The notes under the pieces were generated by a model. That model saw nothing but the letters and a program-made list of their open reading frames with translations, was not told the origin of the DNA and searched no databases. From assembly GCA_903825395.1 (NCBI GenBank), contig CAIKAF010000015.1:1-64000 (forward strand): a stretch of 64,000 bases of DNA. The letters are read 5' to 3'. This document shows positions 1 through 64,000 of the stretch, piece after piece (within the stretch, counting starts at the first letter, position 1; the number at the start of each line of letters is the position of its first letter). The position numbers and the translations under genes are program-made. This DNA is from an uncultured Flavobacteriales bacterium. GTDB lineage: Bacteria > Bacteroidota > Bacteroidia > CAIKAF01.

Positions 1-245
1 GCCCCAACTGAACACGGGCAGTTTATATATTTTCTCAATAATAATATCGGCAATGAGGCGGCTGTGCCTTCCGTTCCCATTGGCAAAACAATGGATGCGT
101 ACGATGCGGTTTTTGAACCGGACCGCAATTTCATCGGGTGGCAGGTGTTGTTCTCCTGCCAGTATGGTACCTCATTCAACAGGCACCACACTTCGTTGGA
201 TATTTACCACTTGTCAAATAGAACATCTAATTTTGACCTGTACTA
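1..245 (-). pseudogene. Decayed Fic-domain gene (mobile mystery protein B-like), 3' end outside the window
   Basis: Reading the minus strand, positions about 144 down to 1 encode PPDEIAVRF followed by the Fic signature HCFANGNGRHSR, close to the HPFxxGNGRxxR motif of Fic AMP-transferases. The Pro of the canonical HPF is Cys here. Upstream, positions about 235 to 145 encode a recognisable preceding segment (LLNEVPYWQENNTC) in a different frame, so a frameshift lies near 141-147. A TAA stop also interrupts this segment after DKW, near position 207. The arrangement matches the family named mobile mystery protein B, where an Arg-Tyr-Trp helix precedes PPDEIA. The gene is almost certainly non-functional. 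The downstream part lies outside the window, so an alternative start after the frameshift cannot be excluded. Confidence 0.7.
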
Positions 246-321
246 AAAATGGGGTGGTTACAAGACTGCTGAAAACCTGAATAAACCAAAAACCTAAATT
301 GTCTCTCTAAAAATAAACCAC

Positions 322-519
322 ATGCCAAAACCCTCAGAAAAAATCACCAAGGAATATCCAGCGCGTGGTCCTTTAACTCAGTTCCGGTTCGAAAAATTGA
401 TTCATTTTACGTGTTCCCTCTGCAATCAGGCAAAAACCTCTAAAATGCTGGCTATTTCCGATCAGAATTGGGATAAAATACTATGCAACGGATGTTATGG
501 TTTAATGCTCTCTAAATGA
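322..519 (+). CDS. Small Cys4 zinc-ribbon-like hypothetical protein
   Basis: A 65-residue protein whose only recognisable feature is two CxxC pairs, C31-C34 (CSLC) and C55-C58 (CNGC), spaced as in a small zinc ribbon. I do not recognise the family. There is no signal peptide or membrane segment, so it is probably cytoplasmic. It sits beside a decayed Fic gene on the opposite strand and is followed by about 280 bases with no other gene. No clear promoter is visible. It may be a remnant accessory gene, but the intact frame and paired cysteines argue that it is real. Confidence 0.5.
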   Translation: MPKPSEKITKEYPARGPLTQFRFEKLIHFTCSLCNQAKTSKMLAISDQNWDKILCNGCYGLMLSK

Positions 520-670
520 CTTTATGCCCATGCTACGTTTGGATTTGAGTCAATCTGCTTAACCACTCAACAATTAGCAATTCTAAGTGAACTTAGGCGC
601 GGTATTCCGGGATGTTTCCAACCCCTAACCCATTTACCCAAAAAATACCGGATATGAATTACACCGCCCC
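520..670. other. Intergenic, no feature seen
   Basis: Short AT-leaning spacer between the Cys4 gene and the first dispersed structured repeat. I see no promoter, RNA or gene here. Confidence 0.4.
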
Positions 671-811
671 GCGCTCCGGATCGATACGGAAAGCCCACAG
701 CCCCGGCGGCCTGCCGGTCCGAGCCGAGGAGGCGACCAGAGGGAGCCACCGCAGGCCGGTATTCCGGCAGCCCGCCGGGGCGAGGACTTGAAGTGAGAGC
801 CGGTTAAGCGC
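671..811 (-). repeat. Structured dispersed repeat, copy 1 (141 nt)
   Basis: Orientation is set by the end that reads TTGGGCG. The closing stem is GCGC/GCGC plus CCGG/CCGG (671-679 with 800-811). The inner stem pairs 701-717 with 764-780, 16 of 17 positions complementary. The conserved core GAGGAGGCGAC and GGAGCCACCGC lies in the apical part at 726-752. The right closing strand overlaps the last codons of nnr, so the C-terminal residues of that protein are encoded by the repeat. Confidence 0.85.
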
Positions 812-2330
812 CCAAATCATCCCCCATTCTCTGCACAAAGGAACGGATGGCCAGGCCCATGTATTGCGGCAATTCTGCGGGCGACACAGCCTCGGTGCCC
901 CGTTCGGCCTCCATAAGCCGGGCCGCGCGACCATGCAAGGCCACCCCCAACACGCAGGCATCTAAGGCCGGGAGGCGCTGAGCCAACAAACCCGCAATCA
1001 GGCCCGTCAGCGCATCGCCCGAACCCCCTTTTGCCAGCGCCGGCGTACCAAAGTCCAAGGCAAATGCCCGACCATCAGGACTACATACCCAGGTGATGTG
1101 GTTCTTTAATACCACATAGCAGTTCCAGTCTGTGGCCAGCTTTCGAGCTTTTTCCCAGCGCTGCACCGAGCTGCTGCTGTCTCCCGCCAACCGATCTAAC
1201 TCGGCAGGATGCGGAGTCAATACCACGGTGCCCTCGAAAGGAATTTCCGGCCGAGATTCCGCCAGCAGATTCAAGGCATCCGCGTCCAACACCCGCGGCA
1301 GATCGCTGCGCTGCCGTGCATAGTCCAGCCAGCGCCGAACTGCCTCTGCCCTACCCGCTCCCGGCCCCAAGGCCAAGGCCGTTGCTTTGGCCGGAAGTTC
1401 AAGCCCGATTGAAGACCATTCCAGAAACTGGGCCTCAGGACAGCGGCTCAGCAAGGGCGCCGCCGCCGATGTTGCCCCCAAAGCCAAGACTTTTCCGGCA
1501 CCCACCGACAAGGCCGCGGCACTGCACAAGGTAAGGGCTCCTTCGCCCCCACTGCCACCTCCCAGAGCCAGCAGCCAACCCTGATTCCCCTTGTGCACAA
1601 AGGACTGCCGCTGCGGAATCCGTTTCCGAATGTCTTCCGATTCCAGCCAACAGCCCAGGTTCGATGCGGTACCGGGTTTTAAATCACTCAAGGGAATCTG
1701 CTGACAGGTGCCGAGAAAGGGCGCCGCCTCGGGAAACAACATGCTGAAGGCCGGGCGGTCAATGCTAAAGGTATGGCTGGCCTTTAAGATGGGTTCTGTA
1801 TATGGAAACAGCAAGGGGTCGGCCGGCAAACCCGAGGGCAAGTCGATGGCCCAAACGGGTGCATTTTGGCTTAAAATCCGGTCAAACAGGGTTTTGTATT
1901 CGGGGCCCAAGGGCCGGGTAAGTCCATGGCCAAACAGGGCGTCAATCCACAGTCCGCAGGAAGGAAGTTCTTTTAATTCATGTTCCGCTTCAGGTCGGTA
2001 ATCGAACACTGAAATTCGGGGCCGCAAGGCCTGCAGCGCTGACCATTGCTGCAAGTGGTCGGGGCTATAGCTGCTGCTGTGCCAACGCAATACCTGAATC
2101 GGTGCATGGGCAGATAGGTAGCGCGCCAGCGCCAATCCGTCTCCGCCGTTGTTGCCCGGCCCTACCAATATGGAAATGCGCAGGGGAGCCAAGCGGCGAA
2201 GTTTGGGCAGCATGGCCTTGTATATGCGAAAGGCGGCACGCTCCATGAGGCTTAGGGAAGAAATGCCCTCTGCCTGCTGAATGCCGGCATCGTGGAGCCG
2301 CTGTTCCCGGGCCGTTAGAATGGTTTTCAT
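804..2330 (-). CDS. nnr: Bifunctional NAD(P)H-hydrate epimerase / dehydratase
   Basis: Repairs damaged NAD(P)H: the N-terminal domain epimerises the R and S hydrates and the C-terminal domain dehydrates the S form using a nucleotide triphosphate or diphosphate. The N-terminal YjeF domain (about 1-215) carries GPGNNGGDG at 57-65. The C-terminal ribokinase-like domain (about 225-500) carries GGGSGGEGA, DADALN, TPHPAE and the catalytic loop GGSGD with Asp439. Length 508 is normal for the fused bacterial enzyme. Its ATG overlaps the TGA of coaE by four bases, so translation is probably coupled and the gene ends the nusB-DUF1573-yajC-coaE-nnr series. Its last codons run into a dispersed structured repeat. 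Confidence 0.95.
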   Translation of the reverse strand: MKTILTAREQRLHDAGIQQAEGISSLSLMERAAFRIYKAMLPKLRRLAPLRISILVGPGNNGGDGLALARYLSAHAPIQVLRWHSSSYSPDHLQQWSALQALRPRISVFDYRPEAEHELKELPSCGLWIDALFGHGLTRPLGPEYKTLFDRILSQNAPVWAIDLPSGLPADPLLFPYTEPILKASHTFSIDRPAFSMLFPEAAPFLGTCQQIPLSDLKPGTASNLGCWLESEDIRKRIPQRQSFVHKGNQGWLLALGGGSGGEGALTLCSAAALSVGAGKVLALGATSAAAPLLSRCPEAQFLEWSSIGLELPAKATALALGPGAGRAEAVRRWLDYARQRSDLPRVLDADALNLLAESRPEIPFEGTVVLTPHPAELDRLAGDSSSSVQRWEKARKLATDWNCYVVLKNHITWVCSPDGRAFALDFGTPALAKGGSGDALTGLIAGLLAQRLPALDACVLGVALHGRAARLMEAERGTEAVSPAELPQYMGLAIRSFVQRMGDDLGA

Positions 2331-2932
2331 AATGGGCGCAGGCGTTCAAGAAGTGTTTGGTGCAGGTGTTTGGCCAGTGCCTGCACATCGGTTCCATCGG
2401 GATTTTGCAGGCGCAGGGTAGCGTAGCGGCTGCGCTGCTCATCGCTCATTTGTGCCTGAATGCGCTGCAGGACAACCTCCCGCGGCACAGCATCGCGTTT
2501 CATAACCCGTTGAATGCGTTGTTCAAGGGGAGCTTCAACCACCACAACGGCTGCACAATCTGTGTAGGAGCCAGATTCAATTAAAATGGCGGCTTCGCGC
2601 AGGATGTAGGGGGCGGTTTGCTGCTGCATCCAGGCCTGAAATCTGCCTTGAACAAAAGGGTGAATCTTCGCTTCAAGCTTGGCTTTTAGCTCCTTGGAAC
2701 TGAAGATGTGCTGAGCGATGTGGGCTCTGTTGAGTTCTCCGTTGGGGAAAAAGGACTGTTCTCCAAAGGTATGGGCAATCCAGGTTCTGTGTTCAGGGAA
2801 CAGGTAAAAAGCCTTGGCTTCTTGGTCGGCAAAGAACACGGGGACGCCGAGCTGTTGCAAGGCGGTGGCCAAGGCGGATTTACCTGAACCAATGCCTCCG
2901 GTTAATCCAACAATAGCAGGGCCATGCGCCAT
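2327..2932 (-). CDS. coaE: Dephospho-CoA kinase
   Basis: Last step of coenzyme A synthesis: ATP-dependent phosphorylation of the 3'-hydroxyl of dephospho-CoA. The P-loop GGIGSGKSA is at residues 12-20. Further conserved stretches are FFADQEAK after the P-loop and a Walker-B-like VVVVEAPLE followed by QRIQRV. At 201 residues it has the family length. It is nine bases downstream of yajC and overlaps nnr by four bases. Cytoplasmic. Confidence 0.95.
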   Translation of the reverse strand: MAHGPAIVGLTGGIGSGKSALATALQQLGVPVFFADQEAKAFYLFPEHRTWIAHTFGEQSFFPNGELNRAHIAQHIFSSKELKAKLEAKIHPFVQGRFQAWMQQQTAPYILREAAILIESGSYTDCAAVVVVEAPLEQRIQRVMKRDAVPREVVLQRIQAQMSDEQRSRYATLRLQNPDGTDVQALAKHLHQTLLERLRPL

Positions 2933-2941
2933 GCCTTGGGC

Positions 2942-3268
2942 TTAGTTCGAGGTATCGGACAGGCTGGCCGAGTTATCCATAGAAATGGCTGATTTTTCGA
3001 ACTTAATGTGGTTCTTATCTACCATTTCAAGGGTAACGGTGGTATCGGTCATGTCCAGAATTTTTCCGTGTATGCCACCGATGGTTACCACCCGGTCTCC
3101 TTTTTTCAGGGCTTCGCGGAATTTTTTCTGGTCTTTGGACTTTTTCATTTGAGGACGAATCATGAAAAAGTAAAACACCACCAGCACCAGGCCAAGGAAA
3201 ATAAATTGAGTGAAATCGCCTTGACCTCCTCCGGAAGCGGAGTTACCAAGCATTAGGAAAAGATTCAT
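2942..3268 (-). CDS. yajC: Sec translocon accessory protein YajC
   Basis: Single-pass inner-membrane protein associated with SecDF-YidC. One hydrophobic helix (about 21-38, FIFLGLVLVVFYFFMI) is followed by RPQMKKSKDQKKF and the small beta domain with GDRVVTIGGIHGKI, both hallmarks of YajC. It has 108 residues. It follows the DUF1573 lipoprotein gene by 11 bases, an arrangement common in Bacteroidota. Confidence 0.95.
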   Translation of the reverse strand: MNLFLMLGNSASGGGQGDFTQFIFLGLVLVVFYFFMIRPQMKKSKDQKKFREALKKGDRVVTIGGIHGKILDMTDTTVTLEMVDKNHIKFEKSAISMDNSASLSDTSN

Positions 3269-3279
3269 AGGAGGTAGAA

Positions 3280-3780
3280 TTAATGGTTATGACCTTCGTG
3301 GCTACCGCCGGCGTGGTCGTGTCCGGCGTGGTCTCCCCCTTCTTTGTCGGCATTGGGATCAATGACTTGTCCTACCACATGCAGAACAGTGACATTGGGT
3401 TCGGTATTGGCAGTTAGGGTTACGGTTTGAGTGATGGGGCCACCTTTTTTATTGGTGCTGTCGAACACCACCTTAATTTCGCCCTTTTCGCCGGGTTTAA
3501 TCGGTCCTTCGGGTTTTTCGGGAACGGTACAACCGCAAGAGCCTTTCGCGTCAGCAATAATAAGCTGTTCGCTTCCGGTATTGGTGAAGGTAAACGTAAA
3601 TTCCTTTTTATCGCCTTTGGTGAGGGTACCGAAATCAAAGGTGTCTTTTTCGAACACCATCGTGGTTGTTTTGCCAACCATGTCCGCTGGAATTTCGGTG
3701 GTTTCAGACGCATCTTTACCTCCGCAAGAGGCCAACAGAAGAGATGAAGCTAAAAGAGATGAAAACAGAAAGCGTACCAT
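3280..3780 (-). CDS. DUF1573 lipoprotein with His-rich tail
   Basis: A signal peptide with lipobox LASC (Cys19) is followed by one DUF1573 Ig-like domain at about 38-140, with the typical FDFGTLTKGD and SCGCTVPE motifs. The last 20 residues are His/Gly/Asp-rich (HAGHDHAGG, HEGHNH), which could bind metal. Function of the family is not established. It is preceded by a TATCTTTG promoter element, so it can be transcribed separately from nusB. Confidence 0.9.
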   Translation of the reverse strand: MVRFLFSSLLASSLLLASCGGKDASETTEIPADMVGKTTTMVFEKDTFDFGTLTKGDKKEFTFTFTNTGSEQLIIADAKGSCGCTVPEKPEGPIKPGEKGEIKVVFDSTNKKGGPITQTVTLTANTEPNVTVLHVVGQVIDPNADKEGGDHAGHDHAGGSHEGHNH

Positions 3781-3802
3781 AGGATTAGAATTTATGTTTG
3801 TG

Positions 3803-3810
3803 CAAAGATA
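3803..3810 (-). promoter_or_regulatory. Putative -7 element TATCTTTG for the DUF1573-yajC-coaE-nnr genes
   Basis: Exact match to the Bacteroidota TAnnTTTG element on the minus strand, 23 bases upstream of the DUF1573 start codon. No convincing -33 TTG at the usual distance. Confidence 0.5.
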
Positions 3811-4755
3811 TTAAGCATCGAGCAAACCTCGACCGGTTTTTTGCATTTTTCCTGAAGCTTTAAAATCAGCCATCACCTTATCTAAAATACCGTTGATAAA
3901 GGTATTGCTTTTGGGGGTTGAAAAATGCTTTGAAAGTTCGATGTATTCGTTCAGAGTAACCTTAATTGGAATGCTGCTGAAGGTCACCAATTCGGTCATG
4001 GCCATTTTCATGAGCAGCAGATCCATAACTGCGATGCGCTCCAATTCCCAGTTTTTCGCCTTTTCTTGTATAAGCTCCTGAAATTCATCGTTGTACAAAA
4101 TGACTTTTCGAAATAAATCCACCATAAAGGCCTTATCGTCGTTTTCGTCTTTGTAGAGCTTTTCGAGTTTCAGTTTCTTTTTTTCGCCTAGGGTTTTCAG
4201 GGTTTTTATCAAGGAATGGTTGACCACATAGAGGTCATCAATCCAATGGATGTTCAGGGTTTCATAAATGGATTCGAGCACTTCTTCCTGAAAAACAACC
4301 TCGGTAAAAATGGACATCAAAACCTGCAGATCTTGTTCTTCAGTAGGTTGTGGGGTGGCCATGTATTCCAGGAAAAAATCGGTTTTCTTCACTTTTCTCC
4401 ACACCTTATGAATTTCATCTTGGTAGGCCGACCAGGAAACTTTATGGTGGGATAGGCGTTGCAAAAAGGAGGGGTTGTCGGCCAGGGATTTTAGCAGCAG
4501 ATTGTCTAAAAACGGGTTGCTGTCTTTTAAATCTTCGGGGCTGGGAATTTTTTTATTCTTGGCATCTTGTTTGTCGAGAAAGGCAAAGTGCCTGAATTCG
4601 AGCAGCAAAGACAGTTGAAACAAATAGAGCCGGTAGATCTCTTCTGAAGATTGAACCATGGCCTTTTCAGCTGCCGGAACATTATTTAGTCCAGATTGGA
4701 TGTATCCGTAGAGCGCTTGCAAAACCTTAACTCGGATGTGCCTTCTATTCAACAT
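3811..4755 (-). CDS. nusB: Transcription antitermination factor NusB, long Bacteroidota form
   Basis: RNA-binding antitermination factor that acts with NusE (S10) on boxA. It opens with MLNRRHIRVKVLQALYGY, a typical start. The NusB fold fills the C-terminal half, with KAKNWELERIAVMDLLLMKMA and the closing LNEYIELSKHFSTPKS-FINGILD, conserved in the family. At 314 residues it is about twice the proteobacterial length because of a helical insertion in the N-terminal half, usual for Bacteroidota. First gene of the minus-strand cluster. Confidence 0.95.
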   Translation of the reverse strand: MLNRRHIRVKVLQALYGYIQSGLNNVPAAEKAMVQSSEEIYRLYLFQLSLLLEFRHFAFLDKQDAKNKKIPSPEDLKDSNPFLDNLLLKSLADNPSFLQRLSHHKVSWSAYQDEIHKVWRKVKKTDFFLEYMATPQPTEEQDLQVLMSIFTEVVFQEEVLESIYETLNIHWIDDLYVVNHSLIKTLKTLGEKKKLKLEKLYKDENDDKAFMVDLFRKVILYNDEFQELIQEKAKNWELERIAVMDLLLMKMAMTELVTFSSIPIKVTLNEYIELSKHFSTPKSNTFINGILDKVMADFKASGKMQKTGRGLLDA

Positions 4756-4816
4756 AACGTGTGCAATTTAACCCTAAGAATGAAAAAATGAACGAAAAAC
4801 TAGAAAAAAGTAGGGA

Positions 4817-5917
4817 TTATCCCCGGGTGCGAATACCGGCAATGGCATCGATTCGGCGTTGAGCAAAATCAATGGCTACATTGCCACTAAACGTATTGGT
4901 ATCTCTGGCTTCAGTAAGAATAGATCCACACACATCGAAGATGAATTCGGCTTTTTTCATGGCCGCCTCTTTGGAATAGCCTTCCAATTCGCCATTCACA
5001 TTAATCAGACCGCCGGAATTAATCAAAAAGTCTGGAGCATACACCATTCCTTTTTCCAACATGGCTTGACCGTGAATTTTTTCAGATTTCAGCTGATTGT
5101 TGGCTCCTCCGGCCACAATGTCGCAACGTAGAGCGGCCAACGAATCGTTGTTTAAAATGCCTCCGAGGGCGCAGGGAGCGAAAATATCCATGTTGGTGGT
5201 AAACACCTGGTCGGCGGGTACCACTTCAACAGCGGGTTGACGGCGGGTTATTGCTTGAATTTTATCTTCAAAAATATCGGAAACCTTCACCTTGGCGCCT
5301 TCTTTAATCAGGTTGTCAATCAAGTAAGAGCCCACATGTCCGGCGCCTTGCACCAAGACTGTTTTTCCGGCCAGGGAATCGGAGCCATAGGCGAATTTTG
5401 CCGAGGCTTTCATGCCCATATATACTCCGTATGCCGTAACCGGAGAAGGGTCTCCGCTGCCCCCCAAATGTTCGGGCAAACCGGTTACAAATGAGGTTTC
5501 AGCATGAATGTATTCCATATCGCGGGTGGACATTCCCACATCTTCTGCGGTAATGTATTTCCCATTCAGGGATTGAACAAACTTGCCAAAACGGCGCAAC
5601 AGGGCTTCATTTTTAAGCGAACGGGCGTCTCCAATAATTACGGCCTTACCTCCACCCAGGTTGAGACCGGCAATGGAGGCCTTGAAGGTCATACCACGGC
5701 TTAAGCGCAGGACGTCTTCAACCGCATCGTCAAGCCGTTCGTAGGCCCACATGCGTGTACCGCCAAGAGCGGGTCCCAAGGTGGTGTTGTGAATTCCGAT
5801 AATGGCTTTAAGTCCGGTTTGATTGTCCTGGCAAAAGACCAATTGTTCATGATCCATGGAAGACATGACATTCAGAACATGTGGTTGTTGAAGATTGGTT
5901 TCGGCAGCAAGTTCCAT
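4817..5917 (-). CDS. Glu/Leu/Phe/Val dehydrogenase (leucine dehydrogenase-like)
   Basis: NAD-dependent oxidative deamination of an amino acid, by similarity probably a branched-chain one. The N-terminal substrate domain has the glycine-rich TLGPALGGTRMW and the catalytic-lysine motif LNLGGGKAV near residue 92. The second half is a Rossmann domain with GAGHVGSYL and later LINSGGLINV. At 366 residues it matches leucine dehydrogenases (about 360) rather than classical glutamate dehydrogenases (about 420-450). It diverges from an ABC exporter, with overlapping promoters between them. The exact substrate cannot be settled from sequence. Confidence 0.88.
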   Translation of the reverse strand: MELAAETNLQQPHVLNVMSSMDHEQLVFCQDNQTGLKAIIGIHNTTLGPALGGTRMWAYERLDDAVEDVLRLSRGMTFKASIAGLNLGGGKAVIIGDARSLKNEALLRRFGKFVQSLNGKYITAEDVGMSTRDMEYIHAETSFVTGLPEHLGGSGDPSPVTAYGVYMGMKASAKFAYGSDSLAGKTVLVQGAGHVGSYLIDNLIKEGAKVKVSDIFEDKIQAITRRQPAVEVVPADQVFTTNMDIFAPCALGGILNNDSLAALRCDIVAGGANNQLKSEKIHGQAMLEKGMVYAPDFLINSGGLINVNGELEGYSKEAAMKKAEFIFDVCGSILTEARDTNTFSGNVAIDFAQRRIDAIAGIRTRG

Positions 5918-5934
5918 TTGGGCGATTGATTAAT

Positions 5935-5942
5935 TACCTTTG
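5935..5942 (+). promoter_or_regulatory. Putative -7 element TACCTTTG for the ABC transporter gene
   Basis: Exact TAnnTTTG match. It lies upstream of the two in-frame ATGs at 5994 and 6012 and overlaps the TTG at 5940, so the TTG is unlikely to be the start. Confidence 0.5.
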
Positions 5943-5961
5943 AGGCGGTTGTCGTTTGCTG

Positions 5962-5969
5962 CAAATGTA
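5962..5969 (-). promoter_or_regulatory. Putative -7 element TACATTTG for the dehydrogenase gene
   Basis: Exact TAnnTTTG match on the minus strand, about 45 bases upstream of the dehydrogenase ATG. The plus-strand element at 5935 lies downstream of it, so the two divergent promoters overlap. Confidence 0.5.
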
Positions 5970-5993
5970 GATTTTTTCATTGGATTGAAGCAG

Positions 5994-7799
5994 ATGCAAC
6001 CCAAAATTACCATGAACGCCTTAGCGAGTTTAAATCATTATTTGTGGAAATATAGGGGTCGATTGGCATTGGGCCTGCTCTTTGTAATTGGCTCAAACCT
6101 GTTCGCCGTTTTTCCGGCAGGATTGATTCAAGAATCCATTGATTTGGTGTCAGAGTACTTAAAGGAGTTGAAAGCCAATCCCTCGGCCATGGATAAGCAA
6201 ACGTTTTTCGATGCGTTGATTAAGTTGGCCGGTCTTATTTTTTTGTTTGCCCTTTGCAAAGGCATTTTGTTGTTTATGGTGCGTCAAACCATCATCATTA
6301 CATCCAGATGGATTGAGTACGATTTAAAAAACGATGTTTTTGCCCATTACCAGAACATGGATTTGGGGTTTTTCAGGAGGCATGCCACCGGCGATTTAAT
6401 GAACAGGTTGTCGGAAGACATCAGCAATGTACGCATGTATTTGGGGCCTGTAATCATGTATGGCTTAAACACCCTGGTTCTGTTCGTGCTGGTGTTGGGG
6501 ATGATGCTTAAAACCAGTCCATTTCTCACCCTTTTGGTTTTTGTTCCCATGCCCATCTTGTCGGCATTGGTGTATTTGGTGAACAAACGAATTTTAAGCC
6601 AATCCACTCGAGTTCAGGAGGCCTTATCGTCCATCAGTTCCTTTGTTCAGGAATTCATTTCAGGCATACGGATTGTTAAGGCCTATGGCAGGCAGCCCGA
6701 ATTCGAGAACCGGTTTGAATCTCAAAGTGAATTGTATAGAAAAGAAGCGGTACGGTTGATGGTTATAAATGCCGTATTTTTCCCCTTAATCTTGCTTTTG
6801 ATTGGAATAAGTACTGTTTTGGCGGTGGGAGTTGGAGGCTGGGAAGTGTACCATGAACGCATCAGTCCTGGGGTTATTGCCGAGTTCATTATTTATGTAA
6901 ACCTGTTGACCTGGCCTGTGGCCTCCTTGGGTTGGATTACTTCCATTTGGCAACGCGCCGAGGCCTCACAAATTCGAATCAATGAATTTTTAGAAACCAA
7001 GTCTAGCCTGCCCGAAGGAAGGCTATTGCCCACGGAAGGTGCTTTTGAACTTGAATTTCATTCGGTAGGCTTTGTGTATCCGGAAACCGGAATTCGGGCC
7101 TTGACCAACGTTTCCTTTAAGCTGGAAAAAAATCAGGTGTTGGGCATTACCGGAAAAACGGGGTCGGGAAAATCAAGCATTGCTTTATTAATGATGCGCT
7201 TTTATGACCCCACCGAGGGAAAAATCACCCTGAATGGCGAAGACCTTCGTTCCTACTCCCTTTCGGCCTTGCGCAGCGTTTTCTCCTTTGTTCCTCAAGA
7301 CGTTTTTTTATTTTCCGATACCATTGAAAACAACATCCGATTTGGGGCGACTGATTCCATGAAGGCAAGCCAGGAAGATGTTATTCAGGCCTCTGTCATG
7401 GCCGGATTGCATGAAAATGTGATGGAATTTTCAGAAGCCTATCAAACCCGCCTGGGGGAACGGGGCGTAACCTTAAGCGGTGGACAAAAACAACGCAGCA
7501 GCATTGCCCGGGCTCTGATTCAACCCAGTCCTTGTTTGGTGTTGGATGATGCCCTTTCCGCAGTAGATACCAGTACGGAACGGGAGGTATTGAATCACCT
7601 TAAACGTTTAAACCAGCGGTCTGCCATCGTGTTAATCTCGCATCGGCTTTCCACCTTGCAGCCGGCAGAACGCATTTTGGTTTTAGACCAAGGTCAGGCT
7701 GTTGAATTTGGACCTCCCTCTGAATTGCTACAGGCCAAAGGATTGTATTGGCAGTTTTTTGAACAGCAGAGTCCAAGCCGAGTAGCAGACTCAGAATAA
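5994..7799 (+). CDS. ABC exporter, fused permease and ATPase
   Basis: Type IV (exporter-fold) half-transporter of about 601 residues. The N-terminal membrane domain has about six helices. The ATPase has Walker A GKTGSGKSS, signature LSGGQKQR, Walker B CLVLDDALSAVD and switch ISHR. The position after Walker B is Asp where Glu is usual in many exporters (LDD rather than LDE), a variant seen in part of the family. It presumably works as a homodimer; the substrate is unknown and could be lipid or drug. ATG 5994 is chosen because the upstream TTG falls inside the promoter element; ATG 6012 is also possible. Confidence 0.9.
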   Translation: MQPKITMNALASLNHYLWKYRGRLALGLLFVIGSNLFAVFPAGLIQESIDLVSEYLKELKANPSAMDKQTFFDALIKLAGLIFLFALCKGILLFMVRQTIIITSRWIEYDLKNDVFAHYQNMDLGFFRRHATGDLMNRLSEDISNVRMYLGPVIMYGLNTLVLFVLVLGMMLKTSPFLTLLVFVPMPILSALVYLVNKRILSQSTRVQEALSSISSFVQEFISGIRIVKAYGRQPEFENRFESQSELYRKEAVRLMVINAVFFPLILLLIGISTVLAVGVGGWEVYHERISPGVIAEFIIYVNLLTWPVASLGWITSIWQRAEASQIRINEFLETKSSLPEGRLLPTEGAFELEFHSVGFVYPETGIRALTNVSFKLEKNQVLGITGKTGSGKSSIALLMMRFYDPTEGKITLNGEDLRSYSLSALRSVFSFVPQDVFLFSDTIENNIRFGATDSMKASQEDVIQASVMAGLHENVMEFSEAYQTRLGERGVTLSGGQKQRSSIARALIQPSPCLVLDDALSAVDTSTEREVLNHLKRLNQRSAIVLISHRLSTLQPAERILVLDQGQAVEFGPPSELLQAKGLYWQFFEQQSPSRVADSE

Positions 7800-7871
7800 A
7801 TGCCCTTGAGGGGCTTTGTGCACCAAAATTGCGCTTTCTACTACAGCAAAGACGTAAGAAAAAGGAACATT

Positions 7872-7904
7872 TTTGTGGTTTAGATATTCCTTTTATTATA
7901 TTTG
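7872..7904 (+). promoter_or_regulatory. Bacteroidota promoter TTTG-N21-TATATTTG
   Basis: TTTG at 7872-7875 and TATATTTG at 7897-7904, a near-perfect fit to the phylum consensus. It is 23 bases upstream of the DUF3276 start codon. Confidence 0.7.
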
Positions 7905-7927
7905 GTTTGAAAACTAGCCCTTCGCTT

Positions 7928-8278
7928 ATGGAAGACAATTACAAAAACAACCAAAATGAACGCTTTTCAAAGTCGGTTCGTGCGGGAAAAAGAACCTATT
8001 TTTTTGATGTAAAGGCCACTCGTGACGAGAATCTCTTTATCACCATCACTGAAAGCAAACGCCGCCCAAGACCGGATGGTTCTTTTTTTTATGAAAAGCA
8101 TAAATTGTTCCTATATAAGGAAGATTTAATCAAGTTTTCTGATGGATTGCAAGAAGCCTTGGATTTTGTGCGTGAAAACAACCCAACTCCTGTTGAGGAG
8201 CAGGTGTACACTCCAGGCCGTGAAGGTGAGCAGCGCGATACCGATTACCCGGATGTGCGCTTCGAAGATTTCGAATAA
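7928..8278 (+). CDS. DUF3276 PUR-like nucleic-acid-binding protein
   Basis: A 116-residue protein of the DUF3276 family, which has a PUR-alpha-like fold in Bacteroidota. Typical motifs are KSVRAGKRTYFFDVKAT, the next strand LFITITESKRR and the closing KLFLYKEDLIKFSDGLQEAL, followed by an acidic tail. Likely binds single-stranded nucleic acid; the role in the cell is not known. ATG 7928 is chosen because a strong promoter lies between it and more upstream in-frame codons. Confidence 0.9.
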   Translation: MEDNYKNNQNERFSKSVRAGKRTYFFDVKATRDENLFITITESKRRPRPDGSFFYEKHKLFLYKEDLIKFSDGLQEALDFVRENNPTPVEEQVYTPGREGEQRDTDYPDVRFEDFE

Positions 8279-8331
8279 GGCATTTTCTTAACAAATTGTC
8301 AACACAAGGTGCAAGCCTTGGAAGGGATTCG

Positions 8332-8339
8332 TATTTTTG
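8332..8339 (+). promoter_or_regulatory. Putative -7 element TATTTTTG for dnaE
   Basis: TAnnTTTG match 18 bases upstream of the dnaE ATG; no -33 TTG at a good distance. It supports ATG 8358 over the upstream TTG 8337. Confidence 0.5.
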
Positions 8340-8357
8340 GACGTAATCCCTTTTTTT

Positions 8358-11300
8358 ATGTCGCATTCATTCAACCACCTTCATGTTCATACCCAGTTTT
8401 CGTTGTTGGATGGAGCTGCAGATATTTCTAAACTTTACGATAAAGCCATTGCCGATGGCATGAAAGGAATGGCCATCACCGACCATGGAAACATGTTTGG
8501 GGTCTTTAAATTTGTGGCTGAAGCCTGGAAACGCAAGGATGGAAATGGGAACCCCTTGGTTAAGCCCATTATCGGATGCGAATTTTACGTGGTACAAGAC
8601 CGGCACCGCCAAAGTTTCTCACGCGAGGAAAAAGATGTGCGTTACCATCAATTGATGCTGGCGAAAAACGAAGAAGGCTACAAAAATCTATGCAAGCTGA
8701 CCTCGCTCGGCTACATGGAAGGCATGTATGGAAAATATCCAAGAATTGACAAGGAGTTAATTCTTCAGTACCACAAGGGACTTATCGCCACCACCTGCTG
8801 CCTTGGTGCTGAAGTGCCCAAGGCCATCATGCAAAAAACAGAGGAAGAAGCCGAAGCCGTATTCAAATGGTGGCTGGATTTGTTTGGAGAAGATTACTAC
8901 ATCGAAATTCAACGGCATCAAATACCCGACCAAGAAAAAGTCAATGCCGTACTTCTAAAATGGGCGGCAAAATATCAAGTACCCATCATCGCTTCCAACG
9001 ACTCGCATTATGTCAACCAAGAAGACAGCAATGCCCATGATATATTGTTGTGCATTAATACCGGTGAGAAAAAAAGCACACCTACCATCAAGGAGTTTGT
9101 AGACGACGATATGATGTCGAAAGGAAAGCGCTTTGCTTTTTACAACGACCAATTCTTTTTTAAAACCGGACGGGAAATGGGCGAATTGTTTAAGGACTTA
9201 CCCCAAGCCCTAGAGCAAACCCGTGAAATTGTTGACAAAGTAGAAACCCTAAATCTGGAAAAGCAAATCTTGCTCCCCAACTTTCCCATTCCGGCGGGAT
9301 TCGTGGATCAAGATGCCTATCTGCGTCACATTACATTTCAAGGCGCCAAGGAACGGTATGGAGAAATTAGCGCCACGGTTGAAGAACGCTTGAACTTTGA
9401 GCTGTTCACCGTTCAGCAAATGGGCTTTGCCGGGTATTTCCTGATTGTTGCTGATTTCATCGATGCCGGTCGAAAGTTAGGCGTTTTAATTGGGCCCGGC
9501 AGAGGATCAGCCGCCGGCTCTGCCATTGCCTATTGCATCGGAATCACCAACATCGACCCTATTAAATACGATTTGCTGTTCGAACGGTTCCTAAACCCGG
9601 AACGGAAAAGCATGCCTGATATCGATACCGATTTTGACGATGCCGGTCGCCAAAAGGTCATCGATTATGTGGTGGATAAATATGGAAAAAACCAGGTGGC
9701 ACATATCATCACCTACGGCTCTATGGCGGCCAAAATGAGCATTAAAGACGTGGCCAGGGTGATGGACCTACCCATATCGGATTCCAATGCCCTATCCAAA
9801 TTGGTTCCAGAGAAACCGGGAATTTCCCTGAAACGGATTCTACGTGCACCTGAAGATGGAAAAGAAGGGCTAAAAGACAAAGAGAAACTGAGCGAAGATG
9901 AGCTGAAAGGCGTTCGCGAACTGCGGAAGCTGCTTTCAACACCGGGCTTAAGTTCCGACATCCTAAAAGAAGCCGAATTGCTGGAAGGCAGCGTGCGCAA
10001 TACCGGTATTCATGCCGCCGGTATCATCATCGCCCCTACCGATCTTACCGATTTAATTCCTGTAGCCTCGGCAAAAGATACCGATTTGTTGGTGACCCAA
10101 TACGACGGCTCAATCATTGAAAATGCCGGTGTCATTAAAATGGACTTCCTTGGGCTCAAAACCCTGAGCATTTTAAAATACGCCATCGAACTAATACAGG
10201 AAAACCATAAAATCAGCATTGATTTAGATTCCATTCCTCTGGACGACCAAAAAACATTTGAACTGTATCAAAAGGGGGAAACCAACGCCACCTTTCAATT
10301 TGAATCGGTCGGCATGCAGAAATACCTGCGGGAACTAAAGCCCGATAAACTCGAGGATTTAATTGCGATGAATGCCTTGTACAGGCCGGGTCCCTTGGAT
10401 TACATTCCCGAGTTTGTTGCCCGCAAGCACGGTAGAAAATCCATTGTGTACGACCTGCCCGATATGGAGGAATTCCTGAAGGAAACCTATGGCATTACGG
10501 TGTACCAGGAACAGGTGATGCTCTTGTCTCAAAAGCTGGCGGGCTTTACTAAAGGTCAGGCCGATACCTTGAGAAAGGCCATGGGTAAAAAACAAAAGGC
10601 CGTTCTAGATCAGCTGAAAGGCCTGTTTATGGAGGGCTGCGAAAAAAATGGACATCCCGCCAAAATATGCGAAAAGGTCTGGACCGACTGGGAGGCCTTT
10701 GCCAGCTATGCATTTAACAAATCGCACTCCACTTGTTATGCCTATGTAGCCTATCAAACCGCCTACCTTAAGGCGCATTATCCGGCAGAATACATGGCTT
10801 CGGTATTGTCCAACAACCTGAGCAACAGCGATAAGCTCATCTTCTTTATGGAAGAATGCCGAAGAATGGGATTAACCATATTAGGCCCCAACGTAAATGA
10901 ATCCATTACCAACTTTTCAGTAAATGCAAAAGGAGAAATCCGGTTTGGATTGGGTGCCATTAAAAATGTTGGAGAAGCGGCCGTTGAAGGCATCATTCAG
11001 GAACGGAAAGCAGCCGGACCATTTGAGGATGTATTTGATTTTCTAAAACGCGTCAATTTAAGCGCCGTAAACCGAAGGGTGATTGAAAATCTGGTGTTGG
11101 CCGGAGCCATGGATAGCCTCCCCCCACTCCACCGTGCTCAATATTTTGAAGAAGAAAATCCCGGCAGTGGTCCCTTTATCGAGCGCCTGGTGCGTTGGGG
11201 AACGTCCTTCCAAAATCAGGTGAAAAATGCGACTCCCAGTTTGTTTGGAGAAACCACCGCCGCTGAGGTGGCCTTACCCAATCCACCCAATTGCAACCCA

Positions 11301-11948
11301 TGGAACCCCATTGCTCAGTTGAAAAAGGAAAAGGAACTTACCGGGTTTTATTTGTCCGGGCATCCCTTGGATGATTTTCAATTTGAACTAAACCGGTTTT
11401 GCAACACGACCATTTCAAATCTGGAATCGTTGGATCACTTACTGGGCCAAACCATTACCCTGGGCGGTATTGTTGGCGATGTGGTGCACCGAACCACAAA
11501 AAATGGAAAGCCATTTGGCATTTTGAACGTGGAAGACCTAACGGGCACCACAGAAATCGCCTTGTTCGGAGATGATTATTTAAAATTCAAACCCTATTTA
11601 GAAACCGGGCTTTTTGTGTTTGTGCGGGGTTTGGTGCAACGGCGGTTTCGCGATTCAGACCAATTGGAATTAAAGGTGCAGCACATTGAATTGCTGAATG
11701 ATTTAAGGGCCAAACGCCTAAAAGAAATCACCTGTTCCATTCAACTAAAATCTGTGAATCCTGAATTTATTCAGTTTCTGCACAGCATTATCAAAGAACA
11801 CCCGGGCGATACCCTCTTGAAAATTCGAATTGCAGACCACGAATCAGAAACCATAGTTTCGTTGGAATCTGCTAAACTAAAAATTCATCCGGGCGATGAG
11901 GTGTTTGAGCTCCTTCAGGGAATTAAGGGGCTAACCCTGAAAGTGTAG
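8358..11948 (+). CDS. dnaE: DNA polymerase III alpha subunit
   Basis: Replicative C-family polymerase, 1196 residues. The N-terminal PHP domain begins HLHVHTQFSLLDG with intact metal-binding histidines. The palm contains GPGRGSAAGS and the catalytic PDIDTDF. The finger/beta-binding region includes RPGPLDYIPEFVARKHG and YAFNKSHSTCYA. An OB-fold follows near residues 1000-1075 (ITLGGIVGDVVHRTTKNGKPF). The intact PHP histidines suggest a possible metal-dependent proofreading activity, but that is inference. No related gene is co-transcribed. The first two codons of a longer reading (TTG 8337) overlap the promoter and are unlikely. Confidence 0.97.
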   Translation: MSHSFNHLHVHTQFSLLDGAADISKLYDKAIADGMKGMAITDHGNMFGVFKFVAEAWKRKDGNGNPLVKPIIGCEFYVVQDRHRQSFSREEKDVRYHQLMLAKNEEGYKNLCKLTSLGYMEGMYGKYPRIDKELILQYHKGLIATTCCLGAEVPKAIMQKTEEEAEAVFKWWLDLFGEDYYIEIQRHQIPDQEKVNAVLLKWAAKYQVPIIASNDSHYVNQEDSNAHDILLCINTGEKKSTPTIKEFVDDDMMSKGKRFAFYNDQFFFKTGREMGELFKDLPQALEQTREIVDKVETLNLEKQILLPNFPIPAGFVDQDAYLRHITFQGAKERYGEISATVEERLNFELFTVQQMGFAGYFLIVADFIDAGRKLGVLIGPGRGSAAGSAIAYCIGITNIDPIKYDLLFERFLNPERKSMPDIDTDFDDAGRQKVIDYVVDKYGKNQVAHIITYGSMAAKMSIKDVARVMDLPISDSNALSKLVPEKPGISLKRILRAPEDGKEGLKDKEKLSEDELKGVRELRKLLSTPGLSSDILKEAELLEGSVRNTGIHAAGIIIAPTDLTDLIPVASAKDTDLLVTQYDGSIIENAGVIKMDFLGLKTLSILKYAIELIQENHKISIDLDSIPLDDQKTFELYQKGETNATFQFESVGMQKYLRELKPDKLEDLIAMNALYRPGPLDYIPEFVARKHGRKSIVYDLPDMEEFLKETYGITVYQEQVMLLSQKLAGFTKGQADTLRKAMGKKQKAVLDQLKGLFMEGCEKNGHPAKICEKVWTDWEAFASYAFNKSHSTCYAYVAYQTAYLKAHYPAEYMASVLSNNLSNSDKLIFFMEECRRMGLTILGPNVNESITNFSVNAKGEIRFGLGAIKNVGEAAVEGIIQERKAAGPFEDVFDFLKRVNLSAVNRRVIENLVLAGAMDSLPPLHRAQYFEEENPGSGPFIERLVRWGTSFQNQVKNATPSLFGETTAAEVALPNPPNCNPWNPIAQLKKEKELTGFYLSGHPLDDFQFELNRFCNTTISNLESLDHLLGQTITLGGIVGDVVHRTTKNGKPFGILNVEDLTGTTEIALFGDDYLKFKPYLETGLFVFVRGLVQRRFRDSDQLELKVQHIELLNDLRAKRLKEITCSIQLKSVNPEFIQFLHSIIKEHPGDTLLKIRIADHESETIVSLESAKLKIHPGDEVFELLQGIKGLTLKV

Positions 11949-12229
11949 AGGAAAAAGCGTGCGGCCTTTGCGGTAAAGAATTGACAGCTATGCCTTAACG
12001 TATTTTTTACCACAAAGACCTCAATGTCGGCGCAAAGGGCACAGAGGATGGACCGAATAGCAAAAGTGCTCGAGGCTCCTTTGCAAACATTGCGGCTCCC
12101 CTTGCGGCCTTTGTGTTAAAAATTAGCCGGTGGGCAGGAATTCCCACCTTGTCCGCCTTTTTTGATTATTTTAAACCTTGTTTTTTGTATTTCCTATCCT
12201 GCGGCATTTGTTGCACTAAAATGAACAAA
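11949..12229. repeat. Intergenic with remnants of the CTTTGTG/CACAAAG repeat class
   Basis: Contains GCGGCCTTTGCGGTAAA at about 11960, TACCACAAAGACC at about 12008, GGCGCAAAGGGCACAGAGG at about 12030 and CTTGCGGCCTTTGTGTTAAA at about 12100. These are partly inverted copies of a motif that recurs at 35294-35340. A hairpin GGTGGG/CCCACC at about 12130-12150 precedes a T-run and might terminate dnaE transcription. No gene is visible. Confidence 0.45.
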
Positions 12230-12637
12230 TTAGGAGGAAAAGCGTTCAGCCAGCTTTTTAAGAAGGTGCCCTAAAAACTGCTCCAACGGTTTTGCGGCCA
12301 TCATTTGCATAAACGGATTCATATCGGCTTGAACGTTCATGCCCACTTCGGTGGTTTGTGGTTCTAGAGCCTTAATATTGATGCGCAGCTGGACCGGAAA
12401 CGGGATATTGTTGATGGTTTGCAGCAGCACCTTTTCAGAATCAGAAGCCTCGGCATTGATTTCCAATCCAATTTTACCCAAACTTCCCAACTTAAAGGAA
12501 CAGCGGCTTTCTTCGGCTTCAAATTGAGATACCGATTCAGGCATCAGTTCTTCCAAGTGGCGTAAATCAGAGAAAAAAGCCCGTACCTGATCGGCAGAAG
12601 CGCTCAATTGACGGGGATGAATGGGGATATTAAGCAT
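12230..12637 (-). CDS. SRPBCC-like protein (polyketide cyclase/START fold), probable
   Basis: A 135-residue soluble protein with the length and pattern of a small SRPBCC domain: a starting strand, a helix QVRAFFSDLRHLEELMPE near 18-35, alternating beta strands, and a long C-terminal helix (PFMQMMAAKPLEQFLGHLLKKLAERF). No catalytic residue can be named. It overlaps the end of pyrE by eight bases, so the two are translationally linked. Assignment rests on pattern rather than a diagnostic motif. Confidence 0.65.
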   Translation of the reverse strand: MLNIPIHPRQLSASADQVRAFFSDLRHLEELMPESVSQFEAEESRCSFKLGSLGKIGLEINAEASDSEKVLLQTINNIPFPVQLRINIKALEPQTTEVGMNVQADMNPFMQMMAAKPLEQFLGHLLKKLAERFSS

Positions 12638-13274
12638 GTTGATTCCAGGTTTCAGGTTGTTTGCGCCAAGCTCTAAGTTCTTCCATGTCCGTCACAGACA
12701 GTCCATTTTCTTCTTCGGCCACTTGAATTAAGTCGGCATAAGCCGACATTGTTTTTACCTGAACCTTAGACGCCTGAAAACGTACATCGGCCGTATCAAA
12801 GCCATACGAAAACAGAGCCAGCATGTGATGCACCGAGTGCCCGGCCAAGCGCAGCGCCTCAACCGCTTCCAAGCTGCTTTTCCCGGTCGAGATTAGATCT
12901 TCCACCACCAAAACCGGTCCAGGGGGGATATGACCTTCAATTTGACTTCCGGTCCCGTGGCTTTTGGGGGCAGACCTTACATAAGCAAAGGGCAGATTTA
13001 ATTGTTCTGCCAACAACACCCCATGTGCAATTCCACCGGTAGCCACTCCGACCACCGAGGCAAAAGGAATCTGGAAATCCAAGGCCAATTCCTTTAAATT
13101 CCGGGCGATAAAGGCCCGCAATTCAGGATAAGACAAGGTAAGCCGGTTGTCGCAATAAATGGGCGATTTCCAACCTGAAGCCCAAGTAAAGGGGGTTTGC
13201 GGTTGCAAACGAATTGCATTAATTTGCATTAATTTCCGGGCAAATTCCCGGGATGTTGAAGGACCGACGGACAT
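12630..13274 (-). CDS. pyrE: Orotate phosphoribosyltransferase
   Basis: Pyrimidine synthesis: orotate plus PRPP gives OMP. The PRPP-binding signature is VLVVEDLISTGKSS at about 121-134. Also conserved are FTWASGWKSPIYCDNR near the N-terminus and the flexible catalytic loop RSAPKSHGTG. It has 214 residues. Its ATG overlaps the ATG of the divergent NUDIX gene within a single CATG. A TACTTTTG promoter element ends only five bases before the ATG, so the mRNA may be leaderless. Confidence 0.96.
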   Translation of the reverse strand: MSVGPSTSREFARKLMQINAIRLQPQTPFTWASGWKSPIYCDNRLTLSYPELRAFIARNLKELALDFQIPFASVVGVATGGIAHGVLLAEQLNLPFAYVRSAPKSHGTGSQIEGHIPPGPVLVVEDLISTGKSSLEAVEALRLAGHSVHHMLALFSYGFDTADVRFQASKVQVKTMSAYADLIQVAEEENGLSVTDMEELRAWRKQPETWNQHA

Positions 13275-13923
13275 GGCTCAAAAGTATAAAGTTTTCATCA
13301 ACTCCTCGAGGTTGATTCTTATGGAAAGCCAGCTGCTGGAATTTGAACCGGCAGATGGCTTTGAAGTTCAACACTACCAATCCAAGAATCAACTGCTGCA
13401 CTGCATTGAAAAAATGGAATCGGAAGAGGCTCCTCTTTGCATCTGCATGCACAGTGAAGACATTGCTCAGCTCTGGCTCGATTTTAAATCGTTTTATTCT
13501 GTGGTTACGGCCGGAGGAGGATTGGTTGAAAATCCGGCAGGAGAGCTCTTGTTTATTTATCGAAATAAAAAATGGGATTTGCCAAAGGGGAAGAAAGAAA
13601 AGGGCGAGAGCATTCAAGGATCAGCGTTGCGCGAAGTGCAGGAAGAATGTGGGCTAAAGCATCTTGTTTTGGGGCGAAAACTCACTGCCACCTGGCATAC
13701 CTTTGGTGGAATCGAACACAGGAAATTGAAAAAAAGTGTGTGGTACCACATGTATTCGGCACAAGAGGAATTAATACCTCAATTTGAGGAGGGAATTACC
13801 AAAATTAAATGGGTGCCGGTTGAAGGGATACCCAAAAAGTTGAAAAAAGCCTATTCTAGCATTTCAGAAGTGATAGAAGCATATCAGAGCATATCTTGGC
13901 CAACAGACCTGCCTTTGGAATAG
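13273..13923 (+). CDS. NUDIX hydrolase
   Basis: About 216 residues. A complete Nudix box is present: GKKEKGE, seven residues SIQGSAL, then REVQEECGL, matching GX5EX7REUXEEXGU. It cleaves a nucleoside diphosphate linked to another moiety; the substrate is not predictable. The N-terminal ~75 residues (KYKVFINSSRLILM onward) form an extra domain seen in Bacteroidota members of this family. ATG 13273 is chosen because this N-terminal pattern begins there. It shares two start-codon bases with pyrE on the other strand. Confidence 0.92.
   Translation: MAQKYKVFINSSRLILMESQLLEFEPADGFEVQHYQSKNQLLHCIEKMESEEAPLCICMHSEDIAQLWLDFKSFYSVVTAGGGLVENPAGELLFIYRNKKWDLPKGKKEKGESIQGSALREVQEECGLKHLVLGRKLTATWHTFGGIEHRKLKKSVWYHMYSAQEELIPQFEEGITKIKWVPVEGIPKKLKKAYSSISEVIEAYQSISWPTDLPLE
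13279..13286 (-). promoter_or_regulatory. Putative -7 element TACTTTTG for pyrE
   Basis: TAnnTTTG match on the minus strand inside the first codons of the NUDIX gene. Its distance to the pyrE ATG suggests a leaderless or nearly leaderless transcript. Confidence 0.45.
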
Positions 13924-14058
13924 GAATGTGAGGTATGAACAGGCAGGTTAATTCGGCAAACCAGCTTCGCAATAGCTTTCAACCCATTGATTATCAAACC
14001 CTAATTAATAATTTCTTAGGAATCCTTTAAATTTCACGAAAAGCCGTATTTTTGCGCC

Positions 14059-14143
14059 GGAGAGATGGCAGAGTGGTCGATTGCGGCGGTCTTGAAAACC
14101 GTTGAGGGTAATACCTCCGGGGGTTCGAATCCCTCTCTCTCCG
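14059..14143 (+). tRNA. tRNA-Ser (anticodon TGA)
   Basis: Class II tRNA of 85 nt. Acceptor GGAGAGA pairs with TCTCTCC. The anticodon loop CTTGAAA gives TGA. A long variable arm (TTGAGGGTAATACCTCC) and the T-arm GGTTCGAATCC are present. CCA is not encoded. Confidence 0.97.
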
Positions 14144-14150
14144 CTGTTTA

Positions 14151-14182
14151 AAGCCCGCAACTTAGGTTGCGGGCTTTTTTTT
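14151..14182 (+). terminator. Rho-independent terminator after tRNA-Ser
   Basis: GC-rich hairpin AGCCCGCAAC / GTTGCGGGCT with a four-base loop, followed by a run of T, eight bases after the tRNA. Confidence 0.9.
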
Positions 14183-14189
14183 AAGATAG

Positions 14190-14321
14190 TCGGGGCAAAC
14201 CTACGTGTTTGCCCGGCAAAATGGGGCATACCTACGTGTTTGCCCGGCCTGGCAAAATTGGGGCAAACACGTAGGTTTGCCCGGCCCGGAAAAATTGGGG
14301 CAAACACGTAGGTTTGCCCCG
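14190..14321. repeat. Four-copy palindromic repeat, GGGCAAAC-type
   Basis: Four copies of an imperfect palindrome, GGGCAAAC or GGGCATAC joined by a short CTACGT/ACGTAG spacer to GTTTGCCC. They begin at about 14192, 14223, 14260 and 14297. The first two and the last two are in opposite orientation, so the block as a whole is a large inverted repeat. Related motifs occur at 15553-15580 and 44871-44940. Confidence 0.85.
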
Positions 14322-14346
14322 ACACCAATTCAAACATCTACCTTTG
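14313..14346 (+). promoter_or_regulatory. Promoter TTTG-N22-TACCTTTG for the MFS gene
   Basis: TTTG at 14313-14316 lies inside the last palindromic repeat copy and TACCTTTG at 14339-14346 follows. The ATG of the transporter is only four bases beyond, so the transcript is likely leaderless. Confidence 0.6.
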
Positions 14347-14349
14347 CCC

Positions 14350-15585
14350 ATGCCCTCCATACAACTTGGTCTAAAACAAAACGCGGCGCAATTTAGCCTA
14401 TTGGTGTTAATCAATGCCTTTGTTGGAGGCATGGTTGGAATGGAACGCAGCATCTTGCCCCGTTTGGCCGAAACCGTATATGGCCTCAATGCCAACTTGG
14501 CCATTCTTTCTTTTATCGCTGTATTCGGTTTGTTTAAAGCCGGAACCAACTACGTTACCGGCAGCTTAGCCGAGCGATTTGGCCGGAAAAACCTGCTGGT
14601 TGTAGGTTGGCTCATAGCTCTTCCTATCCCCTTTTTGCTCATGTACGCGCCGAATTGGAACTGGATTTTATTCGCCAATGCATTGTTGGGCATTCAACAG
14701 GGATTGACCTGGAGCAGCACTGTAGTCATGAAAATTGAGCTGGTCGGACCCAAACAGCGGGGATTGGCCATGGGAATCAACGAATCTGCCGGCTACCTTG
14801 CCTTGGGTGGGATGGCCTTTTTAAGCGGCTGGGCAGCCACCGAATTTGGCCTTGTCCCCTACCCTTTTTTCCTGGGAATTGCCTTGTCGATACTGGGCCT
14901 AATGCTCAGCGTATTTTTTGTTCGCGATACCCGAGCCTTTGCCCAGGCAGAGGCGGAACAAAGCCGCATTCCTATACTTCCTCGCATCGCCGCTCAAACA
15001 GCATGGAAACATCCAAATTTGGCCTCCATTTCTCAGGCCGGCATGGTCAACAACCTCAACGATGGGATGATTTGGGGCTTATTGCCGGTTTTACTGCTGC
15101 AAAAAGGATTCAGCTTAAACCAAATGGCATTGCTTGCAGCCATTTATCCGGCAGTTTGGGGCTTAGGGCAACTATTCACCGGAGCCTTGGCGGATGTCGT
15201 TTCAAAGAAGAAATTGCTGTTTTGGGGCATGCTGGTTCAGGGAATTTCCATTCCCATGCTGCTGCTGTTCAATTCGGTTCAGGCATTGGCATGGCCATTG
15301 GTGGTGCTGGGATTGGGTACTGCCGTGGTATATCCCACCTTTTTAGCTGGTATTTCTGAAAATACACATCCCAGTCAACGGCCTCAGGCCATAGGAACAT
15401 TTCGGCTGTGGCGCGATTTGGGCTATGTATTGGGGGCTGTGCTTAGTGGTTGGCTGGCCGACCGCTGGTCCATACCCATTGCCGTACTAAGCATCGCAGC
15501 GCTTACCCTGGCTTCTGGGCTTTGGCTGGGCTTGCGCATGAAAAACACCCGAACGGGCATACCTTTGAGTATGCCCCGACCGTAG
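14350..15585 (+). CDS. Major facilitator superfamily transporter
   Basis: Inner-membrane secondary transporter with about 12 predicted helices and 411 residues. The loop between helices 2 and 3 reads GSLAERFGRKNLLV, the MFS motif A, and a related GALADVVSKKKLLF occurs in the second half. Substrate unknown. ATG 14350 is chosen because a promoter element ends just before it. The last 14 or so residues (NTRTGIPLSMPRP) are encoded by a GGGCATAC-type inverted repeat, suggesting the reading frame now runs into a repeat past the original stop. Confidence 0.9.
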   Translation: MPSIQLGLKQNAAQFSLLVLINAFVGGMVGMERSILPRLAETVYGLNANLAILSFIAVFGLFKAGTNYVTGSLAERFGRKNLLVVGWLIALPIPFLLMYAPNWNWILFANALLGIQQGLTWSSTVVMKIELVGPKQRGLAMGINESAGYLALGGMAFLSGWAATEFGLVPYPFFLGIALSILGLMLSVFFVRDTRAFAQAEAEQSRIPILPRIAAQTAWKHPNLASISQAGMVNNLNDGMIWGLLPVLLLQKGFSLNQMALLAAIYPAVWGLGQLFTGALADVVSKKKLLFWGMLVQGISIPMLLLFNSVQALAWPLVVLGLGTAVVYPTFLAGISENTHPSQRPQAIGTFRLWRDLGYVLGAVLSGWLADRWSIPIAVLSIAALTLASGLWLGLRMKNTRTGIPLSMPRP

Positions 15586-15694
15586 GCAGGCCCCACCGTA
15601 TGTAGGCCACGTTAATGCAGGGCATGCCACGTTAACCACGTTAATGCAGGGCATGCCACGTTAACCACGTTAAGGCAGGGCATGCCCTGCCTCT
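15553..15694. repeat. Inverted repeat plus three 29-bp tandem repeats
   Basis: CGGGCATAC and GTATGCCCCG form an inverted repeat at 15554-15579. At 15608-15694 the unit beginning CACGTTAATGCAGGGCATGC and ending CACGTTAAC is repeated. Copies start at 15608, 15637 and 15666, the third diverged and ending in GCAGGGCATGCCCTGC, itself palindromic. The block lies between the MFS gene and the convergent secreted protein. Confidence 0.8.
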
Positions 15695-15696
15695 AC

Positions 15697-17214
15697 CTAA
15701 TACGTCAAAACCACCAGGCCATTCCCATTCCGAATTCCGGTTTGCATGGAGCTGTTGGTTACGCCTCCCACATAGCCCGAACCGCCGGCACCGGCCTTGC
15801 AATGGCAGGCTCCGCCCCCACCGTACCAGCCACCGCCGCCGCCGCCTACTGCTCCGCATCCGCATTCTCCACCGGCTACTCCACCCAACCCAAAACTACC
15901 GGCACCACAGCTAAAATTACAGGAATAGCCTCCCGGTTGTCCGCCGGCATTTTGAGTTCCGGGCGTGGGCTGGTTTCCGGTGTTGCAGGAACCGCTAGGA
16001 TTTCCACCGGTGCTTCCACCACCATGTCCGCCAAAGGTGTTTGCCGCTGAAGGACAAGTACTGCCTGCCCCGCCACCTCCACCGGCTACAATAATCCGGT
16101 CGTTCAAGGTACTACCGCCAACACGAACATCGGTGCCACCGCCACCGCCGCCAAATTCATTGGTGCTTACTGTTGGACCTCCCCCTCCATTCCATCCGCC
16201 TACCGTGGTAGTTCCGGCTCCACCCACATAAATGTTCAGGGTTTGCCCTGGACTCACCACCAGGTATCCGCTGGCGTATCCTCCCAAGCCCGCCCGACCG
16301 GTGTTCGGATCGCCGCCTTTGGCACCCCAACATTCAATTTTTAGGGAACAGACTGCCGCAGGAACCGTCCAGCTTTGGGGTCCGCCGGTATAATTAAACG
16401 TCACCGTGCTGTTGCCCAAGGGCTGGCAGTTCAACACCACCACACTGTCGGTGAACGATGCTGTACAGCCTTGAGCATCGGTAATGCTATGCTGAACCGC
16501 ATAGGTTCCGGCACTGCTCCATTGCGCAGTGGGACTAGCGCTGGAAGAACTGGCCGGATTCCCATTTTGAAACAGCCAGGCATGGCTAATGCCCTGCCCG
16601 GTTAAATTGGGAGTAAACAGCGTTGCGTAATTTGTTCCTGTAGGGTTGGGATTGATGCTAAAGGTACTGTCGGGCGCCTGAACCAACACCGACACACTGC
16701 GCTGGGCAGAATTTCCACATCCGTTTTGAGCCTGTACGGTAACCGTACCGCTCGAACTGCCAAAATTGACTATAATGGAGGTGTCGTTGTTGCTGCCTTG
16801 AATGCTGGCTCCGGAGGGAACGGTCCAGCTGTAGGTATTTGCGCCGGGAACTGAAGCAATGCTGTACACTTGATTGCTGGAATTCGGGCACAGTTGAGTG
16901 GGCCCCGTTAGGGTTCCGGGCTGAGCCGGCGGCTGGCTGCAATCGCAAACCACATTTCGCCAGGCATTGGGAATATAAATTTGAAGGCATTTTGTGCTGG
17001 TGTTGTAGATTTGAAGTCCCTCCTCCGGATTTTGTAGAGCATTCCGTTGAGCGGTAGTCAATTTATTCAGCAAAAACCCTCGGGTTGTATCGCTAAGCCG
17101 AAGCAAGACCGTAGAGGGCAGTCCTCCGGTGGTATCGCCTATAATTACGCCCTGAGCACGGACATTCGTCCATCCAAGTAGCAGAACAAGGAGAATGGAA
17201 ATGAGGTATTTCAT
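15697..17214 (-). CDS. Secreted protein with PKD-like domains and a glycine-rich domain
   Basis: A signal peptide (about 1-20, cleaved after VRAQ) precedes a short region common in Bacteroidota surface proteins (GFLLNKLTTAQRNAL and later GLQIYNTSTKCLQIY). Two Ig/PKD-like domains follow: about 95-180, with PGTLTGPTQLCP at its start, and 180-262. From about 265 to the end is a Gly-rich domain resembling the Gly_rich family, with strings of GGGGGG, several Cys and GGGGGWYGGGG. It has 505 residues and no obvious T9SS C-terminal domain; it ends GNGLVVLTY, as is usual for the Gly-rich family. Function unknown; likely adhesive or structural. Confidence 0.82.
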   Translation of the reverse strand: MKYLISILLVLLLGWTNVRAQGVIIGDTTGGLPSTVLLRLSDTTRGFLLNKLTTAQRNALQNPEEGLQIYNTSTKCLQIYIPNAWRNVVCDCSQPPAQPGTLTGPTQLCPNSSNQVYSIASVPGANTYSWTVPSGASIQGSNNDTSIIVNFGSSSGTVTVQAQNGCGNSAQRSVSVLVQAPDSTFSINPNPTGTNYATLFTPNLTGQGISHAWLFQNGNPASSSSASPTAQWSSAGTYAVQHSITDAQGCTASFTDSVVVLNCQPLGNSTVTFNYTGGPQSWTVPAAVCSLKIECWGAKGGDPNTGRAGLGGYASGYLVVSPGQTLNIYVGGAGTTTVGGWNGGGGPTVSTNEFGGGGGGTDVRVGGSTLNDRIIVAGGGGGAGSTCPSAANTFGGHGGGSTGGNPSGSCNTGNQPTPGTQNAGGQPGGYSCNFSCGAGSFGLGGVAGGECGCGAVGGGGGGWYGGGGACHCKAGAGGSGYVGGVTNSSMQTGIRNGNGLVVLTY

Positions 17215-17243
17215 ACGGAATAGGTTGAAATGTAAAGGATTAC

Positions 17244-17278
17244 CGAAGGTATGCTTTTGTTTTTGACTTTAAAACAAA
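17244..17278 (-). promoter_or_regulatory. Putative promoter TTTG-N23-TACCTTCG
   Basis: Minus strand, -33 TTTG at 17275-17278 and a one-mismatch -7 element at 17244-17251, about 30 bases upstream of the Gly-rich protein gene. Confidence 0.45.
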
Positions 17279-17300
17279 TAGGTTGAGGTCAAGAGCCGCC

Positions 17301-17438
17301 GCGGTAGGGATTGAACCGGGTAGAACGCAAAGGGGGCGGCGGTTGCTGGCGCGCGGCGAGGAGGCGACCTTGGGAGCCACCACAGCCCGCTGACAGCCCG
17401 CCGGCCACTGCGGACTACCGGTGAAAGCCCGCAACCGC
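17301..17438 (-). repeat. Structured dispersed repeat, copy 2 (138 nt)
   Basis: Closing stem GCGGT/ACCGC (17301-17305 with 17434-17438). The inner stem around 17340-17356 pairs with about 17395-17412 using Watson-Crick and G-T pairs. The conserved blocks AGGGATTGAACCGGGT, GCGAGGAGGCGACC, GGAGCCACC and CTACCGGTGAAAGCCCGC are all present. It ends 23 bases before the stop codon of the lamin-tail gene to its right. Confidence 0.85.
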
Positions 17439-17460
17439 CCTAAAAAACCTTAAAATAAAC

Positions 17461-20400
17461 TTAGAATCCTGCGGCCACCGAACAGGCTTTTTTGAGCCGC
17501 TCCTGACGGCCTTCCGGATGAAACAAATCGAAGACCACCACGTAAATGCCTGTACGCGCCTTGCTTCCATCCTCCGCCAAACCATCCCAAATAAAGCTGC
17601 CCTGCTTGGCTAAATACGTGTATGGCAATAGGTTACGTATGGTGCGACCAGCAACATCATAAATGCTGATGCTGCCCATATAGCCTTCTTTATCCAGGGT
17701 GTAGCTGATGCCCATTTGATCGTCAAATCCATCGTTGTTCGGCGAGAAAATGTCGGGATTTAAACTGAATTCCGAAACCGAGCTGCCGAATTCTCCAAAT
17801 TGAGAATTCCGGTACCCCGGAGTAGCATAGCCTACGGTTTGCGCTGCCGAGGTCCAATTCATGGGATTTTGTGTAGTTAAGGCCGGAGAAATACGCTCCA
17901 TGCTTACCCCTTTAAAATCTTTGAGCAAACTAAAATGATATTCCTCTTCATTGTAAGCCAACACATCCAGCAGCTGCAAGGAAATGTTGGATATGGCCAC
18001 TACCCCATCGCTGTTGTTGTAACTGGCCAAAGAGGCCATTTTCCAAAAGGCTCTAAGATCCGGGCAAGTGTACTGGGCCTGAATGAGTTCAGGCTTCGTG
18101 CTAAGCACCAAGTATTCGCCGGGGAACAGGGTTAAGGGAAAGGAATGTATGATTTTGGGCGAGCTGGGTGTGTTCAACAGGGTATCGGCAGAGCCCAGAA
18201 ATAGGCTGGATAAATCCACCGGAGCAGTGCCATTGTGGTAGATTTCTACAAAATCAACCCCCGAATCTTTGGGATTGCACAACACCTCATTGATAAGCAA
18301 CCAAGCTGAATCTGGACTTTGGCCTTGGGCCAGGCGAACGGAATCCAGCAGCATGGCATTCCCAGCGCAGTCTTCCAATCCACTGGCTTTCAGCCAAATG
18401 ATTTCATTGGGCAAAGGACCATCGGCCATTACCAGCCGAACGGTGCTTAAATCTAACCCTTCAAATTGCGCCTCCAATGGGAAACCGGGTGTGCCCGGCA
18501 GGCTAAATTGAAGCAAATCTACCGAGTTCGGGTGCAGCGGTTCTGAGAAATAAATGCGTGCTGTATCGCCTTGGGTACCTGAACGCAAAATAAAAGGAAT
18601 GCTGGCATCGGGGTTCGAGCCGGCCACCGAGTTGGGTTCACCGGGCGTACCTCCGCGTAAATCAACACTGCTTGTCCAATTGCTGGCGCCGGCACAGGGA
18701 TTGTTCGGGTCGCGCAGTTCCAGCGACCAGCCGCCGTTATCGGACTTTACGCTGTTTCCATACCATGCATCTGAATAGCTTACCGTATGAATCAGCCTTC
18801 CGCTGGGATCGTGAAGGCTTAGGGTTGTTCCGCTGTTGGTGAGGCTCATGCTGCCAGCCGCGTACACCGGAACGGAAGTGTAGTACCCGGCATTGGATTC
18901 CCGGATCACCAATCCATATCCATTGGCCGGCAATGCAGGTCCTGAAAGGGTATAACTGCTGTTGCCTACCTTCAACACCCAGCCCTCCATGGGTACAGAA
19001 AAGGAATTCATATTCCGCAGTTCAATGTACTCTGTGGGCGGCAATTGAACCGGCTCGATTTCCTTAGCCATGATTTCATGAATCAAAATTTCAAAAGGAG
19101 CCGGCGTGTAATTGACCACCTCAACCGAATCGGGAATGGCCAAGGCATTTCCTGCACAATCGGTCAAACCCGAAACGGCTCTAAGCCAAAGGGATTGATT
19201 GGAAGGCAGAGCGGCAGCAAACACCAAGCGCAGCTGACTGGGCGCAATTTGTACCGAACTGCTGGGTATTCCTATTCCTCCAGACAATTGAAAATCGCTG
19301 GGCTGCACCGTTGATGCATCCATGTTTTTGCTGAACGTCAACAGCACCTGAGTAGGTGTTTCAACCACAGCTTGCTGCATTTTAAAGGGCGATACAAGCG
19401 ACTGATAAACGCTGTTTCGACTGCCGGGTGTGCCACCAATTTGAGCCATCGAAGCCCTCCAATTGGGCGCATCGGCACAAAACTCATTCGGATTTTTGCG
19501 TTCAATGGAATAGCCCCCATCGTCTTTGGCGGGGTCGTTGTAATACCCCAAGGTATAGGTCAGCCGATCTATCAACACTCCATTGGAATCCTTTAATTCA
19601 AGGGTTGCTCCGCTGTTGGTCAAGGCCGTCCAGGACGAAGGAAAAAACAGGGGAGTGCCTGATGGGAAAAGACCTTGGGCGGCAGGATCGGCAATCACCA
19701 GAAAGGAATCGGGCATAATGACAGCTCCGGACAAGGAGCGGCTGCTGCTGCCTACCGTAAGGGTAAAGCCTTGCAACGAAAGGGGCAAAGCTGTTCTGTT
19801 GAACAATTCGATGTACTCAAATTCAGGAAGACCAAAGGTGGGGCTGGGATCGGGAAAGACCTCGTTAAACACCACATCATAGGCCGACACCTGTACCCAG
19901 GCAAAGGGAAGCGAAGTGGCCGCCATGGCATTTCCTGAGGCGTCCGCCACTCCGTTAACTGAAACCTGATAGGCTTGATTGGCCTGCAGCGCGCTTCCTA
20001 AGGTCAAATCAATGCTTTGAGAACCGAACAATACCGCCGAAACCGGATTACCTATGCCGTTGTTGACGCTGTATTGGGTCAAAACCCCCACCGAAGCCGG
20101 CTGAAGAGATTCATTGAAGGTCAGGCGTACGCTGCTTGGCGATAGGGCCTGAGCAGAAAGCAATACAGGAGGTGTAACATCGGCAGGGCCGGTACCGGTC
20201 ACCACCACATCATCCAGCAAAAACTTATCGGCACGGGTAGAGGTGTACTTGCACAGCCAACCGCTGAAAATAGAGCTGTTAAATTGAGCGTCGGTGGCCG
20301 TGCCAATGACCTGAAATGCCGTGCCCCCGGTGGGATCGGCCTTCAAGGTCCAAAAACCAACATTGTCTCGCTCAACCCGAACGCGCAAGCGAACGGTATC

Positions 20401-20835
20401 CACATTTAAATACGATACAGGAGATGAAATCAATGCAGTAGAAGTACCGGCCGAGCTTCTTCCCAAGCGCAGCTGGTCGGTCCCTGCTCCCACTTCCACA
20501 TAATAGCCGTTTACGGGTCCCGACAAATCCGCTCCGTTGGAAGTTAAAAAGAAGCGGCAAAAATTACTGGTAGAGGGGTTAAAATTCATTTGCACATAAA
20601 ATTCCCAAGAGGCATTATTGATGGCAAGCGAGGTAGTAGATAGGTATGAGGTATTGGCAGAGGCCGGAGCTGAGTTCAGCAATTGAAGTTGCTTCGATGC
20701 ATTGACCGTAAACACACTTGCATTCCCGTTCCAACTGGGATTTTGACTAAAATCTCCATCGGTAAAATCATCCGCAAATTGAGCGTTCAAGTGAGCTGCG
20801 CAGGCCATTAGACAGGCCAAAAAAATCCTTTTCAT
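17461..20835 (-). CDS. Large secreted protein with Ig-like and lamin-tail domains, gliding/T9SS-type C-terminus
   Basis: About 1124 residues. After a signal peptide (MKRIFLACLMACAAHLNAQ) there is a lectin-like beta-sandwich to about 215, then SbsA-type Ig-like segments (for example PPVLLSAQALSPSSVRLTFN). These alternate with at least three lamin-tail-like domains with the pattern hNEVhxxP...EYIELFN (VFNEVFPDPSP, IHEIMAKEIEP, LINEVLCNPKD). The C-terminus has FSPNNDGFDDQMGI and a FlgD-like Ig segment, typical of the CHU-type gliding-motility C-terminal domain exported by T9SS. Likely cell-surface; role unknown. ATG 20835 is chosen because the signal peptide begins there; an upstream in-frame extension crosses a promoter element. 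Confidence 0.87.
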   Translation of the reverse strand: MKRIFLACLMACAAHLNAQFADDFTDGDFSQNPSWNGNASVFTVNASKQLQLLNSAPASANTSYLSTTSLAINNASWEFYVQMNFNPSTSNFCRFFLTSNGADLSGPVNGYYVEVGAGTDQLRLGRSSAGTSTALISSPVSYLNVDTVRLRVRVERDNVGFWTLKADPTGGTAFQVIGTATDAQFNSSIFSGWLCKYTSTRADKFLLDDVVVTGTGPADVTPPVLLSAQALSPSSVRLTFNESLQPASVGVLTQYSVNNGIGNPVSAVLFGSQSIDLTLGSALQANQAYQVSVNGVADASGNAMAATSLPFAWVQVSAYDVVFNEVFPDPSPTFGLPEFEYIELFNRTALPLSLQGFTLTVGSSSRSLSGAVIMPDSFLVIADPAAQGLFPSGTPLFFPSSWTALTNSGATLELKDSNGVLIDRLTYTLGYYNDPAKDDGGYSIERKNPNEFCADAPNWRASMAQIGGTPGSRNSVYQSLVSPFKMQQAVVETPTQVLLTFSKNMDASTVQPSDFQLSGGIGIPSSSVQIAPSQLRLVFAAALPSNQSLWLRAVSGLTDCAGNALAIPDSVEVVNYTPAPFEILIHEIMAKEIEPVQLPPTEYIELRNMNSFSVPMEGWVLKVGNSSYTLSGPALPANGYGLVIRESNAGYYTSVPVYAAGSMSLTNSGTTLSLHDPSGRLIHTVSYSDAWYGNSVKSDNGGWSLELRDPNNPCAGASNWTSSVDLRGGTPGEPNSVAGSNPDASIPFILRSGTQGDTARIYFSEPLHPNSVDLLQFSLPGTPGFPLEAQFEGLDLSTVRLVMADGPLPNEIIWLKASGLEDCAGNAMLLDSVRLAQGQSPDSAWLLINEVLCNPKDSGVDFVEIYHNGTAPVDLSSLFLGSADTLLNTPSSPKIIHSFPLTLFPGEYLVLSTKPELIQAQYTCPDLRAFWKMASLASYNNSDGVVAISNISLQLLDVLAYNEEEYHFSLLKDFKGVSMERISPALTTQNPMNWTSAAQTVGYATPGYRNSQFGEFGSSVSEFSLNPDIFSPNNDGFDDQMGISYTLDKEGYMGSISIYDVAGRTIRNLLPYTYLAKQGSFIWDGLAEDGSKARTGIYVVVFDLFHPEGRQERLKKACSVAAGF

Positions 20836-20852
20836 AGCGTTGGGCTTCTTTG

Positions 20853-20860
20853 CAAATGTA
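20853..20860 (-). promoter_or_regulatory. Putative -7 element TACATTTG for the lamin-tail gene
   Basis: Exact TAnnTTTG match on the minus strand, 17 bases upstream of the ATG at 20835. Confidence 0.5.
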
Positions 20861-20931
20861 CACAATGAGCATCAGTTCTGCTTAATAAATCCGGTGGAGT
20901 AAGAAATGTGGGCAGGATGGGAGGGATTTGG

Positions 20932-21071
20932 GGCGCATTTCCGGCTTTCCGCTGTAGCTTGTTTGGCTTGGGCTTTTTGGTGTTGGCAGCAGCGTGGCTC
21001 CCAAGGTCGCCCGCCCCTGCCGCACCAAAATAGCCCAAGCCTGCACTCGCTGCCGCTGCAATCCGGGCGCC
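20932..21071 (+). repeat. Structured dispersed repeat, copy 3 (140 nt)
   Basis: Diverged member. Closing stem GGCGC/GCGCC. The inner stem pairs 20966-20989 with 21017-21040 over about 20 of 24 positions (GCTTGGGCT with AGCCCAAGC at its base). The apical loop keeps GTGGCTCCCAAGGTCGCC. The 5' block reads GGCTTTCCGCTGTAG in place of GGCTTTCACCGGTAG. Confidence 0.75.
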
Positions 21072-21130
21072 GGGCGCCTCAAATTTTAAGCCGGAAGGTA
21101 GGGATGTATTTCCCATGTTAATGAAATACG

Positions 21131-21138
21131 TATTTTTG
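21131..21138 (+). promoter_or_regulatory. Putative -7 element TATTTTTG for asd
   Basis: TAnnTTTG match 33 bases upstream of the asd ATG; no clear -33 element. Confidence 0.45.
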
Positions 21139-21171
21139 ATTCGTTTAAAGCAATAATAACCAAAGGTTAAC

Positions 21172-22161
21172 ATGAAAATAGCCGTTGTAGGGGCCACCGG
21201 GCTGGTGGGTAGGCAAATGATTTCAGTGTTGGAAGAGCGTTCTGTGCCCTGCAGTGAATTGATACCCGTTGCTTCTGAACGCTCCCTTGGTAAAACCATT
21301 TCCTTCAAAGGCAATCCTGTTCCTATCGTTTCGTTGGAACAGGCCTTGTTGATGTCCCCCGACTACGCGTTGTTCTCGGCCGGAAGTGCGTTGTCATTGG
21401 AGTATGCCGAACGTTTTGCCAAACAAGGCTGTTGTGTCATTGACAACAGTTCAGCCTGGCGTATGGATCAAAATGTCCCCTTGGTCATTCCCGAAGTGAA
21501 TGGCTATGTTTTAAATGGACATGAACGCATCATTGCCAATCCCAATTGTTCGACAATTCAGTTGCTGGTGGCCCTTGCGCCCATACACCGCAGTTTCGGA
21601 ATTCGTAGAATGGTGGTGGTTACCTTCCAATCCGTTTCAGGAGCCGGAAAAAAGGGCTACGACCAGTGGATGGGCGAATTAAAAGGAAATGAACAACGGC
21701 CTCAAGCCTTCCCCCACCCCATTCATGGAAATGTAATCCCCCAGTGCGACAGCTTTGAAAGCGACGACTTCACGAAAGAGGAACATAAATTGATTCGGGA
21801 ATCAAAGAAAATCTTAAACGATTATTCTATTCTTATTGCTCCCACTTGCACTCGAGTCCCCGTGGCTGTGGGGCACAGTGAATCGGTTACCTGCGAATTG
21901 TTCCGGCCCTTTGAAATTCCACAATTGCTAGAAACCTTTCAAAAGGCCCCGGGCATAACCGTTTTTGATAACCCGGAACAAAATGCATATCCCATGCCCT
22001 TAGACGTGGCCGGAAACGATGAAGTGTTTGTGGGTAGAATTCGCCGCGACACAACACAAACCCATGGATTCCATTGTTGGATTGTAGGCGACAACTTACG
22101 AAAGGGTGCGGCAACCAATGCCGTTCAAATCCTTGAACTGATGATTAAAAAAGAGTCGTAG
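21172..22161 (+). CDS. asd: Aspartate-semialdehyde dehydrogenase
   Basis: NADP-dependent reduction of aspartyl phosphate in the lysine/threonine/methionine pathway. N-terminal Rossmann motif GATGLVGRQM, catalytic Cys126 in NPNCSTIQL, and the active-site histidine region RVPVAVGHSESV near 223-234. It has 329 residues, as expected. Single gene with its own promoter, preceded by a structured repeat and followed by a convergent lipoprotein gene two bases away. Confidence 0.96.
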   Translation: MKIAVVGATGLVGRQMISVLEERSVPCSELIPVASERSLGKTISFKGNPVPIVSLEQALLMSPDYALFSAGSALSLEYAERFAKQGCCVIDNSSAWRMDQNVPLVIPEVNGYVLNGHERIIANPNCSTIQLLVALAPIHRSFGIRRMVVVTFQSVSGAGKKGYDQWMGELKGNEQRPQAFPHPIHGNVIPQCDSFESDDFTKEEHKLIRESKKILNDYSILIAPTCTRVPVAVGHSESVTCELFRPFEIPQLLETFQKAPGITVFDNPEQNAYPMPLDVAGNDEVFVGRIRRDTTQTHGFHCWIVGDNLRKGAATNAVQILELMIKKES

Positions 22162-22163
22162 GT

Positions 22164-22640
22164 TTATTCCTGCAGCGGGGCGATGCTTAGATCAAACCGA
22201 CCTTCCGAAATGCTAATGGAGTCACCTGACATATTAAAGGCCCTAAGCTGGAATTCTCCAGCAATGTGGCCTTGGTCGTCTGTGGTGGGCGCAAGGTAAT
22301 GCGAAACAATCCAGCGGCCAGCCCGTCCGGGAACGGCTCGGTAACCCGTTGCTAAATCGTTGCCCAATAAAAAGGCATTGTTGGTGGAATCTAAGGCAAA
22401 TGTATCGGCCGATTCAAATTGAGTTAACCGAAACGAAAGGGGCAAGAAATCTCGACTTTGGGCGGTGATGTACAAGGCTGAATCGGCACCAATTGCGGCT
22501 ACGGCACCGGCATCGCTGCGCCAAAATTGTCCATCTACCACAGCTGTAATTCCACTAAAATTGTCATCGCAGGAAGCAAAAGACAACAGGAGGGTTGCCG
22601 ACAGCAAGAAAGAAGCCCAATTTTGTTTTAGTCGCATCAT
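22164..22640 (-). CDS. Hypothetical lipoprotein
   Basis: A 158-residue protein with a signal peptide and lipobox SFASC (Cys at about 24), followed by CDDN. The mature part is predicted all-beta, beginning VDGQFWRSDAGAVAAI; this pattern of a small beta protein is common among Bacteroidota lipoproteins (DUF6252-like), but I cannot assign a family firmly. Its ATG overlaps the TGA of the acyl-CoA dehydrogenase gene by four bases, so it is probably co-translated as the last gene of the queA operon. Function unknown. Confidence 0.75.
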   Translation of the reverse strand: MMRLKQNWASFLLSATLLLSFASCDDNFSGITAVVDGQFWRSDAGAVAAIGADSALYITAQSRDFLPLSFRLTQFESADTFALDSTNNAFLLGNDLATGYRAVPGRAGRWIVSHYLAPTTDDQGHIAGEFQLRAFNMSGDSISISEGRFDLSIAPLQE

Positions 22641-23815
22641 ACAAAAGCGTTAATTCCGGTAATATCTAGACCTGTAATCAACAAATGAATGTCGTGGGTA
22701 CCTTCATAGGTGACTACCGATTCCAGATTCATCATGTGACGCATAATGGGATATTCCCCGGTAATTCCCATTCCACCTAAAATTTGGCGAGAATCGCGGG
22801 CAACCTCTAGAGCCAAAGCCACGTTGTTGCGTTTGGCCATGGAAATTTGGGCCGGTGTGGCTCTATTTTCATTTTTCAGGACACCCAACCTCCAAACCAG
22901 CAATTGGGCTTTGGTGATTTCGGTAATCATTTCGGCCAATTTCTTTTGCTGAAGCTGGAAGGATGCTATCGGCTTTCCGAATTGAATGCGTTCTCCGGCA
23001 TATCGAAGTGCGGTATCGTAGCAGTCTAACGCCGCTCCAAGTGCTCCCCAAGCAATTCCATACCGAGCGCTGTTTAAGCAACTTAATGGTCCTTTCAACC
23101 CTTTCACATTGGGCAGCAAATTTTCTTTGGGCACTTTAACATTATCAAAAACAAGCTCTCCGGTGGCCGAAGCGCGTAAAGACCATTTGCCATGGGTTTC
23201 GGGGGTGCTAAATCCCGCCATTCCACGTTCTACAATCAAGCCACGTACAGTCCCCGTTTCATCTTTTGCCCAAACAACGGCCACATCGCAAAAAGGAGCA
23301 TTGGAAATCCACATTTTCGAACCATTCAACAGGTAATGGTCGCCCATATCTTTAAAATGGGTTACCATGCTGCCCGGGTCAGAACCATGATTGGGTTCAG
23401 TCAAACCAAAGGCTCCCATCCAATCGCCTGTAGCCAGTTTAGGCAAGTACTTAAGGCGTTGCTCTTCGCTGCCGAAGGTGTAAATGGGATACATCACCAA
23501 AGAAGATTGCACAGAAGCGGTAGAACGAATTCCTGAATCACCGCGCTCCAGCTCCTGCATGATTATCCCATAGGAAATCTGGTCTAGGCCTTGCCCTCCG
23601 TATTCTACAGGAATGTAGGGTCCAAAAGAACCGACCTCAGCCAACCCTTTAATCAGCTGCCTTGGGAATTCTGCCCGCTGGGCATAATCCTCAATAATTG
23701 GAGTCACCTCTTTTTTTACAAAGGCTCGAACCGTTTCCCGAATCAAGCGATGCTCATCGGTTAGCAGTTCTTCTACCAAATAATAGTCGTGATACTGAAA
23801 ACGGTCTTGGTACAT
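22637..23815 (-). CDS. Acyl-CoA dehydrogenase, glutaryl-CoA dehydrogenase-like
   Basis: FAD enzyme of 392 residues. Substrate and flavin motifs are FGLTEPNHGSDPGSM and KMWISNAP. The catalytic base is Glu371 in TYEGTHDIH. The N-terminal RSTASVQSSLVMYPI and the extended active-site pattern are as in glutaryl-CoA dehydrogenases, which oxidise and decarboxylate glutaryl-CoA to crotonyl-CoA, but other substrates in the group are possible. It follows queA by 13 bases and overlaps a lipoprotein gene. No electron-transfer partner gene is nearby. Confidence 0.9.
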   Translation of the reverse strand: MYQDRFQYHDYYLVEELLTDEHRLIRETVRAFVKKEVTPIIEDYAQRAEFPRQLIKGLAEVGSFGPYIPVEYGGQGLDQISYGIIMQELERGDSGIRSTASVQSSLVMYPIYTFGSEEQRLKYLPKLATGDWMGAFGLTEPNHGSDPGSMVTHFKDMGDHYLLNGSKMWISNAPFCDVAVVWAKDETGTVRGLIVERGMAGFSTPETHGKWSLRASATGELVFDNVKVPKENLLPNVKGLKGPLSCLNSARYGIAWGALGAALDCYDTALRYAGERIQFGKPIASFQLQQKKLAEMITEITKAQLLVWRLGVLKNENRATPAQISMAKRNNVALALEVARDSRQILGGMGITGEYPIMRHMMNLESVVTYEGTHDIHLLITGLDITGINAFV

Positions 23816-23828
23816 ACGGCTTCTAAGA

Positions 23829-24878
23829 TTAAAGAATTAGCATGGCATCGCCATAACTTAAGAATCGGTATTTTTCTTTAATGGCTTCTTTGTACGCTTC
23901 GTGCATTAAATCCAATCCGGTAAAGGCAGACACCATCATAAACAAAGTGGATTCCGAGCGGTGAAAGTTGGTTAGTAAGGAATTGGCAACACTAAAATCA
24001 TAAGGAGGAAAAATAAATTTATTGGTCCAGCCCTCATAGGTTTTCAGTAAGCCATCGGTCGAAACAGAGCTTTCAATGGCGCGCAACACGCTGGTATCTA
24101 CAGCGCATACCCGGCGCTTTGCCAGTCTTGATTCGTTCACCACATCTACCGCGCTTTGAGGTATGATGCACTCTTCAGAATCCATTTTGTGCTTGGTTAA
24201 ATCTTCCACCTCTACAGGTCGGAAGGCACCCAAGCCCAAATGCAGGGTGAGGTAAGCAAAATTGACTCCCCCAATTTCAAGGCGCTTCATCAACTGCTTT
24301 GACAAATGCAAACCTCCGGTGGGTGCGGCTACTGCCCCAACTTTAGATGCGTAAATGGTTTGATACCGTTCGCGGTCCTCTGGCTCAACCGGGCGATCTA
24401 TGTATTTGGGCAAGGGCGTTTCGCCCAAATCCAGCAACATATGTCTAAATTCTTCGGATGTGCCGTCAAACAAGAAGCGTAGTGTACGTCCTCTTGAGGT
24501 GGTGTTGTCAATCACTTCGGCCACTAGAGAATCGTCTTCTCCGAAATACAATTTATTGCCAATTCGGATTTTTCGCGCAGGATCCACCAATACATCCCAC
24601 AATTTGCTTTCAGGATCCAATTCCCTGAGCAAGAAAACTTCAATTTGAGCCCCTGTCTTTTCTTTATTGCCGTATAAACGGGAGGGAAAAACAGCGGTGT
24701 CGTTCAAAATCATGCAATCTCCCTCAGAAAAATACTCCACCAAATCGCGGACATATTTATGGTCGATGCTTCCTGTTTGTCGGTTTACCACCAACATGCG
24801 TGCGTCATCCCGATTGGGTGCAGGATATTGAGCAAAAAGTTCTTCGGGTTCTTTATAGCGGAACTGAGATAATTTCAT
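23829..24878 (-). CDS. queA: tRNA preQ1(34) S-adenosylmethionine ribosyltransferase-isomerase
   Basis: Makes epoxyqueuosine at position 34 of GUN tRNAs by transferring the ribosyl part of SAM. 349 residues. Conserved stretches are [15 protein letters not shown] near the N-terminus, APTGGLHLS in the middle, [13 protein letters not shown] and [17 protein letters not shown] near the C-terminus. First gene of an apparent three-gene minus operon, with a promoter element upstream. Confidence 0.97.
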
Positions 24879-24913
24879 GTACCTTTCTTAAGCTGTTAAC
24901 ACATTAATGCCTG

Positions 24914-24942
24914 CAAAATTAGTAAAAGGAAGGCCAAACCAA
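24914..24942 (-). promoter_or_regulatory. Putative promoter TTG-N18-TAATTTTG for queA
   Basis: Minus strand, TTG at 24940-24942 and TAATTTTG at 24914-24921, 35 bases upstream of queA. Confidence 0.45.
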
Positions 24943-24951
24943 TGCCACATC

Positions 24952-24982
24952 TTGCGGAAATCTGCAAATCCCTGTATTTTTG
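24952..24982 (+). promoter_or_regulatory. Promoter TTG-N20-TATTTTTG for the Kunitz gene
   Basis: TTG at 24952-24954 and TATTTTTG at 24975-24982, upstream of ATG 25020. It is back to back with the queA promoter. Confidence 0.55.
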
Positions 24983-25019
24983 TGCTACTGCATACTTGTT
25001 AAACCCAAGATTAGTCCAA

Positions 25020-25298
25020 ATGGTTCAGCCTTCGTTAAATTTAATTTCTGTGGTAAAGGGGTTTGCTGTAGGATTTCTGTTTTTGGTTAATTCTTCCTGC
25101 TCGGACGATTGTTCCACCTTTCTACCGGAACCCACTTGCGCAGAAAAGGCCCCAACCGATGAACTGTGTCAGGCGTATTTTCAGCGTTGGTTTTTTGATG
25201 CCTCCAGCCAGCAATGCCAACAGATTGGATATAGCGGTTGTGGAGAATTTGGTTTTGCCACCCAAGCCGAATGTGAGGGGTGTAAGTGCAGTGAATAA
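25020..25298 (+). CDS. Lipoprotein with a Kunitz/BPTI-like domain
   Basis: A 92-residue protein. The hydrophobic signal segment ends VNSSC, a slightly atypical lipobox (Asn at -3), so it is probably an outer-membrane or surface lipoprotein. The mature part has the Kunitz spacing. From the second domain cysteine, 15 residues lead to the next Cys (QRWFFDASSQQC), then 7 to the next (QIGYSGC), then a loop to AEC and a final Cys. Compared with aprotinin, the loop before the penultimate Cys is about two residues shorter. The residue at the P1-equivalent position is Gln instead of Lys/Arg, so a trypsin-inhibiting role is not predicted. The start codon is chosen to follow the promoter at 24952. Confidence 0.75.
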   Translation: MVQPSLNLISVVKGFAVGFLFLVNSSCSDDCSTFLPEPTCAEKAPTDELCQAYFQRWFFDASSQQCQQIGYSGCGEFGFATQAECEGCKCSE

Positions 25299-25341
25299 GA
25301 ACATATACTGGTCTAAATTCTTCAGTTGAGGGGATTAATCC

Positions 25342-25349
25342 TACCTTTG
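25342..25349 (+). promoter_or_regulatory. Putative -7 element TACCTTTG for the rluB-like gene
   Basis: Exact TAnnTTTG match 16 bases upstream of ATG 25365. Confidence 0.45.
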
Positions 25350-25364
25350 CTGAAATATAGAACG

Positions 25365-27239
25365 ATGGAATCGAAAAAAGGGCCGGGCAGAACCCGGATA
25401 ACGGGGAGCCGCAACCAGTCAGCCCCCACCGGAGCAGGCCGACCAAAACGCAGAGAAGACGATACGTTTAAAGGTAGCTCAGAACGGAGCTATGCACGCA
25501 AAAAATCAGAAGGTACAGAAGGCGAGCGACCAGCGCGCCGAAGCAGGATGGTAAGTAAGGATTACAGTCCCCGACCAGAACGGGATTCAAACTCGGAACG
25601 GCCTAGGCGTTCTGCTTCGAATTTTAATCGAGATGACCGTCCTTCATTTGGGCCAAGAAAAACAGGTTTTGGGGGAGCGCGCCGTTCTGAGGATCGGCCG
25701 GCACGACCATTTTCTGGTTCCGACAGAAAACCGGCCGGGAATCGGCCAGCACGACCCTATTCTAAACCCTCAGGCGAAGGCTCTGACCGGCCAAAACGGT
25801 TTTCGAAAGACCGGAACGATAGAGGCTTTTCTGCACCCTCAGGCGACGGCGCAGACCGTCCAAAACGGTTTTCGAAAGACCGCAACGATAGAGGCTTTTC
25901 CTCACCCTCAGGCGAGGGTGCAGACCGTCCAAAACGGTTTTCAAAAGACCGCGACGGAGACAGAGGCTTTTCCGCCAGACCTAAGCGTTCTTTTGATTCT
26001 AAAGGAGGAGAAGACAGAGAGCGAAAGCCAAGACCATTCGCAGGAAGAGATGCGCGGCCTGCACGCAGCAACGATCGCCCAAGTTATCCAAGAAAACCTT
26101 TTGGAGCAAAATCAGGAGATCAAGACTCCCCTCGCCCATCGAGATTTCCAAATAAACCATCCACACGAAGTTCCAGCTTCTCAGATAAACCCCGTAGAAA
26201 TTACGAGGGCGATGCCGAAAGAAAACCAGGCAGATCGTTCGAAAAGAGAAGTTTTAACCGAGATTCTCCAAGGTTTGAATCCTCCGGCCCGAAAGAAAAG
26301 AGAGGGTATTCAAAAACCGCAGAAGGAGAAGATAGACCAAAGCGCAGATTGGAAAAACGGAGTCCTAGCGGTTCTTCTGAATTTTCCGATCGACCAAAGC
26401 GCAGTTTTGAAAAGGAAAGTTCAAGCACAGATTCTGCACCTTCAACACGCAGAAAACCACCGGTAGATCGTCCCGGGAAAACCTATGGGCATAACCGCAG
26501 ACAAAACCGAGAGGCAGCAGAAGTTGGAATTAAAGGCATCCGCTTAAATAAATACTTGGCCAATGCTGGGTTGTGCAGCCGCCGTGAAGCAGACCAATTC
26601 ATCCAATCGGGAGTGGTAGAAGTAAACGGAGAAATCATCACCGAACTGGGCCATAAAATTCAGTCCGATGATGTTGTACTGTTCGGAGGAAAACGAGTAA
26701 ACGGAGAAACACCCACCTACGTTTTATTGAATAAACCCAAAGACTACCTCACAACCACAAAAGACCCTCAACAGCGTAAAACGGTTATGGAATTGGTTGG
26801 AACATTGACTCGAATGCGGGTATACCCCGTAGGTCGATTGGATCGTCAAACCACCGGTGTTTTAATGCTCACCAACGATGGAGATTTGGCCGATCGCTTG
26901 TTGCATCCCTCTAGGAAAATCAGCAAAGTGTACACCGTCGAGGTTGATAAGCGATTTAAAGTGAAAGATTTAAAAGCACTTCAAAAGGGCATTGAATTGG
27001 AAGATGGTTTTATTCAGCCCGATGAAATCAGCATGGTGGAAGGCGGTACAAACACCCAAATCGGAATTAAAATCCATTCCGGCCGCAACCGAATCGTCCG
27101 CCGAATGATTGAACATTTTGGATACCAAGTCTTGAAGTTAGACCGAGTGATGTTCGCCGGATTAACCAAAAAAGGACTTAAACGAGGTCAAGCTCGGTTT
27201 TTGACGGAAGAAGAAGTAGTCATGCTTCGACGCCAATAA
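25365..27239 (+). CDS. rluB: 23S rRNA pseudouridine synthase, RluB/RsuA family, with a long basic N-terminal tail
   Basis: The last ~245 residues form a normal enzyme. An S4 RNA-binding domain begins near residue 389 (IRLNKYLANAGLCSRREADQFI). The catalytic domain has the active-site aspartate 493 in VGRLDRQTTGVLML and GRNRIVRRM near the end. The first ~380 residues are low-complexity and rich in Arg, Ser, Lys, Asp and Pro. They include three near-identical 23-residue units at 25785-25970 (RPKRFSKDRNDRGFS and PSGEGAD). Such tails occur in Bacteroidota pseudouridine synthases but this one is long. It probably contacts RNA; that is inference. ATG 25365 follows a promoter element, and the frame upstream of it is not family-like. 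Confidence 0.92.
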   Translation: MESKKGPGRTRITGSRNQSAPTGAGRPKRREDDTFKGSSERSYARKKSEGTEGERPARRSRMVSKDYSPRPERDSNSERPRRSASNFNRDDRPSFGPRKTGFGGARRSEDRPARPFSGSDRKPAGNRPARPYSKPSGEGSDRPKRFSKDRNDRGFSAPSGDGADRPKRFSKDRNDRGFSSPSGEGADRPKRFSKDRDGDRGFSARPKRSFDSKGGEDRERKPRPFAGRDARPARSNDRPSYPRKPFGAKSGDQDSPRPSRFPNKPSTRSSSFSDKPRRNYEGDAERKPGRSFEKRSFNRDSPRFESSGPKEKRGYSKTAEGEDRPKRRLEKRSPSGSSEFSDRPKRSFEKESSSTDSAPSTRRKPPVDRPGKTYGHNRRQNREAAEVGIKGIRLNKYLANAGLCSRREADQFIQSGVVEVNGEIITELGHKIQSDDVVLFGGKRVNGETPTYVLLNKPKDYLTTTKDPQQRKTVMELVGTLTRMRVYPVGRLDRQTTGVLMLTNDGDLADRLLHPSRKISKVYTVEVDKRFKVKDLKALQKGIELEDGFIQPDEISMVEGGTNTQIGIKIHSGRNRIVRRMIEHFGYQVLKLDRVMFAGLTKKGLKRGQARFLTEEEVVMLRRQ

Positions 27240-27248
27240 CATTTGCCT

Positions 27249-28799
27249 ATGGTCTTGCTGGGAAGCCTGATTAAACGCGGATTACGCCTACGGAAAACCA
27301 TAAATAAAGTCCGAAAAGGCCGCTCTGCCAGCCACTGGCAACGCAGTACCTTGGTTAAATTGCTCAAAAAGGCAAAGAGCACTCAATTTGGACAAGCCTA
27401 TAATTTTGAGGGCATCCTAAAATCGGATTTTCCCAGAAACTCCTTTCAACAGACTGTCCCCATCTTTGATTACACCCGAATGCATCGGGAATGGTGGAGT
27501 AAAAGTTTAGCGGGAGAACAAGACGTAACCTGGCCTGGGCAAATTAAGTATTATGCGTTGAGCTCTGGTACCAGCGGATCTGCGTCTAAATACATTCCAG
27601 TTACCGGCAGCATGATCAAATCCATGCGCCGAACCTCTGTACGCCAATTGCTCACCCTTGTCAACTACAATTTGCCCGAAGACCTTTTTGGTAAAGGCGT
27701 TTTGGTGCTGGGGGGATCGACTGACCTTGAAAAAGTGGGAAATTACTTTATGGGCGACTTAAGTGGTATCAACCAAGCCAACATGCCCTTTTATACCACT
27801 CCTTTTTACAAGCCCGGAAAAGCCATCGCCCGACAAAAGGATTGGAACCTGAAAATAGATGAAATTGTAAAAAAAGCGCCCAATTGGGACATAGGAATGA
27901 TAACTGGGGTTCCAGCCTGGAATCAAATTGTACTTGAACGCATCATTCAAACCTACCGTTTGAATACCATCCACGACATTTGGCCAAATTTATCGGTATT
28001 TATTTACGGCGGAGTCGCCTTTGAACCCTACCGAACTGCTTTTGACCGTTTGCTTGGTAAACCCATTCATTACTTAGAAACCTACCTTGCCAGCGAAGGA
28101 TTTTTGGCCTATCAAAGCCGAGAAGAAGTCAAAGGCATGGAATTGGTATTGAACAATGGCATTTTCATGGAATTCATTCCATTCAATTCTTCCAATTTCA
28201 ACGAACAAGGAGAATTGCTCCCCGATGCCCAACGGCCCCTGCTGATTGAAGAAGTGCGAGAAAATGAAGAATACGCCATTCTTATTTCCACCAATGCCGG
28301 AGCCTGGCGATACCTGATCGGCGATACCATTAAGTTCAGCTCAGTAGAGCACCGCGAAATCATCATCACAGGTAGAACCAAGCATTTTTTAAGCTTGTGC
28401 GGCGAGCATCTATCCGTAGATAATATGAGCAGGGCTGTTGAATTGCTGGCCGAACAACGGGGTATATCCTTCCCAGAATTCACTGTTGCCCCAATGCCAT
28501 CCGGCCATTTTTTCGGCCACCATTGGTACATCGGCTGCTCCGAATCCATTCCCTTAGACTCCCAATCCCTTACCACACAGCTAGATTCAATCCTATGCAT
28601 GTTGAACGACGATTATAAAGTGGAGCGCCAACATGCGTTGAAAGAGGTTCAGGTAACCCTACTTCCTGTCACTTGGTTTTATGAATGGCTTGAAATTAGA
28701 GGGAAAATTGGAGCCCAAAGTAAATTCCCCAGGGTGTTGCGCGGAGAACTGCTTCAGGCATGGGGAGAATTCATTTTAAATAAACAACGTTTAGGATAA
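27249..28799 (+). CDS. GH3 auxin-responsive promoter family protein (acyl-adenylate ligase-like)
   Basis: 516 residues, matching the plant GH3-type adenylating ligases that are widespread in Bacteroidota. The ATP-binding motif is YALSSGTSGSASKYIPVT near 108-125. Further conserved regions are EGFLAYQ and GAWRYLIGDTIKF, and ITGRTKHFLSLCGEHLS leads into the C-terminal subdomain. It probably adenylates a carboxylic acid and may amidate it; the bacterial substrate is unknown. It starts ten bases after the rluB stop and is followed by a LysE-type exporter gene. Confidence 0.88.
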   Translation: MVLLGSLIKRGLRLRKTINKVRKGRSASHWQRSTLVKLLKKAKSTQFGQAYNFEGILKSDFPRNSFQQTVPIFDYTRMHREWWSKSLAGEQDVTWPGQIKYYALSSGTSGSASKYIPVTGSMIKSMRRTSVRQLLTLVNYNLPEDLFGKGVLVLGGSTDLEKVGNYFMGDLSGINQANMPFYTTPFYKPGKAIARQKDWNLKIDEIVKKAPNWDIGMITGVPAWNQIVLERIIQTYRLNTIHDIWPNLSVFIYGGVAFEPYRTAFDRLLGKPIHYLETYLASEGFLAYQSREEVKGMELVLNNGIFMEFIPFNSSNFNEQGELLPDAQRPLLIEEVRENEEYAILISTNAGAWRYLIGDTIKFSSVEHREIIITGRTKHFLSLCGEHLSVDNMSRAVELLAEQRGISFPEFTVAPMPSGHFFGHHWYIGCSESIPLDSQSLTTQLDSILCMLNDDYKVERQHALKEVQVTLLPVTWFYEWLEIRGKIGAQSKFPRVLRGELLQAWGEFILNKQRLG

Positions 28800-28821
28800 G
28801 GCTTTTTACTTTTCTTTGTAC

Positions 28822-29466
28822 ATGCCCGATTTCATTGTTTCCGGTTTATTGATGGGTTTGCTGCTAAGTATTGCCGCAGGACCAACCATGTTGGCATTGA
28901 TTCAAAGCTCCATTGCTGAGGGGGCAAAACGGACCCTGTTCATGGAACTGGGTGTTTTAATCAGCGATGCCTTTTTAATTGCAGTCACCTATTTTGGCCT
29001 AGGTCAGTTTTTAACGGTAAGTCCCCAATTGGAACCCTTGTATTTAAGTCTTGGCGGAGCCTTGCTCATCGGCATGGGTGCATTTAAACTAAAAATTAAA
29101 CACAGCCAACTTCGGCAAGTACACCGTTGGATGGAAGGCCAAAAAAGTCCTCCACTTACGCTGATGTGGAAAGGGTTTATGTACAATTCCGTAAATCCAT
29201 CGGTGCTGCTGTTTTGGATTGGAAGCGTTACGCTTATCACAGCTCAATTCGAACAAAATTCCATTAAAATCGCCGGTCATTTCTCGGTCACCCTGTTGGT
29301 TATGATGGGCATTGATATTCTTAAAATTTATGGCAGCAGCCGACTGCGCATTCTTATGACTCCCCGGCGCCTGATTCGGCTTTCCCAATTTATGGGATGG
29401 GGACTGATGTTGTTTGGACTGTTTTTATTGGTTAAAGCCGCTGTTCTGCTATACCAAACTTGGTAA
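28822..29466 (+). CDS. LysE/RhtB family amino-acid exporter
   Basis: 214 residues with about six membrane helices. The family signature GLLLSIAAGPTMLALIQSS at the N-terminus and VNPSVLLFWIGSV in the middle are characteristic. Inner membrane. Substrate unknown. ATG 28822 is used; the TTG at 28816 is less likely. It lies in a plus-strand run with the GH3 gene upstream and an AsmA-like gene downstream. Confidence 0.88.
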   Translation: MPDFIVSGLLMGLLLSIAAGPTMLALIQSSIAEGAKRTLFMELGVLISDAFLIAVTYFGLGQFLTVSPQLEPLYLSLGGALLIGMGAFKLKIKHSQLRQVHRWMEGQKSPPLTLMWKGFMYNSVNPSVLLFWIGSVTLITAQFEQNSIKIAGHFSVTLLVMMGIDILKIYGSSRLRILMTPRRLIRLSQFMGWGLMLFGLFLLVKAAVLLYQTW

Positions 29467-29497
29467 TGCCACGTTTTAATTTTTGTTCAGCACGCCA

Positions 29498-32017
29498 ATG
29501 AATCCTCAAACCACTCCGGCAAGTTCTCCTCCCCCAAAAAAATGGCGCTGGGTCAAATGGCTTTTTCTGAGTGTATTCTTGGTCTTTGCCCTTCCAATAG
29601 CATTGACCTATGCGTTTAAAGATACGCTTATTTCTGCTGTTCTAGAGGCAATGAACCGCAGGCTAAATACAAAAGTGCAGGTTGAAGAGGTAGATGTAAC
29701 CTTTTGGGCCACCTTTCCATATCTATCGGTAGAGCTGCAAGATGTTCGCGTACTGGAAGCCGGAGGCATGGCTAGGCCCGACTCCCTACTCCTGGAATGT
29801 CAATCCATTCACCTTCAAGTAAAACCCCTGGATGTGTTTCAGGATAATCCAACGGTTCGCCGCATTTCTGTGCAACGGGGCAAACTTCATATTCGCTACA
29901 ATCCAGAGCTGGGGAATAATTTCAGCATATTCAAGGAAGACAGCTTGGAATCGACCTCAAATTCCACCTTTGAAATTGAACAGCTTTCCTTGTCTAAGAT
30001 TCAACTGTCCTACGAGGATGGGAAATCCAAACCCCTACAGTTTAGCCTTGGCCAGGCATTTTTCAAGGGCGCATTTGGTCAAGACCAATATGAACTCCAA
30101 ACCGAACTCATTGGAACCCTACCCTATTTTAGTGAATTGGAGCTGAGCCTGCAAACCAACATCAATATCGACCAACAAAAACAAGAACACTTCATTGCCA
30201 ACCTAACCTTAGGTTTTGGCGAAATGTCGTTGACGGGAAAAGGCCGGGTAAATACAGGCGATGTGCCTGAAATTGATGTTGAATTTCAAGGCAGCAACCT
30301 GGATTTATCGGAGCTGAACAGCATACTGGAAAAAGCCACATCCAATCCCATTTGGCAAGAATATGCCGGACAAGGAAAAGTAAATTTATCTGGGACCTAC
30401 ATCGGAAAATGGTTAAAAAAGAAACAACCGGAACTCAACCTGAATTTTGAACTGAACGATGGCCAATGGGAATACGCCCCGACTTCTACGGTACTTCAAA
30501 ACATCAACCTGAGGGGTTCTGTTCAACTCAATGAAAAAAACCAATGGACCATTCAATTGCCTCAGTTTTCGGCCAACATTCAGGGGCAAGCCATTCAAGG
30601 TGGACTGAAGTACAGTGAACCCTTGGAAGGTGCCTTGGAGCTTCAGCTGCAAGGAGAACTCGACCTGCACACCTGGAAACCCTTCATCAATCCCGATCCC
30701 GAACTGCAGCTTAAAGGAAAGGCCAACCTACACATCGATTATAAAGGCAAATCGGGACAATGGACCAGTGCAACCACAGTTGAACAAAGCTCCGGCCGCA
30801 TAAGTTTACGCGAGGTTGAAATTGCTCACAGCGGTTGGATTTATCCCATCTCCAACCTCTCTGCCAACGTTGAAATCGACCAATCCGGAATCCGAAGTTC
30901 AGAAATGCGTGCCCAATGGGGTGAAAGCCGGGTTCAAGGAAACCTGACATGGACCGGCGGCCTACAATACGCGCTGGGCATGGACAGCAGCCTGCAATTT
31001 AGTGGAGACCTTCACATTGGATATTTAAATCCCGAATCCTGGCTGGGAAAAAGCAACAGCAGCAATTCAGAGGCCTTCGCCTGGCCAATCAATTGGAAAC
31101 ATCAGCTCAACATTCACATTGACACCCTTCAGTATAAAACATTTAAAGCCAATGACATAAAGGCAAACCTAAGCCTTCAAGCCTCAAATCTATACCTGCG
31201 CGGCCTTCAATTTAAAACCCTGAATGGAGAATGCATGGGACAGGGGCAATGGATAAACACCAATGGTATTCAGGAAATTTCTGCCTCCTTTTCGCTTGGA
31301 AACGTAAATGTGCAGGAACTGTTCCGGCAGTTTAACAACTTTGGCCAATCTAGCCTGATTTACCAAAACATAGAAGGAATCCTATTTGCTGATGTGTCGG
31401 TAAAAAGCAAACTTAAAAACGACCTTAGCATTGATCTGCCCAGTTTGCTGGTGCAAAGCAGCGTAAATTTGGAAAATGGGCGACTGAAAAACTTCGAGCC
31501 CCTGAAACCGCTTGCCACATTCATTGATATGAATGAGCTCAACGATATTCGATTCGCCACATTGAGCAATCAAATTGAGATTAAAAACGAAATCATTTAC
31601 ATTCCCGAAATGAGCATCCGTTCCAATGCCTTGGATTTAAATTTATCGGGCACTCATGCCTTTGATCAAACCATAGACTATCGATTCAACCTCTTGATGC
31701 GCGACCTGCTTGCCAGTAAATTCAAGCTCTTCAAATCAAAGCGCCAAAGCGATTACGGCGACATACAAGAAACCGAAAGTACCGCTCGCATTTATTTGAA
31801 AATGACCGGCACCATGGATCAGGCAAAAATCAGTTATGACATGAAAAACACCTTCCAGAAAATGGGACAAGACATGAAAAAGGAAGGCCAAACACTAAAA
31901 GAACTGCTAAAAGAAGATTTTGGAGCCCCGAAACCGGGAGAAAAACCCCTGGAAGGCCCTGGAAAACGGCCCAATTCAAATCAGGTGGACAAATCCTCCG
32001 ACTTTGAATTTGAATAG
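29498..32017 (+). CDS. AsmA-like (TamB/AsmA fold) envelope protein
   Basis: About 839 residues. An N-terminal membrane anchor (KWLFLSVFLVFALPIALTYAF) is followed by a long periplasmic beta-rich region of the AsmA type. Within it, VTFWATFPYLSVELQDV is near the N-terminus and EGILFADVSVKSKLKNDLS in the C-terminal half. A late segment, GSLNLSGTHAF-like (DLNLSGTHAFDQTIDYRF), is a common motif in Bacteroidota AsmA family members. Proteins of this fold are implicated in lipid transport between membranes. ATG 29498 is used as start; the TTG upstream gives six extra residues. Confidence 0.82.
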   Translation: MNPQTTPASSPPPKKWRWVKWLFLSVFLVFALPIALTYAFKDTLISAVLEAMNRRLNTKVQVEEVDVTFWATFPYLSVELQDVRVLEAGGMARPDSLLLECQSIHLQVKPLDVFQDNPTVRRISVQRGKLHIRYNPELGNNFSIFKEDSLESTSNSTFEIEQLSLSKIQLSYEDGKSKPLQFSLGQAFFKGAFGQDQYELQTELIGTLPYFSELELSLQTNINIDQQKQEHFIANLTLGFGEMSLTGKGRVNTGDVPEIDVEFQGSNLDLSELNSILEKATSNPIWQEYAGQGKVNLSGTYIGKWLKKKQPELNLNFELNDGQWEYAPTSTVLQNINLRGSVQLNEKNQWTIQLPQFSANIQGQAIQGGLKYSEPLEGALELQLQGELDLHTWKPFINPDPELQLKGKANLHIDYKGKSGQWTSATTVEQSSGRISLREVEIAHSGWIYPISNLSANVEIDQSGIRSSEMRAQWGESRVQGNLTWTGGLQYALGMDSSLQFSGDLHIGYLNPESWLGKSNSSNSEAFAWPINWKHQLNIHIDTLQYKTFKANDIKANLSLQASNLYLRGLQFKTLNGECMGQGQWINTNGIQEISASFSLGNVNVQELFRQFNNFGQSSLIYQNIEGILFADVSVKSKLKNDLSIDLPSLLVQSSVNLENGRLKNFEPLKPLATFIDMNELNDIRFATLSNQIEIKNEIIYIPEMSIRSNALDLNLSGTHAFDQTIDYRFNLLMRDLLASKFKLFKSKRQSDYGDIQETESTARIYLKMTGTMDQAKISYDMKNTFQKMGQDMKKEGQTLKELLKEDFGAPKPGEKPLEGPGKRPNSNQVDKSSDFEFE

Positions 32018-32129
32018 AGGCTTCCGGCGGCTTAACCCCTTCAGCTCCCCTATTCCATTGCCTTCTTTGCCGAGGCACATTGGGCCTTAACTCCAATCTC
32101 AAAGTTCCAATGCCAACAGGGAATGAGGC
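32018..32129. other. Short spacer after the AsmA-like gene, no feature seen
   Basis: No promoter or gene is visible here. The adjoining structured repeat occupies most of the rest of the gap. Confidence 0.4.
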
Positions 32130-32270
32130 GCGGCAGGGATTGACGAGGCTACCCCGCAAAGGGCGAAACGGCTGCCGGCCCTTGCGCGGCAGAGCGACGC
32201 GAGGAGCTACTGCCGGGCCTGGGCCGGCCCGTTTCGCCCTGCGGAGTAGCCCGGAAAGCCCGGCTGCCGC
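32130..32270 (-). repeat. Structured dispersed repeat, copy 4 (141 nt)
   Basis: Closing stem GCGGCAG/CTGCCGC. The inner stem pairs GGGCGAAACGG (32161-32171) with CCGTTTCGCCC (32229-32239), and a flanking GGCTA/TAGCC and CCGCA/TGCGG extend it. The apical block is altered (GAGCGACGCGAGGAGCTAC) but retains the GGAGC core. The AGGGATTGA and GGAAAGCCCGGCTGCCGCC ends are conserved. Confidence 0.8.
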
Positions 32271-32363
32271 CCAAATCAATACCCTTCAAACCCTTATCAA
32301 AAAAGGCCCCAATTCAATTTCCCCTCTTTTTTTTGCACTTTTGAGCTTAAATCTGTTGAACCT

Positions 32364-34520
32364 ATGCACGCTTTCTTTCGCTCCCTGATTCTTTCCCTGT
32401 TTCTAATCGGCAGTACAGCGAATCCGCTGCTCGCTCACGAAGGCATGTGGCTGCCTGTCTTGTTGCAGCAGCTCAATGAAAAAGAAATGAAAGATATGGG
32501 ATTGCGCATCAGCATTGCCGACATTTACTCGGTCAACAATGGCAGCCTGAAAGATGCTGTTTTTATTTTTGGTGGAGGCTGTACCTCTGAAATCATTTCC
32601 AGCCAAGGTTTGCTGTTAACCAATCACCACTGTGGATATTCGGCCATTCAATCGCATTCCAGCATGGCGAACAATTACCTGCGCGATGGTTTTGTGGCTA
32701 AAACCCAAGCCGATGAACTTCCCAGCAAGGGGCTGACCGCCACGCGAATTGTGCGCATTGATGAAGTTACATCTCAAATTTTAATGGGCGCCATCGATGC
32801 TTCGGGCAAGCGAAATGAAACTCAAATTCAAGCCAATATTCAGGCATTGAAAGACAAACTGTCGGCCGAAACCGGTTTTAGTCCGGTGGTTAAATCCATG
32901 TATTACGGCAATCAATACTATGTGTTTCTTACTGAAGTATTTACCGATATACGCATGGTGCTGGCGCCCCCCTCTTACATTGGAAAGTACGGTTACGATG
33001 AAGACAACTGGATGTGGCCTAGGCACACCGGCGATTTCAGCATGTTCCGTATTTATGCCGATGCCGACAACAAACCTGCCGCCTATTCGCCCGACAACAA
33101 ACCCTACAAACCCTATCGGCATCTGGAAATAGATTTGGGCGGGGTAAAAGAAGGTGATTTCACCATGGTGTATGGTTTCCCCGGGCAAACCCAGGAATAC
33201 CTACCCAGTGAATCCATCCGTTTGCTCATGGAAAAAACCAATCCGGCCCGGATTGAACTACGAGAAAAGGCCCTTTCAGTAATCAACGCAGCCATGGCCA
33301 AATCGGCCGAAACCCAATTGCAGTATGCCGCCAAACAAAGCCGGATCAGCAATTATTGGAAAAAATGGATTGGGGAAAACCGCGGACTCATCAAGCTCAA
33401 TGCCGTGGCACAGCGGCAGGCCCTGGAAAAAGAATTTCTAAAACTGGGAGGTTCTGCCGAAACCCTGAACGCCTTAAATGCCCTTGAAAAATCAGGCGGA
33501 GATGTTCAAGTCGCCTATGAAGCCTACGTCGAGTTCATACGCTCAGGTCCTGAATTGATTGGTTTTATGCGCAGCTACATCAGCGCCCTTGAAGGCCTGC
33601 AAGCTGCCAAAGAAAAAGGAGAATTGGATGCCTTGGCTGAAAAAACCCGGGCCCAAATCGCCTCATTTTACCAAAAAACCGATTTAGAGGTAGATAAAGC
33701 CATATTTAAAGCCGTATTTCCGGTATTAAAACAGCATTTGCCGGCCTCATATTGGCCTTCTGAATTGAACCAGCAGGTAGAAGGCATTGGGCTAGATGCC
33801 TTTACCGATCAGCTCTACAGCAATTCAGTATTTGCCTCGGCCAAAAAATTAAGCGCCCATTGGGATAAATCGGTATCGAGCGCTGAGGCCCAGCCTGAGC
33901 CGGCATTGTTGTTTGTACGCAGCTTGTATGCCTACCTTTTGAACACCTTGCAGCCTGAATTTGCCAAAACCAATACCGAACGGGAAGCCTTGATGCAAAC
34001 CTACATGGCTCAATTGCTGAAGACCTTCGAGGGCAAACGCCGGCTGTATCCGGATGCCAATGGAACATTGCGGCTCACCTACGGAAAAGTGGAAGGGTAT
34101 TCGCCCCGCAGCGGAGTCCGCTACCACTGGCAAACCACCTTGAGTGGATTGCTGGAAAAATACCAGAAAGACCATCCTGATTTCCATTTGCCGGAATCCT
34201 TTTTGACGGTAGCCAAATTGCAGGATTTCCAGCCCTATTATTACGGAAAAGATTTGCCGGTAGCCTTTATTGGCAGCAACCACACCACTGGGGGCAACAG
34301 CGGCAGTCCGGTATTGAACGAATACGGCCGTTTGGTTGGCTTAAACTTTGACCGCAGCTGGGAAAGCACCATGAGCGACATCATGTTTGATCCGGAGCGT
34401 TGCCGCAACATAGCCTGCGACGTCCGTTACATTTGCTGGGTGGTTGACAAAGTGATGGGGGGCGGCCATTTAACAGAAGAAATGACCTTAATCGAGCCCA
34501 GTTCAACGCGGATGCGTTAA
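32364..34520 (+). CDS. S46 family serine dipeptidyl-peptidase, DPP11-like
   Basis: 718 residues with a signal peptide ending near LLAHEG. Periplasmic or surface exopeptidase that removes dipeptides from protein N-termini. The catalytic His is in TNHHC (88-89), the Asp in a DNWMWPRHTGDFSMFRIYAD segment and the Ser646 in GGNSGSPVLN. Arg664 lies exactly 18 residues after the catalytic serine, as Arg673 does after Ser655 in Porphyromonas DPP11, where Arg marks preference for Asp/Glu at P1; DPP7 has Gly there. This supports DPP11-type specificity. ATG 32364 is the only start that fits the signal peptide. Confidence 0.92.
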   Translation: MHAFFRSLILSLFLIGSTANPLLAHEGMWLPVLLQQLNEKEMKDMGLRISIADIYSVNNGSLKDAVFIFGGGCTSEIISSQGLLLTNHHCGYSAIQSHSSMANNYLRDGFVAKTQADELPSKGLTATRIVRIDEVTSQILMGAIDASGKRNETQIQANIQALKDKLSAETGFSPVVKSMYYGNQYYVFLTEVFTDIRMVLAPPSYIGKYGYDEDNWMWPRHTGDFSMFRIYADADNKPAAYSPDNKPYKPYRHLEIDLGGVKEGDFTMVYGFPGQTQEYLPSESIRLLMEKTNPARIELREKALSVINAAMAKSAETQLQYAAKQSRISNYWKKWIGENRGLIKLNAVAQRQALEKEFLKLGGSAETLNALNALEKSGGDVQVAYEAYVEFIRSGPELIGFMRSYISALEGLQAAKEKGELDALAEKTRAQIASFYQKTDLEVDKAIFKAVFPVLKQHLPASYWPSELNQQVEGIGLDAFTDQLYSNSVFASAKKLSAHWDKSVSSAEAQPEPALLFVRSLYAYLLNTLQPEFAKTNTEREALMQTYMAQLLKTFEGKRRLYPDANGTLRLTYGKVEGYSPRSGVRYHWQTTLSGLLEKYQKDHPDFHLPESFLTVAKLQDFQPYYYGKDLPVAFIGSNHTTGGNSGSPVLNEYGRLVGLNFDRSWESTMSDIMFDPERCRNIACDVRYICWVVDKVMGGGHLTEEMTLIEPSSTRMR

Positions 34521-34547
34521 GGGTTGAGAAAAATGGGGTTTTTGTGG

Positions 34548-34686
34548 GCGGCTGCGGGCTTTCACCGGTAGTCCGCGGTGGGCGGTGGCTGGCCCAGCGG
34601 GCTTGCGGTGGCTCCTAAAGTCGCCTCCGCGCCGCGCGGGCCAGGCCCCGTCCACCTTGCGGGCTACCGCGTTCAATCCCTGCCGC
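34548..34686 (+). repeat. Structured dispersed repeat, copy 5 (139 nt)
   Basis: Closing stem GCGGC/GCCGC. The inner stem pairs 34577-34595 with 34638-34656, 16 of 19 positions. Conserved blocks are GCGGGCTTTCACCGGTAGTCCGCGG, split for display as GCGGGCTTTCACC and GGTAGTCCGCGG, then GCGGTGGCTCC, GTCGCCTCC and GTTCAATCCCTGCCGC. It starts 27 bases after the S46 peptidase stop. Confidence 0.85.
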
Positions 34687-34716
34687 GGGCGTGGTTGTGA
34701 GGAAAACCGTATAATT

Positions 34717-35276
34717 TCAGGCTACAATAATATCACCCCTACGGGGTTTTAGTGTCGTGAAGGCCAATACAATTCTACAATAATGTCACCCCTACGGGGT
34801 TTTGGGGTGGGAATTCCTTGGTATTCCTACAATAATATCACCCCTACGGGGTTTTAGTGTCGTGAAGGCCAATACAATTCTACAATAATGTCACCCCTAC
34901 GGGGTTTGGTGTCGGGAATTCCTTGGTATTCCTACAATAATATCACCCCTACGGGTTTCTGATGTCTCGATCACCAATACTTTTCTACAATAATGTCAGC
35001 CCTATAATAATGTCAGCCCTACGGGGTTCTGATGTGAGGATGACCAACACCTTTCAATATTAATGTCAGCCCTATAATAATGTCAGCCCTACGGGGTTCT
35101 GGTGTCGGGATGACCAACACCTTTCAATAATAATATCAGGCCTACGGGATTTGATGGTGGGAATTCTTTGATTTTCTAAAAAAATTCACCTACAATAAAG
35201 TCCCCCCTACGGGGTTTGGGGTCGGGAATTCCTTGGTATTCCTACAATTATATCACCCCTACGGGGTTTGGTTGGG
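34717..35276. repeat. Tandem array of TACAATAAT-CCCCTACGGGG units
   Basis: About ten copies of TACAATAAT(A/G)TCACC followed by the palindrome CCCCTACGGGG and GTTT. Unit period is near 53 bases. Two linker types alternate (one containing GTCGTGAAGGCC, one containing GGGAATTCCTTGG), giving a higher-order period of about 105 bases in the left part. Copies decay and lose the palindrome towards 35000-35150 (for example TCAGCCCTATAATAATG). No gene is present. It is not a CRISPR, because the linkers repeat. Confidence 0.85.
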
Positions 35277-35439
35277 GTTAAGTTTCATAGCCGCCTTTGT
35301 GAACTTTGTGAATCCCTTGGAGCGCTTTGTGGTAAAAAAAACTTATTCAGGCCCGAAAAAGTAAAATTTCAAAAGAACATACACGCCAAACCCCGAAGGA
35401 CTGACAATAGTATGGGGATGATGTTATTCCAAAAATCCC
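35277..35439. repeat. Spacer with CTTTGTG repeat remnants
   Basis: CCGCCTTTGTGAACTTTGTG near 35291 and GCTTTGTGGTAAAAAAA near 35325 resemble motifs at 11960-12120. Nothing else is recognised up to the FG-GAP gene. Confidence 0.4.
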
Positions 35440-37008
35440 CTAAAACCCAACCACCACGCGACGCACCCAGCGTGGCCCTACCTTCAAAAAATACACCCCG
35501 GCCGGCAATTCCTCCACCTGTATGGTTTTACCTTCCTGTTCCACCCTACCCGATTTCCAAACTCGACCTAAACCGTCCTGCAGGGTAAATTCCGCGCCAG
35601 GCATTCCTGATTCCAGCTCCACATGAATTTGCTCTGTAGCCGGATTGGGGAACACCCGCCCTGAAAATTCCGGCAGAAGCTCCTGCCCCATCCAGCTGTC
35701 GGAACACACACTGCCCGTCCTGCGCTCGTCGTACTGAAACATGGCCCATTCAGGTCCTTGCCCCGGACCCAAATCAAAGGCAAATGCCCGGCCGTAATTC
35801 GACTGAAAGTTGGGGTACTTGGTATGGCCTGCCACAATCAAAGCATCGCGGCGACCGTCTCCGTTAAAATCACCCAGCACCGGAGCCGCCCCCACCTCCA
35901 TGGTGTCGCCGTACAGCGCTCCCAAATCAACCACAAACAACTCCTGACCTGTGTTGCCATTCAAACCCACAAAATGTCCGCCGGTGGTGCCAAAAAGCAC
36001 ATCCAGGCGTCCATCGTTGCTGACATCGGTTAAAGCGGCCCCGCGAAAGCTGCTGCCATATCCGGGCATGGTGTAGGCCCAGAGCTGTTGGCCTTGGGTA
36101 TTGAGGGCATACATGCGAAATCCACCGCCAAACACCAATTCGCAGTTGCCATCGCCGTTCAAATCGCCTACCGAAACGGGCGAACCCACATAGCCTACCG
36201 CATCGAAAGTCCATAAAACCGCACCGGTGCTGCCTTTTAATGCCCAGACTCGACCGCTGTAATCGCCCAGCACCAGGTCGGGAGCTCCATCGGCGTCAAG
36301 ATCGGTAACGGCGGTTCCGTGGTACACATAATCGTCCATGGGCATAGACCACATTTGTTGTCGGCTTACACCGTTGTAGGCATACACGCGGCTGCTGTCT
36401 GAAAAATTCCAGGTGGCCACCACAATATCTAATCGTCCGTCGGCATTTAAATCCACCAGCGTGGGAGCGGTTTGCACCCATGAATTCACATCAACCGCAA
36501 TTTCCCATTTTACGGCCCCGTTTTGGGGATTGATGCAGAGCAAATAGCCCCCAAATTGGCCATGCAAAAGTTCGGGCATGCCGTCGCCATCTACATCGCC
36601 CATGGTTGGCGGAGAATCCGAGCCGCGGGTGGGTGTGGACCATTTCAGCTGACCTGTATTGGCATCAAAGCAAAACGTAGTTGGGTTGCAGGACGAGGCT
36701 AGTACCACATCAAGGAGTCCGTCGCCATCCACATCGGCCAAGAGGGGGGCTGTATCGTTGCAGCCTTCGGCAAAGCCCGAGGCATCGAACGACCAGCGCA
36801 GGCTTCCGGAAGAATTGAGGGCATAGAGCATGCCGTCGTTTCGGTAGCAGCCAAAAAAAGCCTCTGGTTTTCCATCGCCATTGACATCGGCCAGGGCAGT
36901 TTGGCCAAAGGCATTGTCTTGGGTATCGAAGGTCCAGAGCAAATTGGGGGTTTGGGCCTGAAGCCTGCAGGCCCAGCACAATAGAATGGCAACAAACAAT
37001 CGGGTCAT
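35440..37008 (-). CDS. Secreted FG-GAP/VCBS-repeat protein with T9SS sorting domain
   Basis: 522 residues with a signal peptide (cleaved after LQAQ). It contains about eight FG-GAP-like calcium-binding loops of the form Dh(N/D)xDG (DVNGDGKPE, DVDGDGLLD, DVDGDGMPE, DLNADGRLD, DLDADGAPD, DLNGDGNCE, DVSNDGRLD, DFNGDGRRD), which predicts a beta-propeller. The C-terminus has the type A sorting domain (RVFPNPATEQIHVELE, LPAGVYFLKVG, ending RRVVVGF), so it is secreted by T9SS and anchored or released at the surface. Probably adhesive or ligand-binding; the ligand is unknown. A TATATTTG element lies at 37026-37033. Confidence 0.9.
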   Translation of the reverse strand: MTRLFVAILLCWACRLQAQTPNLLWTFDTQDNAFGQTALADVNGDGKPEAFFGCYRNDGMLYALNSSGSLRWSFDASGFAEGCNDTAPLLADVDGDGLLDVVLASSCNPTTFCFDANTGQLKWSTPTRGSDSPPTMGDVDGDGMPELLHGQFGGYLLCINPQNGAVKWEIAVDVNSWVQTAPTLVDLNADGRLDIVVATWNFSDSSRVYAYNGVSRQQMWSMPMDDYVYHGTAVTDLDADGAPDLVLGDYSGRVWALKGSTGAVLWTFDAVGYVGSPVSVGDLNGDGNCELVFGGGFRMYALNTQGQQLWAYTMPGYGSSFRGAALTDVSNDGRLDVLFGTTGGHFVGLNGNTGQELFVVDLGALYGDTMEVGAAPVLGDFNGDGRRDALIVAGHTKYPNFQSNYGRAFAFDLGPGQGPEWAMFQYDERRTGSVCSDSWMGQELLPEFSGRVFPNPATEQIHVELESGMPGAEFTLQDGLGRVWKSGRVEQEGKTIQVEELPAGVYFLKVGPRWVRRVVVGF

Positions 37009-37025
37009 GGCATTGGAATCGAATC

Positions 37026-37033
37026 CAAATATA
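37026..37033 (-). promoter_or_regulatory. Putative -7 element TATATTTG for the FG-GAP gene
   Basis: TAnnTTTG match on the minus strand, 17 bases upstream of the ATG. Confidence 0.45.
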
Positions 37034-37065
37034 AGAAAACCACGGTTGGGGATGGGAAATGGATG

Positions 37066-37348
37066 GATGCCACGACGCCACCCCGTAGAGGCATATAATT
37101 ATATGCCTCGGCAAATGCCACGACGCCGCAATGGTGAGGCATATTGTTATATGCCTCCACATTTATGTTTCAAAACCCCACCGTAGAGGCATATAATTAT
37201 ATGCCTCCACAAATGCCACGACGCCCCAACGATGAGGCATATTGTTATATGCCTCTACATTTATGTTTCAAAACCCCACCATAGAGGCATATAATTATAT
37301 GCCTCCAAAAATGCCACGAGGCCGCAATGATGAGGCATATAATCCCTA
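37066..37348. repeat. Left half of a palindromic GAGGCATAT array
   Basis: Five palindromes built from GAGGCATATAA and its complement (first at 37088-37109, perfect) or GAGGCATATTG with TTATATGCCTC, plus a sixth cut short at about 37330-37343. They are spaced about 49 bases apart and alternate in type. Linkers ATGCCACGACGCCxCAAxG and TCTACATTTATGTTTCAAAA alternate. The truncated copy is followed by an AT-rich stretch and the orphan gene at 37476. Confidence 0.85.
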
Positions 37349-37475
37349 GGGATCCGAATTAAACCCTAATTTTGACCAAAGAACATCTTTCCTAATGCAA
37401 TTATTTTGAAATTAAAATCGTTAATTTCTAATTATCCATTTTTTAAATCAATTCAACATTATTAAATTTCCATTG

Positions 37476-38207
37476 ATGCTGCGTTTACTTTTCACTCTGG
37501 TTTTTATCCTCTTTTGGAAGGCACAAATTGGGCAAAAAATAACTATTGACACACTAATTATACCTCAAATCCATGAAAACCCTTTTAAACAAAAAGGGCA
37601 ACTGAAGTTCCCAATGTTTAAAACGGGGAATGCAGCGGTAGATCAAAAAATGAACACCGATTTAAAACGTCGTTTGACAAAAAATGCATTTCCATACCTT
37701 TCAACATTCTGGACATTGGTTTTTTGGGTTCACCCCAATATTTATATGGATTTCGAAGTTACCTATGTAAAAAATGGAATTATTTCATTTGCAATTCATC
37801 AGGAGGGTTGCGGAGCCTATTGTACTGCATTTACAGAACACTACACATACAATTACCTGACAGGAAACCTTTTAACCATCCATCAAATTATTGATACCAA
37901 GGGCCATTTTAAATCGGTTGTTTATGCCGATAAAGACAAGATAATTAAACAACACGTTAAAGAATTAAAAAAGCGCCTAATGGAAGAAGGTACTAATTTT
38001 AATCAAGGAGAATATGAAACGATTTTGGAATTCTGTCAATTCTGTGATGATTCTTTTGAAATAAGTGAATTTTCTCTCCATAACGACCATTTTAGACTAT
38101 TTAGTAGTTGCGCCTTTCCCAATGCAATTAAAGACCTGGAACCTAAAATTGTTTTAAAATATAAATATGCAAATTGGAAGAGCCATTTGAAAATAAATTT
38201 AATTTGA
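37476..38207 (+). CDS. AT-rich hypothetical secreted protein within a split repeat array
   Basis: 243 residues. A probable signal peptide (MLRLLFTLVFILFWKAQIGQ) precedes a single domain with mixed alpha/beta pattern, including VTYVKNGIISFAIHQEGCGAYC and HYTYNYLTGNLLTIHQII. This resembles the DUF3298/RsiV-like domain of some secreted proteins, but the match is not firm. The coding region is visibly more AT-rich than its neighbours. It lies between two halves of the GAGGCATAT array, so it may have been inserted there or may have been captured with it. ATG 37476 is used; an upstream TTG at 37473 adds one residue. Confidence 0.7.
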   Translation: MLRLLFTLVFILFWKAQIGQKITIDTLIIPQIHENPFKQKGQLKFPMFKTGNAAVDQKMNTDLKRRLTKNAFPYLSTFWTLVFWVHPNIYMDFEVTYVKNGIISFAIHQEGCGAYCTAFTEHYTYNYLTGNLLTIHQIIDTKGHFKSVVYADKDKIIKQHVKELKKRLMEEGTNFNQGEYETILEFCQFCDDSFEISEFSLHNDHFRLFSSCAFPNAIKDLEPKIVLKYKYANWKSHLKINLI

Positions 38208-38298
38208 AAGCTCTGAATGTTTTGCTGGCCTAAAATGCTGTTATAAGGAAATTTAATAAACAAACGCCACCCTAAAAAATCATTCAACACCCCAGCAT

Positions 38299-38523
38299 TG
38301 TAGATGCAAATAATTATATGCTTCAAAAATGCCACGACGCCCCAACGATGAGGCATATTGTTATATGCCTCTACATTTATGTATCAAAACCCCACCGTAG
38401 AGGCATATAATTATATGCCTCCACAAATGCCACGACGCCACAACGATGAGGCATATTGTTATATGCCTCCATAAATGCCACAATGCCCCAACGATGAGGC
38501 ATATTGTTATATGCCTCTACGGG
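38299..38523. repeat. Right half of the palindromic GAGGCATAT array
   Basis: One degenerate copy (GATGCAAATAATTATATGC) at about 38303, then four good palindromes near 38350-38371, 38399, 38447 and 38497, with the same linkers as the left half. The last copy abuts the recG stop codon. Confidence 0.85.
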
Positions 38524-40623
38524 TCATGAAATCATCGCCCAGGGCCCTTGGCTGCGTTCCCGAGCCTGCAAATAGCGGAGCAGGGCGGCATGCTCAGGCG
38601 CCTGCAACTCGGGGTCGCGCTCGATGATGTGCCACACTGCACTGCGTACCTGCTCCAGCACCGGTGCGTCTTCTACGAGGCTGGCCAGCTTGAACTGCAT
38701 TTCTCCACTCTGCCGAGTGCCTTCAATATCGCCGGGCCCCCTCAATTCCAAGTCTTTTTCCGCAATTTTAAAGCCGTCGTTGGTGGCCACCATCACCGCC
38801 ATGCGCTCCTTGGCTTCTTTGCTTAAATTCCTGCCGGTAAGCAGTATGCAGTAAGATTGCTCGGCCCCACGCCCCACCCGACCGCGCAGCTGGTGCAGCT
38901 GACTCAAGCCAAACCGCTCGGCACTTTCAATCACCATAACCGAGGCGTTGGGGACATTGACGCCCACTTCAATTACTGTGGTGGAAACCAGCACTTTCAC
39001 ATGCCCTTTTACGAATCGAGCCATGACACTTTCTTTGTCGGCCGGTTTCATTTGTCCATGCAGCACATCGGCCGGGATGTCGGGCAGGTGCTGCTTGAAC
39101 ACTTCAAACCCTTCCAGCATGTTTTTGTAATCCAGCTTTTTCGATTCGTCGATGAGGGGATATACCAAATAGATTTGCCGGCCGGCCTCTACCTGTTGCC
39201 GAATAAATCGGTACACTTCATTGCGCACTTCTTCGCCCTTGTGAATGGTGATGACGTTTTTTCGGCCGGGAGGCAATTCATCGATGACCGACACATCCAA
39301 ATCGCCATACAAGGTCATGGCTAAGGTACGGGGAATGGGCGTGGCAGTCATAACCAACACATGCGGTGGCAGGGAACGCGCTTTTTCCCAAAGCCGGGCG
39401 CGCTGTGCCACTCCAAAGCGGTGCTGCTCGTCAATGATGGCCATGCCCAGGTTCCGGAACTGCACCGCCTCTTCCAGCAAGGCATGTGTGCCCACCAGCA
39501 AGGCAATTTCGCCATTCTGTAAGGCCGCATGCAGTTTGATGCGGTCGGCTTTTTTGCTGCTTCCCGTCAATATTCCCACTTGAATGCCCAAGGGAGATAA
39601 CAGCTCAGATATGCCCAGAAAATGCTGCTGGGCAAGTATTTCGGTGGGAGCCAGCAAGGCCGTTTGAAAGCCGTTGTCCATGGCCATCAGGGCGGTTAAC
39701 ACCGCCACAACAGTTTTACCCGATCCCACATCGCCTTGCAGCAATCGGTTCATTTGCCGTCCGGATTTTACATCGGCGCGAATTTCTTTCAGCACCCGCT
39801 TTTGGGCATTGGTAAGGGCAAAGGGCAGATGCCTTTCGTAAAAGCCATGAAACATAGCGCCCAATTGAGGCAGAGGAATGCCGGGCTGAGTAGCCTGATT
39901 GCGTGCTTTGGTTTGCAGCATGCGGAACTGAGCCATGAACAGCTCTTCAAACTTGAGGCGGTACCGGGCGGCTTGCAAGGCCGTTTGATCGGGCGGAAAA
40001 TGAATCCAACGAAAGGCTTGGTCGCGCCCAATAAGGTTGTACCGATGCAACAGCGCCTCGGGCAGATTTTCCGGAATGGGCGCCGGAAGGCCCTCAATGA
40101 TTTGCTTTAGCAATCTACCAATGCCTTTGGGATCTAAGCCGATTTTTCGCAGCTTGTCGGAGCTGGGGTACATGGGGCTAAGTCCGGGCTGCAGGGCTTG
40201 GCCAGGCTGGAGCACCTCGAAATCGGGGTGCGACATGCCCGGTTGGCCTTTGTAAAAAATGGGTTTGCCCGCCACAATCAAAACCTGACCAAGCTGAAGC
40301 TTGTCATCCAGCCAACCCATGTTGCCGAACCAAGTAAGCTCCATGCTGCCGCTTTTATCGCGCAAGTGTATCGTAAAGCGTGATTTTCCCTTGCCGGGCA
40401 GCCATTCCTTGTGCTCAATGGCTCCGATGGATTGCACAAAAGACATGGATTCGCTGATAAGTCCGATGGGTTGAAAGCGGGTGCGGTCAACATAGCGGAA
40501 GGGGAAATGCGTCAGGGCGTCGGCATAGGTGTGCAGGCCCAGTTCTTTGGACAGCAACGCGGCCTTGGATGGCCCACAGCCCTTGACATAGGCTATTGAT
40601 GTGGATAAATAATGACCTTGCAC
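38524..40623 (-). CDS. recG: ATP-dependent DNA helicase RecG
   Basis: 699 residues. Branch-migrating helicase for stalled forks and Holliday junctions. N-terminal wedge domain (about 30-170, beginning with IAYVKGCGPSKAALL), then SF2 helicase motifs: Walker A GDVGSGKTVVA, DEQHRFG, TATPIPRTLAM and QLRGRVGRG. Start is a GTG at 40623 (MQGHYLSTSIAYVKG), which gives the usual N-terminus; no better ATG exists in frame. Transcribed away from the OmpA-like gene. Confidence 0.95.
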   Translation of the reverse strand: MQGHYLSTSIAYVKGCGPSKAALLSKELGLHTYADALTHFPFRYVDRTRFQPIGLISESMSFVQSIGAIEHKEWLPGKGKSRFTIHLRDKSGSMELTWFGNMGWLDDKLQLGQVLIVAGKPIFYKGQPGMSHPDFEVLQPGQALQPGLSPMYPSSDKLRKIGLDPKGIGRLLKQIIEGLPAPIPENLPEALLHRYNLIGRDQAFRWIHFPPDQTALQAARYRLKFEELFMAQFRMLQTKARNQATQPGIPLPQLGAMFHGFYERHLPFALTNAQKRVLKEIRADVKSGRQMNRLLQGDVGSGKTVVAVLTALMAMDNGFQTALLAPTEILAQQHFLGISELLSPLGIQVGILTGSSKKADRIKLHAALQNGEIALLVGTHALLEEAVQFRNLGMAIIDEQHRFGVAQRARLWEKARSLPPHVLVMTATPIPRTLAMTLYGDLDVSVIDELPPGRKNVITIHKGEEVRNEVYRFIRQQVEAGRQIYLVYPLIDESKKLDYKNMLEGFEVFKQHLPDIPADVLHGQMKPADKESVMARFVKGHVKVLVSTTVIEVGVNVPNASVMVIESAERFGLSQLHQLRGRVGRGAEQSYCILLTGRNLSKEAKERMAVMVATNDGFKIAEKDLELRGPGDIEGTRQSGEMQFKLASLVEDAPVLEQVRSAVWHIIERDPELQAPEHAALLRYLQARERSQGPWAMIS

Positions 40624-40700
40624 AAAATGGGACTAAACCTTGAATGCCGACAAAAATCGACCTATCTTGTTTGCAATTTAAATCTATTCATGCAAAGTTA

Positions 40701-41540
40701 ATGGATTCAATGGTCTTTTTTAGGGGTAGCGGCATGGCGCTGTTGCTGTGTTTCTTGTTGGATGTATCGGCTCAGGACACACTAAAGGTCTATTTCAGGT
40801 CGGATTCGGTGGTACCGCTGAATGCCGAGGTTTTAGAAGATGTAAAGCAAAATGGCGGAGTTATTGAATTGCTGGGGCATACCGATATGCAGGGTTCAGA
40901 GGCCTACAACCTTAGGTTATCGCAGCGGCGCATTGATGCGGTTCGGGCCATTCTTAATCCCCAAACGAATGCTTGGTTTGAGGTCAAGAAAATAAAAGAG
41001 CAGGCCTTGGGGGAAACCCGGCCGGTGTCGCAGAACGATTCCTTGAACCGCCGGGTTGAAGTGGTGGTGGAAAGGCCATCGGCTCCGCCGCAGGTGTTAA
41101 AGCCCCCGCGCAAAGGCTGTCAGGCGCATTTCAGTGGAGGCATTTTGGGCAATTACCATTATCCGGACTACATCGAGGTCATTTTTGATTCTGAGGCCCG
41201 AGGCAGCGAATGGGTGGGTGAAGGCGAATACCCCATCAATCGGCTGGCCTTTCCGAACTCGGTCGAAAACACCTTTGATGGGATTGCTGCCGACAAAGGT
41301 ACTCGGGTAATTTTGTATGAAAAAGAGCATTTTGGGGGTCGGATATTGGCCGATTTGGAGGGTCCATTTTTACTCACCAATGTGATTTGGGCCGATTTGC
41401 CGGTGATTGAAAGCCATGCCAACCGGGCACATCCGGTACTGGATAGCTTGATTCCGCGGAGTCGTAGGCGGTTTTCGAACGAGAACATGCACGGCTGGTC
41501 GTTCGGTTCGGTGAAGGTGATTTGCAGTGAGGGGGACTAA
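40701..41540 (+). CDS. OmpA-like domain fused to a crystallin-like domain
   Basis: After a signal peptide (MALLLCFLLDVSAQD region) comes a short OmpA-type peptidoglycan-binding domain to about 140, with LLGHTDMQGSEAYNLRLSQRR and GETRPV..NDSLNRRVEVVV. The C-terminal half has Greek-key-like pieces (RVILYEKEHFGGRILADLEG and MHGWSFGSVKVI) that resemble a beta/gamma-crystallin domain. Three start codons are possible (40644, 40701, 40710). 40701 fits a signal peptide and lies after a promoter-like TATCTTG sequence. Likely attached to the cell wall in the periplasm. The crystallin assignment is tentative. Confidence 0.75.
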   Translation: MDSMVFFRGSGMALLLCFLLDVSAQDTLKVYFRSDSVVPLNAEVLEDVKQNGGVIELLGHTDMQGSEAYNLRLSQRRIDAVRAILNPQTNAWFEVKKIKEQALGETRPVSQNDSLNRRVEVVVERPSAPPQVLKPPRKGCQAHFSGGILGNYHYPDYIEVIFDSEARGSEWVGEGEYPINRLAFPNSVENTFDGIAADKGTRVILYEKEHFGGRILADLEGPFLLTNVIWADLPVIESHANRAHPVLDSLIPRSRRRFSNENMHGWSFGSVKVICSEGD

Positions 41541-41601
41541 GGGAGGCCTTGGGCGTGAGGAATGTGGGGTTGGTTGGGGGGGAGTCAAAGATTTGCATGG
41601 C

Positions 41602-43074
41602 TTACAATTGTGTAAGTCCCAGGTATTCATGGCCTTCATTTTGATTCCTCGTTTTCAATGTCGAGTCACCGATGTTGTAGCAAAACAAAGAGGCAGGTAA
41701 AAATGAAAATACCAGCCCATCTGCTTCTTTAATTCCTGTAGCATCGATGGAGGTTAGCAGAGCGTGTTTGAGTTGGTTGGTTTTGCAAAAGTGCATTAGA
41801 CTTTTTAGTTCCCTTGGGTTTTCATAAAATCGATTGCTCCATTTTACCTCAACAGCCCATTTAGGTTTGAACTTTTTGGCATCCACCAAAACAAAATCAA
41901 CTTCACCTTCGTTTCTGCCGTCTTTCCAGCGTGCATACGTTAAATCAAACTCGCCTAAGCGCATCCATTGAGAAATCAGAACTGTTTCGACCATATTCCC
42001 CATTTCGTAATCGGTATCAATTATGGGTGAAAACAAGGCCGTTCGCAAGGAGGGATTGGTTAAATAGACCTTGAAACTGCTAATTCGTTGGAGTCGTTTT
42101 GCGGAGTCATCCACTTTTTTTAAAACCCGAATCAAGAATGCCGCTTCCAAGTATTCCAGGTATTTTTTCAAGGTGGCTTTTTGGATTCCACTTTCATTGC
42201 TCATTTTTTCGTACGAAAATTCATTGCCCGTATTGTAAGCAATGTACATGAAAAACCGATTTAACTCCTGGACATCTTTAATGCCATACAAACTGGGTAA
42301 ATCTCGAAGTAAAACCTTATCAACAATATCGTTTTTCACATACCTGCCCAGATCGCTTTGAATATTTTCATTCAAGACAATTTCAGGGTATCCTCCAAAA
42401 TTTAAGTAAAGTAAAAACTCTTTATTTAAGGCCTTTATGTCGTGGGAAAGGAAGTATGGAAAATTATTTTCACCGAAGCTGATTTTCCCGGGGTATATTA
42501 AGTGAGTCAACCCTTTTAAATGGATAAACTCATTGAAAGTGAGGGGAGGTAACATAAAATCCGTAAACCTTCCTGCTCCACTTTCTGTGCTATGCCATTT
42601 CAAGGCAGCCGCTGCCGAACCCGAAACAATAAATTTGGTTTCCGGAAACGAGTCAACCAACACCTTAAGATGACGTTCCCAGTCTTTTAGGTATTGTATC
42701 TCATCAAAAAAAACGTAGCAGCCATTTAGATGTTCCAGACTTACAGATTGTTTGCATAAAATCAATATTTCTTCTAGACCCAAATTCACATAAATGGGGT
42801 TATCAATGCCCACGAAAAATATGTTTTTAGGGTTTACCTTTTCGGCCAATAATTGCTGAATGCTATGAAACAACATTACGGTTTTACCCACCCTTCTTGG
42901 TCCCATTAAAACCAGGGCCCTGTTCACCTTCTTCTCAACTACAAGAGGATAAAATAAATTAAAGTACAGCCGATTCGCCATTGAACTGAACCTTTCCGGT
43001 ATTTGTTTATTTACCCACCAAGGATTTTCATACCGCAAACGTTCTTGTATTTTGTCTGTTGGGATAAGGTTCAT
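41602..43074 (-). CDS. AAA_14 / DUF4143 ATPase
   Basis: 490 residues. The N-terminal ATPase has Walker A GPRRVGKT near 58-65 and a Walker B YVFFDEIQYLKDWERH. The C-terminal DUF4143 region includes DFVLVDAKKFKPKWAVEVK, which has the D...E-x-K spacing of a nuclease-like core. The family is widespread and often laterally transferred; its function is not established. A TAAATTTG promoter element is at 43101-43108. It is flanked by a structured repeat, and no partner gene is visible. Confidence 0.9.
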   Translation of the reverse strand: MNLIPTDKIQERLRYENPWWVNKQIPERFSSMANRLYFNLFYPLVVEKKVNRALVLMGPRRVGKTVMLFHSIQQLLAEKVNPKNIFFVGIDNPIYVNLGLEEILILCKQSVSLEHLNGCYVFFDEIQYLKDWERHLKVLVDSFPETKFIVSGSAAAALKWHSTESGAGRFTDFMLPPLTFNEFIHLKGLTHLIYPGKISFGENNFPYFLSHDIKALNKEFLLYLNFGGYPEIVLNENIQSDLGRYVKNDIVDKVLLRDLPSLYGIKDVQELNRFFMYIAYNTGNEFSYEKMSNESGIQKATLKKYLEYLEAAFLIRVLKKVDDSAKRLQRISSFKVYLTNPSLRTALFSPIIDTDYEMGNMVETVLISQWMRLGEFDLTYARWKDGRNEGEVDFVLVDAKKFKPKWAVEVKWSNRFYENPRELKSLMHFCKTNQLKHALLTSIDATGIKEADGLVFSFLPASLFCYNIGDSTLKTRNQNEGHEYLGLTQL

Positions 43075-43100
43075 TTTGGAACTAAAATTGTTTATTTCTA

Positions 43101-43108
43101 CAAATTTA
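43101..43108 (-). promoter_or_regulatory. Putative -7 element TAAATTTG for the AAA_14 ATPase gene
   Basis: Exact TAnnTTTG match on the minus strand, 26 bases upstream of the ATG. Confidence 0.45.
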
Positions 43109-43258
43109 GTATTTTTAGATACATCTCATTATATCTAAATCTACACATTTTGTCATTTTAAGTTCTTTTTTAAATAAAAAGTTCATTAATCCAACAGATT
43201 TTGGCAACGCAGCTGTTCCATTTTGCTGAATTGGGCCGGTCAAGGCAGAGCCAGGCCC

Positions 43259-43397
43259 GCGGCAGGGATTGAACCGGGTTGCCCGCAAGGGTGCCGGCGG
43301 TGGCTGTTGCGTGGCGAGGAGGCGACTTTAGGAGCCACCGCAGCCCGCGAACAGCCCGCCCGGCAACCGCGGACAACCGGAGAAAGCCCGCAGCCGC
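43259..43397 (-). repeat. Structured dispersed repeat, copy 6 (139 nt)
   Basis: Closing stem GCGGC/GCCGC. The inner stem pairs TGCCGGCGGTGGCTGTTGCG (43292-43311) with 43348-43365. All conserved blocks are intact: AGGGATTGAACCGGGT, GCGAGGAGGCGAC, GGAGCCACCGC and ACCGGAGAAAGCCCGC. Confidence 0.85.
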
Positions 43398-43496
43398 CCA
43401 GCTCTCCCCTAGCCCCCATTTGCTTTCGCCCGGTACAGAATCGCGGCTGAGCCTACCTTAGAAGCGTAAAAATGCAGACCTTTGCAAAAAAAACGC

Positions 43497-44870
43497 GTGC
43501 ATTCTGAGCAAACCATAGCCGCACTTTCTACGCCGTTGGGCGGTGGCATTGCCCTGATTCGGGTGAGTGGGCCGCAGAGTTGGGCTGCGGTACAGGCGCA
43601 TTTTCGGCCGTATGGACGCGGAGAATTGGCCGAGCCCAATTGGCAGCACCGCTCTGCCTTGGTGGGCCGCTGGATGGACGGAAATGAAATCCTGGATGAG
43701 GTGGTTGTGCTGCCGTTTCTGGCTCCGCAGTCGTTCACCGGCGAAGATGTGGTTGAAATCAGTTTTCATGCTTCGGCTTATGTGGTGGAACGGGCCTTGC
43801 ATCAGCTCAGTCTTCAGGGCGTACGCCCGGCCACGGCCGGCGAATTTACCCGCCGGGCTTTCATGAATGGAAAAATGGATTTGGCTCAGGCCGAGGCGGT
43901 TGCAGATTTGCTTGCTGCCGGCCATAAAGCTGCTGCCCGAATGGCTATGCAGCACTTGCGCGGCGCCTTTTCAGAACGCATCAACGCCATGCGAAACAGC
44001 CTGCTGGATTTTTGCGCCTTGCTGGAATTGGAGCTGGATTTTTCGGAAGAAGACGTTGAGTTTGCTTCGCGCAGCGACCTGAGCAAGCGCATCGGACAGA
44101 TAGAACAGCAGCTTCAATCCTTGCTTCAAACCTACACCATGGGCAGAGCATTAAAGCAAGGTATACCTGTTGCCATTGTGGGCAAACCGAACGCCGGCAA
44201 AAGCACCTTGCTAAATGCCCTGCTGCAGGAAGAACGGGCCTTGGTATCGGACATTCCGGGAACCACCCGCGACACGGTGGAAGACGAACTGGTTTTAGAG
44301 GGGGTTCGGTTTCGGTTTATTGATACGGCGGGAATCCGCGACACAGAAGATCCGATTGAAAAGCTGGGGATAGAACGCAGTGTTGAGGCCTTGCGGCGCT
44401 CGGGCATGGTATTGCATTTGGGCGACGCTCAAAATCAGACCGAGGCCGAGTTGGAGCAGGAGGAACTTCGTTGGCGCGAACGTTTGGGCTTGGAAAGCAA
44501 ACCCATTTTACGGATTTGGAACAAAATGGATGTGCTGGAGGCCGGATTCAAAGCGGGCAGTGGAATACCGGTTTCGGCCAAAAACGGGCAAGGTTTGGAA
44601 GAAATAAAGCAGGCCTTATTGGGGCAACTGACAGATATGGGCTATGGCAATCAAGACATCATGATTAGTCAGGCAAGGCACAAGGGATTGCTGGAAGAAG
44701 CGGTTCATGGATTGGAGCGGGTGCGGCAGCATTTGGATTCGGGGTACAGCGGAGATATGTTGGCCTTGGATTTGCGTCAGGCCATGCGTCCGTTGGAGGA
44801 ATTGACCGGGCACATTGGAACCGAGGAGGTATTGGGGCATATTTTTGGGCGGTTTTGTATCGGTAAATAG
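43497..44870 (+). CDS. mnmE: tRNA uridine-5-carboxymethylaminomethyl modification GTPase
   Basis: With MnmG, installs cmnm5 at wobble U34. The protein of about 457 residues has an N-terminal tetrahydrofolate-binding region (TIAALSTPLGGGIALIRVSG). The G domain has GKPNAGKSTLLNALL, TRDT, DTAG and NKMD, and the C-terminus ends in CIGK, whose Cys is functional. Start choice is uncertain. A TTG at 43482 overlaps a GACCTTTG sequence that looks like a weak -7 element, so GTG 43497 is preferred. Other enzymes of the pathway are not in the window. Confidence 0.95.
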   Translation: MHSEQTIAALSTPLGGGIALIRVSGPQSWAAVQAHFRPYGRGELAEPNWQHRSALVGRWMDGNEILDEVVVLPFLAPQSFTGEDVVEISFHASAYVVERALHQLSLQGVRPATAGEFTRRAFMNGKMDLAQAEAVADLLAAGHKAAARMAMQHLRGAFSERINAMRNSLLDFCALLELELDFSEEDVEFASRSDLSKRIGQIEQQLQSLLQTYTMGRALKQGIPVAIVGKPNAGKSTLLNALLQEERALVSDIPGTTRDTVEDELVLEGVRFRFIDTAGIRDTEDPIEKLGIERSVEALRRSGMVLHLGDAQNQTEAELEQEELRWRERLGLESKPILRIWNKMDVLEAGFKAGSGIPVSAKNGQGLEEIKQALLGQLTDMGYGNQDIMISQARHKGLLEEAVHGLERVRQHLDSGYSGDMLALDLRQAMRPLEELTGHIGTEEVLGHIFGRFCIGK

Positions 44871-44945
44871 GGGCATACCTACGTGTATGCCCATTCACCC
44901 CGTTTTTAATTGACCGTTTGGGCATACCCGCGTGGTTACCCATTC
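44871..44945. repeat. GGGCATAC-type inverted repeats
   Basis: GGGCATACCTACGTGTATGCCC just after the mnmE stop, written here as GGGCATAC / GTATGCCC around CTACGT, and a diverged second copy with GGGCATACCCGCGTGG at about 44919. Same class as 14190-14321. Confidence 0.7.
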
Positions 44946-44988
44946 AAAACCAAAGTCTAAAAATAGCGTTCCAGCCGGAAATGCGGCA

Positions 44989-45390
44989 TCAACGCCGAAT
45001 CAAAGGATGCGCTACTCCCCTAGTCTTCCTGCTTTGAGGCCAGAACAATACCCGACAGCGGTATCCCAGCCAACCTCCCAACAATCCATACAACCCACCC
45101 AATACAAAGGTGATTCCAATCCAGCCATACCCAGAGTAGGATTTTCCCCCTACAATCTGCTCAAGTTGGGCAAAAAAGACAAGGGCCCTAGGCTCGGTTA
45201 ACAAAGGCAATACCAGCACCCAGGCCAACCCCGGAGAAAGAACACTCCCCAACAGCTGCTGCCAGGTTGTAGGCTTCCAGAAAAAGGCCCAGATTAAGGC
45301 CGCAAAAAAAGTCATCAAACCATAGGGAATCCAATTGCCTACAAGCCAATGCAATACAAAACCCAAAATAAAATAAACGGCAGTCTTCAT
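44989..45390 (-). CDS. Hypothetical membrane protein
   Basis: 133 residues with about four hydrophobic segments (starting MKTAVYFILGFVLHWLVG). I do not recognise the family. Its ATG overlaps the TGA of the penicillin-acylase-like gene, so the two are translationally coupled and presumably transcribed together. Confidence 0.7.
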   Translation of the reverse strand: MKTAVYFILGFVLHWLVGNWIPYGLMTFFAALIWAFFWKPTTWQQLLGSVLSPGLAWVLVLPLLTEPRALVFFAQLEQIVGGKSYSGYGWIGITFVLGGLYGLLGGWLGYRCRVLFWPQSRKTRGVAHPLIRR

Positions 45391-47741
45391 GGCATTGATT
45401 TGGGTTTAAACGTCCAAACTTGGCTGAAAGAAGGCAGAGAATCTAAGCGGACTGTATGGTATCGGCCTTGCTCCCAGGTTCGAAGCCGATTCAAATAAAA
45501 GGCGGATGCGGGATTCCCAGATTGACCTCCGGGATAAATGAGTTTTGCCCAAACCCGCTTCTCTAAACTAACCAGCATGCGCCAACTCGGACCATTTTTA
45601 TTTTTCATGGCATTGGGGGCCGAGCCATGACCGCCACTGCGAATGAGTTCTGAGCTAAAAGCTTCCAGCCGAGCCAAATGCTTCATGCGGGTATTGCGAG
45701 CCAAGTACCAGGGTTGTGGCTTATACTCGCTTAAGGCTTCATCAAAGGCTAAGGACACGGCCTTTCTATACTTCACTCGGCTTGCCGAATCTACATGCAA
45801 GGGTAAGCCCGCAAAACCATTGGACTGCAAGGCCTCAATCAACAACCACGATTGAGGATATACGGCATGGTTTTCATCGATTTCAGGCCAGACAGCGCGC
45901 ATGGACTTCTTCAGCCAAAGTTCAAACAAAACAGCCATTTCTGTTGTGTCGGAATAATCTCCATTCCATTGTTCCAGCTTTTCAATCAACCCTGAGCGTG
46001 TTTTCAGGCAAGATAGCATCAAGGGCAATAAGGTTGATGCCTCTCGGGAATGATTGTCCAATTGCAGGCTTATCATGTCGTCCATCGACATTTTTCCGGG
46101 CAAAGACAAGCGTTCAAAAATGCGGAGGTTTCTCCAAATCTCAAATCGACCCGTGTAGGGATAGGGCGATTGGGCTCCGAAGGGATGCTGATTGGCTGAA
46201 AACACAAATCCAGACACTGGATTTCGCAGGTGGGGACTTAGGGAATCGGCCACATAGCTGGACCAGGGGGCAATTCCATCCAAGGGTTTACCCAGGGTTC
46301 TTCCCAATCCCTGTTCCCGTTTCGGGAATAGACCTTTTTGCCACAACCCTATGTTTCCTGCGGTATCGGCATACACAAAATTCTGAGGAGGACATTTAAA
46401 GGTTTCTAAAGCCGCCTCTATGTGGCGGATGGATGCGCTTCTGTTCAATAAATAAAAGGTTCGCAGTTCGTTGGAAGGCTCAAATCCTGTCCAAGCGAAG
46501 GCCAGTCCGTAGTTCTTATTCTGAATTAGGGTATCTGTATCTACTACCGGTCCGAATTCTGTGTAGGGCACTTTAAAGCGCAGATCAGCCTGTCCCCTAA
46601 CTCCAATCACCTCGGGCCTATACTTTAAGGCTTTCCATCCTGAATCGATTTTGTAGGCATTTTTTTGTGGATTCAGTTCCAATACGAACCAATCTTTCAC
46701 ATCTACCGTTCCATTGGTTACGCCCCAGGCGGTAGCTGGAGTAAACCCAATGATGACGGCCGGAGTTCCGGGTAAACTCACCCCATGAACGTGGTGGCTG
46801 GCATCCCGTAAATTAACTTCAAACCAAATGGAGGGAAGGTTTAAGGGCAAATGGGGATCGTTGGCCAAAAATGGCCGACCGGTTTCCGTTCGACTGCCAT
46901 GAACAGCCCAATTGTTGCTTCCAAGCCCTTGGGTTGAATCGGCCGGAACAGGTCGATTAAACCAAGGCAAATACCGGGATGGATGGGGCGTAGAAAATGA
47001 GCCATTTGCGGATAAATTCTGGTTTGCCTGCACTGCAGCTTGAGGGTATGGATTGAAATCCGGATACCATTGTTCCAAGTACGAAATGCCCAAATTGCGA
47101 AGTACCCAACCCAATTCCATATCGTAGGTGGTTCCGGTGAGCAGGTCGGCCATGTATTTTAACATCAACGCACTTTTGAAATTGGTCCAGGGCTCAGGAG
47201 CATAATTCAAAAGCTTAAATTCAATGGGATAATCGGAATAGGAAAGCGATTCAATCCAAGCATTGACTCCAGCCGTATAGGCATCCAATACCACCTTCAT
47301 TTCCGGATCTTTTTCAAAGGCAAGTAATGCCTGTTCGGAGGCATAGGTCATGCCCTTTTGACGCTGTTGAATGTCAAGCTGTAGTGCCTTTTGGCCAACG
47401 ATTTCTGATAAGCGGCCAGAAGCAAATCGGGTTTGGAAATCCATTTGCCAAAGCCGAAAACGAGCCGTTACATAGCCTTGTAAAAAATACAGGTCATGGG
47501 GATTTTCGGCCTGTATGAAGGGCACCCGTCCATCATCAAACCCAATGGTAGCCGGAGCTGTTAGGTGTTGTTCTAGGTCCTCGGGCAATTTATGAAATTC
47601 AGGTTCATTTAAGGCCTGCACCAATCCTTTTCCCGGATGCAGCAGTTGCCCCATGGGAGGGATTTCAGCCCAGCCCGCCTCCAGCAAGTAAAGCACTGCT
47701 GCACTGAACAGCAACGAAACAGCAAAGCCAACCCACTTCAT
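45387..47741 (-). CDS. Penicillin acylase family protein (N-terminal nucleophile hydrolase)
   Basis: 784 residues. The nucleophile is Ser275 in GLGSNNWAVHGSRTETG, where autocleavage would give an alpha chain of about 250 residues after the N-terminal segment and a beta chain starting at Ser275. Additional family motifs are ANDPHL and GFTPATAWGVTNG. An N-terminal hydrophobic segment (MKWVGFAVSLLFSAAVLYLL) suggests export or anchoring. In this family the substrate ranges from beta-lactams to acyl-homoserine lactones; it cannot be predicted here. Followed by a small membrane protein. Confidence 0.9.
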   Translation of the reverse strand: MKWVGFAVSLLFSAAVLYLLEAGWAEIPPMGQLLHPGKGLVQALNEPEFHKLPEDLEQHLTAPATIGFDDGRVPFIQAENPHDLYFLQGYVTARFRLWQMDFQTRFASGRLSEIVGQKALQLDIQQRQKGMTYASEQALLAFEKDPEMKVVLDAYTAGVNAWIESLSYSDYPIEFKLLNYAPEPWTNFKSALMLKYMADLLTGTTYDMELGWVLRNLGISYLEQWYPDFNPYPQAAVQANQNLSANGSFSTPHPSRYLPWFNRPVPADSTQGLGSNNWAVHGSRTETGRPFLANDPHLPLNLPSIWFEVNLRDASHHVHGVSLPGTPAVIIGFTPATAWGVTNGTVDVKDWFVLELNPQKNAYKIDSGWKALKYRPEVIGVRGQADLRFKVPYTEFGPVVDTDTLIQNKNYGLAFAWTGFEPSNELRTFYLLNRSASIRHIEAALETFKCPPQNFVYADTAGNIGLWQKGLFPKREQGLGRTLGKPLDGIAPWSSYVADSLSPHLRNPVSGFVFSANQHPFGAQSPYPYTGRFEIWRNLRIFERLSLPGKMSMDDMISLQLDNHSREASTLLPLMLSCLKTRSGLIEKLEQWNGDYSDTTEMAVLFELWLKKSMRAVWPEIDENHAVYPQSWLLIEALQSNGFAGLPLHVDSASRVKYRKAVSLAFDEALSEYKPQPWYLARNTRMKHLARLEAFSSELIRSGGHGSAPNAMKNKNGPSWRMLVSLEKRVWAKLIYPGGQSGNPASAFYLNRLRTWEQGRYHTVRLDSLPSFSQVWTFKPKSMP

Positions 47742-47803
47742 GCCGAAATGTACGTTTTTTTTACGTTAATCTTCCGATGGTTCCAGCAAAAGCTCCCTAA
47801 TCC

Positions 47804-50800
47804 TTAGCGTTTAATTAGGATGGCGTAGTGTTGGCCTTCTTCATTCACTAGGGCATACCATCCTGGCAGAAGCTCGGGGCCAAACACCAATTCGGTTGTT
47901 CCCTGTTGTATATTTCCTGTCCAGACCGTTCTGCCCATCACATCAACCAACCTGCCAGTAAATGGGTTGGTAGATTGAAGGGTTAACTCAGATGAAAATG
48001 GATTTGGATACACCAATAAATTGGTGGCTTCCAATTGATGAACAGACGATTGGCATGTCAAGAACCAGGTATTGGGGCTCCCGTTGGGGCAGCCTGCAAA
48101 CCAATTCTGAGCTTGGTTCATCTTTCCTGTACTGTCGAGCATTTCTAGCGAGGGACCAGTTCCGTTGGGACTCAGGGGCCAGGGTGCCAGTCCATCAAAA
48201 CAAAGACTAAATACCAAATTTCCACTGGAATCGCTCAAAAAAATCGATTCTAGGCTCGAAGACAAGGCTATTCCAGATGGGCCGATGGGATTTGAAATGC
48301 TGGGATGTATTTGTTGAAACAAGGCCAAATCCTGAGCCACTACCCTTCTACTTCCTGCTGAAAGGATTTCTCCTTGAGCAACCGTATGGGAATTTCCAGC
48401 CTCATCGCTGATGCGCCAACCGCTTAGGTCAATGGATTGATTGCTAGAATTAAACACCTCAAACCAATCGGCACTGGGTTGGTTGCTTGAAGGTTTGTAC
48501 ATGACTTCTGAGATTAACACTTTCTCTTGGCATGGGCTGTACGGCGCTCCGGGCGAGCCTTTCATGCAGCCATCGAACCAACCGGCGGCCTGCATTCCTA
48601 GGGCTGAGGCATCGCGTTCCAGGGTTCGCCCGCGACCGTTGGCTCCCCTGGGCCAGCCGACTCCATCTGAATAGCCTACAGAGTCAATGGTTGTTCCATT
48701 TTTATGTATCAGGTACAACGAATCAGAACCATTCCCCAAACCAAAAGATAAGGTAGAAGAAAGATGAGCCACTCCCGGATGCATGGATTGAAATGCAGAA
48801 GTATCTCGGCAAATAACTGCAAATCCGCCGGGAGCAAGAACCAAATCGTCTGGAAACGACCATTGATTTTGGTTGGCATCTTTGATTCTCCAGCCTTTCA
48901 GGTGAGCTGGGGTGCTCCCTTGGTTTTGAATTTCAACCCAATCGCCTTGGATCAATCCAGGATGGTCTTGATAATTCAGTTCGGTTATGCGTAGAGAGTC
49001 TGATGGGGTGTACAGGAAGGTAAAATTGGCCTTAAACGTTACCGAGGCGTTGGTGATGGTATCTTCCCAAACAGGGTTGTTGGGGGCAGATATATAGGTT
49101 TGAGAATCCCAATGGCTAAAGGCATAACCGGGCTCAGGAATTGCAGTAATTTTTAATGGAACTCCATCAAAATAAATGCCTTGCCAGGGCAATGGACCTG
49201 GAGTAATGGTTGAAATTTGAATGTTGCCGCCGGCAAGAGGCATAGCGTCCAATGCCACATCCACATTCTTGGGCAAATTAAAATGATAGCGCAAATGGTT
49301 TCGAACATAGGGGCTTCGACCTGCCAATTGGTTGCGCATTATTTGATGGTTTTGTGCGTAGGAATTCATATGATTGGCTACCGTAGTTGTTCCCCAGCGA
49401 GCAAATTGACCTGGTGCTTCCGAAAGGGATTCCTGATACATATTTGTTTCAACGGTATCCATGGCCGACCACAACCAGCTGGTATTCATCAAATCAGCAA
49501 AGCGATTGATAAAGTAATTTTTGTATTGATCATTTTGAATTAATCGATACCAGAAATTGGCATGAATTTCATTGGGTCCCTGCTGGAATAAATATCCGAT
49601 ACCATCGTGGGTATTGTCGGTCCAACCATTTGGATTTAAACCCCATTCCAAATCGATGAGTCCATACCTCCATTTCTTTTGGGTATGGGTACCTCTAAAA
49701 ATTTTAATGTTGTTCCAGGGCCAATCCGTATTTCCCACCCATGCCTGAGCTGCGATGTAATCGTTGTAATACGGGATGTCTAAAACCTGGCCGGCTTGTG
49801 TCAAAAATTGAGGATCGGTTGGGTTTAAGGTTGTAAACCAATTGTAATCGTTTAAAAATGGTTCCGTAGAGCCTTCTACTGCACGCAAAACACTTCCGTA
49901 CCAATAACTGACGGATAAAATATCGAGTGAGTCCGTATTTGCTTGATGCAGGGCTTCGCAATAATTTACATCTTGTTTTTCGCGCAACTCATATACTCCA
50001 TTGTAACTTCCATTCAAATACACCACCACGGGCGTATATGCCGAATAATAATTCAGCGTGTTTTTTCCCATCAATTTTGTTAGCAGAGCATCTTTGTAAG
50101 GAAGTATTAGGTATTGATTTGACCCATTTCTCAGGTAAAAACGCTCAAAATCAGTTCTTCCGGCGCGGTCTGGAATCAGGGGGAAATTTAAATTTCCATC
50201 GCCCAAAGCTCCATTTCCGGGTTCTACCCGAAAACTTTTTTGAGGATGAGATCGGCTTCCTCCTGCTCCGCCTTCAATTTTAATTCCTGCCCGTTGCGAC
50301 CATTTCAATTGTCCACTTGAATCATAATAATCCACATGGCATGGTTTTTTCCAATCTGTCCACCAATTGTCACAAATTCCATTGGGTCCGAATAAATCAT
50401 CGGGATTGGCACTGATGCTAATAACAGGCAAGTCATGGTCAACCTGAATATAGTAAGAAGAAAATGATACTTCTGAGGGTAGGTTCTGCCCTGCAGTATG
50501 GAAAGTTCTGGCCCGTAAAAACGTAGTTTGGCCCAAATTAATTGAAGAGCCAGTATATAATGCATCATTTAGGGTTGGTGTAGCTCCATTGGTGGTATAC
50601 CGTACCTCATATCCAGGAGGAACAGGGGAAATCCCTACCGAAATTGGCCCACCATAAAACCCTGCCGGCTGAGTAATAATAGGCTTGGGGGCCCAACCTA
50701 GGGGAAAACCGGTTTGAGTGTTATTGCTGCTACCTGGGGTTGCTGTTAAAAACGTTACGCGCTGGGTTGAACCATCGGTTTGGCTGCCTACCGACCAGTC

Positions 50801-51775
50801 GGTCATTAGGCTATCTACGGTTAGGGCATCAAGTACATTTCCCTGAGCATCCACCAGAACTACCGTTTCGCCCTCCGAGGACAACTTAAAATTGGTGTGC
50901 AATGAGCCCAAATTGGCTGCTCCGAACCAAGGCTCTGCTGCCGACCAAAAGGTGGTTTGATCGCGCAAACCTACATGCAACCAGGGCCTCAAACTAAAAT
51001 CTGAACTGTTTTGAGTCGCGTTGATACCCACCAAGGCTAGGGTATTGGTGCCTTGATTCCAAATGCCGCGAATTTGAGCCATATCTAGAATAAAATGCTC
51101 TGGATTTCCTCCCTGATACATGGCAGCTTCGTGTTGTCCATCGGCCAACACATTGTAGGCCACCTGACCGCTAAAATTATTCCGAGCAATTTCAACTCCG
51201 TTCAGATAGGCCACAAATGCATCGTCGTAATCCACACTTAAGGTCATCCGTTCAATTTTTGACGTATCTGCAATTTGAAAGTCAGTGCGGATGTAGGCGG
51301 TAAAGATATTGCCGGGAAGTTGAGTCGCGTCATCGTTGTCTCCGAAACCGAAACCGCCGGGACCTGTAGAAAAACCGGGGGGATTTACTCCGACCAGATT
51401 CCAATTGAATTGAATGGCACTTGAACCGACTCTGTACCTCCAGGTTTGCCCCTCTTTTACAGCAGCTTCCCAGTGGTCAACTACGCTGGATAGATTTCGT
51501 CCTGAAGCAAATAGAAGCAGATAGCCGCCAGCAGGCATTGTTATCGATGGCAAAGGCCATTTCATTGGGAAACTGGGGTCGTCACTAATTCCATAACCCA
51601 CTAAAGATTGAGGCTGTGGTGAAGCGTTGTACAATTCAATCCAGTCTTCCGTTTCTCCAAACTCATCGAACACCTGAGAGAAATTGCGGTTGCTCGCTTC
51701 GTTAATTCGGATTTGCCCATGTACACACAAGGACAAACCCATTGAAATCCAGAATAATAGTCCACATTTTTTCAT
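47804..51775 (-). CDS. Large T9SS-secreted CotH-type protein with lamin-tail domains
   Basis: 1323 residues with a signal peptide. Order: a lamin-tail-like domain (QIRINEASNRNF ... EDWIELYN), a middle beta region, a chitobiase-type domain (near 365-420, VRYTTNGATPT), and a CotH kinase-like domain at about 450-830. The latter has the typical LPVISISANPDDLFGPNGI start, GIKIEGGAGGSRSHPQKSFRV, NGVYELREK and GLIDLEWGLN. Two more lamin-tail domains and a C-terminal T9SS domain (LLVYPNPFSSELTL, LPGWYALV) close it. CotH proteins phosphorylate protein or carry structural roles on spore coats; the activity here is unknown. Likely surface-attached. Confidence 0.9.
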   Translation of the reverse strand: MKKCGLLFWISMGLSLCVHGQIRINEASNRNFSQVFDEFGETEDWIELYNASPQPQSLVGYGISDDPSFPMKWPLPSITMPAGGYLLLFASGRNLSSVVDHWEAAVKEGQTWRYRVGSSAIQFNWNLVGVNPPGFSTGPGGFGFGDNDDATQLPGNIFTAYIRTDFQIADTSKIERMTLSVDYDDAFVAYLNGVEIARNNFSGQVAYNVLADGQHEAAMYQGGNPEHFILDMAQIRGIWNQGTNTLALVGINATQNSSDFSLRPWLHVGLRDQTTFWSAAEPWFGAANLGSLHTNFKLSSEGETVVLVDAQGNVLDALTVDSLMTDWSVGSQTDGSTQRVTFLTATPGSSNNTQTGFPLGWAPKPIITQPAGFYGGPISVGISPVPPGYEVRYTTNGATPTLNDALYTGSSINLGQTTFLRARTFHTAGQNLPSEVSFSSYYIQVDHDLPVISISANPDDLFGPNGICDNWWTDWKKPCHVDYYDSSGQLKWSQRAGIKIEGGAGGSRSHPQKSFRVEPGNGALGDGNLNFPLIPDRAGRTDFERFYLRNGSNQYLILPYKDALLTKLMGKNTLNYYSAYTPVVVYLNGSYNGVYELREKQDVNYCEALHQANTDSLDILSVSYWYGSVLRAVEGSTEPFLNDYNWFTTLNPTDPQFLTQAGQVLDIPYYNDYIAAQAWVGNTDWPWNNIKIFRGTHTQKKWRYGLIDLEWGLNPNGWTDNTHDGIGYLFQQGPNEIHANFWYRLIQNDQYKNYFINRFADLMNTSWLWSAMDTVETNMYQESLSEAPGQFARWGTTTVANHMNSYAQNHQIMRNQLAGRSPYVRNHLRYHFNLPKNVDVALDAMPLAGGNIQISTITPGPLPWQGIYFDGVPLKITAIPEPGYAFSHWDSQTYISAPNNPVWEDTITNASVTFKANFTFLYTPSDSLRITELNYQDHPGLIQGDWVEIQNQGSTPAHLKGWRIKDANQNQWSFPDDLVLAPGGFAVICRDTSAFQSMHPGVAHLSSTLSFGLGNGSDSLYLIHKNGTTIDSVGYSDGVGWPRGANGRGRTLERDASALGMQAAGWFDGCMKGSPGAPYSPCQEKVLISEVMYKPSSNQPSADWFEVFNSSNQSIDLSGWRISDEAGNSHTVAQGEILSAGSRRVVAQDLALFQQIHPSISNPIGPSGIALSSSLESIFLSDSSGNLVFSLCFDGLAPWPLSPNGTGPSLEMLDSTGKMNQAQNWFAGCPNGSPNTWFLTCQSSVHQLEATNLLVYPNPFSSELTLQSTNPFTGRLVDVMGRTVWTGNIQQGTTELVFGPELLPGWYALVNEEGQHYAILIKR

Positions 51776-51857
51776 AACCGGGTATTTCTTAATACTAAGT
51801 TAACATTTAAATTGATGCATCCTTTAAAAACAGGTTGAGTTTAGGGCTTGAGGCATT

Positions 51858-51997
51858 GCGCCCCCGATTGAACCGGCAGGCGGTGCAGCCCAAGACGTGC
51901 AGGGCCGGAGCGAGGAGGCGACGTGAGGAGCCACCGCAGCGACCTGGGCCCTGCCGACTTGGGCAAACCGACTACAGGTGAAAGCGGGAATAGGCGC
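51858..51997 (-). repeat. Structured dispersed repeat, copy 7 (140 nt)
   Basis: Closing stem GCGCC/GGCGC. The inner stem pairs 51888-51906 with 51946-51964, GCCCAAG/CTTGGGC and GCAGGGCC/GGCCCTGC, separated by a three-base bulge. The conserved core GCGAGGAGGCGACG and GGAGCCACCGC is present. It ends 11 bases before the stop codon of the esterase gene. Confidence 0.85.
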
Positions 51998-52007
51998 CCA
52001 AAAACGT

Positions 52008-52913
52008 TTATTTCAAATCCTGCATTCGGACTATTTTTTGTACAAATACGCCTGCCTCTTCAATGGAATCTTGGCTTTCTGGAAGCCAATTCCCCAAGGC
52101 CTGAAAGGCATGAAACAAACCTGGCCAAACCCGTTCTTGAAGCTCAACTCCCTGATTACGAAATTTTTGGCCTAGAGCCTTGCATTGAACATACAGCAAT
52201 TCATCGGTTGTGTAGTGCAATAATACAGGACATTGGGGAGCAGAAGCTTGCAAGAGCGGAGAGGCGTCAGGATGCGCCCGCTGATCTGCAGCATACAGCT
52301 GGCTAAAGCGTTCAACATCGGCGCAACGAATATAGGCGTCGCGCTGTTCAAGCTCTTGAACATCAGAACCAAGAGGCCTCAAATCTATCCATGGAGAAAA
52401 TAAAATCAAGCCTTTTCCGGCTTCCGAATTTTGGGCAATGCATCGTTGGTGCAGGGCCAAGGCCAATCCGCCTCCGGCCGAATCTCCAGCCAAAAAAAAG
52501 GGCAAGCCATGGCTTGCTGCCCATTTAGGCAACCAATCGGAAAGAAGGTTCAAGGCCTGGGGGAAGGGATGTTCGGGAGCCAAGGGGTACGAAGGCAGAA
52601 ACACCTGAGCTTGAGCTGCTTTGGCCAGATGGGCAGCCAGAGCGGCATGTGTTTTCACCGAGCCCATGGCGTAAGCTCCTCCGTGCAAAAACAAAATGGA
52701 GCATTTGGGCTGTACCTGTTCAGGCAAAAACGTAGCGCCCCGCAGTCCGAAAATAGATTCCCGAATCATCTGCACATTTGAGGGCAATGAAAAGCGCGAC
52801 ATCAACACCTCAAACCCTTTCCGCATCTCTTTTAAATCCATGGATTCAGAGTAAAATGCGGCTCGTAAGCCTTTAACCATTAACGTTGTAGCCCTAGCCT
52901 TGACCGAAGCCAT
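52008..52913 (-). CDS. Alpha/beta hydrolase, hormone-sensitive-lipase-like esterase
   Basis: 301 residues. Oxyanion motif HGGAYAMG, nucleophile Ser145 in GDSAGGG, probable Asp in YTTDELLY near 238, probable His in GLFHAFQ near 267. Cytoplasmic; no signal peptide. Substrate unknown, probably a small ester. Its ATG is one base after the end of the dicarboxylate symporter gene on the minus strand. It is likely the last gene of an aroC-symporter-esterase operon. Confidence 0.9.
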   Translation of the reverse strand: MASVKARATTLMVKGLRAAFYSESMDLKEMRKGFEVLMSRFSLPSNVQMIRESIFGLRGATFLPEQVQPKCSILFLHGGAYAMGSVKTHAALAAHLAKAAQAQVFLPSYPLAPEHPFPQALNLLSDWLPKWAASHGLPFFLAGDSAGGGLALALHQRCIAQNSEAGKGLILFSPWIDLRPLGSDVQELEQRDAYIRCADVERFSQLYAADQRAHPDASPLLQASAPQCPVLLHYTTDELLYVQCKALGQKFRNQGVELQERVWPGLFHAFQALGNWLPESQDSIEEAGVFVQKIVRMQDLK

Positions 52914-52914
52914 A

Positions 52915-54219
52915 TCAATCTCCAGTCTCGTGGCTATTCACAATATAAGACACCATGCAATCAGAGGTTACATTAGCAGTGGTTCGAAACATATCTAAAA
53001 GACGATCGGGTGCAATAATTAGCGCGATTCCTGCTGCATCCATGCCAATGGATTTTAAAACAATCACGAGCATCACCATTCCAGCTCCGGGTACCGCGGC
53101 TGATCCAATTGAAGCCAAAACTGAGGTGAGCAGCAAGGTAAGTTGATCAGAAAAACTTAAATCCAGACCAAAGGCCTGTGCAATGAAAACAGCTGCTACT
53201 CCTTGATAAAGAGAGGTACCATCCATATTAATTGTAGCACCTAAAGGAAGAACAAAACCAGCAACACGGGGTCTGACTTTAAGGTGCTGCTCTACGCGTT
53301 CAAACGTTAAAGGCAAAGTGGCTGCAGAGCTACTCGTAGAAAAAGCCAACAATTGAGCGGGAAACACAGCTGCATAAAATCGCTTTAGGTCTTCAAATCT
53401 GAATTTCTTGGCAAACAAAAACAAAACCAATGGGTTCATTACGAACAACAGAATAAAAATGCCCCCAATGACACACAGGGCATAGCTTCCTAAAGCCAAG
53501 AGCAAATCAAGGGCACCGCCCGATTTAGCTGCTAAATTGGAAAGCACCGAGGCCATAAGGGCAGCCACTCCTATGGGAGCCACGGACATTATTAAATCAA
53601 CCATTTTCAATACCACCGCATTGAGTGATTCGAAGAAATTCAACAAGGGCTTTCCTTGTTCAGCTGGTACCATCACCATTGCCAAACCAAGCAACAATGC
53701 GAAGGTTATGACTTGCAGCATATTTCCATTATCAGAAGCTGCACCGAAAATATTTTTAGGCACCGAATCGGTAATAAACTGTAGGGCAGGTTGTGCTTCT
53801 ACTTGTTTTTGTTTGTTACTAAGCTGCCCATTTCCAGCCTCTTCAGATGTATATGATGCCTGTAGCTCTTGACGAATACTCAACGGCAATTGGTTGCCGG
53901 GTTGTATCAAATTTGCAATACCAAGCCCAATCGCCACCGCCAAAAAAGTTGTAGTTAAAAATAAAATCACAGTCCGTACACCCAACCTTCCCAAAGAAGC
54001 AATGTCTTTCATTTGAGCCAATCCGGTTACCAATGAGGCAATCACAAGGGGTACGGCGATCAGCTGCAGCAACCGCATAAATACATCGCCCAAGGGCTGT
54101 ATGTAATTGAAGGTAAAAAACTGCCAATCTTGCTGTATGGATAGCCAGCCATACACAATGCCCAGCAGCATTCCAAGTAAAATTTTCTGGTATAAAGGTA
54201 ATTTTAAACGCATGTTCAT
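52915..54219 (-). CDS. Dicarboxylate/amino acid:cation symporter (SDF family)
   Basis: 434 residues from the ATG at 54219. Eight-helix SDF fold with hairpins; the substrate motif TSSSAATLPLTF and the TM7 region GATINMDGTSLYQ are typical. DctA/GltP class: takes up glutamate, aspartate or C4-dicarboxylates with Na+ or H+. The ATG at 54219 overlaps the TGA of aroC as ATGA, the best reason to choose it over the longer start at 54228. Confidence 0.9.
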   Translation of the reverse strand: MNMRLKLPLYQKILLGMLLGIVYGWLSIQQDWQFFTFNYIQPLGDVFMRLLQLIAVPLVIASLVTGLAQMKDIASLGRLGVRTVILFLTTTFLAVAIGLGIANLIQPGNQLPLSIRQELQASYTSEEAGNGQLSNKQKQVEAQPALQFITDSVPKNIFGAASDNGNMLQVITFALLLGLAMVMVPAEQGKPLLNFFESLNAVVLKMVDLIMSVAPIGVAALMASVLSNLAAKSGGALDLLLALGSYALCVIGGIFILLFVMNPLVLFLFAKKFRFEDLKRFYAAVFPAQLLAFSTSSSAATLPLTFERVEQHLKVRPRVAGFVLPLGATINMDGTSLYQGVAAVFIAQAFGLDLSFSDQLTLLLTSVLASIGSAAVPGAGMVMLVIVLKSIGMDAAGIALIIAPDRLLDMFRTTANVTSDCMVSYIVNSHETGD

Positions 54220-55301
54220 TCGTTCCAAAGGTTGGCATAGGCTTTAGCTGCAAGCAGGTGATCGGCCACAACCAAAGCAGCCATCGCTTCCACGATGGGT
54301 ACTGCCCTGGGTACTACACAGGGATCGTGCCGGCCAGCAGCCTGAAGAGTTACAGATTCGCCCAATTGGTTTATAGTTTCTTGTGGTTGAGCAATGGTAG
54401 AGGTAGGTTTAAAGGCAACTCGAAACTGCACCGGCATCCCGTTGGTAATCCCGCCTTGCACTCCGGCAGAATGGTTGGTTTTGGTTTCTATACTTCCCGC
54501 GGCGTTCACAAATGCATCATTCACTTCAGCCCCAGTTTTTGAGGCCATATCAAACCCTTCACCCCACTCGATTCCCCGAACGGCATTGATGGACAGCATA
54601 GCTGCTCCCATATCGGCATGGAACTTGGCATACACCGGTGCGCCCAGTCCAACAGGCAAACCAAGTACAGTACATTGCACCACGCCTCCCAGGCTATTGC
54701 CCTCTGCTTTTGCCTGTTCAATGGCCTGAATCATCAATTCGGCTTTGGCTGCATCGGGGCAATACACCGGACTGCTGTAAATTTCATGGTTGGAATAGGC
54801 TTTTTGTGGACTGCAATGTGGTCCAATTTGAGCCACATACGCCTGAATCTGAATCCCCAAGCTGTTCAACCAGGGCATCAGTAAAGCTCCGGCAGCGACT
54901 CGAACTGCCGTTTCTCGGGCCGAAGAGCGACCTCCACCGCGGGCATCGCGAACCCCGTATTTTGCGGCATAGGTATAATCGGCATGCGAGGGGCGAAAGA
55001 CGTTTTCTAAATCGGCATAATCGGCTGGGCGGGCATCGGTATTTCGAATAATAAACGCAATGGGCGAACCCAGCGTATGCCCATTGTACAATCCGGATAG
55101 CCATTCGATGGCGTCGGCTTCATTTCTTGGCGAGCTGTAGGGATTGCGGCCAGGTCGGCGCCGCTGCATAAATTCATTCACCTCTTCCAAATTCACCGGC
55201 ATGCCCGCTGGCACGCCATCTAGAACACCGCCAATGGCAGGACCATGCGACTCACCAAAGCTAGTGAGCGTCAGCATCCGTCCTATCCGATTTACCGCCA
55301 T
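54216..55301 (-). CDS. aroC: Chorismate synthase
   Basis: Last step of the shikimate pathway, FMN-dependent elimination of phosphate from EPSP to chorismate. 361 residues from the ATG at 55301. Conserved stretches are FGESHGPAIGGVLDG, RRPGRNPYSSPR and ARGGGRSSARETA, and GRHDPCVVPRAVPIVEAM at the end. ATG 55301 is chosen because a TACCTTCG promoter element lies just upstream and the family N-terminus starts here; the ATG at 55334 gives 11 extra unlike residues. Confidence 0.96.
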   Translation of the reverse strand: MAVNRIGRMLTLTSFGESHGPAIGGVLDGVPAGMPVNLEEVNEFMQRRRPGRNPYSSPRNEADAIEWLSGLYNGHTLGSPIAFIIRNTDARPADYADLENVFRPSHADYTYAAKYGVRDARGGGRSSARETAVRVAAGALLMPWLNSLGIQIQAYVAQIGPHCSPQKAYSNHEIYSSPVYCPDAAKAELMIQAIEQAKAEGNSLGGVVQCTVLGLPVGLGAPVYAKFHADMGAAMLSINAVRGIEWGEGFDMASKTGAEVNDAFVNAAGSIETKTNHSAGVQGGITNGMPVQFRVAFKPTSTIAQPQETINQLGESVTLQAAGRHDPCVVPRAVPIVEAMAALVVADHLLAAKAYANLWNE

Positions 55302-55305
55302 GCTC

Positions 55306-55335
55306 CGAAGGTAAGGAATTTTATGGGGAGTCAAA
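55306..55335 (-). promoter_or_regulatory. Promoter TTTG-N18-TACCTTCG for aroC
   Basis: Minus strand, TTTG at 55332-55335 and TACCTTCG at 55306-55313, only five bases before ATG 55301, so the transcript is probably leaderless. Confidence 0.5.
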
Positions 55336-55389
55336 TTGGGCGGCGGCTTCTAAAGGAAAGTCCTCTTTTTATCTCTTAAGATTTTTTGG

Positions 55390-55527
55390 GCGGTTGCGGG
55401 CTTTCACCGGTAGTACGCACCTGCCTGCGCTGTCCACAGCCGCTTTACGGGGGCTCCTGCGTCGCCTCCGCAGCTGGCGTGGCCAAGGCAGGCAGTTTTG
55501 CGCGCTACCCGGTTCAATCCCTACCGC
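55390..55527 (+). repeat. Structured dispersed repeat, copy 8 (138 nt)
   Basis: Closing stem GCGGT/ACCGC. Inner stem CTGCCTGC/GCAGGCAG (55421-55428 with 55488-55495), less perfect further in. Conserved blocks GCGGGCTTTCACCGGTAGT, GGGCTCC, GTCGCCTCCGC and GGTTCAATCCCTACCGC. Confidence 0.85.
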
Positions 55528-55546
55528 GGCCAACTCGAAAAAAAAT

Positions 55547-55771
55547 CTATTTTGTTTGTTGCTTTGCTCGCCTTCTACGCCGAAGTTCACGCGCTCCATA
55601 CGCTGCGCCAGCAACCAACAACCCAATGGCACCACCGTCGATGGGAGCTCCAGATGGACCACTTTGCGGCTGAGGCGGGGGTGGTGGCGGAAACTGAGCC
55701 ATAAGTTCTGAAAAACCTCCAAAACACACCAAGCCAACTACCAAAAGAACGAGCATTACCTTGTATTTCAT
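55547..55771 (-). CDS. PID-CTERM-type mini-protein
   Basis: A 74-residue protein: N-terminal hydrophobic signal, a proline-rich linker (QFPPPPPPQPQ), then APIDGG followed by a hydrophobic helix (AIGLLVAGAAYGA) and a basic end (RELRRRRRAK). This is the layout of the PID-CTERM class of Bacteroidota proteins: the PID motif, a transmembrane segment and a basic tail. The function is unknown. It lies 13 bases downstream of the large T9SS protein gene's reading frame start region on the same strand's opposite side of a repeat; I see no clear operon. Confidence 0.7.
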   Translation of the reverse strand: MKYKVMLVLLVVGLVCFGGFSELMAQFPPPPPPQPQSGPSGAPIDGGAIGLLVAGAAYGARELRRRRRAKQQTK

Positions 55772-55783
55772 GAGTGTAACTAT

Positions 55784-58700
55784 TTAATGTTGAACGTGAA
55801 ATTTAACGGATTGGAATTGGCCTAAATCCAGTTCAAAAACGGCCGTGTACATACCAGCAGCCAAGGGGCTGTTCAACTGAATTTCGCCTCCCTCTGCTTT
55901 CAGGTTTCTTTCAAAGGCCATTTCTTGACCCAATACATTGAAAATCCGGACGGAATGAAGTTTGCCTAGTCCCGTGTTCCAATATCGAACACGGTGACCA
56001 TTTGACCACATTTTGAAATCAGAGCCCCCGTTCGTTTGAACTCCCGAGCTCAATTCCTTGAACACCAAACTAAATCGATGACCTTTAAACGGACCTGCAA
56101 CAGGTAAATTTACCACTTGTCCGTTGCTGAGCCATTGTACCAATTGAGTTGAACTGTCTTTCAAGCCCAACTGAACATTTAAAGGCAAGCTGCTTAAGCC
56201 CTGCACCTCTACCGATGCAGTTCCTGTTTCTTGAGTTTGAAGGAAAACAGGTACTTCATATCCTGGAGCAAATAAAACCGATTCATTTAATGCGTTGAAG
56301 CTGAGCTCCTCAACATTTCCTTGCTGGTTGTTGGCCTGACCATACATAAAAGTGCCCAAGTGACTTCCTTGAAGCCTGTTGGCATCGCCCTCCGCATCAA
56401 ACGAATCGCTGGCCGTACCTGTAAAAAATACCACATGCCTATCGGTCTTTCCATTCAAATTTAAATTCAATTCAACATGAGGAAGGCTATCCAAGGGCTG
56501 AGTATAAAAGGTAGGTGCACCCGTAGTCCGCATGGCATTGGTAAAGGTGAAGGTTTCTGTATTCCCTTGAGTACTCACCCGAACCTGGAAAGCCTGACCT
56601 ATTCCAATGTTGGCAGTGCTTACCGAGGTATTTACAGCCACCCAGTTGCCGTTGTTCACATCCCACAATTGAATTTGCTGATCAAAACCGGCAGGCATAT
56701 TGGTAGAACTCAATTGAATGGGCGAAGGATATGGATTGGAAAGCAAATGCCAGCCTCGGGTACTGCTTCCGCTGCCCGGCAAATTCACATTCCCTGCCGA
56801 AGACCGGCCTCGCCCCGCAACAGCCACATTTCCATTGTTTACTGTACCACTTAAAGTATGGGTAGTGCCAGAACTGCTCATCATACTGTACCCCAATCCA
56901 TTGGTTAAATTTCCGGCCGACTTCACAAACCACAACTCCTGCGTGCAGTTGTTGGTGGTGGTGGCAGATTCATCCATGTACATAATGTTTCCATAGGGGG
57001 AATTGGCATCAATATTGGTTGGGGAGCAGGTATTTAGACTTACAACCTGCCCGCCGTTGGTTCCGGTTGGAGTAATTCCAAATCCATTGACAGCTAAATT
57101 TTGAATGGCGGAACCCATAAACCGGAAGGCAGTCCCCCCTCCGGCCGGAATGGTTCGTTTTACATTAAAGGTACCGGTATTGGTTAAGGTTGACCCGGTT
57201 GTTTGAACCAAAGCCCCATTGTTTTCAACGGTAATGGTTCCATTGTTGGTCAGCGCTGTGGTTACAGTTGCGCTGCTGGAAGCCTGAATGGTGGTGCTGG
57301 CACCGGATGCAACAACAAAGGTAGCCACACTGCGGTCGGTTTGAAGGTTTAGTGTGCCTGAATTCACTCGAATTGTGGCAGGAACAATGCTGTTGTCCCA
57401 GGTATTATCGGTAACCAACACGTCATAAATTTCACCGGCCCCTTGATTAAAAATGAGTTCGGCCGAACCCCCAAAAAAGCCAGAAGGGAAATTATTGCTG
57501 TTGAATCCGCCCGGACCAATTTCCAAGGCCGTGGATACGGTAGCTCCGGCGCCAAAATCGGTTCCTACATTAAAGGCTGCCCCACTGGCATGTTCAATCT
57601 TCACCGTTTGAAATGCTATGGTGCCGGAAGTGGTATGCACTGCATCGGCCGTGCTTGGATTTCCTTTGAAAATTACGGTACACCCACCTACTCCATTGGT
57701 CCAGGTTCCATTGTTTACCAAGGTTGTAGTGCTTCCTGCGGCATCAGAAATTAAAGTGAGCGTTCTGGCAGTATTGTCGCTGCCTGTAAATGTGGCTGTA
57801 GCAGGTATGGTTAGGCTGCCAACGGTTGGATTGGCATCCAGAGTAAGCGTCACATTGGCATCAATCACCACATCGGCTCCGCTTGGAGGAATGGCATTGG
57901 CAATCCATGTTCCTGGAGTTGACCAATTTCCGGTAACCACTGCATAGTATTTTTGCGGCACGACCTCGCCATTGGATAAAATTCGGGCTCCAGTGCCATA
58001 CCCGCTGAAATTTATTTTGGCCAACTGAGCGGCAGTAAGGCCGGTATTATCGGTTCCAAACTTCAGCACATTGCCCGTTCCGGGTTCATAATTGGCAATG
58101 GTTAAGGTGGTACCCGCCCAGCTTTGAGCAGCGCTGTTGGCAAAGGCAAAGGTATGCGCTCCTGAAGCAAATGAGATGCTGGAATTGCTATTCAAATTGA
58201 GTACTCCTACTGTTTCAGAATATCCAGCTGTTGAAAGTGTCCCACCATCGAGCACGATGGCATTGTTGTCGGGAATCACTCCTGAGGCACCCAAGGCCAA
58301 CGTGCCTCCCAAAATTTTTAGAGCTCCCGTAAAATCATTGGAGGCATCGCTCAAGATTGCAGTTCCTGAACCGTCTTTGTAAATCGAAGTGGTGGTTCCG
58401 GATTGATTACCCCCGGCTCCGCTAACCTTGCCCGACAATGTAATTTGCTGAGCACCGCCCAAATACAAAACATGACTACTTCCGTTCAAAGCTCCAGAAA
58501 TATTGATGTTCCCTGTGGTTGCTGTGATTCGGCTTCCGCTTCCAAGAGAAACGCCTCCTTGATAGGTCGCTGCCGTGGCACTGGTATTAATCAAAGCCCC
58601 TCCACTGGAAATGCCGTCACCATTCAAGGTTAAAGATTCGGCGGTGGCCAGAGAATTTCCGTTTAAATCTAGGACTCCACCGGAAGACACAGTAGTTCCA

Positions 58701-59626
58701 GCTGCCGTGGTTCCCAAAGGTGAATTTGGGGCGGTTCCTGTAGCTCCCAGTTGGCAGGTTGCATTCGCATTAATGGTAGTGGTGCCGGTATAGGAGTTGT
58801 TTTGAGAGAGGATTACTGAAGAGCCCGCATTTCCGCCCACCCACACATTGTTGACCGAACCCGTTGTGGTGCTGTTTGCCTCGAGCCCATCAGAAATCAA
58901 CCCTGGAGTAAAACTTCCAGAAGCCAAGAAGTATCCCAACTCTACGCTTTGGGTGGACGTTACCTGAGAAGTTTGCTTCCAATAGGCATTGTCGTTTGAA
59001 TTTCCATCCCACATGTCAGAGCCATAAACACTAAAATGGGTAATAGCCCCCGTTCCATTCAGGGTTAAATTTCGGGCTGCATAGTCAACACCATCTACAG
59101 TTAAAACCACGTTTATGGTGCTGGCAGAAGTGAGTTTTAGGGTAAAAATATAATCCTTATACGTATCCTGAATCGGATTATACCCAAGAGAACTTGCTCC
59201 CCCGCCGTGATTTACATACCAAGAACCATAATTATCGGTATTAACAAAACACCTTGAACCTGAGGTGCGGTTGGCGTAATTTAATGTACCTGGCGTACTG
59301 CCTTCGTTCAATGAAAATCCAATTTGACCAAACGCCCGGGTAGCGGCAACGGTGATTTTCAACTCATCACCTACTTGCAAGGCACGATTGCTACCGCTGT
59401 TGTCTGAGCTTGTTTTAAACATACGCCAAGCAACTGTATGTTTATTGCCCGAGTTTGCCCACATTCCAAGTTCCGCTCCGCCATTGTTGAAAAAATCTCC
59501 ACCATCATTAAATTGAACCGGGAAATTGGCATCCTGCATTTGAAGCGAAACCGTGGTTTGAGAATTCAGCCTCAGAATGGAAAGGCCAAGGGCAAAACCG
59601 TAAATTAAAATTCGATGTGTTTTCAT
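55784..59626 (-). CDS. Large T9SS-secreted protein with autotransporter-type beta-strand repeats
   Basis: 1280 residues with a signal peptide. The middle region (about 265-500) has passenger-type beta-strand repeats of the kind TILGGTLALGASG and SGGVLDLNGNSLA. A further beta-helix-like region follows to about 800, then Ig-like segments. The C-terminus has a T9SS sorting domain (VRIFNVLGQEMAFERNL, LAAGMYTAVFELD). Likely a surface adhesin or glycan-binding protein; the ligand is unknown. The DNA is rich in G+T in the coding sense as expected for these repeats. It ends 12 bases before the PID-CTERM gene start. Confidence 0.87.
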   Translation of the reverse strand: MKTHRILIYGFALGLSILRLNSQTTVSLQMQDANFPVQFNDGGDFFNNGGAELGMWANSGNKHTVAWRMFKTSSDNSGSNRALQVGDELKITVAATRAFGQIGFSLNEGSTPGTLNYANRTSGSRCFVNTDNYGSWYVNHGGGASSLGYNPIQDTYKDYIFTLKLTSASTINVVLTVDGVDYAARNLTLNGTGAITHFSVYGSDMWDGNSNDNAYWKQTSQVTSTQSVELGYFLASGSFTPGLISDGLEANSTTTGSVNNVWVGGNAGSSVILSQNNSYTGTTTINANATCQLGATGTAPNSPLGTTAAGTTVSSGGVLDLNGNSLATAESLTLNGDGISSGGALINTSATAATYQGGVSLGSGSRITATTGNINISGALNGSSHVLYLGGAQQITLSGKVSGAGGNQSGTTTSIYKDGSGTAILSDASNDFTGALKILGGTLALGASGVIPDNNAIVLDGGTLSTAGYSETVGVLNLNSNSSISFASGAHTFAFANSAAQSWAGTTLTIANYEPGTGNVLKFGTDNTGLTAAQLAKINFSGYGTGARILSNGEVVPQKYYAVVTGNWSTPGTWIANAIPPSGADVVIDANVTLTLDANPTVGSLTIPATATFTGSDNTARTLTLISDAAGSTTTLVNNGTWTNGVGGCTVIFKGNPSTADAVHTTSGTIAFQTVKIEHASGAAFNVGTDFGAGATVSTALEIGPGGFNSNNFPSGFFGGSAELIFNQGAGEIYDVLVTDNTWDNSIVPATIRVNSGTLNLQTDRSVATFVVASGASTTIQASSSATVTTALTNNGTITVENNGALVQTTGSTLTNTGTFNVKRTIPAGGGTAFRFMGSAIQNLAVNGFGITPTGTNGGQVVSLNTCSPTNIDANSPYGNIMYMDESATTTNNCTQELWFVKSAGNLTNGLGYSMMSSSGTTHTLSGTVNNGNVAVAGRGRSSAGNVNLPGSGSSTRGWHLLSNPYPSPIQLSSTNMPAGFDQQIQLWDVNNGNWVAVNTSVSTANIGIGQAFQVRVSTQGNTETFTFTNAMRTTGAPTFYTQPLDSLPHVELNLNLNGKTDRHVVFFTGTASDSFDAEGDANRLQGSHLGTFMYGQANNQQGNVEELSFNALNESVLFAPGYEVPVFLQTQETGTASVEVQGLSSLPLNVQLGLKDSSTQLVQWLSNGQVVNLPVAGPFKGHRFSLVFKELSSGVQTNGGSDFKMWSNGHRVRYWNTGLGKLHSVRIFNVLGQEMAFERNLKAEGGEIQLNSPLAAGMYTAVFELDLGQFQSVKFHVQH

Positions 59627-59800
59627 TTTAAGCCAACTTAGTGTCTAAATGACGTCATACTTAGTGTTAAAAGTACACTTTAAAAACAAATCAACAAATT
59701 TTTTAATGTTTGGTTTACAAGAAGTTCATATAAAGGCATCTAGAGGCAAACAAATTCCAACAGAAAATATATTTTTAGGGTATTCGTCTTGAGTGGCCAT
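59627..59800. other. AT-rich spacer, no gene seen
   Basis: Upstream region of the beta-strand-repeat gene. It probably holds that gene's promoter, but I could not place a clear TAnnTTTG element. Confidence 0.35.
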
Positions 59801-59935
59801 GCAGCACGGATAGAACGGAAAGCCCGCAACGGTTTTTGGGTTGCCGAAGCCTGGGCGAGGAGGCCCGCAGGGACCCCGCAGCACGGCATTCGGCCCCAAA
59901 AACCGGTGGACTTGAAGTGATAGCCGTACAGCTGC
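59801..59935 (-). repeat. Structured dispersed repeat, copy 9 (135 nt)
   Basis: Most diverged and shortest copy. Closing stem GCAGC/GCTGC plus ACGG/CCGT. Inner stem CGGTTTTTGGG/CCCAAAAACCG (59830-59840 with 59895-59905) and GCCGAA/TTCGGC. Its inner stem is A+T-rich where other copies have G+C, yet it still pairs. It shares the GGACTTGAAGTGA(T/G)AGCC end with copy 1. Confidence 0.8.
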
Positions 59936-59974
59936 CCAAAAAATAAAGGTAAGTGTCAAATTAACACTATTGTC

Positions 59975-59982
59975 TATCTTTG
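59975..59982 (+). promoter_or_regulatory. Putative -7 element TATCTTTG for the GH13-GH31 pair
   Basis: Exact TAnnTTTG match four bases upstream of ATG 59986; leaderless transcript likely. No clear -33 element. Confidence 0.55.
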
Positions 59983-59985
59983 AAT

Positions 59986-61827
59986 ATGAAAAACGCCATT
60001 TTACTCTCCCTTTTTATGCTGCTTCAAAGCATGCAGGCCCAGCGGATAGAACGCGTAGAACCCGAATTCTGGTGGGCCGGTTTTCAGCGGGAATCTCTGG
60101 ATATTTTGGTGTACGGCGAAGGAATAGGCGATTGCGAAGTCCGCAGCCAAACCTTACCCATTTTGGGCCTGACTAAAACTGAAAATCCCAGGTACCTCTT
60201 TATACATGTCAATACAAAAGATGTTTCGGCAGGAAACTACCCCATTGAATTTTTTAAAAAAGGAAAACGGGTTGCTCAATTCAACTATGTTTTCAAACCC
60301 AGAAAGAAAGACTCGGCCCTACGCCAGTCCTTTGGAACTGAAGATGCAATTTACCTGTTGATGCCCGACCGATTTTGCAATGGAAATCCGAACAACGACG
60401 CCAAACCGGAATTGGCCGAATTGCCCAACAGACCCAATCCTGGAGGTAGGCACGGGGGTGACCTGGAAGGCATCATTCAACGGTTGGATTACCTTCAAGA
60501 TTTGGGAGTCACCGCGCTGTGGTCAACTCCACTACTGGAAGACAACGACAGCGCCTATTCCTATCATGGATATGCTCAAAGCAACAGCTACCGCATAGAC
60601 GCCCGATATGGAGGCAATGAAAAATACCTGGAATTGAGCCAAGAACTGCACCGACGCGGCATGAAGCTCATTATGGATTTTGTAACCAACCACTGGGGAC
60701 TGCCTCACCACCTTGTTCAAGACTTGCCTACCTACACTTGGATTCATCAATTTCCAGGCTATGGTCAAACCAATTATCGAACCAGCACCGTACTGGACCC
60801 CAATGCATCTCGACGTGACCGAATGTACTGTTCCGATGGCTGGTTCGTAAAAACCATGCCCGACTTAAATCAAACCAACCCTTTGGTCCTAAATTACCTG
60901 ATTCAATCGGCCCTGTGGTGGATTGAATATGCCGATTTGGATGGCTTTCGGGTGGATACCTATTCCTATGGCGACCCAAATTCCATGGCCACCTGGACTA
61001 AAGCCATCACCGATGAATTTCCGAATTTCAACATAACGGGCGAAATTTGGATGCACGACCAGGCCCAGATAGCCTATTGGCAAAAAGACAGTAAAATTGG
61101 AGCCTTAAAATCGTATAATTCTCATTTACCTGCTGTAATGGACTTCTGTTTCCACGACGCCGTTTTGCAAGCCTTTAATGAAAACGAGGGCAGCTGGGAT
61201 AAAGGCCTAATTCGTTTTTATGAAAACTCGGTAAACGATTTTTTATACCCCAATCCGGCCAAACAGCTTATTTTCTTAGAAAACCACGACACCCAACGCT
61301 TCAACGAAGTGTACCCTGATTTTAAGAAATACAGCATGGCCCTCAGTCTATTGCTGACGCACAGAGGAATTCCCCAGTTGTATTATGGCTCTGAAATTGG
61401 TATGCAAGGCAAAAAAGAAGTCGGCGATGGAGATGTGCGCCGGGATTTTCCGGGCGGTTGGAAGGGAGACCCAACCCAAGGTTTCACCCCCGAAGGTAGA
61501 ACAGAGTCCATGCGAGCCTATTTTGACTTTACAAAATCACTGTTAAACTGGCGTAAAAATGCCCCGGCGGTACACCATGGAACTACCATTCAATTTGTAC
61601 CCGAAAACAACCTGTATGTGTATTTCCGAATCCACAAAGACCAACGCATCATGGTGTTAATCAACAACTCCAATCAAAAGGCCAGCATCGACTGGCAACG
61701 ATTTAAAGAAGGTTGGAATGGATTTACCAAGCTAAAACGCGTTCCGGGCAACCAAATACAACCTATGGGAGAAGTGACCGAAGTTCCGGCTCAAACAGCC
61801 CTCATTTTTGAACTTGTGAACGAATGA
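59986..61827 (+). CDS. Secreted GH13 alpha-amylase family enzyme (cyclomaltodextrinase-like)
   Basis: 613 residues with a signal peptide (cleaved near MQAQ). N-terminal cyclomaltodextrinase-type beta domain (about 20-105), then a GH13 catalytic barrel with nucleophile Asp324 in GFRVDTYSY, acid/base Glu353 in NITGEIW and Asp435 in FLENHDTQRF, then a short beta C-terminal domain. Degrades alpha-1,4-glucans, probably in the periplasm or at the surface. Start ATG 59986 follows the promoter element directly. Its stop overlaps the ATG of the GH31 gene as ATGA. Confidence 0.92.
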   Translation: MKNAILLSLFMLLQSMQAQRIERVEPEFWWAGFQRESLDILVYGEGIGDCEVRSQTLPILGLTKTENPRYLFIHVNTKDVSAGNYPIEFFKKGKRVAQFNYVFKPRKKDSALRQSFGTEDAIYLLMPDRFCNGNPNNDAKPELAELPNRPNPGGRHGGDLEGIIQRLDYLQDLGVTALWSTPLLEDNDSAYSYHGYAQSNSYRIDARYGGNEKYLELSQELHRRGMKLIMDFVTNHWGLPHHLVQDLPTYTWIHQFPGYGQTNYRTSTVLDPNASRRDRMYCSDGWFVKTMPDLNQTNPLVLNYLIQSALWWIEYADLDGFRVDTYSYGDPNSMATWTKAITDEFPNFNITGEIWMHDQAQIAYWQKDSKIGALKSYNSHLPAVMDFCFHDAVLQAFNENEGSWDKGLIRFYENSVNDFLYPNPAKQLIFLENHDTQRFNEVYPDFKKYSMALSLLLTHRGIPQLYYGSEIGMQGKKEVGDGDVRRDFPGGWKGDPTQGFTPEGRTESMRAYFDFTKSLLNWRKNAPAVHHGTTIQFVPENNLYVYFRIHKDQRIMVLINNSNQKASIDWQRFKEGWNGFTKLKRVPGNQIQPMGEVTEVPAQTALIFELVNE

Positions 61828-64000
61828 AACCAAGGGCCGCTCAATGGAATAACCTCGCCATTGGAATCCAATTCGCCCTGGTTTGCAGTCTGAGCCTAAA
61901 CCGGGTGCAGGCCCAATGCCAACACCGCATGGCGGGCGATACGCTCATTGTTGTTTGCCCAAATCAAACCCAACGCTGGGTAGCCTATGGCACCGAGGCC
62001 CTGGAGTGCGCTTGGATTTTTGAGAGTGAAACCCATTCCTTCGGGTCTCATGCCATTCAAGCCCAAACTCAAACCCTAGACATTAAACGCCTAGCCGATA
62101 CCTTACAAGTGCAAGCCAAGCAGGCTAACGGTTCAGCCTTGCTCGCTCGAATTAGCCTAAAAACCGGAAAAACAAACCTGTATTACAACGGGAAATTAAT
62201 GGCGGCCTCTGTCCATAGAACCTCAACCAAATCTAAAAAATCAGGGAACAGCCTTCGGGCCCAATTGGTTCAGAAAACACCCTGGATGGGCGGTGGAGCA
62301 AGGGTATTGGGAATGGATCGAAAAGGACATATTCTTCCCTTATACAACCGAGCCCATTATGGGTATGAAACCCATTCCGAGCAAATGAACTTTGGGGTTC
62401 CTCTGGTGCTTACAGGTCAAAAATTCATGATCCACCTGGACAACAGCTACACCGGTAGTATAGATATGGGCAAAACAAAGGCAAATGAATTGGTATTCAA
62501 TACCGACGGAGGCCGTCAGGTTCTGCAATTTATCGCATCAAGTTCCTGGCCTGAACTAATGAAACAGTGGACCTCGTTGAGTGGTCGGCAGCCCCTTTTG
62601 CCATTATGGGCGCTGGGCAACATCAGTAGCCGCTTCGGATACCATTCCCAAAGAGAAGTACAGAACACCATTGCCGCTTTTAAAGCCTATTCCATTCCCG
62701 TTGAAGCCTTGATTTTAGATTTGTATTGGTTTGGAAAAACCATCAAAGGAACCATGGGGAATTTGGCCTTTGACCCGGACTCCTTTCCTGACCCAGCATC
62801 AATGATTCAAGAGCTGCATGCCCAAGGGCTGCGCTTTGTTCCCATCACTGAGCCCTTTATTCTAACCAATTCAAGCAATTGGAACGATGCCCTAGCCCAT
62901 GGCGCGCTGGCAACAGACAGCTTGGGCAAGCCCGCCATGTATGACTTTTATTTTGGCAAAACCGGTCTGATTGACCTGTGGGATTCTTCGGGTTCCAAAT
63001 GGTTTATGAATAAATACCACTGGTTAATGGAATTAGGTGCCGATGGGTTTTGGGGTGATTTGGGCGAACCTGAAGTCCACCCGGATTGGGTTCAACATAA
63101 AATTGGTGAGGCTCGGAAGGTGCATAATATTTATGGACATGAATGGGCCCGACAGGTCAACGCGGCCATGCGCCAACACCGGCCTGAAACCAGGCCATTT
63201 ATTTTGATGCGGGCCGGGTATTCAGGCAGCCAACGCTATGGTATCATTCCCTGGTCGGGCGATGTAAATCGAAGCTGGGGTGGCCTGGCGGCGCAGCCTG
63301 AAATATCCTTGCAAATGGGAATTCAGGGGCTTGCATGGATGCATTCAGACCTGGGCGGATTTGCCGGCAATTATTCAGATCCGGAATTGTATTTACGCTG
63401 GCTTCAATATGGCGTTTTTCAACCCATTTTCCGTCCTCATGCCCAGGAAGAAGTACCTAGCGAGCCTGTTTTTTGGCCAGAACCCACGCGGAATGAAGCC
63501 AAAAAAATCATTGAAATGAGGTACAGCCTCATGCCCTATTTGATTGATTTAATGCATGAAAATCATCGAAATGGGATGCCCTTGATGCGACCTGCATTCT
63601 TTTACGACAGCTCTGAAACGGCTTCAACCTACAGCAAAGGTTATTTTTGGGGCGAGCACATCTACGTGTGCCCTGTTCTGCACAAAGGCATTAAAAAAAT
63701 GTCGGTGTACCTGCCTGCCGGTAAAAATTGGTATGCGTGGGAAGACACCACTTGGTATGCCGGCGGTCAAACCATTGAACTTACGCTCACACCGCAGCAA
63801 ATTCCCGTTTTTGTAGCAGAGGGTGCTCTACTTCCCCTGGCTACTCGCAGCATTTCTCCTGAAAAATTAGAGCCATCGCACATAGAGTGGGTGCATTATC
63901 CCTGGCGGAAACAGGGGCAGACTTCAGGAAGCTACACCTTAGAATGGGCGGGGAATGTTGAATCGATTTCCTGGAAAACCAATCGGCAAGGTATTCAAGT
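61824..64000 (+). CDS. Secreted GH31 alpha-glucosidase family enzyme, truncated by the window end
   Basis: Over 725 residues are visible and the reading frame continues past the window. A probable signal peptide is at the N-terminus (about 1-33, ending RVQAQC). The GH31 catalytic core has the nucleophile Asp412 in FWGDLGEPE and the probable acid/base Asp480 in WSGDVNRSW, with LILDLYWFG earlier and HSDLGGF later. Likely alpha-glucosidase acting on products of the upstream GH13 enzyme. Overlaps GH13 as ATGA, so translation is coupled. No TonB/SusD genes are visible beside it. Confidence 0.92.
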   Translation, partial: MKPRAAQWNNLAIGIQFALVCSLSLNRVQAQCQHRMAGDTLIVVCPNQTQRWVAYGTEALECAWIFESETHSFGSHAIQAQTQTLDIKRLADTLQVQAKQANGSALLARISLKTGKTNLYYNGKLMAASVHRTSTKSKKSGNSLRAQLVQKTPWMGGGARVLGMDRKGHILPLYNRAHYGYETHSEQMNFGVPLVLTGQKFMIHLDNSYTGSIDMGKTKANELVFNTDGGRQVLQFIASSSWPELMKQWTSLSGRQPLLPLWALGNISSRFGYHSQREVQNTIAAFKAYSIPVEALILDLYWFGKTIKGTMGNLAFDPDSFPDPASMIQELHAQGLRFVPITEPFILTNSSNWNDALAHGALATDSLGKPAMYDFYFGKTGLIDLWDSSGSKWFMNKYHWLMELGADGFWGDLGEPEVHPDWVQHKIGEARKVHNIYGHEWARQVNAAMRQHRPETRPFILMRAGYSGSQRYGIIPWSGDVNRSWGGLAAQPEISLQMGIQGLAWMHSDLGGFAGNYSDPELYLRWLQYGVFQPIFRPHAQEEVPSEPVFWPEPTRNEAKKIIEMRYSLMPYLIDLMHENHRNGMPLMRPAFFYDSSETASTYSKGYFWGEHIYVCPVLHKGIKKMSVYLPAGKNWYAWEDTTWYAGGQTIELTLTPQQIPVFVAEGALLPLATRSISPEKLEPSHIEWVHYPWRKQGQTSGSYTLEWAGNVESISWKTNRQGIQ

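Follow-up and report, generated by a model that had tools for sequence, protein, structure and literature searches.

REP/BIME arrays, runs of small DNA hairpins of a mobile type, are a kind of repeat known from many bacteria. REPs are non-autonomous elements, and RAYT (TnpA_REP) enzymes act on them in the form of single-stranded hairpins. A GTAG-type REP is a palindrome of 20-40 bp with GTAG or GTGG at one foot, and such elements are extragenic, dispersed and present in many copies, usually more than 100 for the classic REPs. Many REP families, but not all, have a known cognate RAYT with copies of the same REP on its flanks. In TnpA_REP subclass 2.4, which is abundant in Bacteroidetes and Cyanobacteria, the hallmark is a coding sequence that contains REPs between its HuH motif and its Tyr motif, and this subclass also has 'double foot' GTAG..CTAC REPs (PMC6006769). 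The features of REP elements in the BIME/REPIN arrangement have been described previously (PMC3733652, PMC6006769).

The locus analyzed here lies between recG and a gene for an FG-GAP/beta-propeller protein, within a 64-kb stretch of DNA that we refer to as the window. Its features are as follows.

35440-37008, minus strand: FG-GAP/beta-propeller protein carrying a Por secretion tail, encoded by a gene that has the array on its 5' side.
37066-37343, unstranded: left half of the REP/BIME array, with five complete, alternating REPs, linkers of ~26-28 nt and, at the right end, a sixth REP of which the first 12 nt are present.
37085-37109, plus strand: REP with its GTAG head on the plus strand and centre ATAATTAT.
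37183, 37281 (ATAG head), 38300 (degenerate) and 38397: further REPs of the plus type, centre ATAATTAT.
37234-37258, minus strand: REP with its GTAG head on the minus strand (CTAC at the right foot) and centre ATTGTTAT.
37136 (GTGG head), 38350, 38448 (ATGG head) and 38496: further REPs of the minus type, centre ATTGTTAT.
37183-37258, plus strand: REPIN-like REP doublet with heads outward, folding into a single long hairpin.
37344-38282, unstranded: AT-rich segment, apparently inserted, ~0.94 kb and ~32% GC, with no detectable terminal inverted repeat.
37476-38207, plus strand: intact ORF of 243 aa with an N-terminal hydrophobic, signal-peptide-like helix and a predicted DUF4163-DUF3298 (RsiV-like) fold.
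38283-38523, unstranded: right half of the array, with a decayed linker (38283-38299), a degenerate REP (38300-38324) and four REPs, ending beside the recG stop codon.
38524-40623, minus strand: recG, with the array directly 3' of it.

The original prediction described one 22-base palindrome in two arrays around an AT-rich gene, and this was borne out. The palindrome GAGGCATATNNTTATATGCCTC occurs ten times, at 37088-37305 and 38303-38517, where chance predicts 0 copies; ten copies lie within three mismatches of GAGGCATATAATTATATGCCTC in the whole window, all of them inside 37088-38517, and dinucleotide shuffles gave none. Left-group palindromes start at 37088, 37136, 37186, 37234 and 37284, and the group closes with a half-palindrome, GAGGCATATAAT, at 37332-37343. 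The right group opens with a degenerate copy, GATGCAAATAATTATATGCTTC, at 38303, followed by copies at 38350, 38400, 38448 and 38496, so the truncated left end and degenerate right start that had been noted are also real. The linkers, previously called identical, are near-identical, and two of them alternate (L1, CACAAATGCCACGACGCCCCAACGAT; L2, ATTTATGTTTCAAAACCCCACC). Since the two linkers alternate along with two centre variants of the palindrome, the true array unit is a dimer of ~98 bp, in which REPs are spaced ~49 bp apart and flip orientation each time, giving a dimer period of 98 bp.

The head, at one foot of the palindrome, is GTAG or GTGG in most units and is degenerate at 37281 (ATAG) and 38448 (ATGG). 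In one centre variant, GTAG stands at the left foot; in the other, the head is at the right foot of the opposite strand and is mostly GTAG or GTGG, and the array units are therefore head-out doublets. Each 98-bp dimer holds two inverted REPs, and when 37183-37280 was folded as single-stranded DNA, one long hairpin was obtained (z -7.5; 0 of 200 shuffles). Folding of each REP pair into one long hairpin identifies a BIME/REPIN array. The palindromes are GTAG-headed REP superfamily elements in a BIME/REPIN arrangement, built of parts of known kinds. A CRISPR array was ruled out because two linkers recur in alternation in place of unique spacers of constant length, and an Rfam search returned chance-level matches only.

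The array resembles E. coli BIME-2 arrays and Pseudomonas REPINs in its alternating REPs, two alternating linkers, tandem amplification and doublet hairpin, but its stem and linkers are lineage-specific and it is interrupted by a gene. Like the GTAG-headed REPs associated with RAYT subclass 2.4 (PMC6006769), its units have a long perfect stem with a GT[AG]G head at the foot, 'double foot' forms (GTAG..CTAC) occur among them, and the genome has RAYTs with REPs flanking the gene and in frame inside it; the array differs from those REPs in that no cognate RAYT for its stem, GAGGCATAT, was found in the genome, and in its low copy number. The exact REP type was found at three intergenic loci, namely the array and a pair at each of two sites on contig C19, fewer copies than the more than 100 usual for classic REPs, and a wider set of related palindromes is present in the genome. 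The cousins at the C19 sites (C19:8.6k and C19:95.8k) read GAGCCATAT and GAGGCGTAT. Stem changes between loci are compensatory, with 21 cells changed on both sides and 0 of 500 shuffles reaching 21, in a test that is partly circular because the sequences were picked as palindromes. The array palindrome and its C19 cousins fit a series of RAYT stems with compensatory stem changes.

Two RAYT-type (TnpA_REP) genes and one ordinary IS200-type transposase gene were found in this genome. The RAYT ORF on C5 matched the REP_Tyr_transpos model NF047646 (E 3.6e-15) and showed a weak match to the solved TnpArep 4er8 (E 0.0022), and the ORF on C26 matched NF047646 with an E of 7.6e-19. The C5 gene carries GTAGAGACGCAC..GTGCGTCTCTAC palindromes on its flanks and in frame within the gene, and the C26 gene carries GGGGC-type palindromes, CAGGGGCAGAC..GTCTGCCCCTG, inside its reading frame. 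Both genes have REPs in frame between the HuH and Tyr motifs, as in subclass 2.4; their NF047646 matches score below the curated cut-off. The RAYTs of related genomes (L116:1383-2229 on C5 of G001, L115, L127, L120 and L124) contain one to several in-frame REPs, in one region after the HuH motif; those of G001 were detected by protein search. Their palindromes are GTAGAGACGCAA, GTAGGGACGTTG or GTAGAGACGGAA, each RAYT having its own stem, most built on a GTAGAGACG or GTAGGGACG base. In G005, no RAYT was found, and this genome had the fewest model matches. Thus, a BIME-type REP array and RAYTs with REPs inside the gene, with stems that differ between RAYTs, are documented here in an uncultured Bacteroidota genus, which should be useful for studying the joint change of REP stems and RAYTs. 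Separately, a 37-bp tandem repeat at 14211-14319 of the window contains a GGGGCAAACACGTAGGTTTGCCCC palindrome that is similar to those carried within the RAYT gene on C26.

No RAYT with the exact stem of the array was found in this genome or among the RAYTs of its relatives, and the palindromes of the RAYT genes here have other stems (GAGACGCAC, GGGGCAGAC), so that a RAYT flanked by the same REP is not part of this set. A palindrome search of 84,980 genomes found GAGGCRTAT palindromes mostly as single copies in distant MAGs; no RAYT-motif ORF lay in the retrieved DNA, and this search therefore gave no cognate RAYT. Because a RAYT with a matching stem is missing, the spread of the array's stem type by a RAYT is something we infer. 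The missing cognate, together with the position directly 3' of recG, where the hairpins would form in the transcript, is what could be expected if the palindromes were locally amplified regulatory or structural repeats (recG terminators, or gyrase or protein binding sites) and not RAYT-linked REPs. We consider this quite improbable: the hairpins are not followed by a T-run, and the GTAG/GTGG heads, outward doublets and sister REPs at a RAYT locus form the RAYT-REP pattern. Moreover, the palindromes could serve in regulation and still have originated as REPs.

The gene between the two halves of the array was correctly described as unusually AT-rich. Its GC content of 33.1% (GC3 30%) is the lowest among 32 large non-overlapping ORFs in the window, which have a mean of 48% and a next lowest value of 38.9%. 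It had also been called an orphan, which is not entirely accurate, since a sample of 395 genomes of the class contained matches in 10 genomes besides this one, in scattered families and with best identities of 28-38%, and its predicted fold is of the DUF3298/RsiV type. The gene was not found in five other genomes of the genus, among which the absence from G003 is not informative because an assembly gap falls at the array region. With a GC content of 33% against 48% and a patchy distribution, the gene looks foreign.

A Pfam search of the gene product brought no family to the cut-off (PdaC, PF13739, fell below it with an E of 0.039). An AF2 model built from nine sequences (pLDDT 84.9) had its best PDB matches with 3cyg, 3s5t, 5jen and 4e72, and the fold is shared with RsiV (5jen), BF2082 (3s5t) and PA4972 (4e72) at a Foldseek probability of 1.00, although sequence identity to the DUF4163-DUF3298 proteins is 11-15% and no separate anti-sigma part is seen in the product. 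The model thus predicts a two-domain DUF4163-DUF3298 (RsiV-like) fold, and the product is probably secreted or located in the periplasm. RsiV itself is a lysozyme-binding protein. Within the AT-rich segment, a 17-nt direct repeat (94%) is located at 37387-37403 and 38114-38130, a score matched by 5 of 1000 shuffles; the copy at 37387-37403 reads FPNAI, like the C-terminal part of the gene itself, and is perhaps the remnant of a second gene copy.

The original prediction offered two possibilities, an array broken by the gene or an array carrying it as cargo, and the first is likely the better one. At the left edge of the segment, the array stops mid-palindrome, after 12 nt of a REP, and at the right edge a decayed L2 linker (TTCAACACCCCA, compared with TTCAAAACCCCA) precedes a decayed REP. 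The succession of REPs and linkers keeps its register across the segment, with ~20 bp of array missing, the register being a weak test that chance alone would pass an estimated one time in two to four. Neither a terminal inverted repeat at the ends nor a transposase was found at the insert. Because the register is kept, ~20 bp are missing and the ends have no inverted repeat, a single array interrupted by illegitimate insertion is the best reading, and we assign a probability of about 0.7 to the view that GTAG-superfamily REP doublets amplified 3' of recG and that a foreign AT-rich passenger gene then entered the pre-existing array. According to this scheme, an array of outward-headed REP doublets would first have grown by tandem amplification immediately 3' of recG, and once it was in place, ~0.94 kb of AT-rich foreign DNA with one gene would have entered in the middle of a REP, its entry removing ~20 bp of the array. 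The missing bases and the lack of detectable terminal inverted repeats suggest that the DNA came in by illegitimate recombination or during repair at a hairpin, and the gene would be a passenger and no functional part of the array. A foreign gene that interrupts such an array is a small example of the relation between REPs and genome plasticity.

The alternative of a cargo-carrying array found no support: REPs of the same type at C19:8.6k, C19:95.8k and the C5 RAYT locus do not flank the gene, and no REP-like array was found near its homologues at eight loci in other genomes. A mobile cassette with the palindromes as its ends was rejected because there are no terminal inverted repeats, the gene and array do not occur together elsewhere, and the homologues are without arrays. 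An integron/attC cassette appears unlikely, as there is a single gene and no recurring gene-palindrome unit.

The same site was compared in related genomes. Neither the gene nor the array is present in G001 and G005, in which recG is 90% identical, which implies either a gain of both on the lineage that holds this genome (G000) and G003 or a loss in the others. In G003 (recG 99%), the array is present, at least its right end, and the contig ends inside it. None of the relatives was found to carry the array intact and free of the gene.

A second interrupted array was found on C39 of G001 (L103:1645-2525), adjoining an aspS-like tRNA-synthetase gene (named by eye from the sequence). There, copies of one REP type, with linkers common to the two sides, border a segment of ~0.88 kb at each end, and the segment contains a broken zeta-toxin-like ORF with an internal stop (Pfam Zeta_toxin, E 2e-5). 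At the orthologous place in G000 and G003, a 120-bp match to this segment lies next to other REP types on one side, a remnant suggesting that the segment there may predate the REPs. This case lends some credit to a gene-first order at recG as well, in which the AT-rich gene was first at the junction of recG and the FG-GAP gene and REP doublets later settled and amplified on both sides, or the array was copied across by recombination, and the identity of up to 96% between the left and right halves of the array is what recent copying would produce. However, separately grown arrays would more probably start and finish with whole REPs, and the mid-palindrome left edge, the decayed linker at the right edge and the continuing register all argue against this order, which we regard as unlikely.

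The presence of two interrupted arrays in one genus, at the recG site and on C39 of G001, could also suggest that REP arrays are places where AT-rich cargo lands or is exchanged, through RAYT or gyrase cutting, a REP-targeting IS, or homologous recombination between arrays. REPs are known targets of IS elements (PMC1525189), and in vitro, REP DNA is cut and joined again by TnpA_REP (PMC8266576). Nevertheless, this explanation has little chance of being correct, considering that no transposase or terminal inverted repeat was found at the insert, that the homologues of the gene elsewhere are without REPs, and that no further gap of ~1 kb, except at RAYT loci, was seen among the listed REP clusters. 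Two interrupted arrays are not enough to establish that genes accumulate in REP arrays. The broader proposal, that the REP/BIME arrays of this genus are preferred sites for the capture or exchange of short AT-rich foreign genes (RsiV-like, zeta-toxin-like) by RAYT cutting or array recombination, is accordingly a speculative one that we doubt strongly; if gene capture in REP arrays were systematic, it would be of wider interest.

Other repeats were observed in the window. A second hairpin-bearing type lies 2 kb to the left of the REP array, as a tandem array at 34722-35144 with 53/105-bp and 70-bp units around CTACAATAATATCACCCCTACGGGGTTTT. A GC-rich intergenic repeat of ~150 bp with no Rfam match, at 34539-34691, has ~40 scored copies in each of G001, G003 and G005, mostly at 82-92% identity, and 236-253 first-look candidates per genome of 2.4-2.5 Mb. 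Finally, three copies of a 69-bp tandem repeat are located at 25766-25975, within a large ORF (25326-27239).
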